Under the pieces are notes generated by a model that was not told the DNA's origin, did not search any database, and saw nothing but the letters and a program-made list of their open reading frames with translations. The translations under genes were made by a program, and so were the position numbers. A DNA stretch of 64,000 bases from Agrobacterium cavarae (lineage in GTDB: Bacteria > Pseudomonadota > Alphaproteobacteria > Rhizobiales > Rhizobiaceae). Location: assembly GCF_004310285.1 (NCBI RefSeq), contig NZ_SISF01000029.1, forward strand, positions 101,412 through 165,411, read 5' to 3'. Positions 1-64,000 of this stretch are shown here, in pieces (the first letter of the stretch is position 1; each line of letters starts with the position of its first letter).

Positions 1-1
1 G

Positions 2-1939
2 AGTCGAGGTCCCACCCTGCTGGAGGATTTTGTCCTTCGCGAAAAGATCTTTCATTTCGACCACGAGCGGATCCCTGAGCGGATCGTGCATGCCAGAGGG
101 TCGGGCGCGCATGGCGTGTTCGAATGCACCAAGGCCATCCCCCACCTGACCAAGGCGTCCATCTTCCAGGAGGAAGGGAAGAGCTGTCCTGTTTTCGTGC
201 GTTTTTCGACGGTCGCCGGTGGTGCCGGCTCTGTAGACACGCCACGTGATGTCAGAGGCTTCGCTGTAAAGCTCTACACCGAAAGCGGCAATTGGGATCT
301 GGTGGGCAACAACATTCCGGTCTTCTTTATCCAGGATGCCATCAAGTTTCCGGATCTCATCCACAGCGTCAAAATGGAAGCGGACCGGGGTTACCCTCAA
401 GCGGCTTCGGCTCATGATACGTTCTGGGATTTCGTCAGCCTGATGCCGGAATCGATGCACATGATCATGTGGGCAATGTCGGATCGCACGATCCCGCGGT
501 CCTTCCGCCACATCGAGGGCTTCGGCGTTCACACCTTCCGTCTGGTGAACGCTGAAGGCGAAAGCAAGTTCGTTAAGTTTCACTGGAAGCCCAATCTTGG
601 CCTGGCGTCTACCACCTGGGACGAAGCCGTAAAGATTGCCGGTGCCGACCCGGATTTCCAACGCCGCGATCTTTTCGAATCCATCGACCAGGGCGATTTC
701 CCTTCGTGGGATCTCGGGATCCAGGTGTTTGATGAAGAATGGGCTCAGAAGCAGCCCTATGACGTGCTGGACGCCACCAAACTTATTCCGGAAGAGGACA
801 TTCCTGTCGAGATCATCGGTCGGATGACGCTCAACAGAAACGTCGACAACTTCTTTGCCGAGACCGAGCAGGTCGCGTTTCTGCCAAGCAATATCATTCC
901 TGGTATCGACTTCAGCAACGATCCACTGCTTCAGGGCCGACTGTTCTCCTATCTCGACACGCAGAAGTCCCGGCTCGGCACGACGAACTTCCATCAAATC
1001 CCTGTCAACGCGCCGAAGTGCCCTTTCCATAACTTCCAGCGCGACGGCATGATGCAGACGCTGGTTCCCAAGGGCAGGGCCAACTACGAGCCGAACAGCC
1101 TGAGCCAGGCTGGCGAAGACAGCGGACCACGCGCGTCTGTCGCGACCGGCTTCTCGACCTTCGAGACCAACGACGAGCGAAACAATCCGGCCCAGAAGCT
1201 TCGCCAGCGTGACGAACTTTTTGCCGATCACTACAGCCAGGCCCGCATGTTCTTCCGGTCGCAGACGGAGAGCGAAAGAACGCACATCGTCTCCGCGATC
1301 GTGTTCGAACTCTCGAAAGTGCAGCTCGCGCATGTCCGGCAAAACGTCGTGTCGAACCTGCGTAACATCGAGGAAGACTTGGCGCGCCGGGTCGCGGATG
1401 GTCTGGGCATCGATCTTCCCGCAAAGTCCTCGCCGAAAAAAGAGCCGATTGACATGCCGGTCTCAGACGCCTTGTCGATCCAGAAAAACGCTCTGGAGAC
1501 CCTGGAAGGGCGAAAGATTGGGGTGCTGATCGATGATGGCTCCAACAAGAGCGCGGTCGATAAACTCCTGAACGAGATCAAGCAGCAAGGTGGAACCCCC
1601 TTTGTTGTTGCCAGGAAAGTCGGCGGCGTCAAACTCAATGGCGGTACGATGCCCGCCGATGGTCAGCTTGCAGGATCGCCTTCCTTCCTGTTCGACGCGG
1701 TCGTTTCCATCCTCGCTCCGGAGGCTGCGCAAAAGCTGACGAAAGAGGCTGCGGCAATCCAGTGGTTCATGGATGCCTATGCTCACTGCAAGACGATCGG
1801 CTACTGCCCTGCCACCAAGGCACTGCTCGACAAAGCAAATGTCGAAATGGATGAAGGTGTCGTCCCAGTCGAGGATTTTTTGAAGGTCGGCGCCAAGCGC
1901 CACTGGGATCGTGAGCCGCTGGTGCGCGATCTTCCCTGA
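2..1939 (+). CDS. katE: Large-subunit (HPII-like) catalase, 5' end outside the window
   Basis: Haem hydroperoxidase that converts hydrogen peroxide to water and oxygen in the cytoplasm. The reading frame is open from the window edge, so the N-terminus is missing. The catalytic His lies in the V-H-A-R-G motif (codon at 89-91), the distal Asn in the GNN motif near residue 75 of the visible part, and the proximal haem Tyr in LFSYLDTQ (codon 950-952). After the catalase core come a linker and a C-terminal flavodoxin/DJ-1-like domain starting near [11 protein letters not shown]. Together with about 645 visible residues this marks the large-subunit clade II (HPII/KatE) type rather than the roughly 480-residue small form. 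It is followed by a strong terminator and looks monocistronic at its 3' end. Confidence 0.95.
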
Positions 1940-1949
1940 CAAATGCATA

Positions 1950-1991
1950 AGAGGGGTGGCGTTGCTTTACGCCACCCCTCTAACACTTTTT
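1950..1991 (+). terminator. Rho-independent terminator after katE
   Basis: A 13-bp perfect inverted repeat (AGAGGGGTGGCGT / ACGCCACCCCTCT) with a 6-nt loop starts 11 bases after the catalase stop. A T-tract at 1987-1991 follows. It also separates katE from the convergent LacI gene. Confidence 0.9.
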
Positions 1992-2034
1992 CGCTCTTTT
2001 ATCTTTCGGGCAAGTCGTCCAGTAGACGAACAAC

Positions 2035-3102
2035 TTAAAGTGCCGCTCGCACAGAGGCGCGTTCAACGATCTCGGTTTTCAGGACAACCTTACGTGCGGT
2101 TTCCGTTGCCCCATTCAAGCGCTTGACGAGAAGTTCCGCCGCTGTCGCGCCGAGATCGTAGACAGGCTGGCGCACGACCGTCACTGGCGGCGACGTCACC
2201 GATGTCCAGTCCGCATCGTGGAAGGAGACGAGCGACACGTCGTCCGGAATTGTAAGACCCAACTGGCGGTGGACTTTGAACGCTTCGAGCGCGATCATGC
2301 TATCCGAGGCAATAATGGCCGTTGGGCGTTGCGGCGATTGAAGCATGTCGGTGACGATCCGCCGGGTCTGGTCCGGTGTCACGGCACCAACGCGCACCCA
2401 TTTCCCCATATCGCTCAGGCCGGACTCTTCGCAGACACGGAGATATCCTTCTATGCGCCGCCGCACGGAAGCGGTGCTGATATCCTGAAGCGTGCGGAAG
2501 GTATGGTCTGGTGTGTCGCAGGCGGTGACATAGGCAATGCGGCGGTGGCCGAGTGAAACAAGTTGCCGCGTAATGCTCTCTGCAGCATGCCGGTCATCGG
2601 CAATCACGGTGTCAACAGCAAGAGTATCGCTCCCACGGTCGAGCAGCACCAGCGGCAACCCCGAACGCACAGCCTCGTGCAGATGCTCGACGTCATCATC
2701 CTTGGCTGGCGAAACGATGAGGCCATCCACCCGCTTGGAAAGCAAGGTGCGAATGGCTGCCTTCTCCGCGTCGATGTCCTCACCGGAGTTGCTGAGAATG
2801 ACCGTAAAGCCAGCCTGCCGTGCGACGTCGGTGATACCGCGAACGGCAAGGCTGAAAAACGGGTTTTCGATATCGCCGACCACGACACCAATCGAACCCG
2901 AGCGGCCGGTGGTCATGCTGCGGGCAAGCTCGTTCGTTCGATAACCAAGGGCGCGGGCTGCCGCCGTGACGACCTCACGCACGCGGTCGCTAACGGTTCC
3001 GTAGTCCCCCAGAACACGCGCGGCCGTTGCCTTCGAGACGCCGGCTTTGCGCGCGACGTCGGCCACAGTGACGGAAGAGTTCTTAGGCGGGCTTTTGTCC
3101 AT
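2035..3102 (-). CDS. LacI-family transcriptional regulator
   Basis: 355-residue DNA-binding repressor/activator. The N-terminal LacI helix-turn-helix is clear (VTVADVARKAGVSKATAARVLG, about residues 10-32) and includes the hinge-type segment AARALGYRTNELARSM. It is followed by a periplasmic-binding-protein-like sensor domain (GSIGVVVGDIENPFF onward), as is usual for the family. It diverges from a binding protein/ABC transporter/oxidoreductase operon. The shared 230-bp intergenic region carries two GAGACCGGT-type palindromes, the expected kind of LacI operator. It therefore probably controls that operon and itself. The effector is unknown; a small sugar-like or opine-like ligand would suit the fold. 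Confidence 0.93.
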   Translation of the reverse strand: MDKSPPKNSSVTVADVARKAGVSKATAARVLGDYGTVSDRVREVVTAAARALGYRTNELARSMTTGRSGSIGVVVGDIENPFFSLAVRGITDVARQAGFTVILSNSGEDIDAEKAAIRTLLSKRVDGLIVSPAKDDDVEHLHEAVRSGLPLVLLDRGSDTLAVDTVIADDRHAAESITRQLVSLGHRRIAYVTACDTPDHTFRTLQDISTASVRRRIEGYLRVCEESGLSDMGKWVRVGAVTPDQTRRIVTDMLQSPQRPTAIIASDSMIALEAFKVHRQLGLTIPDDVSLVSFHDADWTSVTSPPVTVVRQPVYDLGATAAELLVKRLNGATETARKVVLKTEIVERASVRAAL

Positions 3103-3166
3103 AAATGACAGCCTTACAAGAGAACTTGACGACTGGCAAATGCGAAGCTAACAATTGCTAAGAATG

Positions 3167-3203
3167 AAAGAGACCGGTCTCTTTTTAAATGAGACCGGTA
3201 TCA
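3167..3203. promoter_or_regulatory. Paired LacI-type operators
   Basis: An 18-bp perfect palindrome AAAGAGACCGGTCTCTTT (3167-3184) is followed by a near copy, TGAGACCGGTATCA (3190-3203, one mismatched pair). The centres are 21 bp apart, two helical turns. The central CG-containing symmetric core is typical of LacI-family sites. The position, between the divergent LacI gene and the transporter operon, fits autoregulation plus control of the operon. Confidence 0.75.
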
Positions 3204-3331
3204 ATCCAATAAAAAGACTTTCAGCATGCGAAACTGCATGGGCCGGGATTGGTGGCTTCGCGCCGTCTTCCGGATGGGACCCACGCGCCTTGACGACATC
3301 GCAAACAACAACTCCAGAGGACACGACGCCA

Positions 3332-4159
3332 ATGCGACTGACTGAAGCTTTTACATCTCCACTGACCAAGATGCGTGCCGCGGCCGTCGCGCTCACCTTC
3401 GGTTTGATCGCCGCCGCAACACCAGCGCTTGCCGATAATCCGCTAGGCCTTATCGACCAAAATACCATCAGCGTCGGGACCATGGGCGACGCCAAGCCCT
3501 ACGCTTTCACTACGGCAGCCGGCAATTTCACTGGTTTCGACATCGAACTGTTTCTCAATATTGCCGAGCGCATGGGCTTCAAAAAGGACCAGGTGATCTT
3601 CACGGGTCAGGAATTCTCGGCATTGATGCCGTCAGTGGCGAACGGCCGCTTCGACGTCGCTGCAGCCGCGATCGGTACAACCGCCAAGCGCAAGGAGACC
3701 GTTGATTTCTCTGACGGTTATCTTGCCGGCTTCCTCAGCGTCCTGACCTCCGAGGATATCAAGGATGCTGCGGGTCTCAAGGGCAAGCGCCTCGGCGTCG
3801 TCCAGGGCACGCTTCAGGAAATCTATGCCGAGAAGAACTTCGCCGGCACCGATCTCGTGAAATTCCCGGACAACAACTCCGCCGTTTCGGCCCTGAATAA
3901 CGGCACGGTCGATGCCCATTTCCTCGATTTCGAGGCGGCAAAGGATTATTCCACCCGCTATCCGGCACTGAAGATCGCCGTCAACATTCCAAGCTTCGAT
4001 GCGCCTGCCGGCTTTGTCATCCGCAAGGGTAATGACGCCCTGCGCGAGGCGATCAACAAGGCGCTGAAAGAGGCGATGCAGGACGGAACCTGGAAGAAGC
4101 TCCACGAAAAGTGGTTCCCAGGAACGCCCATGCCTGCGACATATCTTCCCAAGCAGTAA
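3332..4159 (+). CDS. ABC transporter substrate-binding protein, amino-acid (family 3) type
   Basis: Periplasmic solute receptor of 275 residues that would deliver its ligand to the fused permease-ATPase encoded next. A signal peptide is visible ([23 protein letters not shown]), with cleavage near residue 35. The mature part has the family-3 pattern ([28 protein letters not shown], then [12 protein letters not shown]). I chose the ATG at 3332 because a purine-rich AGAGGA lies before it. A longer in-frame upstream reading would run through the operator region. Family-3 receptors bind polar amino acids or opines; the neighbouring oxidoreductases suggest an amine- or amino-sugar-like ligand, which is inference. 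Confidence 0.9.
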
Positions 4160-4168
4160 TGCCACCTT

Positions 4169-4205
4169 CCGGTTCGGCCTTTACCGGTCGAACCGGCCTT
4201 TCTTT
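4169..4205 (+). terminator. Hairpin between binding protein and permease genes
   Basis: CCGGTTCG (4169-4176) pairs with CGAACCGG (4189-4196), followed by a pyrimidine-rich CCTTTCTTT. It probably acts as a leaky terminator or 3' stabiliser, giving more binding protein than permease, as is common in such operons. Confidence 0.6.
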
Positions 4206-4263
4206 CTAAAGTGTGTGGCGATCATTTGAATTCGCTCCTTCCGCTTTAGGTCCTTCTTCTGTC

Positions 4264-4308
4264 GCATGTCGTTACCGCAAAACCGGTGGCCACTTTTGAG
4301 CGACATGC
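4264..4308. repeat. RIME-like palindromic intergenic repeat
   Basis: The outer arms GCATGTCG (4264-4271) and CGACATGC (4301-4308) enclose a core with CAAAACCGGTGGCCACTTTTG, itself symmetric around ACCGGT/GGCCAC. This layout (CATG-arm, AAAACCGG, CCACTTTT, CATG-arm, CTCTAG) matches the short intergenic elements common in Rhizobiales genomes that I know as RIME-type repeats. It sits just before the permease-ATPase start. Confidence 0.65.
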
Positions 4309-4322
4309 TCTAGGGATTTCTG

Positions 4323-5831
4323 ATGAACTGGCTTGAAAACCTGCGCCGCAGCTTCCTTGACTGGAACGCCATGGCCGAAGTGCTGCCAACCATGATCACG
4401 GTTGGTTTGAAAAATACGCTGATCCTTGCTGCGACCTCGACGGTGCTTGGGGTGGTCATTGGCATGATGCTTGCCATCATGGGCATTTCCCGCTCGCCTT
4501 GGCTGCGAATTCCCGCCCGGCTCTACACCGACATCTTTCGTGGCCTTCCGGCAATCGTTACCATCCTGTTGATCGGGCAGGGCTTTGCCCGCATCGGCCG
4601 CGAACTTTTCGGCCCATCCCCTTATCCGCTCGGCATCCTGGCGCTCAGCCTGATCGCCGGCGCCTATATCGGCGAGATTTTCCGCTCCGGTATTCAGAGC
4701 GTCGATCGCGGCCAGATGGAAGCGTGCCGCGCCCTTTCGATGAGCTATGGCCAGGGCATGCGCATCATCGTCGTGCCGCAGGGTGTTCGCCGCGTGCTGC
4801 CGGCACTCGTCAATCAGTTCATCGGCAACGTCAAGGATTCGAGCCTCGTCTACTTTCTCGGCCTCCTGGCCTCCGAACGCGAGATTTTTCGTGTCGGACA
4901 GGACCAAGCGGTGGTGACTGGCAATCTTTCCCCCTTGCTGCTGGCCGGTGTGTTCTACCTGATCGTAACCGTACCCCTTACCCACGTCGTCAATATGATC
5001 GATAATCGGCTGCGGCTTGGCAAGCAGCGCCCTTCGACCATCACCAGTGGCCTTGAGGAAGTGAGCGAGCTCGATGGTGCGTCCCGCGCCACCGGCACCG
5101 TCTTCAAGGGCGGTGGCCTTGATGTGCGCAATCTTGGGATGGCGTATGGCGATCTCGATGTGCTGAAGGGCGTCGATCTTTCGGTAAAGCCGGGCAGCGT
5201 CACTTGCATCATCGGTCCCTCTGGCTCAGGGAAATCCACCCTGTTGCGTGGGATCAACCGGCTCGTCGAGCCGAAGAGCGGCGATATTCTCCTCGACGGA
5301 GAAAGCATTCTGGGCATGAAGCCGGAGAGGCTGCGCCGTCGGGTCGGCATGGTCTTCCAGCACTTCAATCTTTTTCCCGATCACACGGCGCTCGAAAACG
5401 TCATGTTGTCTCTGACGAAGATCAAGGGTCTGCCCGCCGCCGAGGCCGAGCGTATCGCCAAGGCGAAGCTCGCCGAGGTCGGGCTTGCGAGCCGCCAGCA
5501 TCACCGCCCGGGCGGTCTGTCCGGTGGGCAGCAGCAGCGCGTCGCCATTGCTCGTGCGCTGGCCATGGAGCCTGAAGTCATCCTTTTTGATGAGGTGACG
5601 AGTGCGCTTGATCCGGAACTGGTCAAGGGCGTGCTCAATCTCATGGCAGATCTCGGCACGCGCGGCATGACCATGGTCGTGGTGACACACGAGATGGGTT
5701 TTGCCCGCCGTGTCGCTGATCAGGTTGTCTTCATGGATGAGGGACGTGTGGTAGAGGCGGGCACGCCGGAGGCAATATTCGACAACCCGCAGAGCCCGCG
5801 CCTTCAGCGCTTCCTGGCGGAAGTGCTCTGA
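4323..5831 (+). CDS. Fused permease-ATPase of a polar amino-acid-type ABC importer
   Basis: 502-residue inner-membrane protein joining two normally separate subunits. Residues about 1-235 are a HisM/GlnP-type permease with several membrane segments and the EAA-like loop ([18 protein letters not shown]). Residues about 265-502 are a GlnQ-type ATPase with Walker [10 protein letters not shown] near 298, signature LSGGQQQR, Walker [15 protein letters not shown] and the switch His in VVVTHE. One polypeptide would thus supply both transmembrane and nucleotide-binding halves, presumably as a homodimer. The upstream binding protein is its partner. Such fusions exist but are a minority form in this family. 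Confidence 0.92.
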
Positions 5832-5850
5832 CCAACAGGAGACGATAGAG

Positions 5851-6858
5851 ATGACACGAACACTCAAATGGGGCGTGCTGGGCTGCGCAGGAATCGCTGC
5901 CAAGGCTGTTATTCCCGCCATCCAGTCCAGCCGTTTAGGGCGCGTTGCAGCCATTGCCTCGCGGGATGCCGAAAAGGCAAGCGCAATGGCGACGCGCTTC
6001 GGCATCGAAAAATCCTATGGCAGCTATGAGGATCTGCTTTCCGATCCGGACATTGACGCCATTTACAACCCTTTGCCCAATCATCTCCACGTTCCCATGA
6101 CCATCAAGGCGTTGGAGCATGGCAAGCCGGTGCTGTGCGAGAAGCCGATCGCGCTCAATGCAGCGCAGGCGAGCGAACTGGCGGAGGCGCAAAAGGCCGC
6201 CAACCTACCGGTCGCAGAAGCCTTCATGGTTCGTCACCATCCCCAATGGAAGAAGGCGAGGGCGATGGTTGCGGAAGGACGCCTTGGCGATGTCAGGGCC
6301 ATCCAGACGATCTTTGCCTATTATCTCGACGACCCGAAGAATGTCCGCAACCAAGCCGATATTGGCGGCGGCGGCCTGTTCGACGTCGGTTGTTACGCCA
6401 TCAACACGGCGCGCTTCCTGTTTGACGCCGAGCCGCTGCGGGCCATTGCGCTGATGGAGAACGATCCCGTTTTCGGCACGGATCGGTTGACCAGCGGATT
6501 ACTGGCATTTCCGGAAGGAAGGCAGCTTGCCTTCACTTGCTCCACGCAATTGTCGCTCACGCAAAAGGTGACGGTCCTTGGAACGCGCGGTCGTCTGGAA
6601 ATCCCCATCCCCTTCAATGCCCCGGCCGATCAACAAACCATGCTGATCTTCGACGACGGGCGGGACCTCGCAGGCGGCGGTCGCCAGGAGATCGTGATTG
6701 AGCATGTCGATCAGTACCGTGAACAGGTCGATGCCTTTGCCGAAGCGGTGCTCTCCGGCACGCCACTCGAGACGGGACTCGACGATGCGATCGCAAACAT
6801 GAAGGCGATCGATGCGCTCTTCCGATCCGCGACCAGCGGTCGTTGGGAAGACGCGTGA
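5851..6858 (+). CDS. Gfo/Idh/MocA-family NAD(P)-dependent oxidoreductase
   Basis: 335-residue cytoplasmic dehydrogenase. The N-terminal Rossmann fold shows GVLGCAGIAAKAVIPAI, and the family motif EKPIALN (normally with a catalytic Lys) appears near residue 97. The second half has the GGGGLFDVGCYAINTAR region typical of the GFO_IDH_MocA C-terminal domain. It lies 19 bases after the transporter gene with a Shine-Dalgarno AGGAGA, so it is co-transcribed. Family members oxidise sugars, inositols and opine-like imines such as rhizopine (MocA). The substrate here is unknown but probably the imported compound or its first product. Confidence 0.88.
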   Translation: MTRTLKWGVLGCAGIAAKAVIPAIQSSRLGRVAAIASRDAEKASAMATRFGIEKSYGSYEDLLSDPDIDAIYNPLPNHLHVPMTIKALEHGKPVLCEKPIALNAAQASELAEAQKAANLPVAEAFMVRHHPQWKKARAMVAEGRLGDVRAIQTIFAYYLDDPKNVRNQADIGGGGLFDVGCYAINTARFLFDAEPLRAIALMENDPVFGTDRLTSGLLAFPEGRQLAFTCSTQLSLTQKVTVLGTRGRLEIPIPFNAPADQQTMLIFDDGRDLAGGGRQEIVIEHVDQYREQVDAFAEAVLSGTPLETGLDDAIANMKAIDALFRSATSGRWEDA

Positions 6859-6903
6859 GGCGGTTCTTCCACCCATCATCACAATCGAATGAAAGCCAAT
6901 CCC

Positions 6904-8034
6904 ATGACTGACAATATCATCTCGACAGCCGTCATCATCGGCGCCGGTATCTTTGGCGTTTCCACTGCTGTCCAGCTGGCGCGCCGCGGCGTCAATGTGA
7001 CGATTCTCAATGACGGCCCACCTGCCAACGGCGCCTCCGGCCGCTCGCTCTCCTGGTTGAATTCGGCGCGCATGCGCTCCGAGCCGTATCACCGGTTGCG
7101 CGTGGCGGGCATCGATCGCTATCGCACGCTTGCCGCAAGGAACCCGGACGCAGACTGGCTGCGCTTTGACGGTGGACTGACCTGGGATGCCGATGACGAG
7201 CGAAACGAAATCGAGGCTGCCTATCGCCACGAGGTTTCAATTGGCTATGACGCACAGCGGCTTTCGGCACAGGACGTCTCCCGCGTCGTGCCCGGTCTCG
7301 ACAACAGCGGCATTGCCCCGCAAGGCGCGATCTTCAATCCCGGCGAAGGCTGGGTCGATCTGCCGACGCTGATCGGTTTGCTGCTGAACGAGTTTTCGGA
7401 ACTCGGCGGCGTTGTCGTCACGGATCAAGGTGCTGCCAAGGTGGTGATCGAAGGTGGGCGCGCAATCGGGGCGCAAACCGCCAAGGGCGATCTACATCGC
7501 GCGGACGCCGTTGTTCTCGCGACCGGTCCGGCGGTGCCGAAAATGGCTGCTGAGAACGGCCAGACCATCGGCGACGACACACCTATCGCCCTTCTCGTTC
7601 AGACCAAGCCGCTGGCTCATCCCTTGCGTGCCGTGCTGAACACACCGCGTGTTGCTGTTCGTCCAGCGCCTGGCGGCACATTCTCGCTCGATGCAGACTG
7701 GGCGGCCGATGAGGGTGTGAGCGTTAGCCCAGACGGTAGCTACCAGATCCACGAGAGTGTGATTGCCGAGTTGCTTGCCGAAGCTGCCAAAGTGATGGAG
7801 GGTAACCCTCAACTCGAGGTCGCTTCCGTCGGCGTCGGCGGAAAGCCGATCCCTGGCGATGGCGAGCCGGTAATCGGGGCGATGAAAGACATACCCGGCT
7901 ACTATGTCGCCTTCAGCCACAGCGGCGCGACCCTCGGTCTCATCGTTGGCGAGTTGCTGGCCTATGAGGTCGCGAGCGGTGCCGAACATCCAATGCTGGC
8001 GACCTTCCGGCCTGAGAGGTTTAAGCTCGTCTGA
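6904..8034 (+). CDS. FAD-dependent amine/amino-acid oxidoreductase (DAO family)
   Basis: 376-residue flavoprotein. The N-terminal dinucleotide-binding motif (AVIIGAGIFGVSTAVQLARRG) and the ending GYYVAFSHSGATLGLIVGELLA fit the DadA/glycine-oxidase/sarcosine-oxidase fold. These enzymes oxidatively deaminate amines or D-amino acids. I prefer the ATG at 6904, preceded by GAAAG, over an in-frame ATG at 6889. It is the last gene of the LacI-linked operon: an amino-acid-type importer, a MocA-type dehydrogenase and a DAO together suggest breakdown of an N-substituted amino acid or amino-sugar conjugate. That assignment is inference. Confidence 0.87.
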   Translation: MTDNIISTAVIIGAGIFGVSTAVQLARRGVNVTILNDGPPANGASGRSLSWLNSARMRSEPYHRLRVAGIDRYRTLAARNPDADWLRFDGGLTWDADDERNEIEAAYRHEVSIGYDAQRLSAQDVSRVVPGLDNSGIAPQGAIFNPGEGWVDLPTLIGLLLNEFSELGGVVVTDQGAAKVVIEGGRAIGAQTAKGDLHRADAVVLATGPAVPKMAAENGQTIGDDTPIALLVQTKPLAHPLRAVLNTPRVAVRPAPGGTFSLDADWAADEGVSVSPDGSYQIHESVIAELLAEAAKVMEGNPQLEVASVGVGGKPIPGDGEPVIGAMKDIPGYYVAFSHSGATLGLIVGELLAYEVASGAEHPMLATFRPERFKLV

Positions 8035-8061
8035 GCATGGATTGGCGCTGTTGAGATAATC

Positions 8062-8088
8062 AGCCTGCCAAGATGTGGCGGGCTTTTT
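8062..8088 (+). terminator. Terminator after the FAD oxidoreductase
   Basis: AGCCTGCCA (8062-8070) pairs with TGGCGGGCT (8076-8084, one G-U pair) and is followed directly by TTTTT. It ends the plus-strand operon before the convergent siderophore genes. Confidence 0.8.
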
Positions 8089-8154
8089 CCTTTGTTTCTT
8101 CATCCCGAGGGTTGGTTCGGGAAACCGGACCCGCGCGAAGACGTTGGTGGCGTC

Positions 8155-8913
8155 TTACTTGAAATGCAAAACGACCGGCGTGCCGTCGATCTCCTCGACG
8201 CGCATGTCGAAGCCGTATATTTCGCCGAGCGCGGAGGGTTTGATAATCTCCCGGGGAGGGCCATCCGCAACCACGCCGCCGTTCTTCATGGCGATGATCC
8301 TGTCTGCATGGGCTGCAGCCTGGTTGATGTCGTGCAGAACGATGATGATGCTCTTGTTTTCTTCATCGGCGAGCGCACGCAAATGCAGCATCAATTCGCG
8401 CGCGAAATACATATCCAGATTGTTCAGCGGCTCATCAAGGAGAATGTAATCCGTCTCCTGCGCGAATGTCATGGCTACCAGCGCGCGTTGCCGTTGTCCG
8501 CCCGACAGCGTGTCGATGAAACGGTCTGCGAGATCGCTGAGAGCAAAACGAGTAAGGGACTTCGCGACAATGTCCCGATCCATGTCCGTCAGCCTACCGC
8601 GACTATGGGGAAAACGTCCGAAGCTGACGAGCTCCCTTACCCGTAACCTGCTCGTGACGACTGAATCTTGTCGGAGGATGGCGATGATTTTTGCCAATTC
8701 CCGATCGTTGGTTCCACCCAATCGGTGGCCATCGATAGTGATCTTTCCCGATTGAAGCGGTTGCAGGCGTGCAATCAGAGAAAGAAGGGTCGATTTGCCC
8801 GCCCCATTTGGGCCGATCAGCGCCGTCACGCCGTGTTTGGGGATCGTCAGCGAGACATTCTTAAGAATGGTCGCTCCCGAATGGCTGACCGACACGTTTT
8901 CGATAGTGATCAT
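8155..8913 (-). CDS. Ferric-siderophore ABC transporter ATPase
   Basis: 252-residue FecE/FepC-type nucleotide-binding subunit that powers siderophore uptake. It has Walker A GPNGAGKST, Q-loop in AILRQD, signature LSGGQRQR, Walker B YILLDEPLNNLD and switch His in IIVLHD. The start at 8913 overlaps the stop of the upstream permease as ATGA. A longer in-frame reading upstream has no ATPase homology and merely shadows the permease. It is closest in style to the YclP/FatE/VctC group of catecholate or carboxylate siderophore importers. It is the last gene of the operon. Confidence 0.93.
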   Translation of the reverse strand: MITIENVSVSHSGATILKNVSLTIPKHGVTALIGPNGAGKSTLLSLIARLQPLQSGKITIDGHRLGGTNDRELAKIIAILRQDSVVTSRLRVRELVSFGRFPHSRGRLTDMDRDIVAKSLTRFALSDLADRFIDTLSGGQRQRALVAMTFAQETDYILLDEPLNNLDMYFARELMLHLRALADEENKSIIIVLHDINQAAAHADRIIAMKNGGVVADGPPREIIKPSALGEIYGFDMRVEEIDGTPVVLHFK

Positions 8914-9851
8914 TTGCGACTTCCTGCGATGACAAGCAGAAGAAACACGATGCCGCCGACAAACTCGATCACCACGCTTAGTGTCGAACTGTTCCCGAGG
9001 GTGTGCTGCAGCAAGGTCTGGCCGCCAACAAGAACGATGACAGCAACGAGGGCGGCGGCAGGCAGCAGTATCGCGTGCCGCCTGGTGTTGACGAAGCGTT
9101 CGGCAAGCGCGACCACCAGCAGACCGAAAAACGCCACAGGTCCCACCAGGGCTGTGGACACTGCCACGAGCGCTGCGACCAGAACCAGCAAAGCTGCTGT
9201 TGTTTTTGTCCACGAAATACCAAGACCTGTAGCGCTGTCCGGTCCGAGAGCGACGATGTCGAGCACATGTCTCGACCGCCATGCGATAACGAGGGCCATT
9301 GTGGTCAAGATCGTTGCAACAGTCAGGAGATCGGTGCGCACACCGTTGAAGTTCGCAAAGCCGGCGGTCTGAGCGACGGCGAATTCATTCGGGTCTATCA
9401 GCCGGGCAAGCAGCGACTGGAGGCTGCGAAACAGAATACCGATGACGATCCCAACGAGCAGCATCAAACTCATATAGATCGGTCGCAAGAGCATCGGCAG
9501 GAGGACGGCGCTGGCGAAGGCCATCAACAGAATGACCTCTCCACCAAATTTCAGGTGAGGAGACAGGGACGCGTAGCCGAGACCGCCGAAGACGAAGACG
9601 AGCAGCATCTGACCAAACCCGTAAAGGGCATCGAGCCCCATGATCGACGGGGTCAGGATCCGATTGTTGGTTACGGTCTGGAAGATCACGGTGGAGACGG
9701 CGATCGCGATGCTCACCTCGATGAGAGCGATGAGCTTGGTAGCGCGCAGCCCGATGACGAAGCCAATGTTTCCTTTGAGGCCAATGGTCAGATAGGCAAT
9801 CATGGTGGCCGTGGCGAGGAAAGCCAGGAACAGCAGCTTTCGATCACGCAT
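8910..9851 (-). CDS. Ferric-siderophore ABC transporter permease (second)
   Basis: 313-residue FecCD/BtuC-type inner-membrane permease with about nine to ten hydrophobic segments (starting MRDRKLLFLAFLATATMIAYLTIG). The loop region GLGISWTKTTAALLV and GPVAFFGLLV before the last segments is the ATPase-contact and selectivity signature of the family. The start at 9851 overlaps the end of the preceding permease by 8 bp. A more upstream start would add non-homologous residues. It pairs with the product of 9844-10794 as a heterodimer. Confidence 0.92.
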   Translation of the reverse strand: MRDRKLLFLAFLATATMIAYLTIGLKGNIGFVIGLRATKLIALIEVSIAIAVSTVIFQTVTNNRILTPSIMGLDALYGFGQMLLVFVFGGLGYASLSPHLKFGGEVILLMAFASAVLLPMLLRPIYMSLMLLVGIVIGILFRSLQSLLARLIDPNEFAVAQTAGFANFNGVRTDLLTVATILTTMALVIAWRSRHVLDIVALGPDSATGLGISWTKTTAALLVLVAALVAVSTALVGPVAFFGLLVVALAERFVNTRRHAILLPAAALVAVIVLVGGQTLLQHTLGNSSTLSVVIEFVGGIVFLLLVIAGSRK

Positions 9852-10794
9852 GTTTCGGCCGATGAATGAGAAGATAGAGGAAGATGAGGGCGCCGACGCA
9901 TCCCAGCACAGTTCCAACGGGAACTTCATAGGGGAAATTGATGGTTCGCCCGAGAATGTCGCAGCCCAAAACCAGGGTTGAGCCCAGCATCGCAACAACG
10001 GGCATGGTGCCGCGGAGGTTGTCCCCAACCAGGCGTGAGACGATATTCGGCACAACGAGGCCGACGAAGGGGATGCCGCCGACGATGACGGTACAGAGCG
10101 CCGAAATCACGGCAACAATCACCAGCCCAAGCTGAAGCATCCGTGCGTAATCGATCCCCAGGCCGACGCTTGTGTCCCGACCGAGAGCCATGATCGTCAA
10201 GCGATCTGCAACAAGCCAGGCGATGACCAGCATTGCGCCACTGATCCATAAGAGCTCGTACCGGCCACGCAGCACGCCGGAGAATTCACCATTTGTCCAT
10301 ATTGCGAGATACTGAAGAAGGTCTGCCTGCCACGCAACGAATGTCACCGCTGCGCCAATCACACCACCATAAACGATGCCGAACAACGGCACGAGGAAGG
10401 GCTGCGTCGGCGGCAGGCGATGGGCTGTCATGAGAAAGACTGCAGTCCCGGCGAGAGCCGTAGCGGTCGCAACAACGCTCTTCAGAAGCAGGCTTGCTGA
10501 TGGCCACAACAGCGTCACGGCAAGCACGCCAAGCTCGGCACTTTGCGATGTTCCTGTCGTTGAAGGTTCGACATAATTGTTGCGAGCAAGCGTCTGCATG
10601 ACCAAGCCGGCGAGAGCGAGGCTCGCGCCGACAAGGATGGCTGCCAGCGTTCTTGGCAACCTGCTGACCATGAGAAGTTCCATGGTTCCATTGTCTGAGA
10701 CGCCTATAAAAAGGCTGGCCACCGCTAACGCGCAGAGAACACCTCCACAGATAAGCGTCGGCCGCCACAACGCCCTATGGCCCGTATCGATCAT
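9844..10794 (-). CDS. Ferric-siderophore ABC transporter permease (first)
   Basis: 316-residue FecCD-family permease with hydrophobic segments throughout. It has the diagnostic SRLPRTLAAILVGASLALAG stretch near the N-terminus and GGIPFVGLVVPNIVSRLVG near the C-terminus. The ATG overlaps the stop of the binding-protein gene (ATGA at 10791-10794), indicating translational coupling. The length is slightly below the typical 330 but normal for the Fat/Ycl subgroup. Confidence 0.93.
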   Translation of the reverse strand: MIDTGHRALWRPTLICGGVLCALAVASLFIGVSDNGTMELLMVSRLPRTLAAILVGASLALAGLVMQTLARNNYVEPSTTGTSQSAELGVLAVTLLWPSASLLLKSVVATATALAGTAVFLMTAHRLPPTQPFLVPLFGIVYGGVIGAAVTFVAWQADLLQYLAIWTNGEFSGVLRGRYELLWISGAMLVIAWLVADRLTIMALGRDTSVGLGIDYARMLQLGLVIVAVISALCTVIVGGIPFVGLVVPNIVSRLVGDNLRGTMPVVAMLGSTLVLGCDILGRTINFPYEVPVGTVLGCVGALIFLYLLIHRPKHA

Positions 10795-11690
10795 TTCGCG
10801 GCGTTGAAGGCGTCGGTGATCACCTGAAGAACCTTATCCGTCGATTGAACGCCTCCCGCAGCAATGTAGAATTCGGGAGCGGGGAGATAGATCACCTGTC
10901 CTTTTTTCCAAGCCGTCGTCTGAGCGACAAGCTCATTGTCGAGGGTTGTCTTTGCTCCCTGTTCGCCCGATCCGATCGCCGAGCCGCGGTCCAGCACCAG
11001 GAGCCAATCCGGATTCGCCTTGTTGATGAACTCAAAGGAGACCGCCTCGCCGTGATTGGCGGCCTTGATGTCCGGCACGGCTGCCTCGAGATTCAATGTT
11101 GCGTGAACCCAGCCGAACCGCGAGCCCGGACCATAGGCCGTGACCTTCGGCCCATTCGTCATGACGATCAGAGCTTTTCCCTTGCCCTTGACCGCCTGTT
11201 GGGCAGCACGGACAAGTTCATCGAGATCTGCTGAAACCTTCTGCGCCTCCTCCTCTTTGCCAAACAAAGCGCCATAGGTCGCCAGACGCTCCTTGGCTTG
11301 AGCGACGAGGTCGTCTCCCAGCATGGTCATATCGATTGTCGGCGCGATGGCTGCTGTCTGATCGACCTTGGTAGATGACCGTCCACCGAGAATGATGAGG
11401 TCTGGATCAAGAGAACTTAAGGCTTCGAGGTCAGGTTCGAAAATGTTTCCGACGACCTCGGCACCCTGCTTCAATGGCTCAAGCATTTCGAGGTAAAGTT
11501 TCTCCGGAACACCGGCCGGTTTCACGCCGATACTCGCAAGCGTATCGAGCGCAGCCATGTCGAACACGGCCACCCGCTCAGGCTTCTTAGCAATAGACAC
11601 CATCCCTCTTGCGGTTTGGACCTCCGTTGCTTGCGCGTATGAGACGGAGGAGGCGATGGCAAAGAGCGCCGAGAGCAAGAGCGATTTCAT
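10791..11690 (-). CDS. Ferric-siderophore substrate-binding protein
   Basis: 299-residue periplasmic binding protein of the FepB/FhuD/BtuF class (cluster A-II), resembling FatB/YclQ. The signal peptide MKSLLLSALFAIASSVSYAQA is clear. The mature protein starts with the typical GMVSIAKKPERVAVFDMAALDTLASIG and contains DPDLIILGG. It carries the ferri-siderophore from the outer-membrane receptor (gene 57 bp upstream) to the permeases. The siderophore is not predictable from sequence; the group mostly handles catecholates. Confidence 0.93.
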   Translation of the reverse strand: MKSLLLSALFAIASSVSYAQATEVQTARGMVSIAKKPERVAVFDMAALDTLASIGVKPAGVPEKLYLEMLEPLKQGAEVVGNIFEPDLEALSSLDPDLIILGGRSSTKVDQTAAIAPTIDMTMLGDDLVAQAKERLATYGALFGKEEEAQKVSADLDELVRAAQQAVKGKGKALIVMTNGPKVTAYGPGSRFGWVHATLNLEAAVPDIKAANHGEAVSFEFINKANPDWLLVLDRGSAIGSGEQGAKTTLDNELVAQTTAWKKGQVIYLPAPEFYIAAGGVQSTDKVLQVITDAFNAAK

Positions 11691-11747
11691 GTGGTTACCT
11701 CAAAGACGAGTTGCATGTAGCCGTGATCGGAGGGCAAAGACGAGCGA

Positions 11748-14015
11748 TTAAAAATCGAACGACGCCGAAACCATGAAGGTGCGAGCAGCACCCGCTGCGA
11801 GGAAGCCGCGAGCGGACGATGCCCAATAGTTTTCGTTGAAGACGTTTTCAACATTGGCCCGCAGTTCAACAGCTTTGCCGTTTTCGCGCTCGAACTTGTA
11901 CCGCGCGCCAAGATCAACACGCGTCCACCCATCAACCTTTTGGGTATTGTTCTGATTGTAGTATGTACTACCACTGTAAACGACACGGCCATTGAGAGTT
12001 ACATCTTCAAGCCAGGGGAGATCGTATTCGCCGTATAGGCTGATTGAGGCTTTCGGAACGCCAGGCGCGTCCTTACCATCAAATGTTCCTCCTGCTGTCT
12101 TGGCAAGTTCCGCATCCATAAATGTGACGCCGCCGAGCAGCCGGAGACCATCTGTAGGTTCGCCGTAAGCGGTTAACTCGAGACCACGGTTTATCTGCAG
12201 GCCATTTACGTCAAATGTGTTATCTTTAGTGAAGCCGCTCGCTTGCCTGATTTCGAACAGAGCGGCCGTTAATATCATCGAGCCGACGTCATACTTCAGA
12301 CCGATCTCTTTCTGTTTATTAACGAATGGCGGGAATACTTGGCCAGCGTTGTTGATCGCGGCGGCGGGGGCGATAGCTCCCTCTGTCAACGCTTCTACGT
12401 AATTTGCATATGCCGAAAGATCTCCGGAGAGTTTGAAATTCGCCGCGACTGCAGGACTAAAGCGCGATTTGTCGTACACATAGTTTCGTGCTCCGACCGG
12501 CGCTAGGGGATTACCAGGGCGTTGGTTAAAGCCCTGTTGCCGGACATTTTGATATCTCCCTCCCAACGTGACCTCAAGTGTTTCGTCAAAGAACGACAAG
12601 GTGTCGGCAATTGAGAAGCTTGTTGCGCTTAGCTGCGAGAAACGATGCACATCTCCGGAACGAGGAAGTCCCGCCGTATTGACTAACGTACTGGAAATAT
12701 ATGTGGGGTTGTAAATATTCGTAGGTATATCTGGCGGAAATCTCAGCGCAGCGGGACGTGGATTTATGTGAGCACGATTATTTTCCGTGTATGCTGTCTG
12801 AGCAGAAATACTTAAGGAATGGTCAATCTCGCCGGTTTCGAACTTTGAGCGAATACCCGTTTCGCCGACGTAGCTAACTATCTCCTGTGGGTTGTACCCG
12901 AAGTTAAGTTTAGCGTCGCCGTTTGAATTTGTGATTTCATACGAAGAGGTAAGGAAATCCTCTCGATAAAGGCTTGCCCCGGCCGCAGCGTAGAGTGTCG
13001 TACTTTCCAAGATGTCATATTCAATTCTACCCGCAGCCATGTTGTAAGAACTGTCGTGGTACTCGAACGGAGCGCCGGTATTGATCCTGCCACTTGGCGC
13101 GTTTGGGATTGTAGGTAAAATCGTGTCGACAGCAGCGGTATTAAATAGAGACGTCGGCGAATCCAGCTTCTGGGTCGAGTGACTGAGATCGAGCGAGGCA
13201 CGGAAATCTTCTCCGTGATAGTCTATCCCGAGAGACGCCACACCGATCCGTGTATCATTATGATCGAGCGTCGTCTCACCGCCCCGGAAAGAGCCATTGG
13301 CACGGATGCCCCACTCATCGCCTTCTCCAAAGCGGCGGCCGACATCAGCATGGGTCCAGAGTTGTGAATCGCTGCGATATCCCGTCGTCAGCCGCGTCAA
13401 CGGCTCATCTGCCGCGCGCTTTGGAATGAGATTGATGGTCCCGCCGACACGGCCGATGCCGCCATTGACGAAATTGCTCGGTCCTTTCAGCACCTGAACC
13501 TGTTCGATGCCCTCAAGGAAATGTCGGCGCGGGTTGGCGATATAGGGAAGCCCGTCATAGAAAATGTCCAGATTGACGACGGGAAAGCCACGGATCAGGA
13601 ACGAGTCACGCTCACTGAAGGGAGGCGCATCCGCCCGAACAGAAGGATCATTGAGCGTGATGTCTGCAACGGTCCGTGCTTGTTGATCGCGGATCAATTT
13701 CGCCGTGTATGCGGTGATGCTGAAAGGCGTATCCTTGATCGGGCGGTTGCCGAGTGCGCCGAGCCGGGCTTCGGTCGATACCTGACCGCCACTGAAGTCA
13801 GCCGCTGGCTGTCCGATGGTCGCCGTGGCCGGCTTGCCGTCGCGCGCGCCTCGAATGACGATCGGCTTCAGCACCGTTGGGCTCGTCGACCTGTTTTGAA
13901 CAGGCCCTGCATCCTGACCCTGTGCCAATGCCGGCTCCAGTGCAAGGAGCGATACACTTGCAAGTATAGCGAAGCCATAGCTGTTCATTCGAACGCCATA
14001 ATTAAGAACAGACAT
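11748..14015 (-). CDS. TonB-dependent siderophore receptor
   Basis: 755-residue outer-membrane beta-barrel with an N-terminal plug. The signal peptide is SYGFAILASVSLLALEPALA. A TonB-box-like VLKPIVIRG follows, then the plug (IKDTPFSITAYTAKLIRDQQARTVADITLNDPSVR, with IEQVQVLKGPSNFVNGGIGRVGGTINLIPKRA). The barrel ends in aromatic FDF as expected for BAM-dependent porins. I use the ATG at 14015, preceded by GGGGAC; one at 13988 is also possible. Parts of the barrel (about 12650-13150) are noticeably more AT-rich than the surroundings, which could reflect divergence or transfer. Expression is expected under iron limitation. Confidence 0.94.
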   Translation of the reverse strand: MSVLNYGVRMNSYGFAILASVSLLALEPALAQGQDAGPVQNRSTSPTVLKPIVIRGARDGKPATATIGQPAADFSGGQVSTEARLGALGNRPIKDTPFSITAYTAKLIRDQQARTVADITLNDPSVRADAPPFSERDSFLIRGFPVVNLDIFYDGLPYIANPRRHFLEGIEQVQVLKGPSNFVNGGIGRVGGTINLIPKRAADEPLTRLTTGYRSDSQLWTHADVGRRFGEGDEWGIRANGSFRGGETTLDHNDTRIGVASLGIDYHGEDFRASLDLSHSTQKLDSPTSLFNTAAVDTILPTIPNAPSGRINTGAPFEYHDSSYNMAAGRIEYDILESTTLYAAAGASLYREDFLTSSYEITNSNGDAKLNFGYNPQEIVSYVGETGIRSKFETGEIDHSLSISAQTAYTENNRAHINPRPAALRFPPDIPTNIYNPTYISSTLVNTAGLPRSGDVHRFSQLSATSFSIADTLSFFDETLEVTLGGRYQNVRQQGFNQRPGNPLAPVGARNYVYDKSRFSPAVAANFKLSGDLSAYANYVEALTEGAIAPAAAINNAGQVFPPFVNKQKEIGLKYDVGSMILTAALFEIRQASGFTKDNTFDVNGLQINRGLELTAYGEPTDGLRLLGGVTFMDAELAKTAGGTFDGKDAPGVPKASISLYGEYDLPWLEDVTLNGRVVYSGSTYYNQNNTQKVDGWTRVDLGARYKFERENGKAVELRANVENVFNENYWASSARGFLAAGAARTFMVSASFDF

Positions 14016-14075
14016 GTTGTCCCCAGTCCCCTCAATCCAAAAATCTTTAACTATTCGTCGTTGGAGCAGCCGACA

Positions 14076-14363
14076 TCAGGCGAGCGGTCGCCACACAAAC
14101 GCGAGCGACTCCTTGAACGCGAAGCGTTCGATGTGACGCTGGACAACATCTTGTAGAACCGTCAGGTCTTCGCTTTTGTGCGCCGTGAGCTCGATGACCA
14201 ATTCTGTATCGTTTGCGCTGAGGCGCGCCTCACCAAGCGGCAAAGCGATCTTCGATGAAAGCGGTGTGAACTCCGTCTCGAATTTGTGTGCCCAATGCTT
14301 CGACAGTTGCTGCAGATAGCGGCTCGCGTGCTGGGTTTCGACTTCAACTCTACTGCTGGACAT
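14076..14363 (-). CDS. DUF2218-family small protein
   Basis: 95-residue soluble protein starting MSSSRVEVETQHASRYLQQL and ending FKESLAFVWRPLA. The pattern (alternating residues resembling a ferredoxin-like fold, with ASRYLQQLSKHWAHKF and a terminal WxP) fits DUF2218, a family often found next to siderophore genes but without a known biochemical role. The start at 14363 has AGGAG upstream. It is the first gene of the siderophore operon, 60 bp before the receptor, so a link to iron uptake or siderophore handling is likely but unproven. Confidence 0.75.
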   Translation of the reverse strand: MSSSRVEVETQHASRYLQQLSKHWAHKFETEFTPLSSKIALPLGEARLSANDTELVIELTAHKSEDLTVLQDVVQRHIERFAFKESLAFVWRPLA

Positions 14364-14840
14364 ACATGCATACTCCTTGAGAGCGCCGTGCCGCTCCGTC
14401 CCAGAGAGCAACTACCAACGCATGTCCGCAATCTCAAAGATGAGTAATAGAGTCAAGTCTTGATGCATACTCAAGGTCGAATATCCCCACAGTATGACGA
14501 TCTTCTCAGTCGATTTAAATCTATGGTAGTAACCAGTGGATGCAGCATTCGTCGAATACTCGCTTAGAGCGTCTCCAGGTGGGGTACTGGTAGGCCGAAT
14601 GTTGCCGCGGAACGATCCCTGACCCCGGGGCGCGATGGATCGACGCAGGGAAGGCGATATCCAGTTGTGGCACCAAAGGCGTTACGGTCGCTATGGTGCT
14701 CCCCAGACTGCTGGCGCGCGGCAAGATGGCACGAGCACCCCATCACGACGCCCACTGGGTGAAAAGTCGCTCTCGATAGGTCGCGTAAGGGAAGATCAGC
14801 TTACATGTAAGCGGGCACCTGCCGTCTCGACGTTCTGCTT
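14364..14840. other. Gene-free stretch between siderophore operon and smoI
   Basis: These 477 bases hold no convincing gene; short frames on both strands lack family resemblance and ribosome sites. The left part should carry the promoter of the minus-strand siderophore operon. It contains TGAGTAATAGAGTCA at 14441-14455, which fits the TGA-N9-TCA form described for RirA/IRO boxes of rhizobia. A perfect 14-bp palindrome GCTTACATGTAAGC lies at 14799-14812, just downstream of smoI. The middle may be decayed coding DNA. Confidence 0.5.
14441..14455. promoter_or_regulatory. Candidate iron-responsive (IRO/RirA-type) box
   Basis: TGAGTAATAGAGTCA matches the symmetric TGA-N9-TCA pattern known for RirA-regulated genes in Rhizobiales. 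It lies about 80-90 bp upstream of the first gene of the siderophore operon. A six-base constraint can occur by chance, so this is only a candidate. Confidence 0.35.
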
Positions 14841-16832
14841 TCAGATATCCCGAAGCCCAGCGAAGAGTTCAGTGTTCTTCGAGGCTGTGCGATAGAATAC
14901 CGGCGGTTTCCCGATTGGGGCTGCGACCGTGACTTCCTGACCGCCATCATGCGTCGAGCCGGTCCACACATGCACCCACTCAGCGTCTCGCGGCAGGTAG
15001 ACGGTGCGCTCGCTTTGCCCCGCCTGCCAGACCGGCGCGATCAGAAGGTCTTCTCCGTAAAGATAGGCGTCCTGAATGTCATATGTTCTGCGGTCGTCCT
15101 CGTGATGCAGGAAAAGCGGGCGTTGCACGGGCAGGCCGGTTTCGGCCGCTTGTCTGGAGAGAGACTTCAGGTAGGGGGCCAGGTGAACATAGACCGCTGT
15201 CATGCGGGCAAAGTGCGCGAGCACAGTTTCGTCCTGGTCGATCTGTAGATTGTCCCGCGGGCGATTGCCCTCGTGGGTGCGCATGACGGGGGTGAAGGCG
15301 GCCATTTCGGCCCAGCGCATCAGGAGTTCTGCTGTGCGAACATTACCGAAGAGGCTGGTATAGCCGCCGATATCGGAGTGGTGGTAGGCGTTGCCCAGCA
15401 GGCCTGAGGACAGCGCGCCGGAGATGACTGTGACAAGGCCGTCATGCCTTGTGAAATCCACCGACTGGTCTCCGCCCCACAGCAACGGGCAATGCGCCTG
15501 GACCCCGGTGAACCCTGCGCGCATGAAAAATAGTGCCTCGCCGGTCTTGCCCCGGCTTGCGACTGCCTTCGCGTTTACCTCTGCCCAGATCGTCGGCCAC
15601 GCATTGTGCATCAGCTTGGCATCCACGCCGTTGGAGAGATGGATGTCGATAGGGAGATATTCGCCGAAATCCGCCATCCAACCGGAGAGGCCATAATCGA
15701 GCATGTTCTGGCCAATGATCGTTTCGGCAAACCAGTCCATCGCTTCCGGGTTGGTAAAATCCACCACGCCGCAATCGAACTCGCCAAAATCGACCAGCGC
15801 CGTTTCACCGTCGTCGTTCTTGGCAAAGTAACCCTTCGCTTCGGCCTCCGGGAAGAAGGAGCCATCGGCGCAAAGATAGGGGTTCACATAGCCGAGGAAA
15901 CGGATGTCGTTATCGGCAAGCTCGGCGATCTTCTGGCGGAGTGCTGGATAGCGTTCCTCGTTGGCCTTCCAGTCCCAAAAAAGCCGCGCGCCGAAAGAGG
16001 TGTGGCGCAGGCCAACCCAGTCTTCGCACCACAGCCCGGAGACTTTCACACCCGCCGCGCGGATTTTCTCAAGCCGCGCAAAAGACTGCTCGCCGTCCTT
16101 AAGACCGATGATCGCGCCGTTATAGACCCATTCCGGCAGTTCGGGCTGGCGGCCAAAACGTAGCGAAAGCTCTCCAACCAGTGCTTTGAAGCTGTCTGCT
16201 GCGAAAAACTCCAGGCGTTCCGGTACGGCCCAGGCCTCGATCTCGTGGAAGCCGTCACGGCGAAAGTCAAAGACGGAATAGGCGGTCGTTTCCACATGCA
16301 GCGCGTAGCGACGCGATGAGACGTAAGTCGGCTGCGGGTAGTTGGTGTGGTAGTAGTCTCCGCCCGCCTTGCTGGTGACGTCTGCCTTGAACGTCAGTTC
16401 TGTGCTCTTGTCGCGGCCGACGCCAGGTTCTGACGTCCAGAGTGGGAACTTTCGTCCACGCATATTGAAGTAGGACATCTGCTCGCCACCGCCCCAGACG
16501 CATTCGTCCTTTTCGGCGACGACTCGCAACCAGAAGCGGTTAATGGATGGATCGAGTGCTTCGATCTCGACGCTGTTGTCTACGACGCTTAAGCGAAGCC
16601 TCGGCGGCTGGCCTTTCGCAGTGGACAGCGTGATGCGGTCGCCTTCCAATTCTGCGTGAGTCAGTGCGACGCGCTCCACCACGTAATCTTCGATATCGAA
16701 ATTGCCGCGATACATATCCATACGCTCTTCGCCCTTGCCGACAAAGAAGCATGGAGCATCGGCCGAATGGTGCAGAACGGTGCTTCCGTTGATGGCCAGT
16801 TCGAAGCCATTGGCTGTTTTTTGGAAATGCAT
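14841..16832 (-). CDS. smoI: Sulfoquinovosidase (GH31)
   Basis: 663-residue retaining alpha-glycosidase that releases sulfoquinovose (SQ) from sulfoquinovosyl glycerol or sulfolipid derivatives. The GH31 nucleophile is Asp388 in WMADFGEYLP and the acid/base is Asp455 in GGDQSVDF. The sulfonate-recognising Arg283 and Trp286 sit in TSFGARLFW, and the GGYTSL loop (equivalent to Tyr508 of E. coli YihQ) is present. With the start at 16832 the numbers 283, 286 and 455 coincide with those I recall for the Agrobacterium SQase, which supports the start; an ATG 15 bases upstream is the alternative. Ordinary GH31 alpha-glucosidases lack this Arg/Trp pair. It follows the HutC-type regulator on the same strand. 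Confidence 0.95.
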   Translation of the reverse strand: MHFQKTANGFELAINGSTVLHHSADAPCFFVGKGEERMDMYRGNFDIEDYVVERVALTHAELEGDRITLSTAKGQPPRLRLSVVDNSVEIEALDPSINRFWLRVVAEKDECVWGGGEQMSYFNMRGRKFPLWTSEPGVGRDKSTELTFKADVTSKAGGDYYHTNYPQPTYVSSRRYALHVETTAYSVFDFRRDGFHEIEAWAVPERLEFFAADSFKALVGELSLRFGRQPELPEWVYNGAIIGLKDGEQSFARLEKIRAAGVKVSGLWCEDWVGLRHTSFGARLFWDWKANEERYPALRQKIAELADNDIRFLGYVNPYLCADGSFFPEAEAKGYFAKNDDGETALVDFGEFDCGVVDFTNPEAMDWFAETIIGQNMLDYGLSGWMADFGEYLPIDIHLSNGVDAKLMHNAWPTIWAEVNAKAVASRGKTGEALFFMRAGFTGVQAHCPLLWGGDQSVDFTRHDGLVTVISGALSSGLLGNAYHHSDIGGYTSLFGNVRTAELLMRWAEMAAFTPVMRTHEGNRPRDNLQIDQDETVLAHFARMTAVYVHLAPYLKSLSRQAAETGLPVQRPLFLHHEDDRRTYDIQDAYLYGEDLLIAPVWQAGQSERTVYLPRDAEWVHVWTGSTHDGGQEVTVAAPIGKPPVFYRTASKNTELFAGLRDI

Positions 16833-17012
16833 GGCAAACTTTCTCATTTGTGACGCGCCGATGTGCTTGACGACGCCCATCGCAGGTGGCGCCTTCTGGG
16901 GATGATCTGAATGGGTGACCAAGGCCCGGCGTTTGTTCAGAACCGCGGATGGCGCTTTGTGTCCGCCTGTGTCTGCGTGTGGGGATCGCCAAGCGCGCTG
17001 CATCTCTGCTCA

Positions 17013-17723
17013 CTATCGCAATCGGCTGACATATCGAGCAACGGTATGGTCATACCAGGTGTGCGATACCTCGGCCTTCTGTCCGTCATGGGAGTGACTG
17101 ATGCGCAGGATGTGGGGCAGGAGATCGCCGGTGGCGGGACCGAAGGCGGCGGGTTTCCAGTCCGGAACCCGGCCCAGATCGATGTAGTCCTCTGCCTTGG
17201 CGATCCAGAGATTCAGTTTTGTGCGGTAGTATAGGTAAAGCGACTCGGACAAATCCTCGGCCACGATCGAATCGACATAGGCGCCATCGAGCCAAATCTC
17301 CTCGATGGCAGCAACCTTGCCCCCGATCCGACGCAGTCGGCGAATGCGGTGACCCTCCAACGACGTGCCGAAGGAGGGAAGGGTCGGATCTTTCGTTTCG
17401 CGGCTGACACTCAGAATCTCCGCCGTCGGCAGGCCGCCACCTTCGATCAGCTCCAACCGGAACAGAGCGTAGACGCTCTGAGGATCGTTGATAGCCCGGA
17501 TGTAGTTTCCCGAGCCCTGAATGCGCTCCAGCAGCCCGCGGCTTTCCAGTTCGCCCAGCGTTTTGCGCAGCGTGCCGACAGCAATACCGAGATTTTTTGC
17601 CATGTCTCTCTCAGGAGGCAGTTTCTCGCCATCGATCAATCGGCCCGCCGCGACATCACGCACCAACGTCTCGGCGATCTGGAGATAAACGGGCAGACTT
17701 CCCTTGGCGCTCTTCATTTTCAA
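17013..17723 (-). CDS. GntR-family (HutC subfamily) regulator of the SMO genes
   Basis: 236-residue DNA-binding protein. The N-terminal winged HTH is clear (YLQIAETLVRDVAAGRLIDGEKLPPERDMAKNLGIAVGTLRKTLGELESRGLL). The C-terminal part (EGHRIRRLRRIGGKVAAIEEIWLDGAYV and SHTWYDHTVARYV) is a UTRA effector domain, so it belongs to the HutC rather than FadR branch. It lies between smoI (same strand) and smoCBA (divergent), so it is the likely local repressor. Its ligand may be SQ, sulfoquinovosyl glycerol or 6-oxo-glucose, which is inference. Confidence 0.9.
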   Translation of the reverse strand: MKMKSAKGSLPVYLQIAETLVRDVAAGRLIDGEKLPPERDMAKNLGIAVGTLRKTLGELESRGLLERIQGSGNYIRAINDPQSVYALFRLELIEGGGLPTAEILSVSRETKDPTLPSFGTSLEGHRIRRLRRIGGKVAAIEEIWLDGAYVDSIVAEDLSESLYLYYRTKLNLWIAKAEDYIDLGRVPDWKPAAFGPATGDLLPHILRISHSHDGQKAEVSHTWYDHTVARYVSRLR

Positions 17724-17749
17724 TGCCCTTCCTCCCGCGGCATAAAAAT

Positions 17750-17772
17750 TGATACATCATTGATTTACATCA
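17750..17772. promoter_or_regulatory. Tandem TGAT...ATCA palindromes in the smo divergent promoter
   Basis: TGATACATCA (17750-17759) and TGATTTACATCA (17761-17772) are consecutive inverted-repeat sites between the divergent GntR and smoC starts. The first differs from the CTGATAGATCAG sites near 21978 and 22780 only in the two central bases and the outermost pair. They are probable GntR operators. Confidence 0.55.
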
Positions 17773-17819
17773 TGGCGAATGATATTCAAATAGGAATTGG
17801 ACGTTTTGGGAGGATTTTT

Positions 17820-18977
17820 ATGACCGTTGTGCCCATAACCTCAGCTGACCTCGATGCTGCCGAGGTCTCCTGGTTTTCGGCGCTCTGCTCCGATGACTAT
17901 GAGTTTCTTGGCGTGCCAGATGGCCGCCTGCGCTCCAGCTGGGATCATTGCTCTTCCATCGTCAAAAAGGCCGAAGAGCTTGGCTTTCGCAACATTCTTT
18001 GCCCGTCTTCTTATCAGGTAGGCCAGGATACGCTGAGTTTCGTTGCCGGTTGTGCGCCGATCACTGAGGAGATCAACTTCCTCGCCGCAATCCGCTGTGG
18101 CGAGATGCAGCCCATCATGCTGGCGCGCACCGTCGCGACGCTTGATCACATGCTGAAAGGTCGCTTGACGCTGAACGTCATCAGTTCGGATTTTCCAGGC
18201 GAAGTCGCCGACAGTGCCTATCGCTACAAGCGCAGCCACGAGGTGGTCGAAATCCTGCGTCAGGCTTGGACGCGTGATGAAATCAATCACGATGGCGAAG
18301 TCTACCAGTTCAAGAATGTCACGACCGAGCCCGCGCGCCCTTATCAGCAGAATGGTGGACCGCTGCTCTATTTCGGGGGCTATTCGCCGGATGCACTGGA
18401 ACTCTGCGGTGCCCAATGCGACGTTTACCTGATGTGGCCTGAGGTGAAGGAACAACTGGCCGAGCGCATGCGCGCCGTGCATGCACGTGCCGAAGCCCAT
18501 GGCCGCACGCTGGATTACGGTCTGCGCGTTCATATGATCGTCCGCGACACGGAAGCCGAAGCACAGGAATACGCCGAACATCTCGTCTCGAAGCTCGATG
18601 ACGAATATGGACGTCAGATCCGTGCCCGCGCGCATGACAGCATCTCGCTCGGCGTTGCCCATCAGGCAAAGGCGCGCGAACAGGCTGACCAGTTCGGCTA
18701 CACCGAGCCCAATCTTTGGACCGGTGTCGGGCGCGCCCGTTCGGGATGTGGTGCGGCACTTGTCGGTTCCACCGATCAGGTCCTGACGAAGCTTGAGGAA
18801 TATCAGAAGATGGGCATTCGCGCCTTCATCTTCTCCGGTTATCCGCATCTTGACGAGGCCGAGCATTTTGGCCGTAAGGTTCTACCGCAAATGAAGACCT
18901 GCTCGTTGCCGCATGTACGTGGACGCGTTCCGGCACAAACCCCTGCAACACCTCTTGGCAATGGAGAGCGCCACTAA
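17820..18977 (+). CDS. smoC: Sulfoquinovose monooxygenase (FMNH2-dependent, luciferase-like)
   Basis: 385-residue flavin-dependent monooxygenase of the bacterial luciferase/SsuD family. In the sulfo-SMO pathway it cleaves the C-S bond of SQ with O2 and FMNH2, giving 6-oxo-glucose and sulfite. Family signs are FRNILCPSSYQVGQDTLSFVAG, HMLKGRLTLNVISSDFPGE and the SSYxxGQ-like substrate region of alkanesulfonate monooxygenases. The start at 17820 has GGGAGG six bases upstream; the open frame continues far upstream but only through the regulator's antisense. Its stop overlaps the next gene (TAATG), and the flavin reductase that would supply FMNH2 is two genes downstream. Confidence 0.92.
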   Translation: MTVVPITSADLDAAEVSWFSALCSDDYEFLGVPDGRLRSSWDHCSSIVKKAEELGFRNILCPSSYQVGQDTLSFVAGCAPITEEINFLAAIRCGEMQPIMLARTVATLDHMLKGRLTLNVISSDFPGEVADSAYRYKRSHEVVEILRQAWTRDEINHDGEVYQFKNVTTEPARPYQQNGGPLLYFGGYSPDALELCGAQCDVYLMWPEVKEQLAERMRAVHARAEAHGRTLDYGLRVHMIVRDTEAEAQEYAEHLVSKLDDEYGRQIRARAHDSISLGVAHQAKAREQADQFGYTEPNLWTGVGRARSGCGAALVGSTDQVLTKLEEYQKMGIRAFIFSGYPHLDEAEHFGRKVLPQMKTCSLPHVRGRVPAQTPATPLGNGERH

Positions 18978-19867
18978 TGCAACGCATCGATATCACATCC
19001 GGGCTTTCCTTCAGCCGCATCGTTTACGGCATGTGGCGGATCGGCGATGATGCCGACACCTCGCCGCGCCACGTGCAGGCGAAGATCGAGGCCTGCCTGG
19101 AACAGGGCATCACCACCATGGATCAGGCCGATATTTATGGCGGCTATACAGCGGAAGCCATTCTGGGCAATGGGCTTAGAGAGGCGCCATCGCTGCGCGA
19201 CAAAATCGAAATCGTGACGAAATGCGGCATCGTTGCTCCCGCCGGCCGCCATGCGGCTGCCCGCGTCAAGCATTACGATACGGGTGCGAAGCACATCAAT
19301 GCGTCCGTCGAAGCCTCGCTGCGCGACATGAATACAGATCGTATCGATCTGCTCCTGATCCACCGTCCGGATCCGATGATGGATCCGGAAGAGACTGGTG
19401 AGACGCTGGATTCGCTGGTGGCCTCCGGCAAGGTCAGGAGTGTCGGCGTATCAAACTTCCGACCTTGGGATTTTTCGCTATTGCAATCCAACATGACGGA
19501 AGAGCTGGTCACCAACCAGATCGAGATCAGCCTTGCTGAAACCTCTGCCTTCATCAATGGCGATCTCGCCTATCTGCAGGAGCGCGCCCTTCCTGTCATG
19601 GCCTGGTCTCCTCTGGGCGGTGGGTCGCTGATGGGCAAGGATGGTCCATTGTCCGACGCGCTGGAGCGTATCGCCCAGGAGAATAATGTCGATGCGGCCG
19701 CCGTTGTCGTCGCCTGGCTTCTGGCCCATCCGGCGAAGATCCTGCCGGTGATGGGAACCAACAATCTGGCCCGTATCGCTTCCATTTCGGATGCCGAAAA
19801 GGTCGAAATGGACCGCCAGACATGGTTCGAACTCTATACGCTGGCAAACGGTCGTGAGGTGCCCTGA
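18977..19867 (+). CDS. smoB: 6-oxo-glucose reductase (aldo-keto reductase)
   Basis: 296-residue NADPH-dependent aldo-keto reductase that reduces the 6-oxo-glucose formed by SmoC to D-glucose. The AKR tetrad is visible: Asp and Tyr in [10 protein letters not shown], Lys in IVTKCGI and His in LLIHRPDP. The protein starts [21 protein letters not shown] as in YdhF-like AKRs. It is translationally coupled to smoC and smoA by overlapping stop/start codons (TAATG and TGATG), so the three enzymes are made together. The SMO role is assigned from family and context. Confidence 0.92.
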
Positions 19868-20397
19868 TGACATCGATGAGCAGTGTGAACACGCAGAACG
19901 AGCATCTCTTCGTTCCGGACGCGACGACCGCGCGAAGCTTTCGCAATGCGCTTGGAAACTTTCCAACGGGTGTGACGGTGGTGACGGCCGATACGGCCAA
20001 CGGGCCGCTTGGCATGACGGTCAACAGCTTCTCGTCCGTGTCACTGGACCCGCCACTGGTGCTCTGGTCTCCAGCAAAGACCTCAACCCGCCACGACTTT
20101 TTCATCGGCGCGACAAACTTCGCCATCCATGTTTTGGACGCCGAACAGGACGCTCTTTGCTCGCGCTTTACCCGCGGCGGCCGTGGCTTTGAGGAACTGG
20201 ACTGGGAGCGAAATTCAGAAGGCGTGCCGATCATTCCGGGGACATTGAGCCGCTTCGAATGTGCCCAGGCGTCAGTTCACGATGCGGGCGACCACTCCAT
20301 CATCATCGGTCGCGTCCTTCGTGCCGCCCACCGTGAAGGCGACCCCTTGTGCTTCGCACGCGGCGCCTTCGGACGTTTCACCGTCAACGCACAATAA
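19867..20397 (+). CDS. smoA: Flavin reductase partner of the monooxygenase
   Basis: 176-residue NAD(P)H:FMN reductase of the short HpaC/SnaC/ActVB family, which supplies FMNH2 to SmoC by diffusion. Typical motifs are [36 protein letters not shown] and a late [10 protein letters not shown]. The start codon overlaps the smoB stop. It is the last gene of smoCBA; the next plus-strand gene is 1.6 kb away, with two minus-strand genes between. Confidence 0.92.
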
Positions 20398-20406
20398 CTT
20401 ACGCGC

Positions 20407-20601
20407 TCAGCCCTGAAACAGCGCCAAAACCGCCGAGATCACCGTCGCGCCGCCAATCGGCGCGACGAGCGCCAACACGGCGTTGAAGGCCAATACCCAA
20501 ATCAGAACTTTCTGCTCGCGCTCGGAAAGCTGCCGATACTCCGGTTTCCGCGGAGGCGGTTCGGGTTGCTGTCGATAGTAGCCTTCCACATCACGATACA
20601 T
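20407..20601 (-). CDS. Small single-pass membrane protein, unknown function
   Basis: 64 residues. A charged, proline-rich N-terminus (YRQQPEPPPRKPEYRQLSEREQKV) is followed by one long hydrophobic stretch LIWVLAFNAVLALVAPIGGATVISAVLALF that could be one or two tight membrane passes. The start at 20601 has GAGGG 6 bases upstream, and codon use looks normal. I do not recognise the family. It lies convergent to smoA with 9 bp between. Confidence 0.6.
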   Translation of the reverse strand: MYRDVEGYYRQQPEPPPRKPEYRQLSEREQKVLIWVLAFNAVLALVAPIGGATVISAVLALFQG

Positions 20602-20794
20602 GCCGTTTCCCTCGCATCGTATTCATATCTATACTACCAAAGGCTCGGTCTGGATCACAAGATGGACCGACAAATCGAAGATCTCTGAGGCGCGCCCCTC
20701 TTTGTTGTCGATGCACAAACTGGTGCATGAAAACCATACGCTTGTCGGATGGTAAGCGGCGCTTGCGGCGCCACTCACCTTGCCTATTCGTGGC

Positions 20795-21946
20795 CTAGAA
20801 CAGGTCTTGAGGAATGGGAAGACGGTCGTTTTTCGGCGCAGGTCCGAGCTTTGACGTTGGTAGGCGCACGGGCCTTGCCCATTCCCGCCGCGCGTCTTCC
20901 GAGAGAACGAGGCCGTGGCCGGGGCGATTGGGCGCGTAAGCATAGCCATCGCGAATTTCGATCGGCGTTTCCACCAGATGGTCGTAGTTCTGGAAGGAGT
21001 ATTCCAGCCATTCCACTTCAGGCAGAGCTGCCGCCATATGAATGCCGACTTCCAGGAACGTGTTGCCAAGGCTGACGGGTATGCCCATTTCGGCGGCGAG
21101 CCAGCCGATACGCATGACATCCGTGACCTGGCCATGAACATTCAGAAGGTCGGTACCGTGGTTCTCCAGAAGGATGCGCTTTCCCGGCATGTCGAGATAC
21201 TCGCCGCTGTTGATTTGAGTCCAGTTGACGGCGTGGCGTAACGTCCGCAGCCCCTCAAAGTCATGACGCAAAATCGGGTCTTCGACCCAAAGAAGATCGT
21301 GGCCCGCATCTCGAATGGCTGTCAATTTGACCAGCGCCTCTTTTGAATTCCAGGCTTCGTTGGGATCGATCATGACCAGCGACCCGGCCGGCACCGATTC
21401 CCGCAAAAGCTCCAGTCGTCTCAAGTCCCGCTGAAAGTCCGGGTGGCCGACCTTGATCTTGAAGGCTGTGTATCCAATGCTGGCCGCATAGGAGAATAGA
21501 GCGCGGAAGGCTTCGTCGCTGAGGTGAAAATCAAGTCCGCTTGCATAGGCGCGAACGCGGTCTCGTCTGCTTCCAAGAAGCTGGTGAAGCGGTAGGCCCG
21601 CTTCTTTTGCTGCAAGGTCCCAAAGAGCAACCTGCAACGCCTCGTGGAATGGTAAGGAAAAGGCGCGCTGATTTCCGCCACGAGGTCTATTGACGCGATG
21701 CACGAGACCTATGGCCTTTTGCCCCTTAATCATCGGCCAAACTTCGGTTTCGAAAACCGTCTCAATCTCTGCCTGATCGGGCAGGGGATAAAACAACGAC
21801 TGAATGAACCCCAGTCCGACCTCACCGCTTTCGGAGACCAGTTCCAGAGCGGCGACATTGGTATCGTCGATGCGAACCTGACTATCGCCAATTACTCTGT
21901 CGCGGGCAAACTGAAATCGCGTTATACGGAATTGAGAAATAGACAT
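20795..21946 (-). CDS. Enolase-superfamily enzyme (mandelate racemase/muconate lactonizing type), substrate unknown
   Basis: 383-residue TIM-barrel enzyme with an N-terminal capping domain. Visible active-site elements are the strand-2 KxK (FKIKVG), the metal ligands Asp (MIDPNEAW), Glu (LWVEDP) and Glu (NSGEY), and the barrel end SLGNTFLEVGIHMAAALPE. The last barrel position carries Leu-Gly where mandelate racemase has its His, and NVHGQVTD stands at strand 6, so the proton-relay set differs from the best-known subgroups. It diverges from the FCD regulator gene at 22009, with a CTGATCTATCAG palindrome between. Likely reactions are dehydration, epimerisation or racemisation of an acid sugar or related carboxylate. 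Confidence 0.88.
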   Translation of the reverse strand: MSISQFRITRFQFARDRVIGDSQVRIDDTNVAALELVSESGEVGLGFIQSLFYPLPDQAEIETVFETEVWPMIKGQKAIGLVHRVNRPRGGNQRAFSLPFHEALQVALWDLAAKEAGLPLHQLLGSRRDRVRAYASGLDFHLSDEAFRALFSYAASIGYTAFKIKVGHPDFQRDLRRLELLRESVPAGSLVMIDPNEAWNSKEALVKLTAIRDAGHDLLWVEDPILRHDFEGLRTLRHAVNWTQINSGEYLDMPGKRILLENHGTDLLNVHGQVTDVMRIGWLAAEMGIPVSLGNTFLEVGIHMAAALPEVEWLEYSFQNYDHLVETPIEIRDGYAYAPNRPGHGLVLSEDARREWARPVRLPTSKLGPAPKNDRLPIPQDLF

Positions 21947-21977
21947 GATGCGCTCTTTGATCGTTTAATGACATACA

Positions 21978-21989
21978 CTGATCTATCAG
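21978..21989. promoter_or_regulatory. Operator-like palindrome CTGATCTATCAG
   Basis: Inverted repeat between the divergent enolase-family and GntR genes. Its exact reverse complement occurs before the sugar ABC operon (22780-22791). The shared 12-mer at both promoters strongly suggests the binding site of the 22009-22707 regulator. Confidence 0.65.
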
Positions 21990-22008
21990 AAGGAAAACTT
22001 TTGTCATC

Positions 22009-22707
22009 ATGAAAAACATGCCGGAGCGAAGAAGTGCGAGTTTGAACGTAGCGGCGTCGGGTGCTCCGCGCCTGAGCGATGTCGCTTATGAGCGTATCCT
22101 CGAAAGCCTGTTCGAACGAAGGGTGCCGGTAGGGGCGTTCATTTCGCAAAATGAACTATGTGCGATCGTTGATGTGCCGGTCGCCCCGCTGCGTGACGCG
22201 CTGCGGGTGCTGGAGACGGAAGGCATTCTGACAATCCATCCCCGGTCTGGCATCCAGTTCATCCGGCCTGGACTTGAATTGACACGCTCCACCTATCAAT
22301 TCCGATCAATCGTAGAGCGCGCCGCCGTACGGGTCTTTGCCGAGGAGGGGGATGAAAATGTCACAAACGCCCTGGAAGTCCGGCATTCCAGGCTTTTGCG
22401 CCGTGTCGAACGCGACGGAATAGGGCCGGAGCAGATTCAGGAGATGGATGCGCTGGAAATGGAATTGCATGGCCAAATCATCCAGGCGTTGCGCAATCCG
22501 TTGATCGAGAGCGCGTATCGACGCATGCACAATTATCTCAGATTGCTGCGTCTGGAGCGAAAGGTCACGCCACCCATCATGACCCGAACGCTCAAGGAGC
22601 ATCTCGATATTCTCGAGGCTTGCGGCACGAGAAATCCCGACGCTGCGGAGAAGGCTCTTTATGCCCATTTCCAGGCAGCCATGCAGCGTAACCTCGGCTT
22701 GGTCTGA
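22009..22707 (+). CDS. GntR-family (FadR/FCD subfamily) regulator
   Basis: 232-residue regulator. The N-terminal winged HTH runs through ISQNELCAIVDVPVAPLRDALRVLETEGILTIHPRSG. The helical C-terminal FCD domain carries the metal-binding His set (in EMELHGQII, LKEHLDIL and LYAHFQAAM). FCD regulators usually sense carboxylates or sugar acids. It sits between the enolase-family gene (divergent) and the sugar ABC operon (same strand, 114 bp downstream), and both promoters hold the same palindrome. It probably controls both; control may extend to smoCBA. Confidence 0.9.
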   Translation: MKNMPERRSASLNVAASGAPRLSDVAYERILESLFERRVPVGAFISQNELCAIVDVPVAPLRDALRVLETEGILTIHPRSGIQFIRPGLELTRSTYQFRSIVERAAVRVFAEEGDENVTNALEVRHSRLLRRVERDGIGPEQIQEMDALEMELHGQIIQALRNPLIESAYRRMHNYLRLLRLERKVTPPIMTRTLKEHLDILEACGTRNPDAAEKALYAHFQAAMQRNLGLV

Positions 22708-22779
22708 TTTGCCATCGCGAAATAAGGGCGGTGGGAACTGTCCCGTGTTGCTTACCTCAAAGAAGGGTGCTAGGTTCGA

Positions 22780-22791
22780 CTGATAGATCAG
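22780..22791. promoter_or_regulatory. Operator-like palindrome CTGATAGATCAG before the sugar ABC operon
   Basis: Exact reverse complement of the site at 21978-21989. A further half-like CTGATC lies 9 bases downstream (22801), and the gene's Shine-Dalgarno GGGAGG follows. This fits repressor binding close to the transcription start. Confidence 0.6.
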
Positions 22792-22821
22792 AAAGGGAGT
22801 CTGATCTTTTGGGAGGTTTTC

Positions 22822-24060
22822 ATGCAACTTAGCAAACGCGAATTCTTGGCCGCGAGCGCGGCGCTGGCTCTGGCCGCAGGCCTGCGTAACGCCAACGCCG
22901 CCACGTCCATCAGCTACTGGCATCATTTCGCCAGTCAGTCGGAGATGGCAGGGCTGGCCAAAATCATTCAACTCTTTGCATCAGCACATCCGGATGTGTC
23001 GGTCACGCAGGAGAACATCCCCAATTCCGAATACATGGCGAAAGTGTCTTCGGCGGTTGTTGCCGGCGGCCGACCGGACACCGGCATGGTGATCGCCGAA
23101 CGTATTGCCGATTTGACGGCGATGGACGCCCTCGTCGATATTTCCGAGCGCGTCAATACGTGGGATGGTAAAGCCAATCTCCCAGACAACCGCTGGGCGG
23201 GCATGTCGCATGATGGCGCAATTTACGCGGTTCCGGCCTATGCATTTGTTGACTGGATGTATTACCGCAAGGACTATTTTGAGGAGGCGGGCATTGCCGG
23301 TCCTCCGAAGACCTTCGAGGAATTTCTGACGGTTAGCCGCAAGCTGACGGACCCTTCCAAGAACCGCTATGCATTCGGTATGCGCGGTGGTGCGGGTGCC
23401 TTCAAATACGTCATCGACGTGATGGAGGCCTTCGGCTCGCCTATCGTCAAGAACGGTCAGGCGGCCATTGACAAGCCGGCGGCCGTGGAGGCAATCACCT
23501 TCTATGCCGATCTGTTCCGTAAGGAAAAAGTCGCGCCGCCAAGTGCGCCGAACGATAGCTACCGCCAGATCATGGAAGGTTTTAGAACCGGTCAGACGGC
23601 GATGATCTGGCATCATACGGGCTCGCTGATCGAGATTTCGACCGCTCTTAAGCCCGGCGTTCAGTTCAGCACGGCGCCCATGCCATCGGGGCCGAAGGCG
23701 CACATAGCGCGCGTAGCCTATGCGGGCAACGGCATCTTCAAGGAAGACAATATCGAGGCCGCGTGGAAGTGGATCAGTTTCTGGGGTCAGACCGACGCGG
23801 CAATCGCCCTTCTTGAAGCCACCGGCTATTTTCCCGCATCCACAGCAGCGCTGAAGGATGAGCGAATAACAGGCAATCCGATCTATGGCGCAGCAACACA
23901 GACGCTTGATTTCGGCCGCCTGCCGAACGGTTTCGTGGGTGCTGCGGGATGGTCTGAGAACGTCGTCAATCCCACCTTCCAGGCGGTTCTGACGGGGCAA
24001 CTGGAGCCAGGTGAGGCTGTCGATCGCATGATAGAAGGGCTTGAAGCCGCCCTTCGCTAA
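22822..24060 (+). CDS. Sugar ABC transporter substrate-binding protein (family 1)
   Basis: 412-residue periplasmic receptor. The leader MQLSKREFLAASAALALAAGL resembles a Tat-type signal (S-K-R-x-F-L). The mature sequence begins TSISYWHHFASQSEMAG and has the family-1 features of UgpB/MalE-like proteins that bind sugars or glycerol-phosphate-like glycosides. It is first of a four-gene importer operon. Because SMO clusters of Agrobacterium include a family-1 importer (SmoEFGH) for sulfoquinovosyl glycerol, and because of the shared operator, this could be the SQ-glyceride receptor. An acid-sugar ligand fits the enolase neighbour equally well. Confidence 0.9.
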   Translation: MQLSKREFLAASAALALAAGLRNANAATSISYWHHFASQSEMAGLAKIIQLFASAHPDVSVTQENIPNSEYMAKVSSAVVAGGRPDTGMVIAERIADLTAMDALVDISERVNTWDGKANLPDNRWAGMSHDGAIYAVPAYAFVDWMYYRKDYFEEAGIAGPPKTFEEFLTVSRKLTDPSKNRYAFGMRGGAGAFKYVIDVMEAFGSPIVKNGQAAIDKPAAVEAITFYADLFRKEKVAPPSAPNDSYRQIMEGFRTGQTAMIWHHTGSLIEISTALKPGVQFSTAPMPSGPKAHIARVAYAGNGIFKEDNIEAAWKWISFWGQTDAAIALLEATGYFPASTAALKDERITGNPIYGAATQTLDFGRLPNGFVGAAGWSENVVNPTFQAVLTGQLEPGEAVDRMIEGLEAALR

Positions 24061-24123
24061 TCGCCTTCAGGCGCGGGACGTCCAAGCGTACCGCGCGCCA
24101 AGCAGGGACGGCGTCCAAGCCGC

Positions 24124-25047
24124 ATGTTCATGACCCCACAATCCAAACGCCCGTTTCTCAGCGGCCTCGGAGAAATCTCGGAGACGCGATACTGGGTGTA
24201 TCTTCTTTTGCTCCCGAGCCTTCTGTTACTCTTTCTCGTCGTCGCCTATCCGACGATTTATGGCTTCTTCATCAGTGTGCGCGAGATGCGTCTGACACGA
24301 CCAGGCCTTAACGGCTGGGTGGGGATGAAGCACTATGTTGCGATGATGTCGGACCGCGTTTTCTGGATTTCGCTGAAGAATACGGCGATCTGGGTGGTCG
24401 CAGCGGTGACAATCGAAATGGCTCTGGGCTTCGTTGCAGCCCTCGCGTTGAACCGCAACCTGCCGGGAACGAAGATTTTCGGCATCCTCATTCTTCTCCC
24501 CTATTTTCTTCCCAATGTTGTTGCCGGACATATGTGGGCGCTGCTTCTCGACCCGCGTCTTGGTGTCATCAACGATATTCTGGTCCGGCTCGGTATTTTG
24601 AGCACCTATAAGGCGTGGTTTGCAGATCCAAATACCGCATTGGCCGCAACGATCCTCGTCGAGGCCTGGCACGGTTTCCCGTTCTTCGCGCTTCTCTTTC
24701 TCGCCGGCCTCAAAGGTATTCCGGAAGACTTGTACAAGGCGGCCGCCGTGGACGGCGCAGGCGCTTTTACCAAGTTCAGATTGATCACAGTGCCGATGTT
24801 GAAGACGGTCATCACAGCTGCCGTGATCCTGCGTGTTATCAGCCTCGTGAACTCGCCTGATCTTCTGCTGGTTCTGACCGGAGGAGGTCCTGGCAACTCC
24901 ACGCAAGTCCTTTCGCTCTACGCTTTCCAGACAGCGTATCGCGACTTCAATTTTGGCTATGCGGGTGCTCTGTCCGTGGTGATGTTCTTCATCCTCATGG
25001 TCTTCGCAATGATTTACATCCGCCTGGCGCGCATTACGAAGGAATGA
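24124..25047 (+). CDS. Sugar ABC transporter permease (UgpA/MalF type)
   Basis: 307-residue inner-membrane permease with six predicted hydrophobic segments. The first is YLLLLPSLLLLFLVVAYPTIYGFFIS. The conserved EAA motif (KAAAVDGAGAFTKFRLITVPMLKTV) docks on the ATPase. The start could also be the ATG six bases later. It forms a heterodimer with the product of 25051-25896. Confidence 0.93.
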   Translation: MFMTPQSKRPFLSGLGEISETRYWVYLLLLPSLLLLFLVVAYPTIYGFFISVREMRLTRPGLNGWVGMKHYVAMMSDRVFWISLKNTAIWVVAAVTIEMALGFVAALALNRNLPGTKIFGILILLPYFLPNVVAGHMWALLLDPRLGVINDILVRLGILSTYKAWFADPNTALAATILVEAWHGFPFFALLFLAGLKGIPEDLYKAAAVDGAGAFTKFRLITVPMLKTVITAAVILRVISLVNSPDLLLVLTGGGPGNSTQVLSLYAFQTAYRDFNFGYAGALSVVMFFILMVFAMIYIRLARITKE

Positions 25048-25050
25048 GCG

Positions 25051-25896
25051 ATGTTTAAAAGCAAACGCCAACGGCGCGTGGCGGGCGACATTCTGACCTA
25101 TGTCGTTTTGTTTACCCTGGCAGGGTTTTGCCTTGGGCCGATGGTCTGGATGTTCCTGACGTCTTTGAAGCCGGAGGCCGATATCGTTACCTCTGAGATG
25201 CAGTATATTCCTCGGCACGTCACATTCGAAAACTACGTGGCGATCTGGACCCAGTCGAATTTTCCAGTGCTGATTACCAACAGCTTGATCGTCACCACCA
25301 TTACGGTCGCGATCTGTGTCGTGGCGGGAACGCTCGCGGCCTATGCCTTCGCGCGCCTCACCTTCCGCGGGCGCAACAACATCATGCTGGGATATCTGCT
25401 GGTCCGCATGTTTCCCGCAGTCATGATGATTATTCCGCTTTACGTCATGATGAGGACGGTGGGGTTGGTCGATAGCAGGTTTGGCCTGGCGCTGGCCTAT
25501 ACGAGCTTCCTGCTGCCGCTGTTTGTCTGGATGCTGAAAGGCTTCTTCGATGCCGCGCCCAAGGAGCTTGAAAGCGCAGCACGTATCGATGGTTCGACCC
25601 GTCTTGGCGCCATGGTCCGCATCGTTCTGCCGCTGGCGCGAAACGGCCTTGTCGCAAGTTCGGTCTTCATCGCCATCGCCGCGTGGAATGAATTCATCTT
25701 CGCGTTGATGCTGACCACGGGCCAGGGGTCTCGAACCTGGCCTGTCGGCCTTCAATTGATGGTTGGGGAATTCCAATTGCCCTGGGGCGTTCTGGCCGCG
25801 GGCGGCATTCTCAGCATTCTTCCCGTCATGCTCCTCTTTGCAATCGTTCAGCGCGCAATGGTTCAAGGCCTGACGGCCGGGGCCATCAAGGGCTAA
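25051..25896 (+). CDS. Sugar ABC transporter permease (UgpE/MalG type)
   Basis: 281-residue partner permease. It shows six hydrophobic segments and the EAA loop (ELESAARIDGSTRLGAMVRIVLPLARNG). The start lies 3 bases after the preceding stop, so the two are translationally linked. The motif AWNEFIFALMLT before the last helix is typical of MalG-like permeases. Confidence 0.93.
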   Translation: MFKSKRQRRVAGDILTYVVLFTLAGFCLGPMVWMFLTSLKPEADIVTSEMQYIPRHVTFENYVAIWTQSNFPVLITNSLIVTTITVAICVVAGTLAAYAFARLTFRGRNNIMLGYLLVRMFPAVMMIIPLYVMMRTVGLVDSRFGLALAYTSFLLPLFVWMLKGFFDAAPKELESAARIDGSTRLGAMVRIVLPLARNGLVASSVFIAIAAWNEFIFALMLTTGQGSRTWPVGLQLMVGEFQLPWGVLAAGGILSILPVMLLFAIVQRAMVQGLTAGAIKG

Positions 25897-25908
25897 AGGA
25901 ACAGTTTC

Positions 25909-26991
25909 ATGGCAACACTTTCCCTCAACAACGTCCGCAAATCCTACGGTGCACTCGAAGTTCTGCATGGCATAGATATCGAGCTGGAGGATGGTGGATT
26001 TCTGGTGCTTCTTGGCCCGTCCGGCTGCGGCAAATCCACCTTGCTCAACATCATTGCCGGACTTGACGAAACCTCCAGCGGTGACATCGCCATAGGCGGG
26101 CAATCGGTCTCCGACCTGCCGCCCAAGGACCGTAACATCGCTATGGTCTTTCAGTCCTATGCGCTCTATCCCACCATGTCGGTGGAGCGGAATATCGGCT
26201 TTGGTCTGGAGATGCGCGGAACACCGGCAGATCAGCGACGTGAAGCGGTGACACGTGCGGCAGAGATGCTGCAGGTCAGCCACCTCCTAGACCGCAAGCC
26301 CGCCAATCTCTCAGGCGGCCAGCGCCAACGTGTAGCAATGGGCCGCGCCATCGTCCGCGATCCGGATTTGTTCCTGTTCGACGAGCCGCTCTCCAACCTC
26401 GACGCGAAGCTTAGGGTCGAGATGAGAACCGAAATCAAACGGCTCCATGAGCGATTGGGAACGAGCATCGTCTACGTGACCCACGACCAGATCGAAGCCA
26501 TGACGCTCGCGACAAAAGTGGCGGTCATGAAAGGTGGACATATCCAGCAACTGGCAGATCCGCGGGCGATCTATGAGCGGCCTGCCAATATGTTCGTTGC
26601 TGGGTTCATTGGCTCGCCAGCCATGAACTTCATCAATGGTCGCCTGGTAAAGCATGGCTCAGGCTGGCGGTTCGAGGCGCAAGGCGTTGCGCTTGATTTG
26701 GGTCCCACCGATAGCCATTGGTCTGAGAAAGACGTCATTCTCGGTGTGCGACCCGAAGAGTTCAAGATTGCGCGCGGCGATGAGACGGCACCATTTTCCG
26801 GCAGGATCGATGTGGTGGAACCGACTGGACCGGATACGATGCTGACCGCCCTGATTGGTGATCAGACGGTTGTTGCGCGTGTAGAGCCCCGCTTTTCAGG
26901 GAAGCGAGGAGACGGCATTCGCTTTGCCGTTGACGTTGCAAGTGTCAATCTTTTCGATCCGCAGACACAGCTGAGACTGGATTGGCGATGA
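25909..26991 (+). CDS. Sugar ABC transporter ATPase (UgpC/MsmX type)
   Basis: 360-residue ATPase with Walker A GPSGCGKST, signature LSGGQRQR, Walker B LFLFDEPLSNLD and switch His in YVTHDQ. A C-terminal TOBE/MalK-like regulatory domain (about 240-360, with GVRPEEFKIARG) follows. It energises the importer encoded by the three genes upstream. It is the last gene of the operon. Confidence 0.94.
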   Translation: MATLSLNNVRKSYGALEVLHGIDIELEDGGFLVLLGPSGCGKSTLLNIIAGLDETSSGDIAIGGQSVSDLPPKDRNIAMVFQSYALYPTMSVERNIGFGLEMRGTPADQRREAVTRAAEMLQVSHLLDRKPANLSGGQRQRVAMGRAIVRDPDLFLFDEPLSNLDAKLRVEMRTEIKRLHERLGTSIVYVTHDQIEAMTLATKVAVMKGGHIQQLADPRAIYERPANMFVAGFIGSPAMNFINGRLVKHGSGWRFEAQGVALDLGPTDSHWSEKDVILGVRPEEFKIARGDETAPFSGRIDVVEPTGPDTMLTALIGDQTVVARVEPRFSGKRGDGIRFAVDVASVNLFDPQTQLRLDWR

Positions 26992-27245
26992 TGGCACTGT
27001 CACAACGGTTTACAGCTATTCGGTAGCTGGCCGAACCGCTTGTTGGAGGAGTTGAAAAAACTGCTCGGAATTGAAGCAGCAACTCAATGAAACGTGGGTC
27101 ACGCTGTTTGTGTCGGGGCTCTGATAGTATGCCATCATTGCACTACAGCGTTCCGACAGCCAGGATTTGCCACGCTATTGCGAGCGCTGGGGCGGCAAGA
27201 ATAATAGTCGTTTGAGAGAATGGGGCGCCTCTCTGCACTATTATT

Positions 27246-27998
27246 TCACCTAAATATCGGTTCGATGCTGCAATCCAGAAGCCGCGGGTCGATGCCGGTC
27301 TCCATCTCGGCGAACATGGAATCGACGAAACCGATCAGCGTGTCGGTGGCAGAAAGAGCCGCCTCAAGATGTCGATTGGCGACTGCATTCAGTACCGATA
27401 GATGACAGTCGATGGTGGTTGAAAGATCGGCCCTTCCGCCCGTGACGGTGTGATGAATAAAACCGATGCGGCGATAGAGCGTGTGAAGCGGTCGCAGCGT
27501 GTGCTCAAGAAACGGTTCATTGGCGGCAGCGAGTAATAGCTGATCGATCCGGCGGTCCAGCATGTTGAAATCGGTAAGCGTGATCTTATCGCGGCGTTCG
27601 CGCAAAGCATGTTCGATATGGAGCATCTGGTTACGGTGGGAGAGACTGGCACGGTCGATAGCCAGCGTTACAACGAAGCGTTCCATGTCGCGACGCAGCT
27701 TTAGAAGCAGGCGTTCCCGCGCAAGATCGATGGGTGTTACCCTGAGACCGTGACGGGGCAGGACCGTCAGAAGCGTATCGGTTGCCAATCGACTGACAGC
27801 GTTGTGAACGGGCGTTCGTCCCAAACCGGTCGAAATCTGCAATTCCTGCAATGTGAGTTGCTGGCCTGGCCTCAATTCGCAATTGATCAGCAGCGCCTCG
27901 ATTCTCTCATAGGCCAGTTCGAAGAAATTAATCCGGTTGGCCCGCTTCGGCTTCGTGTCTTCCGTGACGAGAGAGGGCTTTGTTTTCTTCTGTGCCAT
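27246..27998 (-). CDS. GntR-family (FadR/FCD-like) regulator
   Basis: 250-residue regulator. A charged N-terminal tail (QKKTKPSLVTEDTKPKRANR) precedes the winged HTH (LTLQELQISTGLGRTPVHNAVSRLATDTLLTVLPRHGL). A helical ligand domain follows (ERFVVTLAIDRASLSHRNQ, TIDCHLSVLNAVANRHLEAA), with fewer obvious metal-binding His than standard FCD proteins. It diverges from the acid-sugar dehydratase and SDR genes at 28161 and is their likely regulator. Confidence 0.87.
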   Translation of the reverse strand: MAQKKTKPSLVTEDTKPKRANRINFFELAYERIEALLINCELRPGQQLTLQELQISTGLGRTPVHNAVSRLATDTLLTVLPRHGLRVTPIDLARERLLLKLRRDMERFVVTLAIDRASLSHRNQMLHIEHALRERRDKITLTDFNMLDRRIDQLLLAAANEPFLEHTLRPLHTLYRRIGFIHHTVTGGRADLSTTIDCHLSVLNAVANRHLEAALSATDTLIGFVDSMFAEMETGIDPRLLDCSIEPIFR

Positions 27999-28160
27999 TT
28001 TCGTTTCCTCCAGCCGAGGCGATGAATATCTTATACTCTTTGGCTTTAAACATGTTGTGATATTTTACCAGTGGCATTGCAAATGTTGGCGAGAGGCGGC
28101 TTGGAGGTTCGCCACGGCATCCTGCTGATGATCGTGGAACGATGTCGTCGGGAGGAATGC

Positions 28161-29363
28161 ATGAAGATTACGTCTATCGAGACACTACGAACGGAAGAGT
28201 TTGCCAATGTTCTTTGGGTCCGCGTCCATACCGATGCCGGACTGATCGGTCTCGGCGAAACCTTTTACGGCGCGGGCTCGGTCGAGGCGCATATTCACGA
28301 CGTGCTTGCAGGCCGGCTGTTGGGGCGTGACCCACTGCGGATCGAGGCCCACGCGCGCGAGCTCGTGAATCTGCCGATGGCGCAGGCGTCAACCGGTGCG
28401 GAGTATCGTGCTGCCTCGGCGATCGACCTTGCGCTTTGGGATATCTTCGGGAAGCTCTGCGACCAGCCGGTCCACCAGATGTTGGGTGGCCTCTGCCATG
28501 ATCGCGTCCCTGTCTACAATACCTGCGCGGGTTACGGCTATGTTCGTTCCAACAAGATCAAGCCGGTCGATACCTGGAATTTCCGCGACAATTCAGAGGG
28601 TCCGTATGAAGACCTCAAGGGCTTCATGACGAATGCGGGGGCGCTCGCAGAAAATCTGCTGGAGCAGGGTATTTCGGCGATGAAGATCTGGCCTTTCGAT
28701 CCAGCCGCGATCGAGAATGACGGACGCTATATTACGGCCGAGCAGTTACGCGCCGCCATCAAGCCATTCGAGCAGATCCGCAAGCAGGTCGGCGACCGGA
28801 TGCAGATCATGGTGGAGTTTCATAGTCTGTGGAACCTGCCGACCATCAAGAAGATCGCCCGTGAACTGGAAGCCTTCGACCCGACGTGGTACGAAGATCC
28901 GATCCGGATGAATTCGGTCTCGGCACTCTCGGAGCTTGCGGCGTCGACGAGCGTTCCGATCTGCGCTTCCGAAACACTCGGTTCGCGCTTTCCGTACAAG
29001 GATATGCTGGAGTCAGGCGCCATCGGCATTGTCATGACCGATCTGGTCTGGACCGGCGGTCTGACCGAAGGCCGCAAGATAGCCTCACTCGCGGATACCT
29101 ACCACCGCCCTTACGCTCCGCATGACTGCACGGGGCCAGTGGCCTATGCGGCCGCCGTTCACTCGTCCTTCTCGCAGACAAACACGATGATCCAGGAATC
29201 GGTCCGCGCATTTTATACTGGTTGGTATAAAGAGCTTGTCACCCACGTCCCTGTGATCGAAAACGGCTTTGTACTGCCCATGGAGGGGCCGGGCCTCGGC
29301 ACAGACCTGCTGCCGCAGGTTTACGAACGCTCGGACCTTACGGTTCGCCGAAGCACGCTTTGA
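28161..29363 (+). CDS. Enolase-superfamily acid-sugar dehydratase
   Basis: 400-residue barrel enzyme (MKITSIETLRTEEFANVLWVRV) of the mandelate racemase/galactonate-mannonate dehydratase type. Candidate catalytic parts are Lys in AMKIWPFD, metal ligands in MVEFHSLWN, WYEDP and CASETLGS, and the general-base His in YAPHDCTGP. It would dehydrate an aldonate or uronate to a 2-keto-3-deoxy acid. I chose the ATG at 28161 because GGAGG lies 5 bases before it; an upstream in-frame start adds a stretch unlike the family. It is followed after 10 bp by an SDR gene. Confidence 0.9.
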   Translation: MKITSIETLRTEEFANVLWVRVHTDAGLIGLGETFYGAGSVEAHIHDVLAGRLLGRDPLRIEAHARELVNLPMAQASTGAEYRAASAIDLALWDIFGKLCDQPVHQMLGGLCHDRVPVYNTCAGYGYVRSNKIKPVDTWNFRDNSEGPYEDLKGFMTNAGALAENLLEQGISAMKIWPFDPAAIENDGRYITAEQLRAAIKPFEQIRKQVGDRMQIMVEFHSLWNLPTIKKIARELEAFDPTWYEDPIRMNSVSALSELAASTSVPICASETLGSRFPYKDMLESGAIGIVMTDLVWTGGLTEGRKIASLADTYHRPYAPHDCTGPVAYAAAVHSSFSQTNTMIQESVRAFYTGWYKELVTHVPVIENGFVLPMEGPGLGTDLLPQVYERSDLTVRRSTL

Positions 29364-29373
29364 GGAGGAAACG

Positions 29374-30144
29374 ATGAGCAACCATTCCATGTTCGATCTG
29401 ACCGGTCGCACCGCTCTCGTGACCGGCTCGTCGCGGGGCCTTGGTCGCGCCATGGCGGAGGGTCTGGCCGTTGCCGGCGCCCGCATCCTCATCAACGGAA
29501 CGAACCCGTCTCGCGTGGCAGAGACTGTCGCGGAGTTGCGGAGCGCAGGCCATGAAGCAGAGGCTGTGTCCTTCAACGTGACGTCTGAAGAAGAGGTGAA
29601 AGCGGCCTTCGAAAATCTGGACGCGGCGGGGACAGCCGTCGATATTCTCATCAACAATGCCGGCATCCAATATCGCAAGCCAATGGTTGAGCTGGACACC
29701 GCCGATTGGCAGCGGGTGATCGACACCAACCTCACAAGCGCCTTCGTCATCGGTCGCGAAGCAGCAAAGCGTATGATCGGGCGCGGATATGGCAAGATTG
29801 TCAATATCGGCTCGCTGACCAGCGAACTCGCCCGTGCGACTGTTGCGCCCTACACAGTGGCCAAGGGTGGCATCAAGATGCTGACGCGGGCCATGGCAGC
29901 GGAGTGGGCGCAGCATGGCATTCAGGCCAATGCCATCGGTCCCGGCTACATGCTGACCGACATGAATCAGGCGCTGATCGATAATCCCGAATTCGACGCC
30001 TGGGTGAAGGGTCGCACGCCATCGAAGCGCTGGGGCAAGCCGGAGGAACTGATCGGCACGGCAGTCTTCCTGTCCTCCGCAGCCTCGGACTACGTCAACG
30101 GTCAGATCATCTATGTCGATGGCGGCATGCTGGCTGTGCTGTAG
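29374..30144 (+). CDS. Short-chain dehydrogenase, gluconate 5-dehydrogenase-like
   Basis: 256-residue SDR. It has the cofactor motif TGSSRGLG, NNAG, the catalytic Ser (IVNIGSLTS), Tyr/Lys (YTVAKGG), and the closing DYVNGQIIYVDGGM. The closest style is IdnO/gluconate 5-dehydrogenase and related keto-acid-sugar reductases. AGGAGG lies just before the ATG. Coupled with the dehydratase, it probably interconverts keto- and hydroxy-sugar acids. Confidence 0.9.
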   Translation: MSNHSMFDLTGRTALVTGSSRGLGRAMAEGLAVAGARILINGTNPSRVAETVAELRSAGHEAEAVSFNVTSEEEVKAAFENLDAAGTAVDILINNAGIQYRKPMVELDTADWQRVIDTNLTSAFVIGREAAKRMIGRGYGKIVNIGSLTSELARATVAPYTVAKGGIKMLTRAMAAEWAQHGIQANAIGPGYMLTDMNQALIDNPEFDAWVKGRTPSKRWGKPEELIGTAVFLSSAASDYVNGQIIYVDGGMLAVL

Positions 30145-30164
30145 CGAATGAAAGTGCTCACGGT

Positions 30165-31088
30165 CTATAGCTGATCAAAAGGCTTTCCAGCCATGGGTGC
30201 TGTTTTGGTAAAGAGCAGATCCTGGTGTTGCCATTGCTCCTCGAAATCGGCGATGGAACGCGCGCTCATCTCCGGGTTGAGCGCGCCCAATTCTGCAGAG
30301 ATGGCCTCCGCAAGCCCGATGCCCGGAACGACGGTTGCGTAGAAAGACGTGCTCTCTGCCGGTGCCAGCAGCAGATAATCGGCATTTTTTGCCAGTGCGT
30401 CCACGGCTGCGTCGGTGATCACGCAGGTGGTTGCGCCCTTGGCCTTGGCCTGAGCGGCAGCCCTGATCGCGGAATTATAGAGGCGCCAAAAGGTGAAGAT
30501 GATGACGACATCGTTTTCCTTCACATCGCCCAAAGCATTGGCGATCATCACCCCGTCGGTTGCCAGTTCCATGCGATAGCCGCAGAGCGTGGCGTGGTGT
30601 GCGAGGATGTTGGCAATCGATGCGAAACTGCCCGATCCAAGAACGATTCGGCGTTTTGCCCCTGCAATAAGTTTTGCAATCTCCTTGACGGAGTTGCGGT
30701 CGGTACGCCGGCGTAGAGCCGTCAGTTGCTCCATCTGCCGATTCATGGCCGCGTCGAACGGGCGCTCATTGCCGGTCTCCTGCTGATGGACGACGCTGAC
30801 CTCAGGTGCCGAAAGCTTGCTCATGAAGCGTGTACGGATTTCCTGCCGCAGCTCAGGCCATCCTGAAAAACCAAGGCTTTGCGCGGTTCTGGTGATCGTC
30901 GCGACGTTGACGTCGGCCTTTTGCGCGAGTTCGGCAGCGGATGCAAAAGAGGCGTGCCGTGGATCGTTGATGACGGCTTGCACGACTTCATGCGCGGCTG
31001 GCGTCAGAGAAAATTTCTCATCGAGATGACGCAGCCAGTCTTCAAGCGTGCCTGCAAAATCACCTGCAGCGTTTTTTGCATATTGCAT
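30165..31088 (-). CDS. RpiR-family regulator
   Basis: 307-residue regulator. The N-terminal HTH_6 domain (SLTPAAHEVVQAVINDPRHASFASAAELAQKADVNVATITRTAQSLGFSGWPELRQEI) is followed by a C-terminal SIS sugar-isomerase fold (GAKRRIVLGSGSFASIANILAHH and NDVVIIFTFWRLYNSAI). Such proteins sense phosphosugars or related ligands. It diverges from the MFS/GAF/amidohydrolase operon at 31188, its likely target, and is convergent with the SDR gene. Confidence 0.92.
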   Translation of the reverse strand: MQYAKNAAGDFAGTLEDWLRHLDEKFSLTPAAHEVVQAVINDPRHASFASAAELAQKADVNVATITRTAQSLGFSGWPELRQEIRTRFMSKLSAPEVSVVHQQETGNERPFDAAMNRQMEQLTALRRRTDRNSVKEIAKLIAGAKRRIVLGSGSFASIANILAHHATLCGYRMELATDGVMIANALGDVKENDVVIIFTFWRLYNSAIRAAAQAKAKGATTCVITDAAVDALAKNADYLLLAPAESTSFYATVVPGIGLAEAISAELGALNPEMSARSIADFEEQWQHQDLLFTKTAPMAGKPFDQL

Positions 31089-31187
31089 TCACAAATCTTC
31101 CTGTGCAAAAAATGTTGCGCGACGAAACGACGCGCACACCATCCGCAAAGCGGCGGAGGTGACACACTATAATGATGGGGACTGCGA

Positions 31188-32552
31188 ATGTATAATACTG
31201 CTGCAAGACTGGAGAGGCTGCCCGTCGGGCGCTTTCAATACAAGCTGCTGATGATGGGCGGGCTGGGCTACATGTTCGAGGCCTGGGACGCGGGCATCAT
31301 CGCGTTTCTGCTTCCCGCGCTTCGGGCGCAGTGGCAACTGACCAGCCTTCAGGTCGGCTATCTCGCCAGCAGCACCTATGTCGGCTTCCTCATCGGCGCG
31401 CTCATTGCCGGGGCGATCGGCGACCGTTATGGCCGCAAGAACGTCATGCTCTGGGCACTCGTGCTCTTCTGCCTGGCGAGTCTCGGTGGCGCTGCCGTCA
31501 ATGACTGGCACCAGTTCTTCGCGCTGCGTGTCGTTGGTGGTATCGGCATGGGGGCCGAAGCAGCGATCATCGCGCCGTTCCTTTCGGAATTTGTCGGCGC
31601 AAAGTATCGTGGCCGCTTCACGGCCTCGCTCGCAGCCTTCTTCTCCTTCGGTTTCGTCATCTCCGCGGTTCTCGGATATCTGCTTGTGCCTGCCTCCGAC
31701 GACGGATGGCGTTATGCGTTGATCGTCACCGCCATGCCCGTCGTGGTGGTTTTGTGGTGGCGCCGTGGCTTGACGGAATCTCCGCGTTGGCTGGAGAGCC
31801 AGGGTCGCCATCAGGAAGCAAATGACATCGTCACCGGCATCGAAAAGCAATACGAGGCCCGCGGCGTCGTTCTGCCCGCGCCGGAACCGACTGCGCAGGT
31901 CTCTGCAACGCCGAATACCTCGCTGATGGCAAATTTTAAAACGCTGCTGTCGCCGCGCTTTCTGCGCATCACCATCATGACCTGGCTCCTCTGGGTGTCG
32001 GTGACCTTCAGTATTTACGCCTTCATGACATGGATCCCGAGCCTGCTTGTCGAGCGCGGCATGACCATGACGAAAAGCTTCTCTTTCTCGATCCTGATCT
32101 ATGCGGCGCAAATCCCAGGTTACTTCACAGCCGCCTGGTTCTGCGAGAAGATTGGCCGTCCCTATACCATCGTGCTCTATATGGCGCTCGCAGCTGTTTC
32201 GGCTCTCTCGCTTGCTTTCGCTACCGGTGACACGCAGGTTATCGCACTTGCCATGACGCTCTCCTTTTTCATCAATGGCGTTGCAGCCGGAGAATACGCC
32301 TATACGCCGGAGGTTTTCCCGACACGCATTCGTGCGACCGGCGTCGGTACGGCCTCGGCAATTGGCCGCATCGGCGGGATTGCCGCACCGATCCTCGTGG
32401 GTGCTGTCTATCCGATCGGCGGTTTCGCTGGTGTGTTCGGCATGACGACCGTCATCCTGTTCATCGGCGCCACGTCCGTTCTCTTCCTCGGCATTCCGAC
32501 AAAGAACCGGTCGCTCGAGGAGATCGAAGCGGAAGAATTTGCCGCGCGCTGA
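31188..32552 (+). CDS. Major facilitator superfamily transporter
   Basis: 454-residue permease with about 12 hydrophobic segments. Motif A is GAIGDRYGRKNVM after helix 2, and a large central cytoplasmic loop (GLTESPRWLESQGRHQEANDIV) carries the sugar/acid-porter PESPRWL-like motif. It belongs near the sugar-porter and aromatic-acid:H+ symporter families, so it probably imports an organic acid or small amide. The start has GGGGA eight bases upstream. It heads an operon with the GAF and amidohydrolase genes. Confidence 0.9.
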   Translation: MYNTAARLERLPVGRFQYKLLMMGGLGYMFEAWDAGIIAFLLPALRAQWQLTSLQVGYLASSTYVGFLIGALIAGAIGDRYGRKNVMLWALVLFCLASLGGAAVNDWHQFFALRVVGGIGMGAEAAIIAPFLSEFVGAKYRGRFTASLAAFFSFGFVISAVLGYLLVPASDDGWRYALIVTAMPVVVVLWWRRGLTESPRWLESQGRHQEANDIVTGIEKQYEARGVVLPAPEPTAQVSATPNTSLMANFKTLLSPRFLRITIMTWLLWVSVTFSIYAFMTWIPSLLVERGMTMTKSFSFSILIYAAQIPGYFTAAWFCEKIGRPYTIVLYMALAAVSALSLAFATGDTQVIALAMTLSFFINGVAAGEYAYTPEVFPTRIRATGVGTASAIGRIGGIAAPILVGAVYPIGGFAGVFGMTTVILFIGATSVLFLGIPTKNRSLEEIEAEEFAAR

Positions 32553-32566
32553 CATCCAGGCCCATC

Positions 32567-32590
32567 AGGGAGCGGCAACTGCTGCTCCCT
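32567..32590 (+). other. Hairpin between MFS and GAF genes
   Basis: AGGGAGC (32567-32573) pairs with GCTCCCT (32584-32590), with partial pairing inside the loop. No T-tract follows, so it is more likely an RNA-processing or attenuation structure than a terminator. Confidence 0.4.
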
Positions 32591-32612
32591 TATCAGCAAA
32601 AAGGATCGACAC

Positions 32613-33089
32613 ATGCACAATGAGATCAGCCTTTACGAAGCCATGAAGCAGCCCGATCAGCCGGCACCCTTCTTCCAGGCTCTCGATCAGCTGTTGCAGC
32701 GCGAGATCGGGCACGTCCTCTTTACCCTGTTGGCGGTCGATGGGGGGGAGGTCGTTCGCATCTACTCCTCAGACCCCGAGCATTATCCGGTGTCCGGCCG
32801 CAAGCCTATGACCGACACGCCCTGGGGCCGCCATGTCATTGGTCAACATAAAAGCTTTCTCGCCAAGGATATGGACGGCATCAAATGGGCCTTCTTCGAT
32901 CATGAGCTCATCGCAAGTCTTGGTGGCGGCACGCAGATCAATGTGCCCGTCGTCTTCGACGGGGCCTGCATCGGAACGATCAATCTCACCCATCGCGCCG
33001 GTGTTTATGACGAACGCCATCTCGGCCGCGCCGAGGCTTTGGCACCGTGGTTGGTGCCTTACTTCCTGCTTGCCGCCAAACAAAGTTGA
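32613..33089 (+). CDS. Single-domain GAF protein
   Basis: 158-residue protein consisting of one GAF fold (FTLLAVDGGEVVRIYSSDPEHYPVSGRKPM to GTQINVPVVFDGACIGTINLTHRAGVYDERHLGRAE). It has no attached output domain, DNA-binding domain or membrane segment. Stand-alone GAF proteins bind small molecules. Its place between a transporter and an amidohydrolase suggests that it senses or stabilises the same substrate, or acts catalytically; the role is unknown. AAGGA precedes the ATG. Confidence 0.85.
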   Translation: MHNEISLYEAMKQPDQPAPFFQALDQLLQREIGHVLFTLLAVDGGEVVRIYSSDPEHYPVSGRKPMTDTPWGRHVIGQHKSFLAKDMDGIKWAFFDHELIASLGGGTQINVPVVFDGACIGTINLTHRAGVYDERHLGRAEALAPWLVPYFLLAAKQS

Positions 33090-33133
33090 ATCTTGGCGTG
33101 CGCCTTTAAAAACATCGACTGAAAGTGAATGCC

Positions 33134-34360
33134 ATGAGTTCAATTCTTCTCAAAAACGCCCGCATCGTTGATGGATCGCAGGGCGAACCGACCGCTCCAA
33201 CGGATGTGCTCATCCGTGACGATCTGATCGTTGACGTGGGCAAGTCGATCTCGGAGACTGCCGACAGGGTGGTTGATCTGGATGGCAAGATCCTGATGCC
33301 AGGACTGATTGATGGGCATGTGCATGTCATCGCCACCAAGCTCGATCTGGGGGCGAATGCCGATCTGCCCAACTCTCTTGTGGCGCTCCGCTCAGCCAAC
33401 ATCATGAAGGCAATGCTGATGCGCGGCTTCACCACGGTCCGTGACCTTGGCGGTGCCGATCACGGTCTGGTCGAAGCGCTTCAGGAAGGGACGATTATCG
33501 GCCCGCGGTTGATCATCTGTGGCAAGGCGCTGTCGCAAACCGGTGGCCATACCGATTACCGTGGCCGGTTCAATCGCCGTTCCGTCGAGCATTATCCCGA
33601 TCAACTGGGTGCGCTCGGTCGAATTTGTGATGGCGTCGACGCCGTTCGCCAGGCATGTCGTGAGGAGGTCAAGGGCGGCGCGCAGTTCATCAAGCTCATG
33701 GCCAATGGTGGCGTATCGTCGCCGACCGATCCGATTGCCAATCTCGGCTTTTCGAGAGAAGAGGTGCTCGCAGCCGTCGAAGAAGCGGAAAATGCGCAGA
33801 CTTACGTGGCCGCGCATCTTTATACCGATGCCGCCATCCGCCGCGCGATCGAGTGCGGCGTCAAGTCGATCGAGCATGGCAACCTGATCACGCCGGCAAC
33901 CGCGCAGCTTGCCAAGGAACGCGGTGCCTTCGTCGTGCCGACCAACATCGTCTATGGCCGCCTGGCAAAGGACGGCGCTTCGCTCGGCCTGCCGCCAGTC
34001 TCTGTCGCCAAGATCGAGGACGTGCGCAGCGCCGGTTTCGAGGCGCTGAAAGTGCTCCACAAGGCAGGCGTGACCATGGTTTATGGTACGGATTTGCTGG
34101 GTGAGATGCATGAGCACCAGTCGGAGGAATTCGTTCTTCGCGGGCAGCATCTACCGGCCGCAGATGTGATCCGTTCCGCAACGCTGGATGCGGCCAAGGC
34201 ATTTGGCTTTGAAGGCAAACTGGGAACCGTGGCCCCGGGGGCTTATGCCGATCTGATCGTCGTGGACGGCAATCCTCTCGAGGATCTCTCGGTTTTGACG
34301 GGGCAGGGCAAGCACATGCCTTACATCATCAAGGGCGGTGAATTCGTCAAGCAGAGCTGA
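33134..34360 (+). CDS. Amidohydrolase (imidazolonepropionase/prolidase-like)
   Basis: 408-residue metal-dependent hydrolase. The first metal pair His62/His64 is in LIDGHVHV. A likely carboxylated Lys is in FIKLMANGG, and further metal ligands are in AAHLYTD, SIEHGN and YGTDLLG. This is the layout of binuclear Xaa-Pro/Xaa-Arg dipeptidase-type amidohydrolases. The ATG at 33134 has GAAAG upstream and gives the usual start; a GTG nine bases earlier is in frame. As third gene of the RpiR-linked operon it probably hydrolyses an N-acyl or dipeptide-like compound imported by the MFS protein. Confidence 0.9.
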   Translation: MSSILLKNARIVDGSQGEPTAPTDVLIRDDLIVDVGKSISETADRVVDLDGKILMPGLIDGHVHVIATKLDLGANADLPNSLVALRSANIMKAMLMRGFTTVRDLGGADHGLVEALQEGTIIGPRLIICGKALSQTGGHTDYRGRFNRRSVEHYPDQLGALGRICDGVDAVRQACREEVKGGAQFIKLMANGGVSSPTDPIANLGFSREEVLAAVEEAENAQTYVAAHLYTDAAIRRAIECGVKSIEHGNLITPATAQLAKERGAFVVPTNIVYGRLAKDGASLGLPPVSVAKIEDVRSAGFEALKVLHKAGVTMVYGTDLLGEMHEHQSEEFVLRGQHLPAADVIRSATLDAAKAFGFEGKLGTVAPGAYADLIVVDGNPLEDLSVLTGQGKHMPYIIKGGEFVKQS

Positions 34361-34390
34361 AGCTGGAAGAGGGGCGGGGTGTGTTAGGTT

Positions 34391-35758
34391 TCACTCCGCC
34401 GTTTCCCGCCACCTTTTGGCGTAGGTGTCCAGATCCGCAATCCTTTCGGTCACCAGCTCGACAGGAACATTCGATTTCGTGCCGGTCAGAAAGCTGGCGC
34501 CAAGCGATGTGCCTGTATGAGAGGCGGAGGCATACACGTCTCTACCGGACAGGGTGGAGAGCGCTGCCCGGAAGACTTTATTGGCGGCAAACGGGCCTTC
34601 CACCACGATCGGCCCGCGTGATCCGATCAGGTCGAGGCAGGTCATGGTCATCAAGGCCTGGTAGAGGCTGGCAGCCGCGCGCCGGCCTTCATCCGTTTGC
34701 GGCTCGTTGCGCCAGCCGCCCGTGGCGCCGGGAAACGGGCCAGTGCCGCTGACGACGCTTGGCAGCAGCATCTGGCCTTTGGCTATGACATCTTCTACCG
34801 CGATCCATTCCGGGTCCGGCGCTACCTGCTCCAGACCCTTGGTAATGATTTCCCATTCTCGGCCGCCCATGTAACGGGCGGAAGGCACGGGTTTGCCGAA
34901 TGCGTCGACATTGACCAAGGTGTCGCGGTTCTCATCAAGATCGTCCGCCTGTCCGCCTGCGGCAAAGCACACGACCCACGTGCCGGTCGATACGACCGTG
35001 CAAGGAAGGCCAAAGCCGACGAGGTGCGGGAGCAATGACGCATTGGAATCATGGATCCCGCAATAGACAGGAACGGGTGCAGCGAGGCCGAGTTGCCGCG
35101 TGATGGTCGGTGTCGTTTGTCCCAGAACGTCGAAGGCAGAGCGGATGGGCGCCATGAGATCGGCGATACCGAGACGCGCAACCAGGCTTGAATAGTCGCC
35201 TTCAAAGGGGCGCCACAGATCCGTGTGGCAGCCGAGAGAGGTGGCCTCATTCGCGGCGATACCGGTTAAGCGGTGCGCCCAATATTGCGGGTAGGTCAGG
35301 ATGGTCGAGACGGAGGCGAACGCCTCGGGAAAGCACGCACGCTGATAATGGAGTTGCGCACCGAGATTAAGTCCACCCGTCAGGCGTGGCGAAAAAGTCT
35401 CTGCAAACTCCGGGCGCATTGCCTCGTAGGCGTCGATGATCTGATCCGGGAATGTGAACTCGTAATCGAGAACAGGCATCGCCAACTCGCCCGACGCATT
35501 CAGGAGTGCTGCACTTGCGCCATGTGTGGTGATCGAGATTGCCTGATAGCCCGGCCCATTGTTGAGCCCGGCAAGCCCTTCCTGAATGAACCGCCACAGC
35601 GCATCCGTATCATAATGCGGATAGGGTGCGCCGCTTACGACCCTGTTGGCAATCTTGCGTGAGGCCAATTCGTTGCCGCTCTCAGCATCGACAACGATCA
35701 GTTTGGCATGTGTCTTGCCGATATCGATGACGGCAACGGTCCGGATCGGCTTGCTCAT
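34391..35758 (-). CDS. rhaK: Rhamnose-pathway sugar kinase
   Basis: 455-residue FGGY-family kinase. The N-terminal phosphate loop is [16 protein letters not shown], and the ATPase domain includes [13 protein letters not shown] and STGTWVVCF. It phosphorylates L-rhamnulose after isomerisation; in Rhizobium leguminosarum RhaK is also needed for activity of the rhamnose ABC importer. The start at 35758 overlaps the rhaU stop (ATGA) and gives the family N-terminus. It is last of rhaRSTPQUK, with gene order identical to the described R. leguminosarum locus. Confidence 0.94.
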
Positions 35759-36078
35759 GGGAGATGAAAGACGGTGATGAGATCGGTTGCCACGGGGGAA
35801 TGATCCGGGTTGCTCTCCATGATATCGGCCATATGCGTCCACCATTTCTTCATCACGGGATGATCGGGCAGCGCCGCCATGCCGTGATCTTTCGGACGCG
35901 TGAGGACGCCGAAGAGTGTGTTGGTCTCAGGATCGAGGTGGATCGAGTAGTCGGTCACGCCGGCCTCGTGCAGCAGGTCGACGAGCTCCGGCCAAATCTC
36001 GTCGTGGCGCTTCTTGTACTCCGCTTGCTTGCCCGCAAAGAGCTTCATTTTGAAAGCGTGTTTTTCAAGCTCTGGCAT
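35755..36078 (-). CDS. rhaU: L-rhamnose mutarotase
   Basis: 107-residue protein interconverting alpha and beta anomers of L-rhamnose. Typical motifs are [39 protein letters not shown] and [15 protein letters not shown], carrying the conserved His, Tyr and Trp residues of the RhaM/RhaU family. It lies between permease and kinase genes. Confidence 0.96.
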
Positions 36079-36081
36079 GAT

Positions 36082-37092
36082 TTACCTCATCGCTTTCAGG
36101 CGGCGCACGACGATTGGAATGGCAATGGTGATGATCAGCAGAAGGCCGACAAAGATCGACATGACGATGCCCGGAACGTTGAGAAGACCAAGACCGAAAG
36201 TGACGAGCCCCATGACGAAAGCGGCAATCACCACGCCGCCGATCGTGCCCGAGCCGCCCAGGATCGACACACCGCCGAGAACGACCATGGTCACGACCTC
36301 CAGCTCCCACCCTTGAGCGATCGACGGGCGCGTGGAGCCGAGCCGCGAGGTGAGGCATACGGCGGCGATGCCGCTCATCAGGCCCGTGAGGAGGAACAGG
36401 ATGAACTTCACGCGCTCCACGGGCACGCCCGAAAAACGGGCGGCAAATGGATTGTTGCCGATGACATAGACCTGTCGTCCAAAATTCGTCGCATGCAGCA
36501 GAATCGCGAAGACGATCGCCATCATCACGAAGAGAACGAATTCGAAGGAGATCACCCAGAAGACATAGCCCTGGCCGAAATAGGCGAAGTCCGCCGGATA
36601 TTTGCCATAGGCCTGGTCGCCCAGCACCATATAGGAAATACCGCGAAACAGGCTCATCGTGCCGATCGTGACGACAATGGAAGGGAGCTTCAGCCCTGCG
36701 ACGAGAAAGCCGTTGAAAGCGCCGCAGGCAAGACCGACGCTAATACCGATCGCCACAAGTCCGGGCGTTCCCACCCCCATCTGCACCGCGTAACCCATGG
36801 CGGTCGAGGCGAGCGCGATGATGGCTGCAACCGAAAGGTCGATTTCACCGGCGATGATCAGAAGCGCCATGGCAAAGGCGATCATCGCCTTTTCGGTGAA
36901 GTTGAAGCTGGCGTCAGAGAGGTTCCAGGCGTCGAGAAAGTAGGGTGAGGCCAGCGAGTTGGCGATGAAGATCAGGATTGCGACGCCAAGCAGCAGCACT
37001 TCCCAGCTTGCCATGACGCGGCGGAAAGGCGTGCCGAGCTTGTCCGGAATGATGCGAGGTGACGCCAGCGGTTGGGTTTGATCGATGCTCAT
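36082..37092 (-). CDS. rhaQ: Rhamnose ABC transporter permease
   Basis: 336-residue RbsC/AraH-type permease with eight to ten hydrophobic segments. It has the characteristic AGEIDLSVAAIIALASTAMG near the middle of the N-terminal half and LGGVSILGGSGTIGGVVIAAFVMG near the C-terminus. The start overlaps the rhaP stop by 4 bp. It forms the membrane channel with RhaP. Confidence 0.94.
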   Translation of the reverse strand: MSIDQTQPLASPRIIPDKLGTPFRRVMASWEVLLLGVAILIFIANSLASPYFLDAWNLSDASFNFTEKAMIAFAMALLIIAGEIDLSVAAIIALASTAMGYAVQMGVGTPGLVAIGISVGLACGAFNGFLVAGLKLPSIVVTIGTMSLFRGISYMVLGDQAYGKYPADFAYFGQGYVFWVISFEFVLFVMMAIVFAILLHATNFGRQVYVIGNNPFAARFSGVPVERVKFILFLLTGLMSGIAAVCLTSRLGSTRPSIAQGWELEVVTMVVLGGVSILGGSGTIGGVVIAAFVMGLVTFGLGLLNVPGIVMSIFVGLLLIITIAIPIVVRRLKAMR

Positions 37093-38096
37093 GCCGCAGC
37101 CTCCTTGCTCTGTTCTGTGGCGGCTCTGTCACGCAGGATGATGCGCCCTTTGCGCGCTTCTGCTCGCGCGTTGAAGACGACGGCCAATACGATGACGATG
37201 CCGGAGATCGCCATCTGCGCGAATGGAGAGATCCCGATCACCGGAAGCGCGTTCTTGATGACGCCGAGGAAGATCGCGCCAAGGACGGCGCCGAGCACCG
37301 ATCCGATGCCTCCCGCAATCGAGATGCCGCCGATGACATTTGCCGCGACACTATCCAGCTCGAACCCTTGAGCGATATCCACATAGGCGACGGCGTAACG
37401 CGACACCCATAGATAGCTTGCAAGACCGGCAAGCGCGCCGGAGAGGACGAAGGCGAGGAAGCGCGTGTGGCCGACATCGATGCCGGCATAGATCGCAGCA
37501 CTCGGGTTGCCGCCGGAAGCATAGGCCGAACGACCAAAGGCGGTTCGCTTGAGAATGATCCATGCAGCGACGATGACAAGGACCGCCACCCAGGACAGAA
37601 CCGGCATGCCGAGGATGGACGTGCGGGGCACGTTGAGAAATGTCGGAGACATCTGGTGCGCGTTGACCCAAGCGCCGCCCGACAGAACGAAGGCCATGCC
37701 GCGATAGATGGTGAGCGTACCGAGTGTCACCACGATTGAGGGAAGCCCAAGCCACCACACGAGAATACCGTTGATCGAACCGAGCAGCGCACCAATTCCA
37801 ACTGCCATTGCGACGAGGAGGGGAAGCGGCACGCCGGGGAACGCGGCATTGGTCATTGCTACTGCCATTCCGGTAAAGGCGAGATTGGCTGCGACCGAGA
37901 GGTCGATCGACTTGGTGAGGATGACCGTCATCTGTCCCAGCGCCAGAATGATCAGGATCGACGTATCATTGAAGATGTTCACGAGATTGGCAGGGCGCTC
38001 AAAGCCCGGCGAGCGTAACGAGAAGCCGATGATGAGAAGAATGATGATGCCAGCCAGCAGCCATTCGCGGTTTTTCAGAAGTGTCTTCATGCGCAT
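37089..38096 (-). CDS. rhaP: Rhamnose ABC transporter permease
   Basis: 335-residue RbsC-type permease. It shows TKSIDLSVAANLAFTGMAVAM and GGISIAGGIGSVLGAVLGAIFLG, the two signature regions of monosaccharide CUT2 permeases. It follows rhaT after 6 bp. The pair of unlike permeases is typical for rhamnose importers of rhizobia. Confidence 0.94.
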   Translation of the reverse strand: MRMKTLLKNREWLLAGIIILLIIGFSLRSPGFERPANLVNIFNDTSILIILALGQMTVILTKSIDLSVAANLAFTGMAVAMTNAAFPGVPLPLLVAMAVGIGALLGSINGILVWWLGLPSIVVTLGTLTIYRGMAFVLSGGAWVNAHQMSPTFLNVPRTSILGMPVLSWVAVLVIVAAWIILKRTAFGRSAYASGGNPSAAIYAGIDVGHTRFLAFVLSGALAGLASYLWVSRYAVAYVDIAQGFELDSVAANVIGGISIAGGIGSVLGAVLGAIFLGVIKNALPVIGISPFAQMAISGIVIVLAVVFNARAEARKGRIILRDRAATEQSKEAAA

Positions 38097-38102
38097 TTCC
38101 TC

Positions 38103-39647
38103 TCACGCATTTCCGGTGGCGGCGCGCACCAGCTTTTCCGGCGAGAACTCCGCCCGCTCGAACCGGCCTGCCACCAACCCTTCGCGCATCACGATCGCGC
38201 GGTCGGACATGCCGAGAATTTCCGGCAGTTCGGATGAGATCATGATGATGGACAGACCTTCCGCCGCCAGTTCACTGATGAAACCATGGACCGCGGCTTT
38301 CGAGCCGATATCGATACCCTTTGTCGGCTCGTCCAGAATGATAACCCGCGGCTTTGTCGCCAGCCACTTACCGATCACGACCTTCTGCTGGTTGCCGCCA
38401 GACAGCGTTCCAACGGGCACGGAAAGTGCCGCCGCACGAAGATCAAGGCGCGTTGCATATGTGCGCGCCAATGCGAATTCGTTGGCGGCTTTCAGGAAAC
38501 CCTTGCGCGATGTGTGGGAGAGAGAGGGCAGGGACATGTTCTGGTAGATGGGCATTTCCAGCGCCAGACCATGACGCCCCCGCTCTTCCGGCACATAGGC
38601 GATCCCGGCCCGAATTGCGTCTTCCGGTGAACGGATCGTTACCGCTTTGCCGTTCAGCGTCAGTGTTCCGGATGCGGGACGGGTCATGCCGAAGAGGGAC
38701 TGGCAAAACTCCGACCGTCCGGCGCCGATCAGACCATAGAGCCCAAGAATTTCGCCCTGTCGCAAATCGAAGGAGATGCCGCGAAACTCCGTCTCGTGGC
38801 AGTAATCCTGCACCGACAGCACGGTGCCGCCAATGTTCACGGCCTGCTTGGGGAACGCGTCCTTCACATCGCGGCCAACCATCAACCGGACAATCTCGTC
38901 CTGGGGCGTCGCAGTCAGCTTGCCCGCGCCGACCATGCGTCCGTCGCGAAAGACGGCATAATTCTCCGCAATTTCATAGACTTCGTCGAACTTGTGGCTG
39001 ATGAACAGGATCGCCTTGCCCTGCCGCTTCAGGTTTTCGACGATGCGGAAAAGATCGTCGATTTCCTTGCGTGATAAGGCTGCCGTCGGCTCGTCCATGA
39101 TGACGATGCGCGCCTCGACCGAAAGTGCACGGGCAATCGCGACCAGATGGCGCTGTGCAATGGAGAGATCCTTCAGCCGAATTGTGGGGTCTATCTTGCT
39201 TTCCAGCCGCTCCAACAGGGCGCGGGATTTCTCGTTGATCGTCTTCCAATCGATCAGCCCGAAGCGACCCTTCGGCGCATGCCCGAGAAAGATGTTCTCG
39301 CCAACCGAAAGCTCATCGAACAGAACGGTTTCCTGATAAATGGCGGTGACGCCTGCATCGATTGCATCCTGCGCGCTTTGAAAATGAACCGGTGTGCCGT
39401 CCAGCAGGATTTCACCCTCATTGGGGCGATAGATACCGGTCAGGATTTTTACCAGCGTGGATTTACCCGCGCCATTTTCCCCGATGAGGGCCGTCACCTG
39501 GCCGGAATAGAGCTGGATGTCGACATTATCCAGTGCCTTCACGCCTGGAAAAATCTGACTGATGCCGCGCATTTCCAGAACGGGGTTCAAGCGGTCCTCT
39601 TGCCTTGCGTAAAGCGCCGCCGTTTCGGTCATTGTCTCTACCGCCAT
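38103..39647 (-). CDS. rhaT: Rhamnose ABC transporter tandem ATPase
   Basis: 514-residue CUT2-type ATPase with two nucleotide-binding domains. The N-terminal domain is canonical (Walker A GENGAGKST, Walker B IVIMDEPTAALS). The C-terminal one has a degenerate P-loop (GLIGAGRSE) but an intact LSGGNQQKV signature and VIILDEPTKGID. This asymmetry is normal in RbsA/RhaT proteins. It is separated from rhaS by 195 bp that contain a strong hairpin. Confidence 0.95.
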   Translation of the reverse strand: MAVETMTETAALYARQEDRLNPVLEMRGISQIFPGVKALDNVDIQLYSGQVTALIGENGAGKSTLVKILTGIYRPNEGEILLDGTPVHFQSAQDAIDAGVTAIYQETVLFDELSVGENIFLGHAPKGRFGLIDWKTINEKSRALLERLESKIDPTIRLKDLSIAQRHLVAIARALSVEARIVIMDEPTAALSRKEIDDLFRIVENLKRQGKAILFISHKFDEVYEIAENYAVFRDGRMVGAGKLTATPQDEIVRLMVGRDVKDAFPKQAVNIGGTVLSVQDYCHETEFRGISFDLRQGEILGLYGLIGAGRSEFCQSLFGMTRPASGTLTLNGKAVTIRSPEDAIRAGIAYVPEERGRHGLALEMPIYQNMSLPSLSHTSRKGFLKAANEFALARTYATRLDLRAAALSVPVGTLSGGNQQKVVIGKWLATKPRVIILDEPTKGIDIGSKAAVHGFISELAAEGLSIIMISSELPEILGMSDRAIVMREGLVAGRFERAEFSPEKLVRAATGNA

Positions 39648-39800
39648 TTTTCTTACGAACCTGCGTGCTCTTTATCGAGCAGAAGAAGGAAAGCCTTCAC
39701 TCGACGGCATCCTGATGCATTTGCCGATGAAACATCCGGCAAGCATGATCGATGCTTGGTTCAAGCTCGAGGATGACGTCGACTGAGGGAATGTTGGAAA

Positions 39801-39832
39801 CATCTCCCGGCGGATGTTGTCGCCGGGAGATG
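39801..39832 (-). terminator. Strong hairpin between rhaS and rhaT
   Basis: CATCTCCCGGCG and CGCCGGGAGATG form a perfect 12-bp stem with an 8-nt loop, 10 bases after the rhaS stop. On the minus strand it is followed by TTTCC rather than a long T-tract. It probably acts as partial terminator or mRNA stabiliser, raising RhaS over the membrane components. Confidence 0.7.
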
Positions 39833-39842
39833 AAGTCAAAGA

Positions 39843-40853
39843 TCAGAAAATCTTGGAGAACTGATCGATGTTCTTCGCGTCATAGACGAACGGATCGGCC
39901 ATTGCGGCTTCACTGTTTTCGCCGACCTTGATCTTGCCCATGCGGCCGGCTTCGATTTCAGAGCCAGGCTTGCCGTCGGCATCACCCTTGACAAGGTGGT
40001 AGGCGATCTGGGTCGCAGAATAGCCTAGGTCGATTGGGTTCCAGATGGCGAATTCCTTCGTCGCACCCGACTTGATGGCGCCGGCCATCTCGGACGGAAG
40101 GCCAAGGCCCGTGACATAGACCTGGCCGATCTTGCCAGCATCCTTGACAGCCTGAGACGCCGCCAGGACGCCAACTGTCGTCGGGGCAACGATCACCTTG
40201 ACGTTCGGCTGGGAGGTCAGGAGACCTTGCGCTTCACGATAGCTCTTGTCGGCCAAGTCGTCGCCGTAGACGGTGGTGACCAGATTGAGGCCGGGGAAAT
40301 CCTTCAGCTGCTTCTTCATCTCCTCGATCCAGATGTTCTGGTTAGTGGAGGTGGTTGTGGCCGAAAGGATGGCGAAGTCACCCTTGCCGCCTTCGAGATG
40401 ATCAGCGGCAAGCTGCAGGCACATTTTGCCGATCAGCGCGTTGGAGGAGGGGTTGAGCTGCAGAATGCGGCCTTCCGGTGCGACACCCGAATCCCAGGAA
40501 ATAACCTTGATGCCGCGCTGCGCGGCCTTCTTGAGTGCCGGAACCACGGCGTCCGGATCGTTTGCCGAGATCGCAATCGCATCGACGCCTTGGGCGATCA
40601 GCGAATTGATGACTTCGATCTGGCCTTCTGCGGTTGTCGTTGTCGGGCCGGTATAGATGATCTCGACGCCGCCAAGTTCCTTGGCTGCTTCCTGCGCACC
40701 CTTGTTGGCAGCCTCGAAGAAGCCATTGCCGAGCGACTTGACCACGAGCGCGATTTTCATGTCTTTCGCCTGGGCGACGCTGCCGATACCGGCAACACCA
40801 AGCGCTACACCGAGCGCAAGCGCGCGGGTGAGTTTTCTGCGTGTAAGTTTCAT
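39843..40853 (-). CDS. rhaS: Rhamnose-binding periplasmic protein
   Basis: 336-residue CUT2 family solute receptor (RbsB-like). A signal peptide (LALGVALGVAGIGSVAQA) is followed by KDMKIALVVKSLGNGFFEAANKGAQEAAKELGG. It has IAISANDPDAVVPALKKAAQRGIKVISWDSGV and a terminal region typical of rhamnose receptors. It lies 39 bp downstream of rhaR in the same operon. Confidence 0.95.
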   Translation of the reverse strand: MKLTRRKLTRALALGVALGVAGIGSVAQAKDMKIALVVKSLGNGFFEAANKGAQEAAKELGGVEIIYTGPTTTTAEGQIEVINSLIAQGVDAIAISANDPDAVVPALKKAAQRGIKVISWDSGVAPEGRILQLNPSSNALIGKMCLQLAADHLEGGKGDFAILSATTTSTNQNIWIEEMKKQLKDFPGLNLVTTVYGDDLADKSYREAQGLLTSQPNVKVIVAPTTVGVLAASQAVKDAGKIGQVYVTGLGLPSEMAGAIKSGATKEFAIWNPIDLGYSATQIAYHLVKGDADGKPGSEIEAGRMGKIKVGENSEAAMADPFVYDAKNIDQFSKIF

Positions 40854-40892
40854 TCCCTTTTCCTCCCGTTAAAACCTTCCCTTCGGCGCTCC

Positions 40893-41723
40893 TCAAGCAA
40901 CCGAAGCGGAATCCTCCTCTGTCGGCGGTTTGTCCTCCGCCTGCGCGGCCGCCGCTCCGGCGATGACCAGCGTCACTCCCGCGGCCTCCACCATGCGTGC
41001 GGCCTCGTCTGAAATGTCTTCGTCGGTGATGATCGTCGAAACCGTATCCAGGGGTGTCAGGATAAGGCTGGAGCGTTTGCGAAACTTGGAGGAGTCGACC
41101 ATGACGATCAGCTCCTCTGCCTGCCGCATCAGCTTCTGTTCGCTCTGGATCACCATTGCGTCGGATTCCATGATGCCAAGCGCGCCCACTCCCTGTGCTC
41201 CGATGAAGATGCGCCGCGCATAGAAATTGCGGATCGCGTCATTTTCGAAGGGAGACAGGATGAGGCTCTGGTCGCGATAGATCGCGCCACCGGGTACGCT
41301 GACATTGCATTTCGAGTGCTTCACCAGATGCTCAGCAATGGCGAAAGAGTTGGTCATTACCTGCAGACGCCGGGCCGACATGAAATGCACCATCTGGAAG
41401 GTGGTCGTACCGCCATTGATAATGATGGCGTCACCTTCCTCGCACAAATCGACGGCCTTGCGTGCAATTGCGCGTTTCTTATCGATATTGACAGATTCCG
41501 AGACGCGAAAGGGACGTGCGGCCAGGTTGCCGAGCTGTGGCGGATGCACCGCCTCGGCTCCGCCGCGCACACGGCGCAGTTTTCCCTGGACGTGAAGAGA
41601 TGCGATATCACGCCTGATCGTTGCCTCGGACGCATCGGTCAGTTCGGCAATGTCCTGCACCGTCACCACAGGCTTTTCCTGAATGGCGCTCAAGATGATG
41701 CGATGGCGTTCGCTCTCGTACAT
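40893..41723 (-). CDS. rhaR: DeoR-family repressor of rhamnose genes
   Basis: 276-residue regulator. The N-terminal DeoR HTH is VTVQDIAELTDASEATIRRDIASLHVQGKLRRVRGGAEA. A DeoRC sugar-phosphate sensor domain follows (IARKAVDLCEEGDAIIINGGTTTFQMVHFM). It represses the rha genes in R. leguminosarum in the absence of rhamnose. It lies at the head of its operon and diverges from rhaDI, sharing a promoter region with TTCGAT repeats. Confidence 0.94.
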   Translation of the reverse strand: MYESERHRIILSAIQEKPVVTVQDIAELTDASEATIRRDIASLHVQGKLRRVRGGAEAVHPPQLGNLAARPFRVSESVNIDKKRAIARKAVDLCEEGDAIIINGGTTTFQMVHFMSARRLQVMTNSFAIAEHLVKHSKCNVSVPGGAIYRDQSLILSPFENDAIRNFYARRIFIGAQGVGALGIMESDAMVIQSEQKLMRQAEELIVMVDSSKFRKRSSLILTPLDTVSTIITDEDISDEAARMVEAAGVTLVIAGAAAAQAEDKPPTEEDSASVA

Positions 41724-41752
41724 GGGGTCCTCCTGACCGCAATCTTTCGTAA

Positions 41753-41780
41753 ACTTCGATTGTTGTCAATCAAGTTCGAT
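41753..41780. promoter_or_regulatory. Candidate RhaR operators (TTCGAT repeats)
   Basis: ACTTCGAT (41753-41760) and AGTTCGAT (41773-41780) are direct repeats with a 20-bp period in the rhaR-rhaD intergenic region. CTTTCGT at 41744-41750 and ATGATCGTTT at about 41817 are related. TTCG-centred direct repeats are a common DeoR-family pattern (as in GlpR sites). Confidence 0.5.
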
Positions 41781-41830
41781 CAAAAATATCAATGTTGCGG
41801 CGCACAATGAAAATTTATGATCGTTTGTGA

Positions 41831-41859
41831 TTGACATGGTGCTTTTAGATGCGCGATAT
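41831..41859 (+). promoter_or_regulatory. Candidate rhaDI promoter
   Basis: A perfect -35 TTGACA (41831-41836) is followed by a 17-bp spacer and a -10-like CGATAT (41854-41859), about 60 bp before the rhaD start. The -10 match is poor, so this is provisional. Confidence 0.4.
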
Positions 41860-41922
41860 CTGCTCTCAATGGGAGGCGAGTTCACCTGGGACTCGCAATA
41901 ATTGCCGTGGGAGGATACTGCG

Positions 41923-44016
41923 ATGGGACAATCCCGTCTTCTCGAAAATCGTTGGGACGACGCTTATGCAGCAACGCTGGATGAGCCGGGAAAGCTGCTC
42001 TATCGCTCCAACCTTCTGGGCGCTGACAAACGGATCACCAATTACGGTGGTGGCAATACCTCTGCCAAAGTCTGGGAAACCGACCCGCTCACCGGCAATA
42101 AGGTTCGCGTCATGTGGGTCAAGGGATCTGGCGGCGATGTCGGCACGATCAAGCTTGACGGCTTCGCCACCCTCTACATGGAAAAGCTTGGAGCGCTCAA
42201 GGGCATTTACCGCGGCGTGGAAGACGAAGACCGCATGGTCGGTTTTCTTCCCCATTGCACGTTCAATCTCAACCCGCGCGCGGCCTCCATCGACACGCCA
42301 CTGCATGGTTTCGTGCCCTTCGATCATGTCGATCACATGCATCCGGACGCAATCATTGCCATTGCCGCTTCGAAGAATTCACGGGAACTGACGAAGGAAG
42401 TTTTTGGAAGTGAGATCGGCTGGCTGCCTTGGCGACGCCCGGGCTTCCAGCTCGGTCTCGACCTTGAAGCCTTCGTCAAGGCAAACCCCGATGCCAAGGG
42501 CGTTGTGTTGGAAAGCCATGGTCTCTTCACCTGGGATAACGATGCCAAGGCCTGTTACGAGCTGACGCTTGCGATCATCAACAAGGCGATCGAGTGGTTC
42601 GCTGCCAAAACTGAAGGCAAGACTATTTTCGGTGGTGCTGTCGCCAATACCCTGCCCAGGGAAGATCGCCGGGCAATCGCTGCCCGGCTGATGCCCGAAA
42701 TTCGCGGACGCATCGGGAAAGACGAGCGCAAGCTTGGTCATTTCGACGATCAGGATGCCGTGTTGGAGTTCGTCAACTCGAAGGAATTGAAGCCGCTCGG
42801 CGCGCTTGGCACATCCTGCCCTGACCACTTTCTGCGCACCAAGATCCGCCCCCTGATCCTAAATTTGGATACGTCGAAACCGGATGTTGACGCATTGCTT
42901 GCGGGCCTCGACCAGGCGCTTGAAGACTACCGCGCCGATTACACCCGATACTACGAGAGCTGCAAGCACGCCAATTCGCCGAAGATGCGCGATCCTAATC
43001 CGGTCATCTTCCTCATTCCCGGCGTCGGCATGTTCTCCTTCGCCAAGGACAAGGCAACCGCGCGTATTGCAGGTGAGTTTTACGTCAACGCCATCAATGT
43101 GATGCGCGGTGCATCGGCAGTGTCGGAGTATCAAGGTCTGCCGGAACAGGAGGCCTTCGACATCGAATATTGGCTGCTGGAAGAAGCGAAGCTTCAGCGC
43201 ATGCCGAAGCCCAAGAGCCTTGCCGGGAGGGTTGCATTCATTACCGGTGGTGCGGGAGGTATTGGACGGTCTACGGCGGAGCGGCTGGCAAGCGAGGGCG
43301 CCTGCGTCGTGCTTGCCGATATTGATGAGGCCGCACTCGAAAACACAAAGGGTGATTTCGAAAAGAGGTTCAGCGCTGATGCTGTTTGTACTGTGAAGCT
43401 CGATGTCACCCAGGAAGATGCCGTTCTTGCCGCGTTCGCCGAGGCGAGCGTCGCGTTTGGCGGTATCGATATCCTCGTTTCCAATGCGGGCATTGCGTCA
43501 TCTGCACCGGTCGAAGACACCACGCTTGCCATGTGGAACAAGAATATCGACATTCTGGCAACGGGCTATTTCCTCGTGTCGCGGGAAGCCTTCCGCCTGT
43601 TCCGACGTCAGAAGCTCGGCGGCAATGTCGTCTTCGTCGCATCCAAAAACGGCCTGGCGTCTTCACCCAACGCATCTGCCTATTGCACTGCGAAGGCTGC
43701 TGAAATCCATCTCGCTCGTTGCCTGGCCCTTGAAGGTGCCGATGCCGGTATTCGCGTCAACACCGTCAATCCCGATGCGGTTCTGCGCGGCTCCAAGATA
43801 TGGAACGGCGAGTGGCGCGAACAGCGCGCGGCATCCTCCAAGATCGAGGTGGACGATCTCGAAGAACATTACCGCAAGCGTTCCATGCTGAAGCTGAACG
43901 TCTTTCCGGAAGATATTGCCGAAGCAATCTTCTTCCTGGCGTCAGACGCATCTGCCAAGTCGACGGGGAATATCATCAACGTCGACGCCGGCAACGCGCA
44001 GAGCTTCACGCGCTGA
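41923..44016 (+). CDS. rhaD: Bifunctional rhamnulose-1-phosphate aldolase / short-chain dehydrogenase
   Basis: 697-residue fusion. Residues about 1-400 form a class II aldolase fold (NYGGGNTSAKV, VDHMHPDAI with the metal-binding His pair, ESHGLFTWD) that splits L-rhamnulose 1-phosphate into DHAP and lactaldehyde. Residues about 430-697 are an SDR (FITGGAGGIGRS, NAGIAS, SAYCTAKAAE, NIINVDAGNAQSF) that oxidises the L-lactaldehyde to lactate. The ATG at 41923 has GGGAGGA upstream; a start 21 bases earlier is less likely. The fusion channels the aldehyde and is typical of rhizobial RhaD. Confidence 0.95.
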   Translation: MGQSRLLENRWDDAYAATLDEPGKLLYRSNLLGADKRITNYGGGNTSAKVWETDPLTGNKVRVMWVKGSGGDVGTIKLDGFATLYMEKLGALKGIYRGVEDEDRMVGFLPHCTFNLNPRAASIDTPLHGFVPFDHVDHMHPDAIIAIAASKNSRELTKEVFGSEIGWLPWRRPGFQLGLDLEAFVKANPDAKGVVLESHGLFTWDNDAKACYELTLAIINKAIEWFAAKTEGKTIFGGAVANTLPREDRRAIAARLMPEIRGRIGKDERKLGHFDDQDAVLEFVNSKELKPLGALGTSCPDHFLRTKIRPLILNLDTSKPDVDALLAGLDQALEDYRADYTRYYESCKHANSPKMRDPNPVIFLIPGVGMFSFAKDKATARIAGEFYVNAINVMRGASAVSEYQGLPEQEAFDIEYWLLEEAKLQRMPKPKSLAGRVAFITGGAGGIGRSTAERLASEGACVVLADIDEAALENTKGDFEKRFSADAVCTVKLDVTQEDAVLAAFAEASVAFGGIDILVSNAGIASSAPVEDTTLAMWNKNIDILATGYFLVSREAFRLFRRQKLGGNVVFVASKNGLASSPNASAYCTAKAAEIHLARCLALEGADAGIRVNTVNPDAVLRGSKIWNGEWREQRAASSKIEVDDLEEHYRKRSMLKLNVFPEDIAEAIFFLASDASAKSTGNIINVDAGNAQSFTR

Positions 44017-44022
44017 GGCACG

Positions 44023-44052
44023 AACCGCCCGTGCGTTCAGCCGTGGGCGGTT
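44023..44052 (+). other. Hairpin between rhaD and rhaI
   Basis: AACCGCCC (44023-44030) pairs with GGGCGGTT (44045-44052) with a 14-nt loop, 7 bases after the rhaD stop. Only a short T run follows, so it may be an attenuator in the 157-bp gap before rhaI. Confidence 0.45.
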
Positions 44053-44173
44053 TGCAGGTCAGGTGCTGGTGATTGCAAAATGAGAAAGATCGCCACGATC
44101 AAGCCCTTCCTCCGCTCACGATGAGTTGGCTACAGAACGGCTTGAAGAGGACGTGGTGCAGAGGGAGGATGAC

Positions 44174-45466
44174 ATGACGGAATTGAGAATTGCGGCGGAT
44201 CTGGTCGATCGCGAGAACGAGAAGCGCGCGAAGGCGCATGAAGCAGACTATGCGGCCCTCGGTGAACATCTGTCACGCCGCAACGTCGATATCGATGCGA
44301 TCACGGCCAAGGTTGCCGCGTTCCATGTGGCCGTCCCATCCTGGGGTGTTGGAACCGGCGGCACACGCTTTGCCCGCTTTCCGGGCCTCGGCGAGCCACG
44401 CGGTATTTTCGACAAGCTGGATGACTGCGCTGTCATCAACCAGCTAACGGCTGCCACGCCCACTGTCTCTCTTCATATTCCGTGGGATAAGGAAGATCCT
44501 GCAAGACTTAAGGCACACGCCGACGCGCTCGACCTCGGCTTCGACGCGATGAATTCCAACACCTTTTCGGACGCTGCAGATCAGCAGCACTCCTACAAAT
44601 ACGGCTCCTTGAGCCATACGGATGCTGCAACGCGCCAACAGGCGGTCGAGCACAACATCGAATGCATCGAGATCGGAAAGGCACTCGGCTCCAAAGCCTT
44701 GACGGTCTGGATCGGCGATGGCTCCAACTTCCCTGGACAGAGCAACTTCACCAAAAGCTTCGAGCGCTACCTCGCCGGTATGGCGGACATCTACAAGGCA
44801 CTGCCGGATGATTGGCGGCTGTTCTCCGAACACAAGATGTACGAGCCGGCTTTCTACTCCACCGTCGTACAGGACTGGGGCACCAATTACCTGATCGCCA
44901 ATACGCTCGGTGAGAAGGCTTTCTGCCTCGTCGATCTTGGTCATCACGCACCCAACACCAACATCGAAATGATCGTTGCTCGCCTGATCCAGTTCGGCAA
45001 GCTCGGCGGCTTCCACTTCAACGACAGCAAATATGGCGATGACGATCTTGATGCCGGCGCTATCGAGCCATATCGCCTTTTCCTCGTGTTCAACGAATTG
45101 GTGGATGCAGAGCACCGCGGCGTGAAGCAGTTCCATCCAGCGCATATGATCGACCAGTCTCACAATGTGACCGACCCGATCGAAAGCCTCATCTCCAGCG
45201 CCAACGAAATCCGCCGGGCCTACGCACAAGCATTGCTTGTCGATCGCTCCGCTCTTGAAAATTTCCAGCAGGAAAACGATGCACTCATGGCGTCCGACAC
45301 GCTGAAGCGCGCCTATCGCACGGATGTCGAGGCCATTCTTGCGCAAGCCCGCAAAAAGGCTGGTGCGGCAATAGATCCAATCGCAACTTACCGAGCCAGC
45401 GGCTATCGCAAGCAGGTGGCAGGTGAGCGCCCTTCACAGCGTGGCGGCTCGGGCGGGATCGTCTGA
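44174..45466 (+). CDS. rhaI: L-rhamnose isomerase
   Basis: 430-residue metal-dependent TIM-barrel isomerase converting L-rhamnose to L-rhamnulose. The length and motifs (TVSLHIPWDKEDP, FSEHKMYEPAFYSTVVQDWGT, VDLGHHAPNTNIE, GGFHFNDSKYGDDDLD) match the Pseudomonas stutzeri-type isomerase rather than E. coli RhaA. I use the ATG at 44174, preceded by GGAGG; an earlier in-frame start has no good ribosome site. It is the second gene of rhaDI. Confidence 0.95.
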   Translation: MTELRIAADLVDRENEKRAKAHEADYAALGEHLSRRNVDIDAITAKVAAFHVAVPSWGVGTGGTRFARFPGLGEPRGIFDKLDDCAVINQLTAATPTVSLHIPWDKEDPARLKAHADALDLGFDAMNSNTFSDAADQQHSYKYGSLSHTDAATRQQAVEHNIECIEIGKALGSKALTVWIGDGSNFPGQSNFTKSFERYLAGMADIYKALPDDWRLFSEHKMYEPAFYSTVVQDWGTNYLIANTLGEKAFCLVDLGHHAPNTNIEMIVARLIQFGKLGGFHFNDSKYGDDDLDAGAIEPYRLFLVFNELVDAEHRGVKQFHPAHMIDQSHNVTDPIESLISSANEIRRAYAQALLVDRSALENFQQENDALMASDTLKRAYRTDVEAILAQARKKAGAAIDPIATYRASGYRKQVAGERPSQRGGSGGIV

Positions 45467-45693
45467 AAACCGGCGAGAGAGCGTGAGATGTCAAGCAAGC
45501 CGGACTTTGGCCTGGCTGTCCGCGCCGCTCCTGTCGAAACCGGACTATGCGAGCTTGGCTCGACCACTGCCATTCAGGGAGGACGCACTACTGAGCGAAC
45601 CGGTGCCCTTTTCCGGTCCGTCGTACCACAGCTACTCGGAAGTTTGCGCTGAGGGCGTGTTGCGCACCTTTCTCTGGTGCGCGCACCAATCCA

Positions 45694-46389
45694 TCACGCA
45701 ATAAGCTTGTTGTCTCGCCAAAGGCGGAAACCGCCCTCAAAGGCCAGAGTGTTGTCGCCCTTGCGGCAGTTTGGGGGAAGTGAATCGAGTTTCTCCACAT
45801 TGCCGCCACCGATGACCACATAGTCCGGCTCAAGGGCGTCAGTCAGAGCTTCGACCACGTCGAAGACCCGCTTCTGCCACTTCTTGTGGCCTTTCTTTTC
45901 ACGGTAGGCTTCGCTGACGTAATGCTCGTAGCTCTTGCGCTTGCGATAGGGAAGGTGGGCGATCTCCATCGGCTGCGCGACGTTTTCCACGATCATCGCC
46001 GCTCCAAGCCCGGTGCCGAGGCCAAGAAACAGCATGCGGCCGCCTTTATAGGAGCCGATCGCCTGCATCATGGCGTCGTTGACGATGCGAACGGGATGGC
46101 CGAAGGCGGCCTCGTAATCGAACCCAACCCAGCCCTCGCCAAGGTTCGCAGGGTCGCGAAGCGGCTTGTTATGAACAACGGGGCCTGGATAACCCATCGA
46201 GATGACGTCGTATTTCATGCCCTTCGCCATGGCCTTCACGGCCTCGACCATGTCGGAGGCGGTCATGGTCTTTCCGCTTTCCGCCTTCTTTTCCTCACCA
46301 CCTGCGCTGGAAAGGATTTTGACGTGGCTGCCGCCGATATCGATGGACAGGACAACGCGATCTTTGGTCTCTGAAATATCTTGAGTCAT
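45694..46389 (-). CDS. ROK-family glucokinase, polyphosphate-glucokinase-like
   Basis: 231-residue sugar kinase. It has the phosphate motif LSIDIGGSHVKIL, the sugar-binding and catalytic Asp region RIVNDAMMQAIGSYKGG, and LGLGTGLGAAM. The zinc CxCGxxGCxE motif of many ROK proteins is absent, as in polyphosphate/ATP glucokinases. It would convert glucose to glucose 6-phosphate, using ATP or polyphosphate. The ATG at 46389 is nine bases after GGAG; an in-frame TTG upstream is rejected. It is last in an operon with glucoamylase, gnd and zwf, which fits the reaction order. Confidence 0.85.
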   Translation of the reverse strand: MTQDISETKDRVVLSIDIGGSHVKILSSAGGEEKKAESGKTMTASDMVEAVKAMAKGMKYDVISMGYPGPVVHNKPLRDPANLGEGWVGFDYEAAFGHPVRIVNDAMMQAIGSYKGGRMLFLGLGTGLGAAMIVENVAQPMEIAHLPYRKRKSYEHYVSEAYREKKGHKKWQKRVFDVVEALTDALEPDYVVIGGGNVEKLDSLPPNCRKGDNTLAFEGGFRLWRDNKLIA

Positions 46390-46407
46390 ATATATTTTCT
46401 CCAATGG

Positions 46408-47778
46408 TCAGGCGGGGTCTACCCAGCCTCCAGGCGGCGCGGATTTGTCCATCTCGGTTGGTCCCCATGTCCCCGGCTTGTAGGTCGGCGGAATGGTCTT
46501 GTTGTCCAGGATCGGCTCGACAATCTTCCACGCCAATTCCGCGGCATCCTGCCGGGTGAACAGTTGCCGATAACCGGCCATGGCGTCGCCGATCAACCGC
46601 TCATAGGGCGCCATATCGCCGATGCCGTCATCAAGCGCCGTGAGTTCGACCGCCTCACCCTTCATTTTTTCGCCGGCCGCCTTGCGGCGCGCGCCGACGC
46701 CGATGGAGATATCCGGACCAAGGCGGAAGCGGATGTAGTTGGCCGGTGTATCAGTAACGTCATCGAAGAGTGCCACGGGAGGGCGCTTGAAGCGGACGAC
46801 CACTTCGGTGGCGTGGGCGGGCAGGTTCTTACCGGCGCGGATGAAGAACGGCACCCCATTCCAACGCCACGTCGCAACCCGGAAGCGAACGGCAGCGAAG
46901 GTTTCCGTCGGCGATGACGGGGCCACGCCGGGTTCGTCAGTGTAACCTTCGAACTGGCCGCGCACCACGTCTTCTTTGGACAGCGGCGGCATGGCTTTCA
47001 GCACCTGCACCTTCTCGTCCACGAGATCGTCGGAGGCACCCGAAGCTGGCGGCTCCATGGTGAGGAGCAGGAGGACGTTGACGAGATGGTTCTGGATCAC
47101 ATCGCGGATGCAGCCCACTTCGTCATAAAATTTGCCTCGCCCTTTGATGCCGAAATCCTCGGCCATGGTGATCTGCACGCTCTCCACATGATCTCGATTC
47201 CACACCGGCTCAAGGAAGCTGTTGGCAAAGCGAAAATACAGAAGGTTCTGAATGGCTTCCTTGCCAAGGAAGTGGTCGATGCGAAAGATTGCATCTTCCT
47301 CGAACACCTTGTGCAGCACGTCGTTCAGCTTCTTGGCCGAAGCAAGGTCGCGCCCAAACGGCTTTTCCACCATCAGCCGGGCGTTCTTGGCGATGCCGGC
47401 CTGATCAAGACCATCGGCGACTGTCTCGAACAGGGACGGTGGAATTGCGAGATAGTATAGCGGGTTTTGATGTCCTGCCAGCGCCTGCTTCAGTTTGTCA
47501 AATGTCGACTGGCTGCGGTAATCGCCGGAGACGTAGGACAACTTCTCCGCCATCTTTGAGAAAGCAGCCTCATCGATGGTGTCAACGTGTTTCGACACGG
47601 CGTCTTTGGCACGCGCGATTAGCTGATCGCGCGTCCAGTCGTCGAAGGCCACACCGATGATGGGCGTGTTGAGCGCGCCACGCTTCACCATCGCATAGAG
47701 CGAGGGAAAGATCATCTTGTGCGCGAGATCACCGGTGGCACCGAACACCACCAATACGTCGGACTGTTCCTGTGCCAT
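46408..47778 (-). CDS. zwf: Glucose-6-phosphate 1-dehydrogenase
   Basis: 456-residue enzyme making 6-phosphogluconolactone and NAD(P)H. The coenzyme motif is [12 protein letters not shown] near residue 10, and the active site RIDHFLGKE carries the catalytic His. The C-terminal domain is present. It is slightly shorter than the usual 490-residue central-metabolism Zwf and probably a second, specialised copy. It lies 18 bp before the kinase and 17 bp after gnd. No 6-phosphogluconolactonase gene (pgl) is seen in the operon. Confidence 0.95.
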
Positions 47779-47795
47779 GGCTTTTTTCTCCCGCC

Positions 47796-48800
47796 TTACT
47801 TGGCTTTTTCCAGATGGCCGCCAAAGGCGTGGCGCATGGCCGATAGCACCTTGCCAGCAAACTGTGCCTCACCGCGCGAGGAAAAGCGTTCGAAGAGCGC
47901 CGAGGCGAGAACCGGGGCGGGTACACCCGTTTCCACGGCGGCCTGCAACGTCCAACGGCCTTCGCCGGAATCCGATACGCGGCCGTCGTAGTGTTCGAGG
48001 TGTGGGTCCTGCTTCAGCGCCTCTGCGGTCAGATCCAGCAGCCATGAACCAATGACAGAACCGTGTCTCCAAACTTCTGTCACAGCGGGCAGATCGACAT
48101 CGAAACGATAATACTGCGGATTGGCGAGCGGCGCCGTTTCTGCATCGACCTCGCGCTCGCTATTCCCGGCGTTGGCGGCTTTCAGTATGTTCAAGCCTTC
48201 GGCATAAGCTGCCATGACTCCATATTCGATGCCGTTATGCACCATCTTGACGAAGTGGCCGGCGCCGGCCGGACCGCAATGGAGATAGCCTCTTGGAGCT
48301 GTGCCGGTTTCCGGATCCTCCGCAATGTTCTGCCCGGCACCCGGTGCGAGAGAAGCAAAGATCGGATCGAGACGCTGTACGGCGGCCTTCGGGCCCCCGA
48401 TCATCAGCGAGTAACCACGCTCCAGGCCCCAGACGCCACCCGATGTCCCGACGTCGATGAAGTCGATGCCCAACGGTGCGAACTCCGCGGAGAGATTGAT
48501 CGCCTCATGATAAAGCGAGTTGCCGCCATCGATGATGGCGTCGCCATTGTCGAGCTGAGAGGCAAACTCCCGCGCGATTTTCGGCGTAATCGCAGCGGGC
48601 AGCATCAGCCAGACGGCGCGCGGCTTTTCAAGTTTGGAGATGAGGTCGGCAGGCGAGGATGCGCCCTTTGCACCTTCCTTCACCAAGGCGGCGACATTGT
48701 CCGCATTGACGTCGAAGACGACGCAGTCATGACCCTGTTTGAGGAGGCGGCGAACCATGTTGGCGCCCATACGGCCGAGGCCTACCATTGCAATTTGCAT
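47796..48800 (-). CDS. gnd: 6-phosphogluconate dehydrogenase, short (GndA/YqeC) type
   Basis: 334-residue decarboxylating dehydrogenase (6-phosphogluconate to ribulose 5-phosphate). Its Rossmann motif is [15 protein letters not shown], followed by [20 protein letters not shown] and the catalytic Lys/His region [12 protein letters not shown]. The short form (about 300-335 residues) often prefers NAD. The ATG at 48800 follows the glucoamylase stop after one base (TGAGATG), with GGAG upstream; a start 12 bases earlier is possible. Confidence 0.94.
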
Positions 48801-48801
48801 C

Positions 48802-51309
48802 TCATTCTCCATTTTCGATGCGGGCTGAATCACTTGTTTCATCCACGACGTGAACGGTAAAGTTGGTGTTTTCCCACGTTCCGCTGTCTGGCCAATAGAA
48901 GGTGAAGACGATCGTTTTTCCTGCGTCTTCATGCTGGACAGGCAGGTCGGCGTAATAGGTGCCAAGTCCCGATGGTACCATTGGCGTATCGGAAGTGCTG
49001 ACCCAGCCGTCCGCGCTCCAATGCACCACCGCGTTCGTCTCGGTTTCCAGTCGAAGCATCTTGCCAACGGGGATCGATGACAGGCGGTTGTTGAAACGCC
49101 AGATGCGCAACTGAGACCCTGTCTTGTTCTTGATGTAGCGCTCGACGCCCTGCGGTGGCATATCGAACACGGTGCCATCCTTCAGCGATCGCAGAAGCTT
49201 GATATGCTCGGAATGGGCCCAGACGAGTGGCATGGCGCTGCCCGAAGGGCGACCGAGAAACAGCTCCTTCTCCGGCAGATCCGGTCCATCCCAAACCTGC
49301 TCCGGGAAAAGCCCGCCATAGCCCGCCGATTTCTCCAGCGTTCCCAGAAGCGCTTCGGCAGCTTCACTCCGGCCGGCAGCAAGTTCGTAATGCGCGCGTT
49401 CGCCAGCCAATAGCGGCCAAGGCCGACCCTTGCCCGTACCATCGAAGGGGGCGCCATCTTCATGCTCGCCATAGCCATCGCCGGTGTAGCGATACCAGAG
49501 CGATCCCTGTGGCAGATCGGCGCGCAGGCTGTGATCGATGGCTTGGATGGTGTCGAGAATATGCGGATCGTCGGGCGCGCGCAGGCCGAAACGGACGAGA
49601 GCCAAGGCATCCGGACTGAGCACGTCGGCTGTCGGCAACAGTGCCCGGTCGGGCGTCTGATTGCGGATTTCCGTGTTGCCTGAGGCTCTTGCCTCATCCG
49701 TCGTGCCAAGCGGCGCGATGCGGACATAATGACCTGAGATTCCAAGCGCTTCGCAGAAATTCTTCTCGCCGGCAAAGGTCCATTGTTCGATCTGTTCGTT
49801 CCAGCAGTCCGCGGTTTCGCGCAGATGATTGGCAGCCACATCGTCGCCGTCAAGCGAGAGCAAATCGGCCGCTGCAAGCAGCGCGGCGATCTCAACGGCA
49901 AGCGTGAAGGGACTATAGCCTGCATCCTCTTCCCAACGATCCTCGCAGGTTGTGGGGCCGTTTGTCAGGATGTAGTTCGCCGCGCTTCGTACCATTGGCA
50001 TGAAGCGCTTCTGTGCCTTCGCATCAAGATGCCCCAGCCGTCGCAGCATGTCGGTGAGCAGGATAGGAAAGGCGCACTCATCCATCTGAATGCCTGGCCA
50101 ATAGGGTTTCCCATCAAGCCAGAGATTCTGCGGCCAGCGACCGGAAGGCTGTTGAACATGGCGCAGATAGTCGAGGATGGCGATTGCTTCCTCCGCATCA
50201 CCTGCGGCCAAAAATCCGCCAGCCGTCTCCACCAGGTCGCGGGGCCAGACGAGGTGATAGCCGCCAAGGTCGTCATCGCCTTTGGAGAAGCCCCAGGGAA
50301 TGGAGAGGCTGGCAACCACGGCGCCCGCCCGATCGGCTGCCCTGTGCGAGGCGAGAACGGCGGTTGATACCCGGTAGGCATTCACGCCGGCCTGCTCCTG
50401 GCGATCCAGCGGGACGAGCTTTTGCTGCCAGGCCTGCCAGTTGGCGACATAGTGTTGTTGTGCCTTTTCAAACCCGTCCTTGAGGCTGCCCGCTGCTGCG
50501 GCGGCTGCCTCGAATTCCGTTTGACCGAAACCGATGGCCATTGTCGCTTCCTGGCACGCACCGGTGAAATCGAACTCACCTGCCAGGGCCACGTTGCCGT
50601 CATCGGCTCGCTGGTATTGTTCGGCAATGCGCCCATGTTGTTTCAACTGCCGCCAGCCATCCGAAACGCCGACAAAACCCGCGCTGACAGCGCGCCATGG
50701 CGTGTCGGAGATGAGCGCCAGATAACGTGAGCGGCCGGTTGCGAACAGCACGGTCTTGTCCTCGAACTCACTAATCCAGGCCGAGTTCAGTTGTCCGGCA
50801 TTGACCAGATGGGGAGCGAGCAGGGCGGTGACCCTGTAGTCATTCACCTCACCCTTGAGTGCCGTGAAGCGGACACGCTGCATCACGCAGGCGCGAGACG
50901 GATCTGTCACCACCTGCTTCTCGATCCTATAGCGCCCATCTCGCGCGGTGTTGATGATGGAGAAGGCAGGAATCCCAGGGGCGATTGTCCTGGTTTCCGT
51001 TTCGCAATCGCGCTTTTCCTCGGAAAAGTAACCGTCATTGCCGGTGACGACGAAACCGAAATCGCGTGTGCAGGCGCTGTCGACGCGGGGATAGTAAATT
51101 TCGTTGAGAACGCCGTGGCTCAAGGTGAACCAGACACGCGAATGTTTGGAGAGTGCGGTGCCAATGCCGTTTTTAGCACTCGATGTCCAGCGCGCGTCGA
51201 TGCCGGGCGCTCCAGGAGCAGCGTCCACCATTTTGCTCAAATGAGGTGTGCCGGTATCTGACTCGCTTTTCGTTGTCGGGATGGAAGGTTCAGGAAGGGA
51301 ACTCGTCAT
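48802..51309 (-). CDS. GH15 glucoamylase-like glycosidase
   Basis: 835-residue inverting alpha-glucosidase. An N-terminal beta-rich domain (NGIGTALSKHSRVWFTLSHGVLNEIYYPRVD) is followed by an (alpha/alpha)6 barrel. Expected catalytic regions are GGYHLVWPRDLVETAGGF and the later GLFPEQVWD. No clear signal peptide is present, so it acts in the cytoplasm, on imported maltodextrins, glycogen-derived oligosaccharides or perhaps trehalose (some GH15 members). It heads the glucoamylase-gnd-zwf-kinase operon, which would convert glucan to glucose and then to ribulose 5-phosphate with two reductions of cofactor. Confidence 0.93.
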   Translation of the reverse strand: MTSSLPEPSIPTTKSESDTGTPHLSKMVDAAPGAPGIDARWTSSAKNGIGTALSKHSRVWFTLSHGVLNEIYYPRVDSACTRDFGFVVTGNDGYFSEEKRDCETETRTIAPGIPAFSIINTARDGRYRIEKQVVTDPSRACVMQRVRFTALKGEVNDYRVTALLAPHLVNAGQLNSAWISEFEDKTVLFATGRSRYLALISDTPWRAVSAGFVGVSDGWRQLKQHGRIAEQYQRADDGNVALAGEFDFTGACQEATMAIGFGQTEFEAAAAAAGSLKDGFEKAQQHYVANWQAWQQKLVPLDRQEQAGVNAYRVSTAVLASHRAADRAGAVVASLSIPWGFSKGDDDLGGYHLVWPRDLVETAGGFLAAGDAEEAIAILDYLRHVQQPSGRWPQNLWLDGKPYWPGIQMDECAFPILLTDMLRRLGHLDAKAQKRFMPMVRSAANYILTNGPTTCEDRWEEDAGYSPFTLAVEIAALLAAADLLSLDGDDVAANHLRETADCWNEQIEQWTFAGEKNFCEALGISGHYVRIAPLGTTDEARASGNTEIRNQTPDRALLPTADVLSPDALALVRFGLRAPDDPHILDTIQAIDHSLRADLPQGSLWYRYTGDGYGEHEDGAPFDGTGKGRPWPLLAGERAHYELAAGRSEAAEALLGTLEKSAGYGGLFPEQVWDGPDLPEKELFLGRPSGSAMPLVWAHSEHIKLLRSLKDGTVFDMPPQGVERYIKNKTGSQLRIWRFNNRLSSIPVGKMLRLETETNAVVHWSADGWVSTSDTPMVPSGLGTYYADLPVQHEDAGKTIVFTFYWPDSGTWENTNFTVHVVDETSDSARIENGE

Positions 51310-51563
51310 TTCAAGAATGCCTTGATGCGCTGCAAAATGAATAGCTTAAGTTCAAAACAAGAGAGGATCGGCTGTCACCCCACCCGGAATATTTCAGTTC
51401 ATACTCAGATACCACAATGGTACTTGGCAACTTACATTTTCGTAATTCTTAAACAAACTTCGATGCTTCTATCGCCTTACCCAGCGCCGTTGTCGTCGAA
51501 GCCTTTCAAATCCATGCGAACAACGAGATTGACCGGCTTTCGGTTGCACCAGTGAAAAATTTC

Positions 51564-52934
51564 TTATGACGATCCAGTTCGGGAGACCGGAAGCGTTACA
51601 ATGGCCTGAAAACCGTTTTTGCTGTTCTGGAGCGTAACGGTACCGCCATAGAGTTCGACAATTTCCTTCGATATCCCCAAACCGAAGCCACTGCCCTGTA
51701 CACTCTCATCCAGCCGCATACCCGGCTGGAAAGCCTCGTTGATCCTGTCTTCGGCAATGCCCGGGCCGTCGTCGGTAATCGTGATCGCGACAAGGCCGCC
51801 TGTTCGCGTGGAAGTGACTGTCACTGCGGTAGAAGCCCATTTGAACGCATTGTCCAGCAGGTTGCCAAGAATTTCGTCCACGTCCTCCGGATCGCAGCGA
51901 ATGCCGGCGCGGTCCTCGACTTCGCAACGAACCGACAAAGCCTTGTCGCGATAAATGTTCGAGAGAACGAGGATGAGGTCGTCGAGACGGGGGCGAAGCA
52001 AGACGTGCCGATCGGAAGGCTGCCCTGCCGTGGACTTTCGCGCGTCGGCAAGATGATGCCGGATTCGACGATCGATACGCAGGACGAGATCTCTCAATCC
52101 GCCACTCGCATCGTTGTCGTCGTTCAATCCAAGCGTCAGGCTGGCGACGGGTGTTTTCAGCCCGTGGGCCATATTGGCAAAATGGATCCGCGCCTCCTCA
52201 AGTCGCCTTTCGTTCAACGCGATCAGCCGGTTGATCTCCGTCGCGACGGGCTTCAACTCTTCGACTTCTCCCTCGGGGAGAGTTGAGCGATTGCCGGCTG
52301 ATACCTCTGCGATATCGGTCGTCAAGCGCTTGAGCGGCTTGAGGCCGAACCGCACCTGTAGATACGTTCCGATGAGGAGAGTTATACCGAGCAGCGCCAT
52401 GGCCGGCACGAGCCACATGAGGGACCGGAACGCCGGATCGGTCAACGCAGCCTCAGGCGCAGACGCCGTGATCTGCACCAGCTGGCCGTCGATGCGTGTC
52501 GACAGGGTGCGCGTGTAAAGCCCGCGTCCATTGCCGTCTTCCGTCTCACCTGGCCGTGGTCGGGCCGACGTAAGATCGCGCCAGTCCGCCTGGCGACCGC
52601 CGGGTTTGAGGGCGCGACGCTCCAGAGAACGGGACGAGAGCGTCGATGTCTCTGATCTCACCTGCCAGTACCATCCGGAATTCGGTCGATCAAAGGGCGG
52701 TCCGTCCAGTTGAGAAGCCATCATCAACTGGCCGTTTTCGCTAACGGTCAAGCTGCTGCGCGCACCTTCGATCTGGGTATCCAGCCGCTGGTCAATCTGC
52801 TCGCGGACGACCCCGGCAACGATGAACCAGAGAATAACGGATGCGACGAGAATAGCACCCGCCACGAAGGCGGCGGAGAACGCTGTCAGGCGTCCGGCAA
52901 TCGAGGTGGGGCGGGAAAGGCGCGGCCATCTCAT
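51564..52934 (-). CDS. Sensor histidine kinase (PhoQ/FeuQ-like)
   Basis: 456-residue inner-membrane kinase. The first membrane segment is at about 15-40 (LTAFSAAFVAGAILVASVILWFIVAG) and the second near 170-195, enclosing a periplasmic sensor of about 130 residues. HAMP-like and H-box (MAHGLKTPVASL) segments follow, with the ATPase domain N-box NLLDNAFKWA, DDGPGI and GFGLGISKEIVELYGG. The stop/start overlap with the regulator gene shows co-expression. The signal may be divalent cations or envelope stress, as in related systems; not shown. Confidence 0.94.
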   Translation of the reverse strand: MRWPRLSRPTSIAGRLTAFSAAFVAGAILVASVILWFIVAGVVREQIDQRLDTQIEGARSSLTVSENGQLMMASQLDGPPFDRPNSGWYWQVRSETSTLSSRSLERRALKPGGRQADWRDLTSARPRPGETEDGNGRGLYTRTLSTRIDGQLVQITASAPEAALTDPAFRSLMWLVPAMALLGITLLIGTYLQVRFGLKPLKRLTTDIAEVSAGNRSTLPEGEVEELKPVATEINRLIALNERRLEEARIHFANMAHGLKTPVASLTLGLNDDNDASGGLRDLVLRIDRRIRHHLADARKSTAGQPSDRHVLLRPRLDDLILVLSNIYRDKALSVRCEVEDRAGIRCDPEDVDEILGNLLDNAFKWASTAVTVTSTRTGGLVAITITDDGPGIAEDRINEAFQPGMRLDESVQGSGFGLGISKEIVELYGGTVTLQNSKNGFQAIVTLPVSRTGSS

Positions 52935-53593
52935 GATGCAGCCGTCATCATGTAACCCCTGCCACGCACGGTCTCGATATATTCGGCGCCGATCTTCCGG
53001 CGCAGCCTAGCGACGATGACTTCGATGGAGTTGGAATCCACTTCGGCGTCGCCATCATAGACGCGCTCCATCAACTCGCTCCGGTCCACGATGATCTCCT
53101 TGCGCAAGATCAGGCAGGAGAGCACACGCCACTCCAGTGCGGTGAGCTTCAAGGGAACGCCGTCCTTCTCGAATGTTCCAAGCTGGGCGTTGAAGGTAAT
53201 CGATCCACAGGTCACAGTCGCGCTGGCATGGTTGTTGGCGCGCCGAACTAGCGCGCGCAGTCGCAACACCAGTTCCTCGACCTTGAAGGGTTTGGTGAGA
53301 AAGTCATCGGCTCCCGCCTTGAAGCTCGCCACCTTGTCTGGCCAGCCGTCTCTTGCCGTCAGTACGAGTACAGGAAACGTCTTGCCTGCATCTCGCCAGG
53401 AGGCGAGCACCGAAACGCCATCGATCTTGGGGAGGCCGAGATCGAGAACCGCGACATCGAAGGCTTCTGTCAGGCCCGCATGCTGACCGTCTTCACCATT
53501 GCGCGCGACATCAACAACGAAGTTTTCGTTTCGGAGACTGCCGGCAATCCGGCCTGCAAGGTCGGTATCGTCTTCGACAAGAAGGACACGCAT
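52931..53593 (-). CDS. OmpR/PhoP-family response regulator
   Basis: 220-residue regulator. The receiver domain has acidic pocket EDD at 7-9, phosphoacceptor Asp51 (VAVLDLGLPK) and Lys in FLTKPF. The winged-helix output domain (about 125-220) shows VDSNSIEVIVARLRRKIG and VRGRGYMM. It diverges from the small membrane-anchored protein at 53729, a likely target. The promoter between them holds CTGAAC-N6-GTTCAG. Confidence 0.95.
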   Translation of the reverse strand: MRVLLVEDDTDLAGRIAGSLRNENFVVDVARNGEDGQHAGLTEAFDVAVLDLGLPKIDGVSVLASWRDAGKTFPVLVLTARDGWPDKVASFKAGADDFLTKPFKVEELVLRLRALVRRANNHASATVTCGSITFNAQLGTFEKDGVPLKLTALEWRVLSCLILRKEIIVDRSELMERVYDGDAEVDSNSIEVIVARLRRKIGAEYIETVRGRGYMMTAAS

Positions 53594-53651
53594 GAGGGAA
53601 TTCTACTCCGTGGGATCGGGCTTTCTTATGGTGCTGGACGCTTAACTCAAA

Positions 53652-53669
53652 CTGAACGGGATGGTTCAG
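53652..53669. promoter_or_regulatory. Candidate response-regulator site
   Basis: CTGAAC (53652-53657) and GTTCAG (53664-53669) form an inverted repeat with a 6-bp spacer in the divergent promoter of the two-component genes and the 53729 gene. The position is right for the regulator, but OmpR-type proteins usually prefer direct repeats, so confidence is low. Confidence 0.4.
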
Positions 53670-53728
53670 GCTGGCGGTGGTGGGGCTTTGATAGAAAGGC
53701 GTCATTCCAATCACAAAGGAGACCAGAC

Positions 53729-54235
53729 ATGTCTATTACACCTGAAACCGAAACCAAGCACCACGACGACGTCAACCACGTCCACCCGCATCCGAAGAAG
53801 CGGTCTGTGGCGGCCTTCGCGGTCGGCGCCATTGCCATTCTGGCCGTCGGCGTTGCCGGTGGTGCCGGCGCCATGAAGCTGACGCAGCCCAAGGCAGAGC
53901 TTGCGCCGATTGTCCCCGTCGCCATTTCCGCCATGCCGGATGACAGCCTGACCAGCATCAAGGGCAAGGTGGTCGAGATCTTTGGCAACAAGTTCATCAT
54001 TCAGGATGAAAGTGGCCGTGCTCTCGTAGAAACGGGACGGGAGGGCAGGGGCGGTACCCTCGTCAACAAGGACGAAGTCGTTACCGTTCAGGGCCGCTTC
54101 GATGACGGCTTCCTTCACGGTAGCTACATCGTTCATGAAGATGGAAAGACCAACCCGCTCGGCCCGGCCGGCAAGCCGCCGCGCGGCCCGGAAGGTGGTC
54201 CCCGTGGACCGGAAGGCGGTCCTCACAAGCCTTGA
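53729..54235 (+). CDS. Small membrane-anchored OB-fold-like protein
   Basis: 168 residues. A His-rich cytoplasmic N-terminus (KHHDDVNHVHPHPKKR) is followed by one membrane anchor (SVAAFAVGAIAILAVGVAGGAGA). The periplasmic domain (LTSIKGKVVEIFGNKFIIQDESGRALVETG, then VVTVQGRFDDGFLHGSYIVHED) looks like an OB fold. The tail ends in repeated RGPEGGP units. The ATG is preceded by AAAGGAGA. The divergent two-component system probably controls it. The His tract and OB fold suggest metal binding or envelope stress sensing; the function is unknown. Confidence 0.85.
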   Translation: MSITPETETKHHDDVNHVHPHPKKRSVAAFAVGAIAILAVGVAGGAGAMKLTQPKAELAPIVPVAISAMPDDSLTSIKGKVVEIFGNKFIIQDESGRALVETGREGRGGTLVNKDEVVTVQGRFDDGFLHGSYIVHEDGKTNPLGPAGKPPRGPEGGPRGPEGGPHKP

Positions 54236-54260
54236 TATTTGAGGTTCGCACCATAGCTGG

Positions 54261-54297
54261 AAAAACACACGGCCGCTCGGATACGAGGCGGCCGTGT
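54261..54297 (-). terminator. Terminator of tetR (possibly bidirectional)
   Basis: ACACGGCCGC (54267-54276) and GCGGCCGTGT (54288-54297) form a 10-bp perfect stem. On the minus strand it is followed by TTTTT (complement of 54261-54265), ending tetR transcription. It also lies just after the plus-strand 53729 gene. Confidence 0.85.
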
Positions 54298-54340
54298 CGT
54301 CATGGTTTGAGCGAGGCAGCGCTGGTGGATGAGAGCAGCG

Positions 54341-54988
54341 CTAATTCGACTGCTTTCGCCGCAATGCGTCTTGCAGGCCCGAAACGAGATATCCAAGACC
54401 GCTCTCGAAGACGTATTCCGTGTTGACCGTTCCAACCTGCCGAAAGGTTTCCAGGGCTTCGGTCAACAGAGGGAGGGGAGCAAGTTCTGCATCGAAGTCG
54501 ACTTTGGCGCCGTTTTGCTCGATCCGTTCTCGCTCTTGCTCGCCCTGTTCTTCAAGAACATACCCCACCACATAGCGCGTCACGCAGATGGCGATGCCAA
54601 ACGCCTCCTTGGTTGAAAAGCCCGCATCGACATAGAGCTGCAACACCTTTTCCGTATCGGCAAAATCGGTGACCGATGGCCGCGTGCCTGCGGTCAATCG
54701 CGCGCCATCACGCACGCTGAGCAGCGCCTTGCGGACGCTGCGGGCGTTGGAAAGCGTAAACGACACCCATTCCTGTCCAGGTTTTGGCACGCGGACGTCA
54801 TGATAGCGCAGCAGCATTTCTGAATTGATCGCATCCAGCAGCTGAGACTTGTTGCGGAAATGCCAGTAGAGCGCCGGCTGCTGAACCCCAAGCCGTTCTG
54901 CTAGCTTCCGGGTGGATAGCTTGTCTATCCCGACTTCGTTCAACAGCAGCAAAGCCTCATCGATGATGCGCTCGCGTCCAATTGCCAT
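54341..54988 (-). CDS. tetR: Tetracycline repressor
   Basis: 215-residue repressor. The HTH region KLSTRKLAERLGVQQPALYWHFRNKSQLLDAI is characteristic of TetR itself, and the C-terminal drug-binding domain contains the late dimer helices. It diverges from tetA over three TGATAA palindromes, the classic arrangement in which Mg-tetracycline binding relieves repression. A chromosomal tetR-tetA pair of this kind is known in Agrobacterium C58 (the tet(30) determinant). Confidence 0.93.
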   Translation of the reverse strand: MAIGRERIIDEALLLLNEVGIDKLSTRKLAERLGVQQPALYWHFRNKSQLLDAINSEMLLRYHDVRVPKPGQEWVSFTLSNARSVRKALLSVRDGARLTAGTRPSVTDFADTEKVLQLYVDAGFSTKEAFGIAICVTRYVVGYVLEEQGEQERERIEQNGAKVDFDAELAPLPLLTEALETFRQVGTVNTEYVFESGLGYLVSGLQDALRRKQSN

Positions 54989-55005
54989 GGAAAAACACCT
55001 CTTGA

Positions 55006-55054
55006 CTTATCGGTGATAAGGGAGCTTATCACTGATAAATTTATCGCTGATAAA
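55006..55054. promoter_or_regulatory. Three tetO-like operators
   Basis: CTTATCGGTGATAAG (55006-55020), CTTATCACTGATAAA (55025-55039) and TTTATCGCTGATAAA (55040-55054) are 15-bp palindromes with the TATC-N3-GATA core of tet operators. Centres lie at 55013, 55032 and 55047; the last two directly abut. A TTGACT at 55002-55007 could serve as a -35 element toward tetA. Confidence 0.85.
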
Positions 55055-55074
55055 GTCTATGAGGATATCTCTCC

Positions 55075-56289
55075 ATGAACAAGGCCCTCATCGTCATTCT
55101 CTCCACCGTCGCGCTCGACGCGATTGGCGCCGGTCTGATCTTTCCCATCCTGCCGGATCTGTTGCGCGAGGTGACGGGCGGAGACGATTTCGGCTTCCTG
55201 TACGGGCTCATGCTGTCTGTATTTGCGATCATGCAATTCGTCTTCTCACCCGTTCTCGGCGCGCTCAGCGACCGGTTCGGGCGGCGTCCCGTTTTGCTGC
55301 TCTCTCTTGCGGGCACACTCATCGATTACCTTGTTATGGGCCTTTCGCCGCTCGGTTGGGTGCTTGTGGTGGGGAGAGCGGTTGCGGGAATAACCAGCGC
55401 CAATATGGCCGTCGCGAGTGCCTACATAACCGATATCACGCCAGCCGCTCAGCGTGCGCAGCGGTTTGGCACAATCGGTGCGGTGATGAGCACGGGCTTC
55501 ATCATTGGCCCGGTGATCGGCGGTGTCATGGGTGCCTGGTGGCTTCGCGCACCCTTCCTGGCGGCGGCGCTGTTCAATGGTGTCAATCTTCTCGTTGCGC
55601 TTTTCGCACTGCCGGAAAGCCGGTCGACGAGCCAAGACAAGTTCGAGCTGAAAGAACTCAACCCGTTGCGACCTCTGCTCTGGCTGTGGGATTTTAAAGA
55701 CCTTCTGCCGCTTGTCACAGTCTTCGTGGTCTTTGGCCTGGTTGCGGCAATACCCGGGACGGTCTGGGTTCTCTACGGGGCCGAGCGGTTCGGTTGGGAT
55801 TCCGTTCATCTCGGGCTGTCATTGTCGGTCTTCGGTGTCAGTGGCGCGCTCGCTCAAGCCTTTCTCGTTGGGCCGTTGTCGCGCCGCTTCGGTGACCTTG
55901 GCACGTTGATGATCGGCGTCGCCTTCGACATGCTCGCCTATACGCTGATGGCCTTCGCCACTCAAAGCTGGATGGGTTATGCCGTAGCGCCGCTCTTCGC
56001 ACTCGGCGGTGTCGCGATGCCAGCGCTCCAGTCGCTTGCAACAAGCCGGGTGAGCGATGAGCAACAGGGCCAGTTGCAAGGCGTACTGGCGAGCCTGATG
56101 AGCCTCGCCGGTATCGTCGGACCTGTCCTCACCACTGCCTTGTTCTTCTCGACCAAGGCAAGCTGGATCGGCACCACATGGCTGGTGGGAGCCGGACTTT
56201 ATCTGCTGGCGTCTCCGCTTTTCACGACGGTGAGAGAACCCAGGCGTGGCGAGGGCGAGTTGTCAGGTCGTCCCAGCCACGATCGTTGA
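55075..56289 (+). CDS. tetA: Tetracycline efflux MFS transporter
   Basis: 404-residue proton-coupled antiporter exporting Mg-tetracycline. It has 12 hydrophobic segments, the helix-1 Asp signature VALDAIGAGLIFPILPDL, and motif A GALSDRFGRRPVLL between helices 2 and 3. The central loop is short, as in TetA class A-G proteins. It diverges from tetR with shared operators. Confidence 0.94.
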   Translation: MNKALIVILSTVALDAIGAGLIFPILPDLLREVTGGDDFGFLYGLMLSVFAIMQFVFSPVLGALSDRFGRRPVLLLSLAGTLIDYLVMGLSPLGWVLVVGRAVAGITSANMAVASAYITDITPAAQRAQRFGTIGAVMSTGFIIGPVIGGVMGAWWLRAPFLAAALFNGVNLLVALFALPESRSTSQDKFELKELNPLRPLLWLWDFKDLLPLVTVFVVFGLVAAIPGTVWVLYGAERFGWDSVHLGLSLSVFGVSGALAQAFLVGPLSRRFGDLGTLMIGVAFDMLAYTLMAFATQSWMGYAVAPLFALGGVAMPALQSLATSRVSDEQQGQLQGVLASLMSLAGIVGPVLTTALFFSTKASWIGTTWLVGAGLYLLASPLFTTVREPRRGEGELSGRPSHDR

Positions 56290-56305
56290 AATGCGAGATC
56301 GATGA

Positions 56306-57514
56306 TTAGCGCGTCACACGGCCGTTTTCGGCAACCAGACGCCCTTGTTTGAAGACCTTGTGCCGCGTTGGGAAGGCAATCACGGCCTCCGGTACATGGC
56401 CTGCCGCAAGGGAAACGAAGTCCGCCTTCGCGCCCACTTCGATGCCATATCCCTCAAGTCGCAAGGCTTTCGCACCTGCTGCTGTCACGATGTCGAATGC
56501 TGCTGCCAGTTCAACGTCGGTGTAGAAGCCTGATCTGTAGCCAATGATCTCGGCCCGGTGCAGCATATCGCCATCACCATAGGGCCACCAGGAATCGCGG
56601 ATATTGTCGCTGCCGCTGAAAACGGTGACGCCCTCGCGGCGCAGCAGGGCGACCGGTGGGAAATTATGGTTGCCGGGGGCATTGGTCATGATCGACACGC
56701 TGCTTCGCGCGATCCGGGCCGCGATCTTCTTCGCCGCGTCGGGTGCGAGGTCGCCGAGCCCATAGGCATGACTGACGGCGACATGTCCTTGCATGCCGAG
56801 TGCGACGGTGCGGTCGCAAATTTCCTCGATGGTGAAAGCACCCATCGAACCTGCATCATGAAGATGGATGTCGATATCGACGCCGTGCTTCTCGGCCACG
56901 CCGAAGACCACGTCGAGATGGCCATTGACGTCGCGGTCGAAGCTTGCAGGATCAAGACCACCGACAAGGTCTGCGCCAAGGCCGATGGCCTCATCAAGAA
57001 GCTCAGGCGTGCCCGGGCTTTTCAGGATGCCGCTTTGTGGAAAGGCGACCAGCTGGATGTCGATCATGTCCTGATATTCCTCGCGCACAGCGAGGATGGT
57101 TTCCAAAGACTTTAGCCCAACCGAGCCATCGACCATGACGTGGCTGCGCATCTGGGTCGTGCCTTTGGAAATGCAAAGATCGAGTTGATTGCGCGCGCGT
57201 TCCGCCATCGGCTCGGCTTTCGCCATGTTCTCGGCCTGGAAGGCGACGCGCTCGTGCACATCAAAGCCATTGGTGCATGGGCGATGCGGCACCCACTTGC
57301 CGCCATAAAAGCTGGTATCGAGATGGATATGTCCTTCGACGAAGCCAGGAAGCAGCAGATCGCCGGAAAGGTCGATCGACGGGGGCGATGCCGCGCCGGG
57401 AGGCGTTGAACTCGCCGCTGTTTCAATGGCTGTGATCCGACCATGTTCCACGGTGATGTTGCGCAGTGAGCCGTCGGCCAGCTTGGCATTGGTGAAGATT
57501 GTTGTGGTGGTCAT
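56306..57514 (-). CDS. Cytosine-deaminase-like amidohydrolase
   Basis: 402-residue metal-dependent hydrolase with metal ligands His62/His64 in GFVEGHIHLD, then DIDIHLHDAG, VSHAYGLG and FSGSDNIRDSWWPYGDGD. The last of these is the substrate Asp and loop of the CodA/AtzC-type deaminases. It would deaminate or hydrolyse an N-heterocyclic or amide compound. It is the last gene of a long minus-strand operon with a peptide-type ABC importer. It resembles the product of 61051-62244, so the two may act on successive or related substrates. Confidence 0.88.
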   Translation of the reverse strand: MTTTTIFTNAKLADGSLRNITVEHGRITAIETAASSTPPGAASPPSIDLSGDLLLPGFVEGHIHLDTSFYGGKWVPHRPCTNGFDVHERVAFQAENMAKAEPMAERARNQLDLCISKGTTQMRSHVMVDGSVGLKSLETILAVREEYQDMIDIQLVAFPQSGILKSPGTPELLDEAIGLGADLVGGLDPASFDRDVNGHLDVVFGVAEKHGVDIDIHLHDAGSMGAFTIEEICDRTVALGMQGHVAVSHAYGLGDLAPDAAKKIAARIARSSVSIMTNAPGNHNFPPVALLRREGVTVFSGSDNIRDSWWPYGDGDMLHRAEIIGYRSGFYTDVELAAAFDIVTAAGAKALRLEGYGIEVGAKADFVSLAAGHVPEAVIAFPTRHKVFKQGRLVAENGRVTR

Positions 57515-57579
57515 TGGGATTCCTTTTCGTATTCACTCTCGTGAGGCGCCAGCCTGCGCTTGCTCATCACGGCATGTGT

Positions 57580-58557
57580 TTATAGTGGCGCCAGGTGGCA
57601 GGCGATCTTGCCGCCGCCATCCCGGTTGCGGACCTCGGGGGCCACCTTGGTGCAGAGCTCTGTTGCGATGGGACAGCGCGGATGGAAGGCGCAGCCCTTC
57701 GGCGGATCGAGCGGGCTTGGCGGTTCTCCGCCCATCAATGCGCGGTCCCGGTTAGGCGCCGCGACATCGGGGATCGTTTGCAGCAGAAGCCGTGTGTATG
57801 GGTGTTGCGGATTGGCAAACAAAGCCTCGGTCTCTGCCTCCTCCACGATGCGGCCGAGATACATCACCGCAATACGGTCGGCCATGTGGCGGACGACTGC
57901 GAGATTGTGGCTGATGAAGAGGTAGGTCAGGCCAAGCTCATCCTGTAATCTACGCATGAGATTGAGGATCTGCGCCTGGACGGAGACATCGAGTGCAGAG
58001 GTCGGTTCGTCGCAAACGAGAAATTCGGGCTCGCTGGCCAGCGCTCTTGCAATCGATATGCGCTGTCTCTGGCCACCGGAAAATTCGTGCGGGAAACGGT
58101 TGGCGTCGTCCGGCGACAGACCGACGGTGCGCAACAGTTCGGCCACGCGTGCGTCGATCGCTTGTCTGCCATCTCGCAATCCGAACACCTCGATCGGCTC
58201 GGCAATGATATTGCCGACGCGCCAGCGCGGATTGAGGCTGGCATGCGGATCCTGAAAGATCATCTGGGCTTCGAGCGGCTTGCCGCGGTTTGCGCCCTTT
58301 TCGGCTGGGGCAAAGACGATGGCGCCTTCGCTGGGATCGTAAAGTCCCGTCACCAGCCGGGCCACAGTGGACTTGCCGCAACCGGATTCGCCGACAAGCG
58401 CCAGGCATTTTCCCTTCTGCACCGTGAAAGTCACATCCTGCACGGCGCGAAGATAGCGCTTCGGCTTGCGGTCGATGACGCGGTTTAGCCATGGCGCGGA
58501 AACGTCGAAGACGCGCGTCAATTGATCTACTTCGAGCGCGTTGTCAGGGCTTCTCAT
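57580..58557 (-). CDS. Oligopeptide-type ABC transporter ATPase (DppF/OppF-like)
   Basis: 325-residue ATPase with Walker A GESGCGKST, signature FSGGQRQR and Walker B FLVCDEPTSALD. The C-terminal oligopeptide-transporter extension contains CAFHPRCPIATELC, a Cys motif that can hold an iron-sulfur cluster. It pairs with the ATPase encoded upstream (ATGA overlap at 58554-58557). Confidence 0.94.
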   Translation of the reverse strand: MRSPDNALEVDQLTRVFDVSAPWLNRVIDRKPKRYLRAVQDVTFTVQKGKCLALVGESGCGKSTVARLVTGLYDPSEGAIVFAPAEKGANRGKPLEAQMIFQDPHASLNPRWRVGNIIAEPIEVFGLRDGRQAIDARVAELLRTVGLSPDDANRFPHEFSGGQRQRISIARALASEPEFLVCDEPTSALDVSVQAQILNLMRRLQDELGLTYLFISHNLAVVRHMADRIAVMYLGRIVEEAETEALFANPQHPYTRLLLQTIPDVAAPNRDRALMGGEPPSPLDPPKGCAFHPRCPIATELCTKVAPEVRNRDGGGKIACHLAPL

Positions 58558-59552
58558 GCGACGCCTCCATCGTGAATGAGGCAGGCGACGCTGCCGTGAT
58601 CATTGCGTACCAGCGCCGGTTTGACCTCTCGGCAGCGGGAGCCGACATCCGGGCAGCGAGGATTGAAGGCGCAGCCTTCCGGAATGCCATTGAGGCGTGG
58701 CATGGCACCGTCAATTTGTGTCAGTCGCTCGACGCGGGCGCCAAGGGCCGGAATGGAGCCCATTAAGCCACGTGTATAAGGGTGCTTGGGGTTGCGCAGC
58801 ACCTCGTCCACCGGGCCAACCTCGATCACCCGCCCGGCATACATGACGGCCACGCGGTCGGCTGTTTCGGCAATCACGCCCATGTCGTGGGTGACGAGCA
58901 TGACGCCGGCGCCTTTCTCGCGGCAAAGCTTGCGCAGCAGCGTGGTGATCTGTGCCTGAATGGACACGTCGAGCGCTGTCGTCGGCTCGTCGGCAATGAT
59001 CAATTGCGGATCGCCCGCCAGTGCGAGCGCTATGACGACGCGCTGGCGCATGCCGCCTGAAAACTGATGCGGATAATGGTCGATACGCTCGTCTGCGCCC
59101 GGAATACCAACCTGTTTCAACAGATCGATCGCGTGAGCGCGTGCTTCTGCGCGGCTGCGATCGGAGTGCAGGCGGATCGTCTCGGTCAATTGCTGCCCAA
59201 CCGAAAAGAGCGGGTTGAGCGATGTGAGGGGATCTTGAAAGATCGCGCCGACCATGCGTCCGCGTACCATGCTCATCTCAAGTTCGCTGAGAGTGTCGGT
59301 ACGCGTTCCGCCGATACGAATTTCGCCCGCTGCAATCCGGCCCGGCGGTTCGAGCAGGCCCAGCACCGCCATGCCGGTCATTGACTTGCCAGCGCCGGAT
59401 TCACCAACGACGCCCAGGATTTCGCCACGCTCGACGGTGAGCGAAACATCGGACAGGGCGGTGAGGATGCCCTTTCGTGTCGGGAATTCGACGGACAGTC
59501 CTTTGACCTCGAGGGCCGGGATTGCGGCTGATGTCTGGTTGGGGGTGATCAT
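58554..59552 (-). CDS. Oligopeptide-type ABC transporter ATPase (DppD/OppD-like)
   Basis: 332-residue ATPase with Walker A GESGAGKS, FSGGMRQRVVIALAL and LIIADEPTTALD. The C-terminal CAFNPRCPDVGSRC is the usual Cys motif. It overlaps both neighbours by 4 bp. Together with 57580-58557 it forms the asymmetric ATPase of the importer. Confidence 0.94.
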   Translation of the reverse strand: MITPNQTSAAIPALEVKGLSVEFPTRKGILTALSDVSLTVERGEILGVVGESGAGKSMTGMAVLGLLEPPGRIAAGEIRIGGTRTDTLSELEMSMVRGRMVGAIFQDPLTSLNPLFSVGQQLTETIRLHSDRSRAEARAHAIDLLKQVGIPGADERIDHYPHQFSGGMRQRVVIALALAGDPQLIIADEPTTALDVSIQAQITTLLRKLCREKGAGVMLVTHDMGVIAETADRVAVMYAGRVIEVGPVDEVLRNPKHPYTRGLMGSIPALGARVERLTQIDGAMPRLNGIPEGCAFNPRCPDVGSRCREVKPALVRNDHGSVACLIHDGGVA

Positions 59553-61054
59553 CGCGAGACCTCGCTAATGTGATGCGAGAGCGGATAGCTCGGCGGGAAA
59601 ATGTCTTCGACTGGGGGGTGCTGGAAGGTTCGTTCCGGATATTTGGCGACAAGACCATCGAATTGGCGCTGTGCCTGCTCTCGTGCGGCGGCGATGTCGA
59701 TACCCGCAACCGCGCCGTCGCGCATCGAAATCCGGCCATCGACGATGGTGGCGCGGGTGACACGACCGGTGGCTCCGTAAACAAGGGTCTGGATCGGGTC
59801 GATCCGTGGCGCGATCATGCTGTCGGCCATGTCGAACACGGCGATGTCTGCCTTCGCCCCCGGAAAGATGCGGCCGAGATCAGAGCGTTTCAGCGCATCG
59901 GCGCCGGCAATGGTGGCGGCATCGTAGAAATCGGCGGCAGAACCGGCATCCCCGCGGCCCTCGGCAAGCCGGTTCATCATCAGACCGACCGACATGTTGA
60001 GAACCACATCGGGAGGGGCGGTATCGGTGCCCATGCCGATGCGGATCCCCATCGCCTTCAAGCGGGAGAAGGATTTGAGCGTCGAGCCATGGCGAGCCGA
60101 AACGAGTGGACAGTGAGCGACGGTCACGCCATGGTCGGCATAGCGTGCGAGATCGTCCTCCGTCGCGACGGTCGCATGCGGCGCGATCAGGCGAGGCGAA
60201 AGAAGGCTAAGGCGGTCCAGCCATTCCGGAGCCGTGACACCATGCAGGCGGCGCATGGTCTGCAATTCCATCTCGCCCTGCGCCATATGCAGGCGAACAG
60301 GCATATCCATATCATCGGCATGAGCGAAGGTCTGGCGGAGCAGTGTTTCGCTACAGGTTTCCACGCGGTCCGGCGCGAACATGCCGGAAATGAGGCCATT
60401 GGCTCTGCCGTGAATGCGTTTGGCAAAAGACGCTGCTTCAGCCAACTCGGCCAATCCCCGCTCTTCATCGAAGACAGGTTGCATAGCGCCGTTCTCATCA
60501 AGGATGACGCCACCGCTGCGATAGGCGGGACCGAGCCACACGCGGATGCCGAGGTCTTCGGCTGCATCTGCTGCTGCTTCGAATTCTGCGACCGTCTCGC
60601 CCCAGGCACGGTAGAACAGTGAGGCGATCGGAAGTGCCGACGTAATCCCGTTCAAGAGAAGCTGGGCGAAGGCGTAGTGCTTCTGGAAGGCAAGTTCGGC
60701 CTGGCTGTACATCTCATAGGCGCGGGTTGCGTAGTCCGCGGCCCAGACGCGGCCCTTTTTCCAGCCGGGCTGGTTGTCCATGGCAAGCACGGTCGTATCG
60801 AGATCGGAAAGGGCGTCGAGATCGACAAAGCCCGGACCGATAAGGGCGTCGCCCATGTCATAGCGAGCCGAAACGTCGCCCTCGAAATCGCGCCCAACCC
60901 AGAGAATTGTGTCGTTCTCGATGACGATTTCGCCATCTGGAATAAGGCATCGTCCTTCCGGCAGATCGGCAACAACGAAGCGCGCTTTGAGCGCCCAGCG
61001 CCCGTGCGGCCTCTTGCCAAGGGGAAGCATCGACCAGGATGAAGGCGCGTTCAT
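59549..61054 (-). CDS. Amidohydrolase with altered metal motif (TRZ/ATZ-like)
   Basis: 501-residue protein with the beta-sandwich/TIM-barrel layout of the AtzA/SsnA/chlorohydrolase group. The late ligands are visible (RLHMAQGEMEL, LIAPHATVATEDDLARY, GMGTDTAPPD). However the first metal-binding His-x-His, normally after PGF(V/I)(N/D), is replaced by Asp78-Leu79-Asp80 (GPGFVDLDALSD). It may use a different metal set or have lost the usual deaminase chemistry. Neighbouring amidohydrolases keep HxH. It is translationally coupled to both neighbours. Confidence 0.85.
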   Translation of the reverse strand: MNAPSSWSMLPLGKRPHGRWALKARFVVADLPEGRCLIPDGEIVIENDTILWVGRDFEGDVSARYDMGDALIGPGFVDLDALSDLDTTVLAMDNQPGWKKGRVWAADYATRAYEMYSQAELAFQKHYAFAQLLLNGITSALPIASLFYRAWGETVAEFEAAADAAEDLGIRVWLGPAYRSGGVILDENGAMQPVFDEERGLAELAEAASFAKRIHGRANGLISGMFAPDRVETCSETLLRQTFAHADDMDMPVRLHMAQGEMELQTMRRLHGVTAPEWLDRLSLLSPRLIAPHATVATEDDLARYADHGVTVAHCPLVSARHGSTLKSFSRLKAMGIRIGMGTDTAPPDVVLNMSVGLMMNRLAEGRGDAGSAADFYDAATIAGADALKRSDLGRIFPGAKADIAVFDMADSMIAPRIDPIQTLVYGATGRVTRATIVDGRISMRDGAVAGIDIAAAREQAQRQFDGLVAKYPERTFQHPPVEDIFPPSYPLSHHISEVSR

Positions 61055-62244
61055 GGACGCTCCTTCAGGCTCTTGCCGTCTCGCGCGACGACATTGCCAG
61101 CGGTCACCACAAGCTTGCGAGGTTGATGCGTGACGATCGCTTCGCCGACGGTCTCGCCTTCGACGATGACGACATCCCCACGACCGCCGATCGTCAGCGA
61201 ATGTTCTGCACGATCCATCGCGTGAGCACCGCCAGTGGTACAGACATCGAGCGCCCAGAGGAGCTCATCATCGCGGCGCAGGTTATTCTTCATGCCGAGC
61301 AACATGGACCGCTCCAGCATGTCGCCATTGCCATAAGGACCCCAGGTATCGCGGAAGCCATCAACACCTGCACCGAAGCGGACGCCAGCGGAGCGCAGGC
61401 GGCGCAGAGACGGCACTTCGCGTGAGGGCGGGGCGGTCGTCAGGATCGGCACGTCGAGTTCGGCGCAGGTGTCGATCAGCGCCTGCGTCATGTTCCAGTC
61501 CGGATCGCCAAGGCAGAAGGCGTGGCTGACGGCGACCTTGCCTTGCATGCCGAGCGCACGGATCCGCTCGAAGATCAGTTCCATCGAGAAAGCACCGAGT
61601 TCTCCGCTTTCATGCAGATGGATATCGATGCCCTTGGCGTATTTCTCGGCAATGGCGAAGATCGTATCGAGATGAGCCTTCGGATCGCGATCCATGCCGC
61701 AGGGGTCGAGACCGCCAACGAGATCAGCCCCCATCGCCATGCCGGCATCGATCAATTCCGCTGTGCCGGGGCGGCGCATCAGTCCCGATTGAGGGAAGGC
61801 GACGATCTCGATTTCGACAATGCCGGCCAGCTGGCGGCGGGTCTCCATTACGCCTTCCAGAGCGATCAATCCTTCGTCCGTGTCGATATCCACATGGCTG
61901 CGGATGAGGGTCGTGCCGTAGCCGACCGATTGCAGCGCCTGGCGCATGGACTGGACATGGGCGTCCAACCCATAGTCGCGCTTGACCTTGCGCTCATTGT
62001 CGATCTTGTCGATCAGACGCGGACCAACTTCATTGACGTACCAGGAGTAGCCCAGCAGAGATTTGTCGAGATGGGTATGGGCATCGACAAGGCCCGGAAT
62101 GGCGATGCGTCCGCCGGCATCCTCGACAGGCAGGCCCGCTGTTTCAAGACCCTTCCCGATCTCGGCAATACGACCGTCGCGGATCAGGATATCTGCGGTG
62201 TCGCCGCCCATCGGTCTTGCGTTGGTAATCAGAAGATCGCTCAT
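61051..62244 (-). CDS. Cytosine-deaminase-like amidohydrolase
   Basis: 397-residue hydrolase with His56/His58 in LVDAHTHLDKS, IDIHLHESGE, VSHAFCLGD and FGAGVDGFRDTWGPYGNGD. This is the CodA-type layout. It is related to the product of 56306-57514. It lies between the permease gene (62266) and the HxH-lacking amidohydrolase gene. The substrate is likely an N-rich heterocycle or amide brought in by the ABC system; the actual reaction is unknown. Confidence 0.88.
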   Translation of the reverse strand: MSDLLITNARPMGGDTADILIRDGRIAEIGKGLETAGLPVEDAGGRIAIPGLVDAHTHLDKSLLGYSWYVNEVGPRLIDKIDNERKVKRDYGLDAHVQSMRQALQSVGYGTTLIRSHVDIDTDEGLIALEGVMETRRQLAGIVEIEIVAFPQSGLMRRPGTAELIDAGMAMGADLVGGLDPCGMDRDPKAHLDTIFAIAEKYAKGIDIHLHESGELGAFSMELIFERIRALGMQGKVAVSHAFCLGDPDWNMTQALIDTCAELDVPILTTAPPSREVPSLRRLRSAGVRFGAGVDGFRDTWGPYGNGDMLERSMLLGMKNNLRRDDELLWALDVCTTGGAHAMDRAEHSLTIGGRGDVVIVEGETVGEAIVTHQPRKLVVTAGNVVARDGKSLKERP

Positions 62245-62265
62245 GTGAAATGTCTCCGCACGGTT

Positions 62266-63210
62266 TCAGCGCAGTTTGGGATTAAGGGCGTCGCGCAGCC
62301 AGTCGCCGAGCACGTTGATCGACACAACGAGCAGACAGAGCTGCAGTCCAGGAAAGAGCACGATCCACCAGAGCCCAGAGAAGAGATACTGGTTGCCGAT
62401 GCGGATCAGCGTGCCGAGCGACGGTTGCTCGGGCGGCATGCCGACACCGAGGAAGGAGAGCGTCGCCTCGATGAGAATGCCGAGACCGAAGTTCAATGTT
62501 GCCGTGACGAGCAGCGGCGTCGTGGTGTTGGGAAGAATATGCTTGAGCATGATCTTCCATTTCGACAGGCGGATCAGCCGGGCGGCCTGAACATATTCCT
62601 TGTTGCGCTCCACCATGGTTTGCGCGCGCACGGTACGGGCATATTGCACCCAAGCCGATAGCGAGATCGCAAGCACGATGACGCCGGAGGCGCCAGCTTC
62701 CCGCAGGGACGGCGGGAGTGCCTGTCTGGCGAGCGCTGAAACCAGGATGGCGATCAGCATGGTCGGCATGGAGAGGAGAACATCGCCCGTGCGCATCAGC
62801 AGACCGTCGGCCCATTTGCCGTGATAGCCGGCGACGAGGCCAAGCATGGTACCTATGACGAGCGACACGAGAACCGAGCTTGCGCCGATAATGATCGAGG
62901 CACGCGAGCCATAGAGAATGGCCGAGAGCACATCACGGCCCTGCACGTCGGTGCCGAGAATGAAGGGCCATTGTCCCTCCGGCATCCAGATCGGCGGGAT
63001 CTCCGCATTCAGAAGATCGAGTGACGCGAGATCATAGGGGTTCTGCACCGTGATCAGTGGAGAGAAGAAGGCCGTGCAGATGAGGATCAGAAGCAGGATG
63101 GCTGCAGCAATCGCCGAAGGGTGTCGCTTGAAGCTCCACCACAGATCGGATTGGAGAGCCCTCGACAGGCGAGATGGACGGGAAACGGTGGCCGTCTGTT
63201 CGATGGCGGT
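62266..63210 (-). CDS. Oligopeptide-type ABC transporter permease (DppC-like)
   Basis: 314-residue permease. A cytoplasmic N-terminus (SRALQSDLWWSFKRHPSAIAA) precedes the first hydrophobic segment. It has LGTDVQGRDVLSAILYGSRASI (the conserved DxxGRDxxS), and EAA-like ARLIRLSKWKIMLKHILPNTTTP. The ATG at 63210 follows the DppB stop and is preceded by GGGA; a start at 63237 would overlap more. Confidence 0.93.
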   Translation of the reverse strand, partial: TAIEQTATVSRPSRLSRALQSDLWWSFKRHPSAIAAAILLLILICTAFFSPLITVQNPYDLASLDLLNAEIPPIWMPEGQWPFILGTDVQGRDVLSAILYGSRASIIIGASSVLVSLVIGTMLGLVAGYHGKWADGLLMRTGDVLLSMPTMLIAILVSALARQALPPSLREAGASGVIVLAISLSAWVQYARTVRAQTMVERNKEYVQAARLIRLSKWKIMLKHILPNTTTPLLVTATLNFGLGILIEATLSFLGVGMPPEQPSLGTLIRIGNQYLFSGLWWIVLFPGLQLCLLVVSINVLGDWLRDALNPKLR

Positions 63211-63226
63211 CATGATGGTCTCCCGG

Positions 63227-64000
63227 TCATGCTGCACGCAGACGTGGATCGATGACCGCGTAGGCGATGTCGACCAACGTGTTCAGCGTGACGAAGATGA
63301 AGGATACGATGCAGAGATAGGCCGCCATGACGGGGATATCGACGAAGGTCACGGCCTGCATGAAGAGCATACCCATTCCCGGCCATTGAAAAACCGTTTC
63401 GGTGACGAGCGCAAAGGCGATGAGATTGCCGACCTGCATGGCCGTCAGTGTGACCACTGGCATCAGACAGTTCTTCAACGCATGACGAAACCAGAGTGCG
63501 CGTCTTTTGACGCCGCGGGCGCGGGCGAACTTGATGAAATCGGTCCGCAGCGTTTCCAGCATTTCGGCGCGCACCAGACGCATCACCAATGTGATCTGGA
63601 AGAGCGACAGCGATAGCGCCGGCAAGACGATGGCCGCCCGCCCCGAGGGGGGCAGGAGCCCGGTGGACCACCAGCCGATGCGCACCACATCGCCGCGACC
63701 ATAACCCGGCAACCAGCCAAGCGTAACGGAAAAGGTGAGGATCAGCAGGATGCCCACCAGAAAGCTTGGCAGGGAAACGCCGACGATCGATGAGAACTGC
63801 AATGCTTCGGCCCACCAGCGCCCGCGACCGATGGCGGTAAAGACGCCAAGCGGTATGCCGATGGCAAGCGACAGGAAGGTGGCGATGAGCACCAGTTCGA
63901 ACGTCGCCGGGAAACGCTCTGCGATCAGCGTCAGCACGGATTGTTGGTTGCGCCAGGACAGGCCGAATTCGCCCTGCGCTGCGTTGGTGACGAAGCGAAC
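63227..64000 (-). CDS. Oligopeptide-type ABC transporter permease (DppB-like), 5' end outside the window
   Basis: The frame stays open to the right edge (readable from QGEFGLSWRNQQSVLTLIAERFPATFELVL), so the N-terminus and first helix are missing. The visible 257 residues have the DppB pattern (ATFLSLAIGIPLGVFTA, then EAA-like ARARGVKRRALWFRHALKNCLMP, and FQWPGMGMLFMQAV). A substrate-binding protein gene probably lies beyond the edge. Confidence 0.93.
   Translation of the reverse strand, partial: VRFVTNAAQGEFGLSWRNQQSVLTLIAERFPATFELVLIATFLSLAIGIPLGVFTAIGRGRWWAEALQFSSIVGVSLPSFLVGILLILTFSVTLGWLPGYGRGDVVRIGWWSTGLLPPSGRAAIVLPALSLSLFQITLVMRLVRAEMLETLRTDFIKFARARGVKRRALWFRHALKNCLMPVVTLTAMQVGNLIAFALVTETVFQWPGMGMLFMQAVTFVDIPVMAAYLCIVSFIFVTLNTLVDIAYAVIDPRLRAA

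What the first reader, a model, noticed from the sequence alone, without database searches (positions are those of the whole stretch)
17750..22791. A shared TGAT-N2-ATCA palindrome links the smo promoter, the enolase/GntR pair and the sugar importer
CTGATCTATCAG (21978) and its exact reverse complement CTGATAGATCAG (22780) flank the FCD-type GntR gene. TTGATACATCAT (17749-17760) in the smoC promoter has the same TGAT-N2-ATCA arms. Eight fixed bases would occur about once per 65 kb by chance, so three at three relevant promoters is notable. This suggests one regulon: SQ catabolism plus the adjacent importer and an uncharacterised enolase-superfamily enzyme.
Basis: partly seen in the sequence, partly recalled or inferred. 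Interest (0 to 1): 0.7.

Follow-up and report, generated by a model that had tools for sequence, protein, structure and literature searches.

The report
Local GntR operator pair, not sulfosugar regulon
Two of the three matching DNA palindromes look like a conserved on/off switch for a small transport-and-enzyme gene set and its own regulator, while the third belongs to a different switch in front of the sulfosugar genes, so the sequence gives little support for one shared regulon.

Summary
The three TGAT-N2-ATCA sites exist as stated. Two of them, CTGATCTATCAG (21978) and CTGATAGATCAG (22780), look like a genuine operator pair: in 18 orthologous loci of several Rhizobiales genera, site 1 is kept in 18 and site 2 in 17, the exception lacking the importer. 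They belong to a six-gene cassette of an enolase-superfamily gene, an FCD-GntR regulator and an ABC importer. The third site is part of another element, ATTGAT-N5-ATTGAT, present in 42 of 42 HutC/smoC promoters compared; exact TGAT-N2-ATCA appears in 22 loci but only 5 of 23 distinct sequences, when two variable columns read TC. Two of four genomes with both systems lack the palindrome at smo. No smo operon adjoins the cassette in the 18 loci, and the binding protein is only distantly related to SmoF. The single-regulon idea is not supported. New details: a conserved half-site exactly 21 bp from each palindrome, and Val in both regulators where canonical GntR proteins carry the G-reading Arg, which may explain the shared TGAT.

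The parts
21978..21989 (.). Operator 1, CTGATCTATCAG, between the divergent enolase-superfamily gene and the FCD-GntR gene
   Evidence: TGAT-N2-ATCA kept in 18 of 18 orthologous loci; arm positions 19 of 19 except the last G, 17 of 19, window included
22780..22791 (.). Operator 2, CTGATAGATCAG, between the FCD-GntR gene and the importer's binding-protein gene
   Evidence: kept in 17 of 18 orthologous loci, the exception having no importer there
21957..21961 (+). Possible extra half-site of operator 1 (TTGAT here, CTGAT in most relatives), 21 bp from the palindrome's left arm, on the enolase side
   Evidence: CTGAT at -21 in 16 of 19, TGAT in 18 of 19; no other offset outside the palindrome shared by 4 or more. 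It lies in a longer conserved block
22801..22805 (+). Possible extra half-site of operator 2 (CTGAT), 21 bp from the palindrome's left arm, just before the binding-protein gene's Shine-Dalgarno
   Evidence: CTGAT at +21 in 18 of 18; no other offset outside the palindrome shared by 4 or more
   Evidence: TTGAT-N6-TTGAT in 42 of 42 loci; one match in this genome at up to 3 mismatches, the reversed control pattern also giving one
20795..21946 (-). Enolase-superfamily (mandelate racemase/muconate lactonizing type) protein, 383 aa; nearest solved relative is 2OZ8, deposited as 'Mll7089 protein'
   Evidence: Pfam MR_MLE_C; 2oz8 E=2.2e-215
22009..22707 (+). FCD-GntR regulator, 232 aa; recognition helix PVAPLRDAL with invariant Val58
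   Evidence: Pfam GntR + FCD; Val58 invariant in 20 of 20 aligned
22822..24060 (+). ABC importer, solute-binding protein (not a SmoF ortholog)
   Evidence: SBP_bac_1; SmoF only E=6.2e-9, far down the list
24124..25047 (+). ABC importer permease 1
   Evidence: ORF; same place in 17 of 18 relatives
25051..25896 (+). ABC importer permease 2
   Evidence: ORF; same place in 17 of 18 relatives
25909..26991 (+). ABC importer ATPase, last gene of the cassette
   Evidence: ORF; same place in 17 of 18 relatives; DNA homology to four other cassettes ends at 26895-26969
17013..17717 (-). HutC/UTRA-type GntR regulator, the likely owner of the smo promoter element
   Evidence: Pfam GntR + UTRA; divergent from smoC in the 42 loci counted and paired with smoC in 7 of 7 distant ones
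17820..18977 (+). smoC, luciferase-like sulfoquinovose monooxygenase (first gene of smoCBA)
   Evidence: Bac_luciferase; start chosen after GGGAGG; the name rests on gene order and the recalled pathway

Best explanation
The two FCD-flanking palindromes are the operators of the local FCD-GntR protein (22009-22707), which controls itself, the divergent enolase-superfamily gene and the downstream ABC importer. Shown here: conservation across genera of both palindromes, of a CTGAT exactly 21 bp (two helical turns) from each, and of the six-gene layout. Inferred: a dimer binds each palindrome, perhaps with a second subunit pair using the half-site; this represses both transcription units and is relieved by a metabolite of the imported compound. 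The smo promoter site is a different operator, most likely of the HutC-type regulator next to smoC; its match to TGAT-N2-ATCA comes from two unconstrained bases.
For: Site 1 in 18 of 18 and site 2 in 17 of 18 orthologous loci, the bases next to the palindrome drifting apart from a conserved block on the structural-gene side. The site persists in a class-level relative whose FCD protein is 40% and enolase 61% identical and in another family (L021, FCD 66%). CTGAT lies at -21 (16 of 19) and +21 (18 of 18) and at no other offset shared by 4 or more. CTGATNNATCAG has 8 genome copies, six inside long ORFs. The smo element is ATTGAT-N5-ATTGAT in 42 of 42 loci, and CTGATNNATCAG is in 0 of 43 upstream rows. 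The cassette is apart from smo in 18 of 18 relatives. G010, the genome with the nearest HutC (92%), has the smo genes but nothing matching 20616-27252 at the aligned 16-kb locus, no FCD relative at E<=1e-30 and no relative of the binding protein at E<=1e-60.
Against: No binding or expression data. One 57%-identical FCD relative (L022) has no exact site, only CTGATAGGTCAG with one mismatch, and two 31-33% relatives (L023, L024) have none. The consensus scan found no sigma-70 promoter at either region, so the geometry of repression is not established. The half-sites lie in conserved blocks next to Shine-Dalgarno regions; at site 1 the neighbouring columns (-25 to -15) are nearly as conserved, so they may be kept for translation rather than binding. 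Weak FCD binding at the smo site in this genome is not excluded.
Confidence: 0.87

Rival explanations
1. One regulon: the FCD protein (or one shared factor) controls smo, the enolase gene and the importer together, so the importer serves sulfoquinovose catabolism.
For: Three of the genome's 42 sites lie within 5.04 kb (simulated P 0.029). The smo locus here lacks SmoF-type importer genes: the best SmoF match in the genome is 37% identical, versus 78-100% in G002, G007, G016 (source of the query) and G022. The cassette lies next to smoA.
Against: The exact palindrome at smo is in 5 of 23 distinct promoters and absent in two genomes that have the cassette. The smo site scores 6.6 bits against about 24. 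None of 18 cassettes elsewhere has a smo operon within the DNA held; one shows a partial 35%-identical smoB-like hit. G010 lacks both a close SmoF relative and the cassette's binding protein, so the cassette is not the general stand-in for the missing importer.
Confidence: 0.06
2. Partial cross-talk: because both regulators carry Val at the usual Arg position and use TGAT half-sites, the FCD protein binds the smo site weakly in genomes where the two columns read TC.
For: In 30 of the 33 GntR domains found in the genome, Val occurs in exactly 2, and only those 2 genes have a TGAT-N2-4-ATCA palindrome within 330 nt upstream of the HTH.
Against: The smo site lacks the outer C and G and the CK centre that are nearly invariant at FCD sites. 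The palindrome at smo does not follow the cassette: 2 of 4 genomes with both have it, as do 20 of the other 38 loci (not all of those 38 genomes were searched for the cassette).
Confidence: 0.07
3. The palindromes are chance or non-regulatory repeats.
For: 15 of 100 shuffles of the window give 3 or more sites.
Against: Conservation of both FCD-flanking sites across genera, down to a relative with a 40%-identical FCD protein.
Confidence: 0.02

Closest known systems
FadR/FCD-subfamily GntR repressors with local catabolic regulons, such as Atu1419 of Agrobacterium fabrum (PMC7797058, passages seen)
   Same: GntR wHTH plus FCD domain; short palindromes near its own and divergent genes; more than one operator, which the Atu1419 tetramer can loop
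   Different: Atu1419 operators are ATGTATACAT read through Arg45; here the operator is CTGAT-N2-ATCAG and the corresponding residue is Val; the operators are 802 bp apart and flank the regulator gene
BioR of alphaproteobacteria, operator TTATMKATAA (PMC4494728, section 10 read)
   Same: FadR-subfamily regulator with a non-TKGT/ACMA operator of the same TNAT-N2-ATNA layout
   Different: Biotin genes; TTAT arms rather than TGAT; its recognition helix was not compared here
HutC-subfamily regulators with direct-repeat operators, FarR and NagQ (PMC4494728, passage seen)
   Same: A HutC-type protein with a direct-repeat element, as at smo
   Different: Repeats there are TGTATTAWTT and TGGTATT; here ATTGAT with period 11; binding by the smo HutC protein is not tested
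Sulfo-ASMO (smo) operon of Agrobacterium tumefaciens (PMC9594981, passages seen; Sharma et al. 2022 recalled)
   Same: smoI, HutC regulator, smoC, smoB, smoA present here
   Different: SmoF-type binding protein and its importer missing from this locus, and no close relative of SmoF found in the genome

Membership tests
FadR/FCD subfamily of GntR regulators | N-terminal GntR wHTH and C-terminal FCD domain | tested here: met
   Pfam PF00392 E=3.3e-10 and PF07729 E=1.5e-17
FadR/FCD subfamily of GntR regulators | Operator with TKGT/ACMA boxes (common consensus in PMC4494728, not universal) | tested here: not met
   Conserved arms are CTGAT/ATCAG at both putative operators; known exceptions exist (BioR, NanR)
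FadR/FCD subfamily of GntR regulators | Arg at the recognition-helix position that reads G (most frequent, not universal) | tested here: not met
   Val58 invariant in 20 of 20; aligned to Arg of 7xp0
FadR/FCD subfamily of GntR regulators | FCD metal site, acidic residue plus three His (assignment recalled) | tested here: inconclusive
   H154, H198, H220 invariant, E150 nearly so; no metal data
Autoregulated divergent catabolic cassette | Operators at the regulator's own and the adjacent transport/enzyme promoters, conserved in orthologs | tested here: met
   18 of 18 and 17 of 18 loci
Autoregulated divergent catabolic cassette | Regulator binds the operators and responds to a cassette metabolite | not testable with these tools
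   No binding assay
   Present in 2 of 4 such genomes; absent at smo in G002 and G016, which have the cassette and both operators
SmoEFGH sulfoquinovosyl-glycerol importer | Binding protein orthologous to SmoF (7nbz) | tested here: not met
   Window protein vs SmoF E=6.2e-9; the binding protein of the G016 smo locus scores E=4e-210

The most novel reading that the evidence does not exclude
A change of the recognition-helix Arg to Val in two GntR subfamilies (FCD and HutC/UTRA) moved both from GT/AC operators to TGAT half-sites. In the FCD case the operator is composite: a palindrome plus a same-face half-site two helical turns away at each of two promoters that bracket the regulator's own gene, allowing a dimer-of-dimers to bind cooperatively or loop over the gene. 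Against generality: of 14 further Val-bearing proteins, which I read as MocR-type, only 1 has such a palindrome upstream.
Probability: 0.2. Interest if true: 0.5.

Novelty: new member of a known kind. Interest (0 to 1): 0.3.

Why it matters
It separates two regulators that a motif match alone would merge, and so removes a weak lead that the importer and enolase act in sulfosugar breakdown. It supplies a well-conserved, directly testable operator for a GntR protein with a non-canonical recognition helix, and it ties the enolase family of 2OZ8/Mll7089, for which I found no reported function, to a specific importer, which narrows the search for its substrate.

Tried and rejected
Promoter-versus-gene placement of all 42 TGATNNATCA sites: not done; only 15 came back as loci, and only the eight 12-mers were placed against ORFs.

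Val-to-TGAT as a general code: suggested by the genome's own paralogs, tested class-wide (55 of 58 loci could be scored) and not supported beyond the two orthologous groups: 5 of 8 Val proteins of those groups had the palindrome, against 1 of 14 other Val proteins, 1 of 17 Arg proteins and 0 of 11 Leu proteins.

Conserved neighbour genes that would name the pathway: no ORF family (150 aa or more, over 45% identity) outside the cassette was shared by 4 or more of 17 loci; L030, a short contig, was left out.

Sigma-70 promoters at the two regions: none found by consensus.

Literature: the operator strings, in five spellings, are in no paper of the held library. No paper about an operator of the smo regulator was recognised among the titles listed (20 of 38, 20 of 224 and 15 of 72 papers listed). 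In two reviews the word 'regulator' had no hit. '2OZ8' occurs in one method paper, 'Mll7089' in none (listing only).

Rows dropped: L043 (25% identical, partial, not an ortholog); L060 (same place as L044) and L053, L056, L059 (smoC without a HutC neighbour in the DNA held) from the smo counts. Only the best 30 of the HutC matches were returned as loci and compared.
Full report
OBSERVATION. The count is not remarkable by itself (15 of 100 shuffles give 3 or more). In the whole genome there are 42; three within 5,042 bp has a simulated probability of 0.029, and two of the eight CTGATNNATCAG copies within 802 bp has 0.008. Of those eight, six lie inside ORFs of 219-615 aa and only the FCD-flanking two lie between genes.

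THE TWO FCD SITES. A scan of genome contigs with the FCD protein gave 19 loci, of which 18 are orthologs (60-87% identity; the 19th is a 25% partial match and was dropped). In 18 of 18 the enolase gene diverges from the FCD gene with a TGAT-N2-ATCA site between them. In 17 of 18 a second site lies between the FCD gene and the importer; the exception, a Devosia bin, has no such importer there. With the window included, every base of CTGAT/ATCAG is invariant except the last G of site 1 (17 of 19). A relative in another family (L021, FCD 66%) keeps site 1, and one from the same class but another order, with FCD at 40% and enolase at 61%, has CTGATAGATCAG between the two genes. One 57% relative (L022) has only a one-mismatch version, and two relatives of 31-33% have none.

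A SECOND, SHARED FEATURE. Around each palindrome CTGAT recurs at one offset: -21 at site 1 (16 of 19; TGAT 18 of 19; the window itself has TTGAT) and +21 at site 2 (18 of 18); no other offset is shared by 4 or more. Twenty-one bp is two turns of DNA, so the half-site would face the same side. In both cases it lies on the side of the structural gene, near its Shine-Dalgarno, inside a conserved block; at site 1 the columns around it are nearly as conserved, so a role in binding is not proven. A published survey found weaker half-sites at 7-12 nt from the centre of many GntR sites (PMC4494728, section 17 read); the spacing here is longer.

THE smo SITE. I collected smoC and HutC relatives (for HutC only the best 30 places came as loci) and compared 42 HutC upstream regions. 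All 42 have TTGAT-N6-TTGAT, that is ATTGAT-N5-ATTGAT. The bases that complete ATCA in the window include columns 8 and 9 of that element, which vary freely (T11/C10/G2 and T13/C9/G1 among 23 distinct sequences). The exact palindrome is found in 22 of 42 loci but in 5 of 23 distinct sequences; 18 of the 22 share one identical 36-mer. Nine of 18 distinct 25-mers contain TGAT-N4-ATCA further along, three of them together with the N2 form. CTGATNNATCAG is in 0 of 43 upstream rows. Seven HutC relatives from other orders are next to smoC in 7 of 7, and 6 of 7 have the same repeat. The element has one match in this genome at up to three mismatches; its reversed control pattern also has one. It is most likely the operator of the HutC protein (inference).

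ARE THE TWO SYSTEMS LINKED? None of the 18 relatives has smo genes in the DNA around the cassette (up to 10 kb each side; one contig is only 8 kb); one locus shows a partial 35%-identical hit to smoB, an aldo-keto reductase. Among relatives, G033 has the cassette but no HutC match at E<=1e-30, and G002, G007, G016 and the window's genome have both. In G016 they are 177 kb apart on one contig. Of the four with both, the smo palindrome is present in two and absent in two. G010, which has the nearest HutC (92%), matches the window on both sides of 20616-27252 but has about 1.2 kb of other DNA there, so the cassette either arrived at this position or was lost in G010. Homology to four other cassettes spans at most 20801-26969, the six genes. 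The binding protein is far from SmoF (E=6.2e-9), while the protein at the smo locus of G016 is SmoF-like (E=4e-210). The FCD-site matrix gives the smo site 6.6 bits, against 24.2 and 24.0 for the two FCD sites, which were among its training sites. For the other side: the smo locus of this genome lacks its usual importer, so a link through the neighbouring importer cannot be fully excluded.

WHY THE HALF-SITES LOOK ALIKE. In canonical GntR proteins an Arg of the recognition helix reads the G of GT/AC boxes (PMC4494728, section 10 read; PMC7797058, passages). In the FCD protein this residue is Val58, invariant in 20 of 20. In the smo HutC proteins it is Val or Ile in 43 of 43 rows. Among 30 of the genome's 33 GntR domains, 23 have Arg and exactly two have Val, these two, and only these two genes have a TGAT-N2-4-ATCA palindrome upstream. 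The comparison was made after the fact. Class-wide, 14 other Val proteins, which I read as MocR-type, showed it in 1 of 14. So this is a lead, not a rule.

HOW IT LIKELY WORKS. Inferred: the FCD protein binds each palindrome as a dimer, perhaps with help from the half-site, and represses the enolase gene, itself and the importer until an imported compound or its product binds the FCD pocket. The pocket keeps three invariant His and a nearly invariant Glu expected for a metal site (assignment recalled). The enolase is closest to 2OZ8, deposited as Mll7089; the one paper found that names 2OZ8 was seen as a listing only. The substrate is unknown.

VERDICT. Observation confirmed, interpretation split: a conserved two-site local operator system, and a separate smo operator that matches it through two free bases. 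This is an ordinary kind of local GntR regulation with a non-canonical operator.

Noticed in passing
14841-20397: The smo locus has smoI, HutC, smoC, smoB and smoA but no SmoF-type importer; the best SmoF match in the genome is 37% identical, as it is in G010. How sulfoquinovose enters is open.
   Followed up: partly
20616-27252: A stretch of about 6.6 kb holding the cassette is replaced by about 1.2 kb of other DNA in the largely collinear relative G010.
   Followed up: partly
20795-21946: In the alignment to 2og9 and L-talarate/galactarate dehydratase, the enolase has Asn where these have the His of PH, and His where they have the Asp of PD, so the usual His-Asp catalytic pair of mandelate-racemase types (recalled) seems absent.
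   Followed up: no
27246-30144: A second FCD-GntR, a second enolase-superfamily gene and an SDR follow the cassette; DNA similar to 28176-30142 (73%) also lies in the 17-kb stretch around the cassette of G016 (L127), hinting at a functional link.
   Followed up: no
17013-17717 and 22009-22707: Both regulators carry Val at the recognition-helix position that is Arg in 23 of 30 GntR domains examined in this genome.
   Followed up: partly
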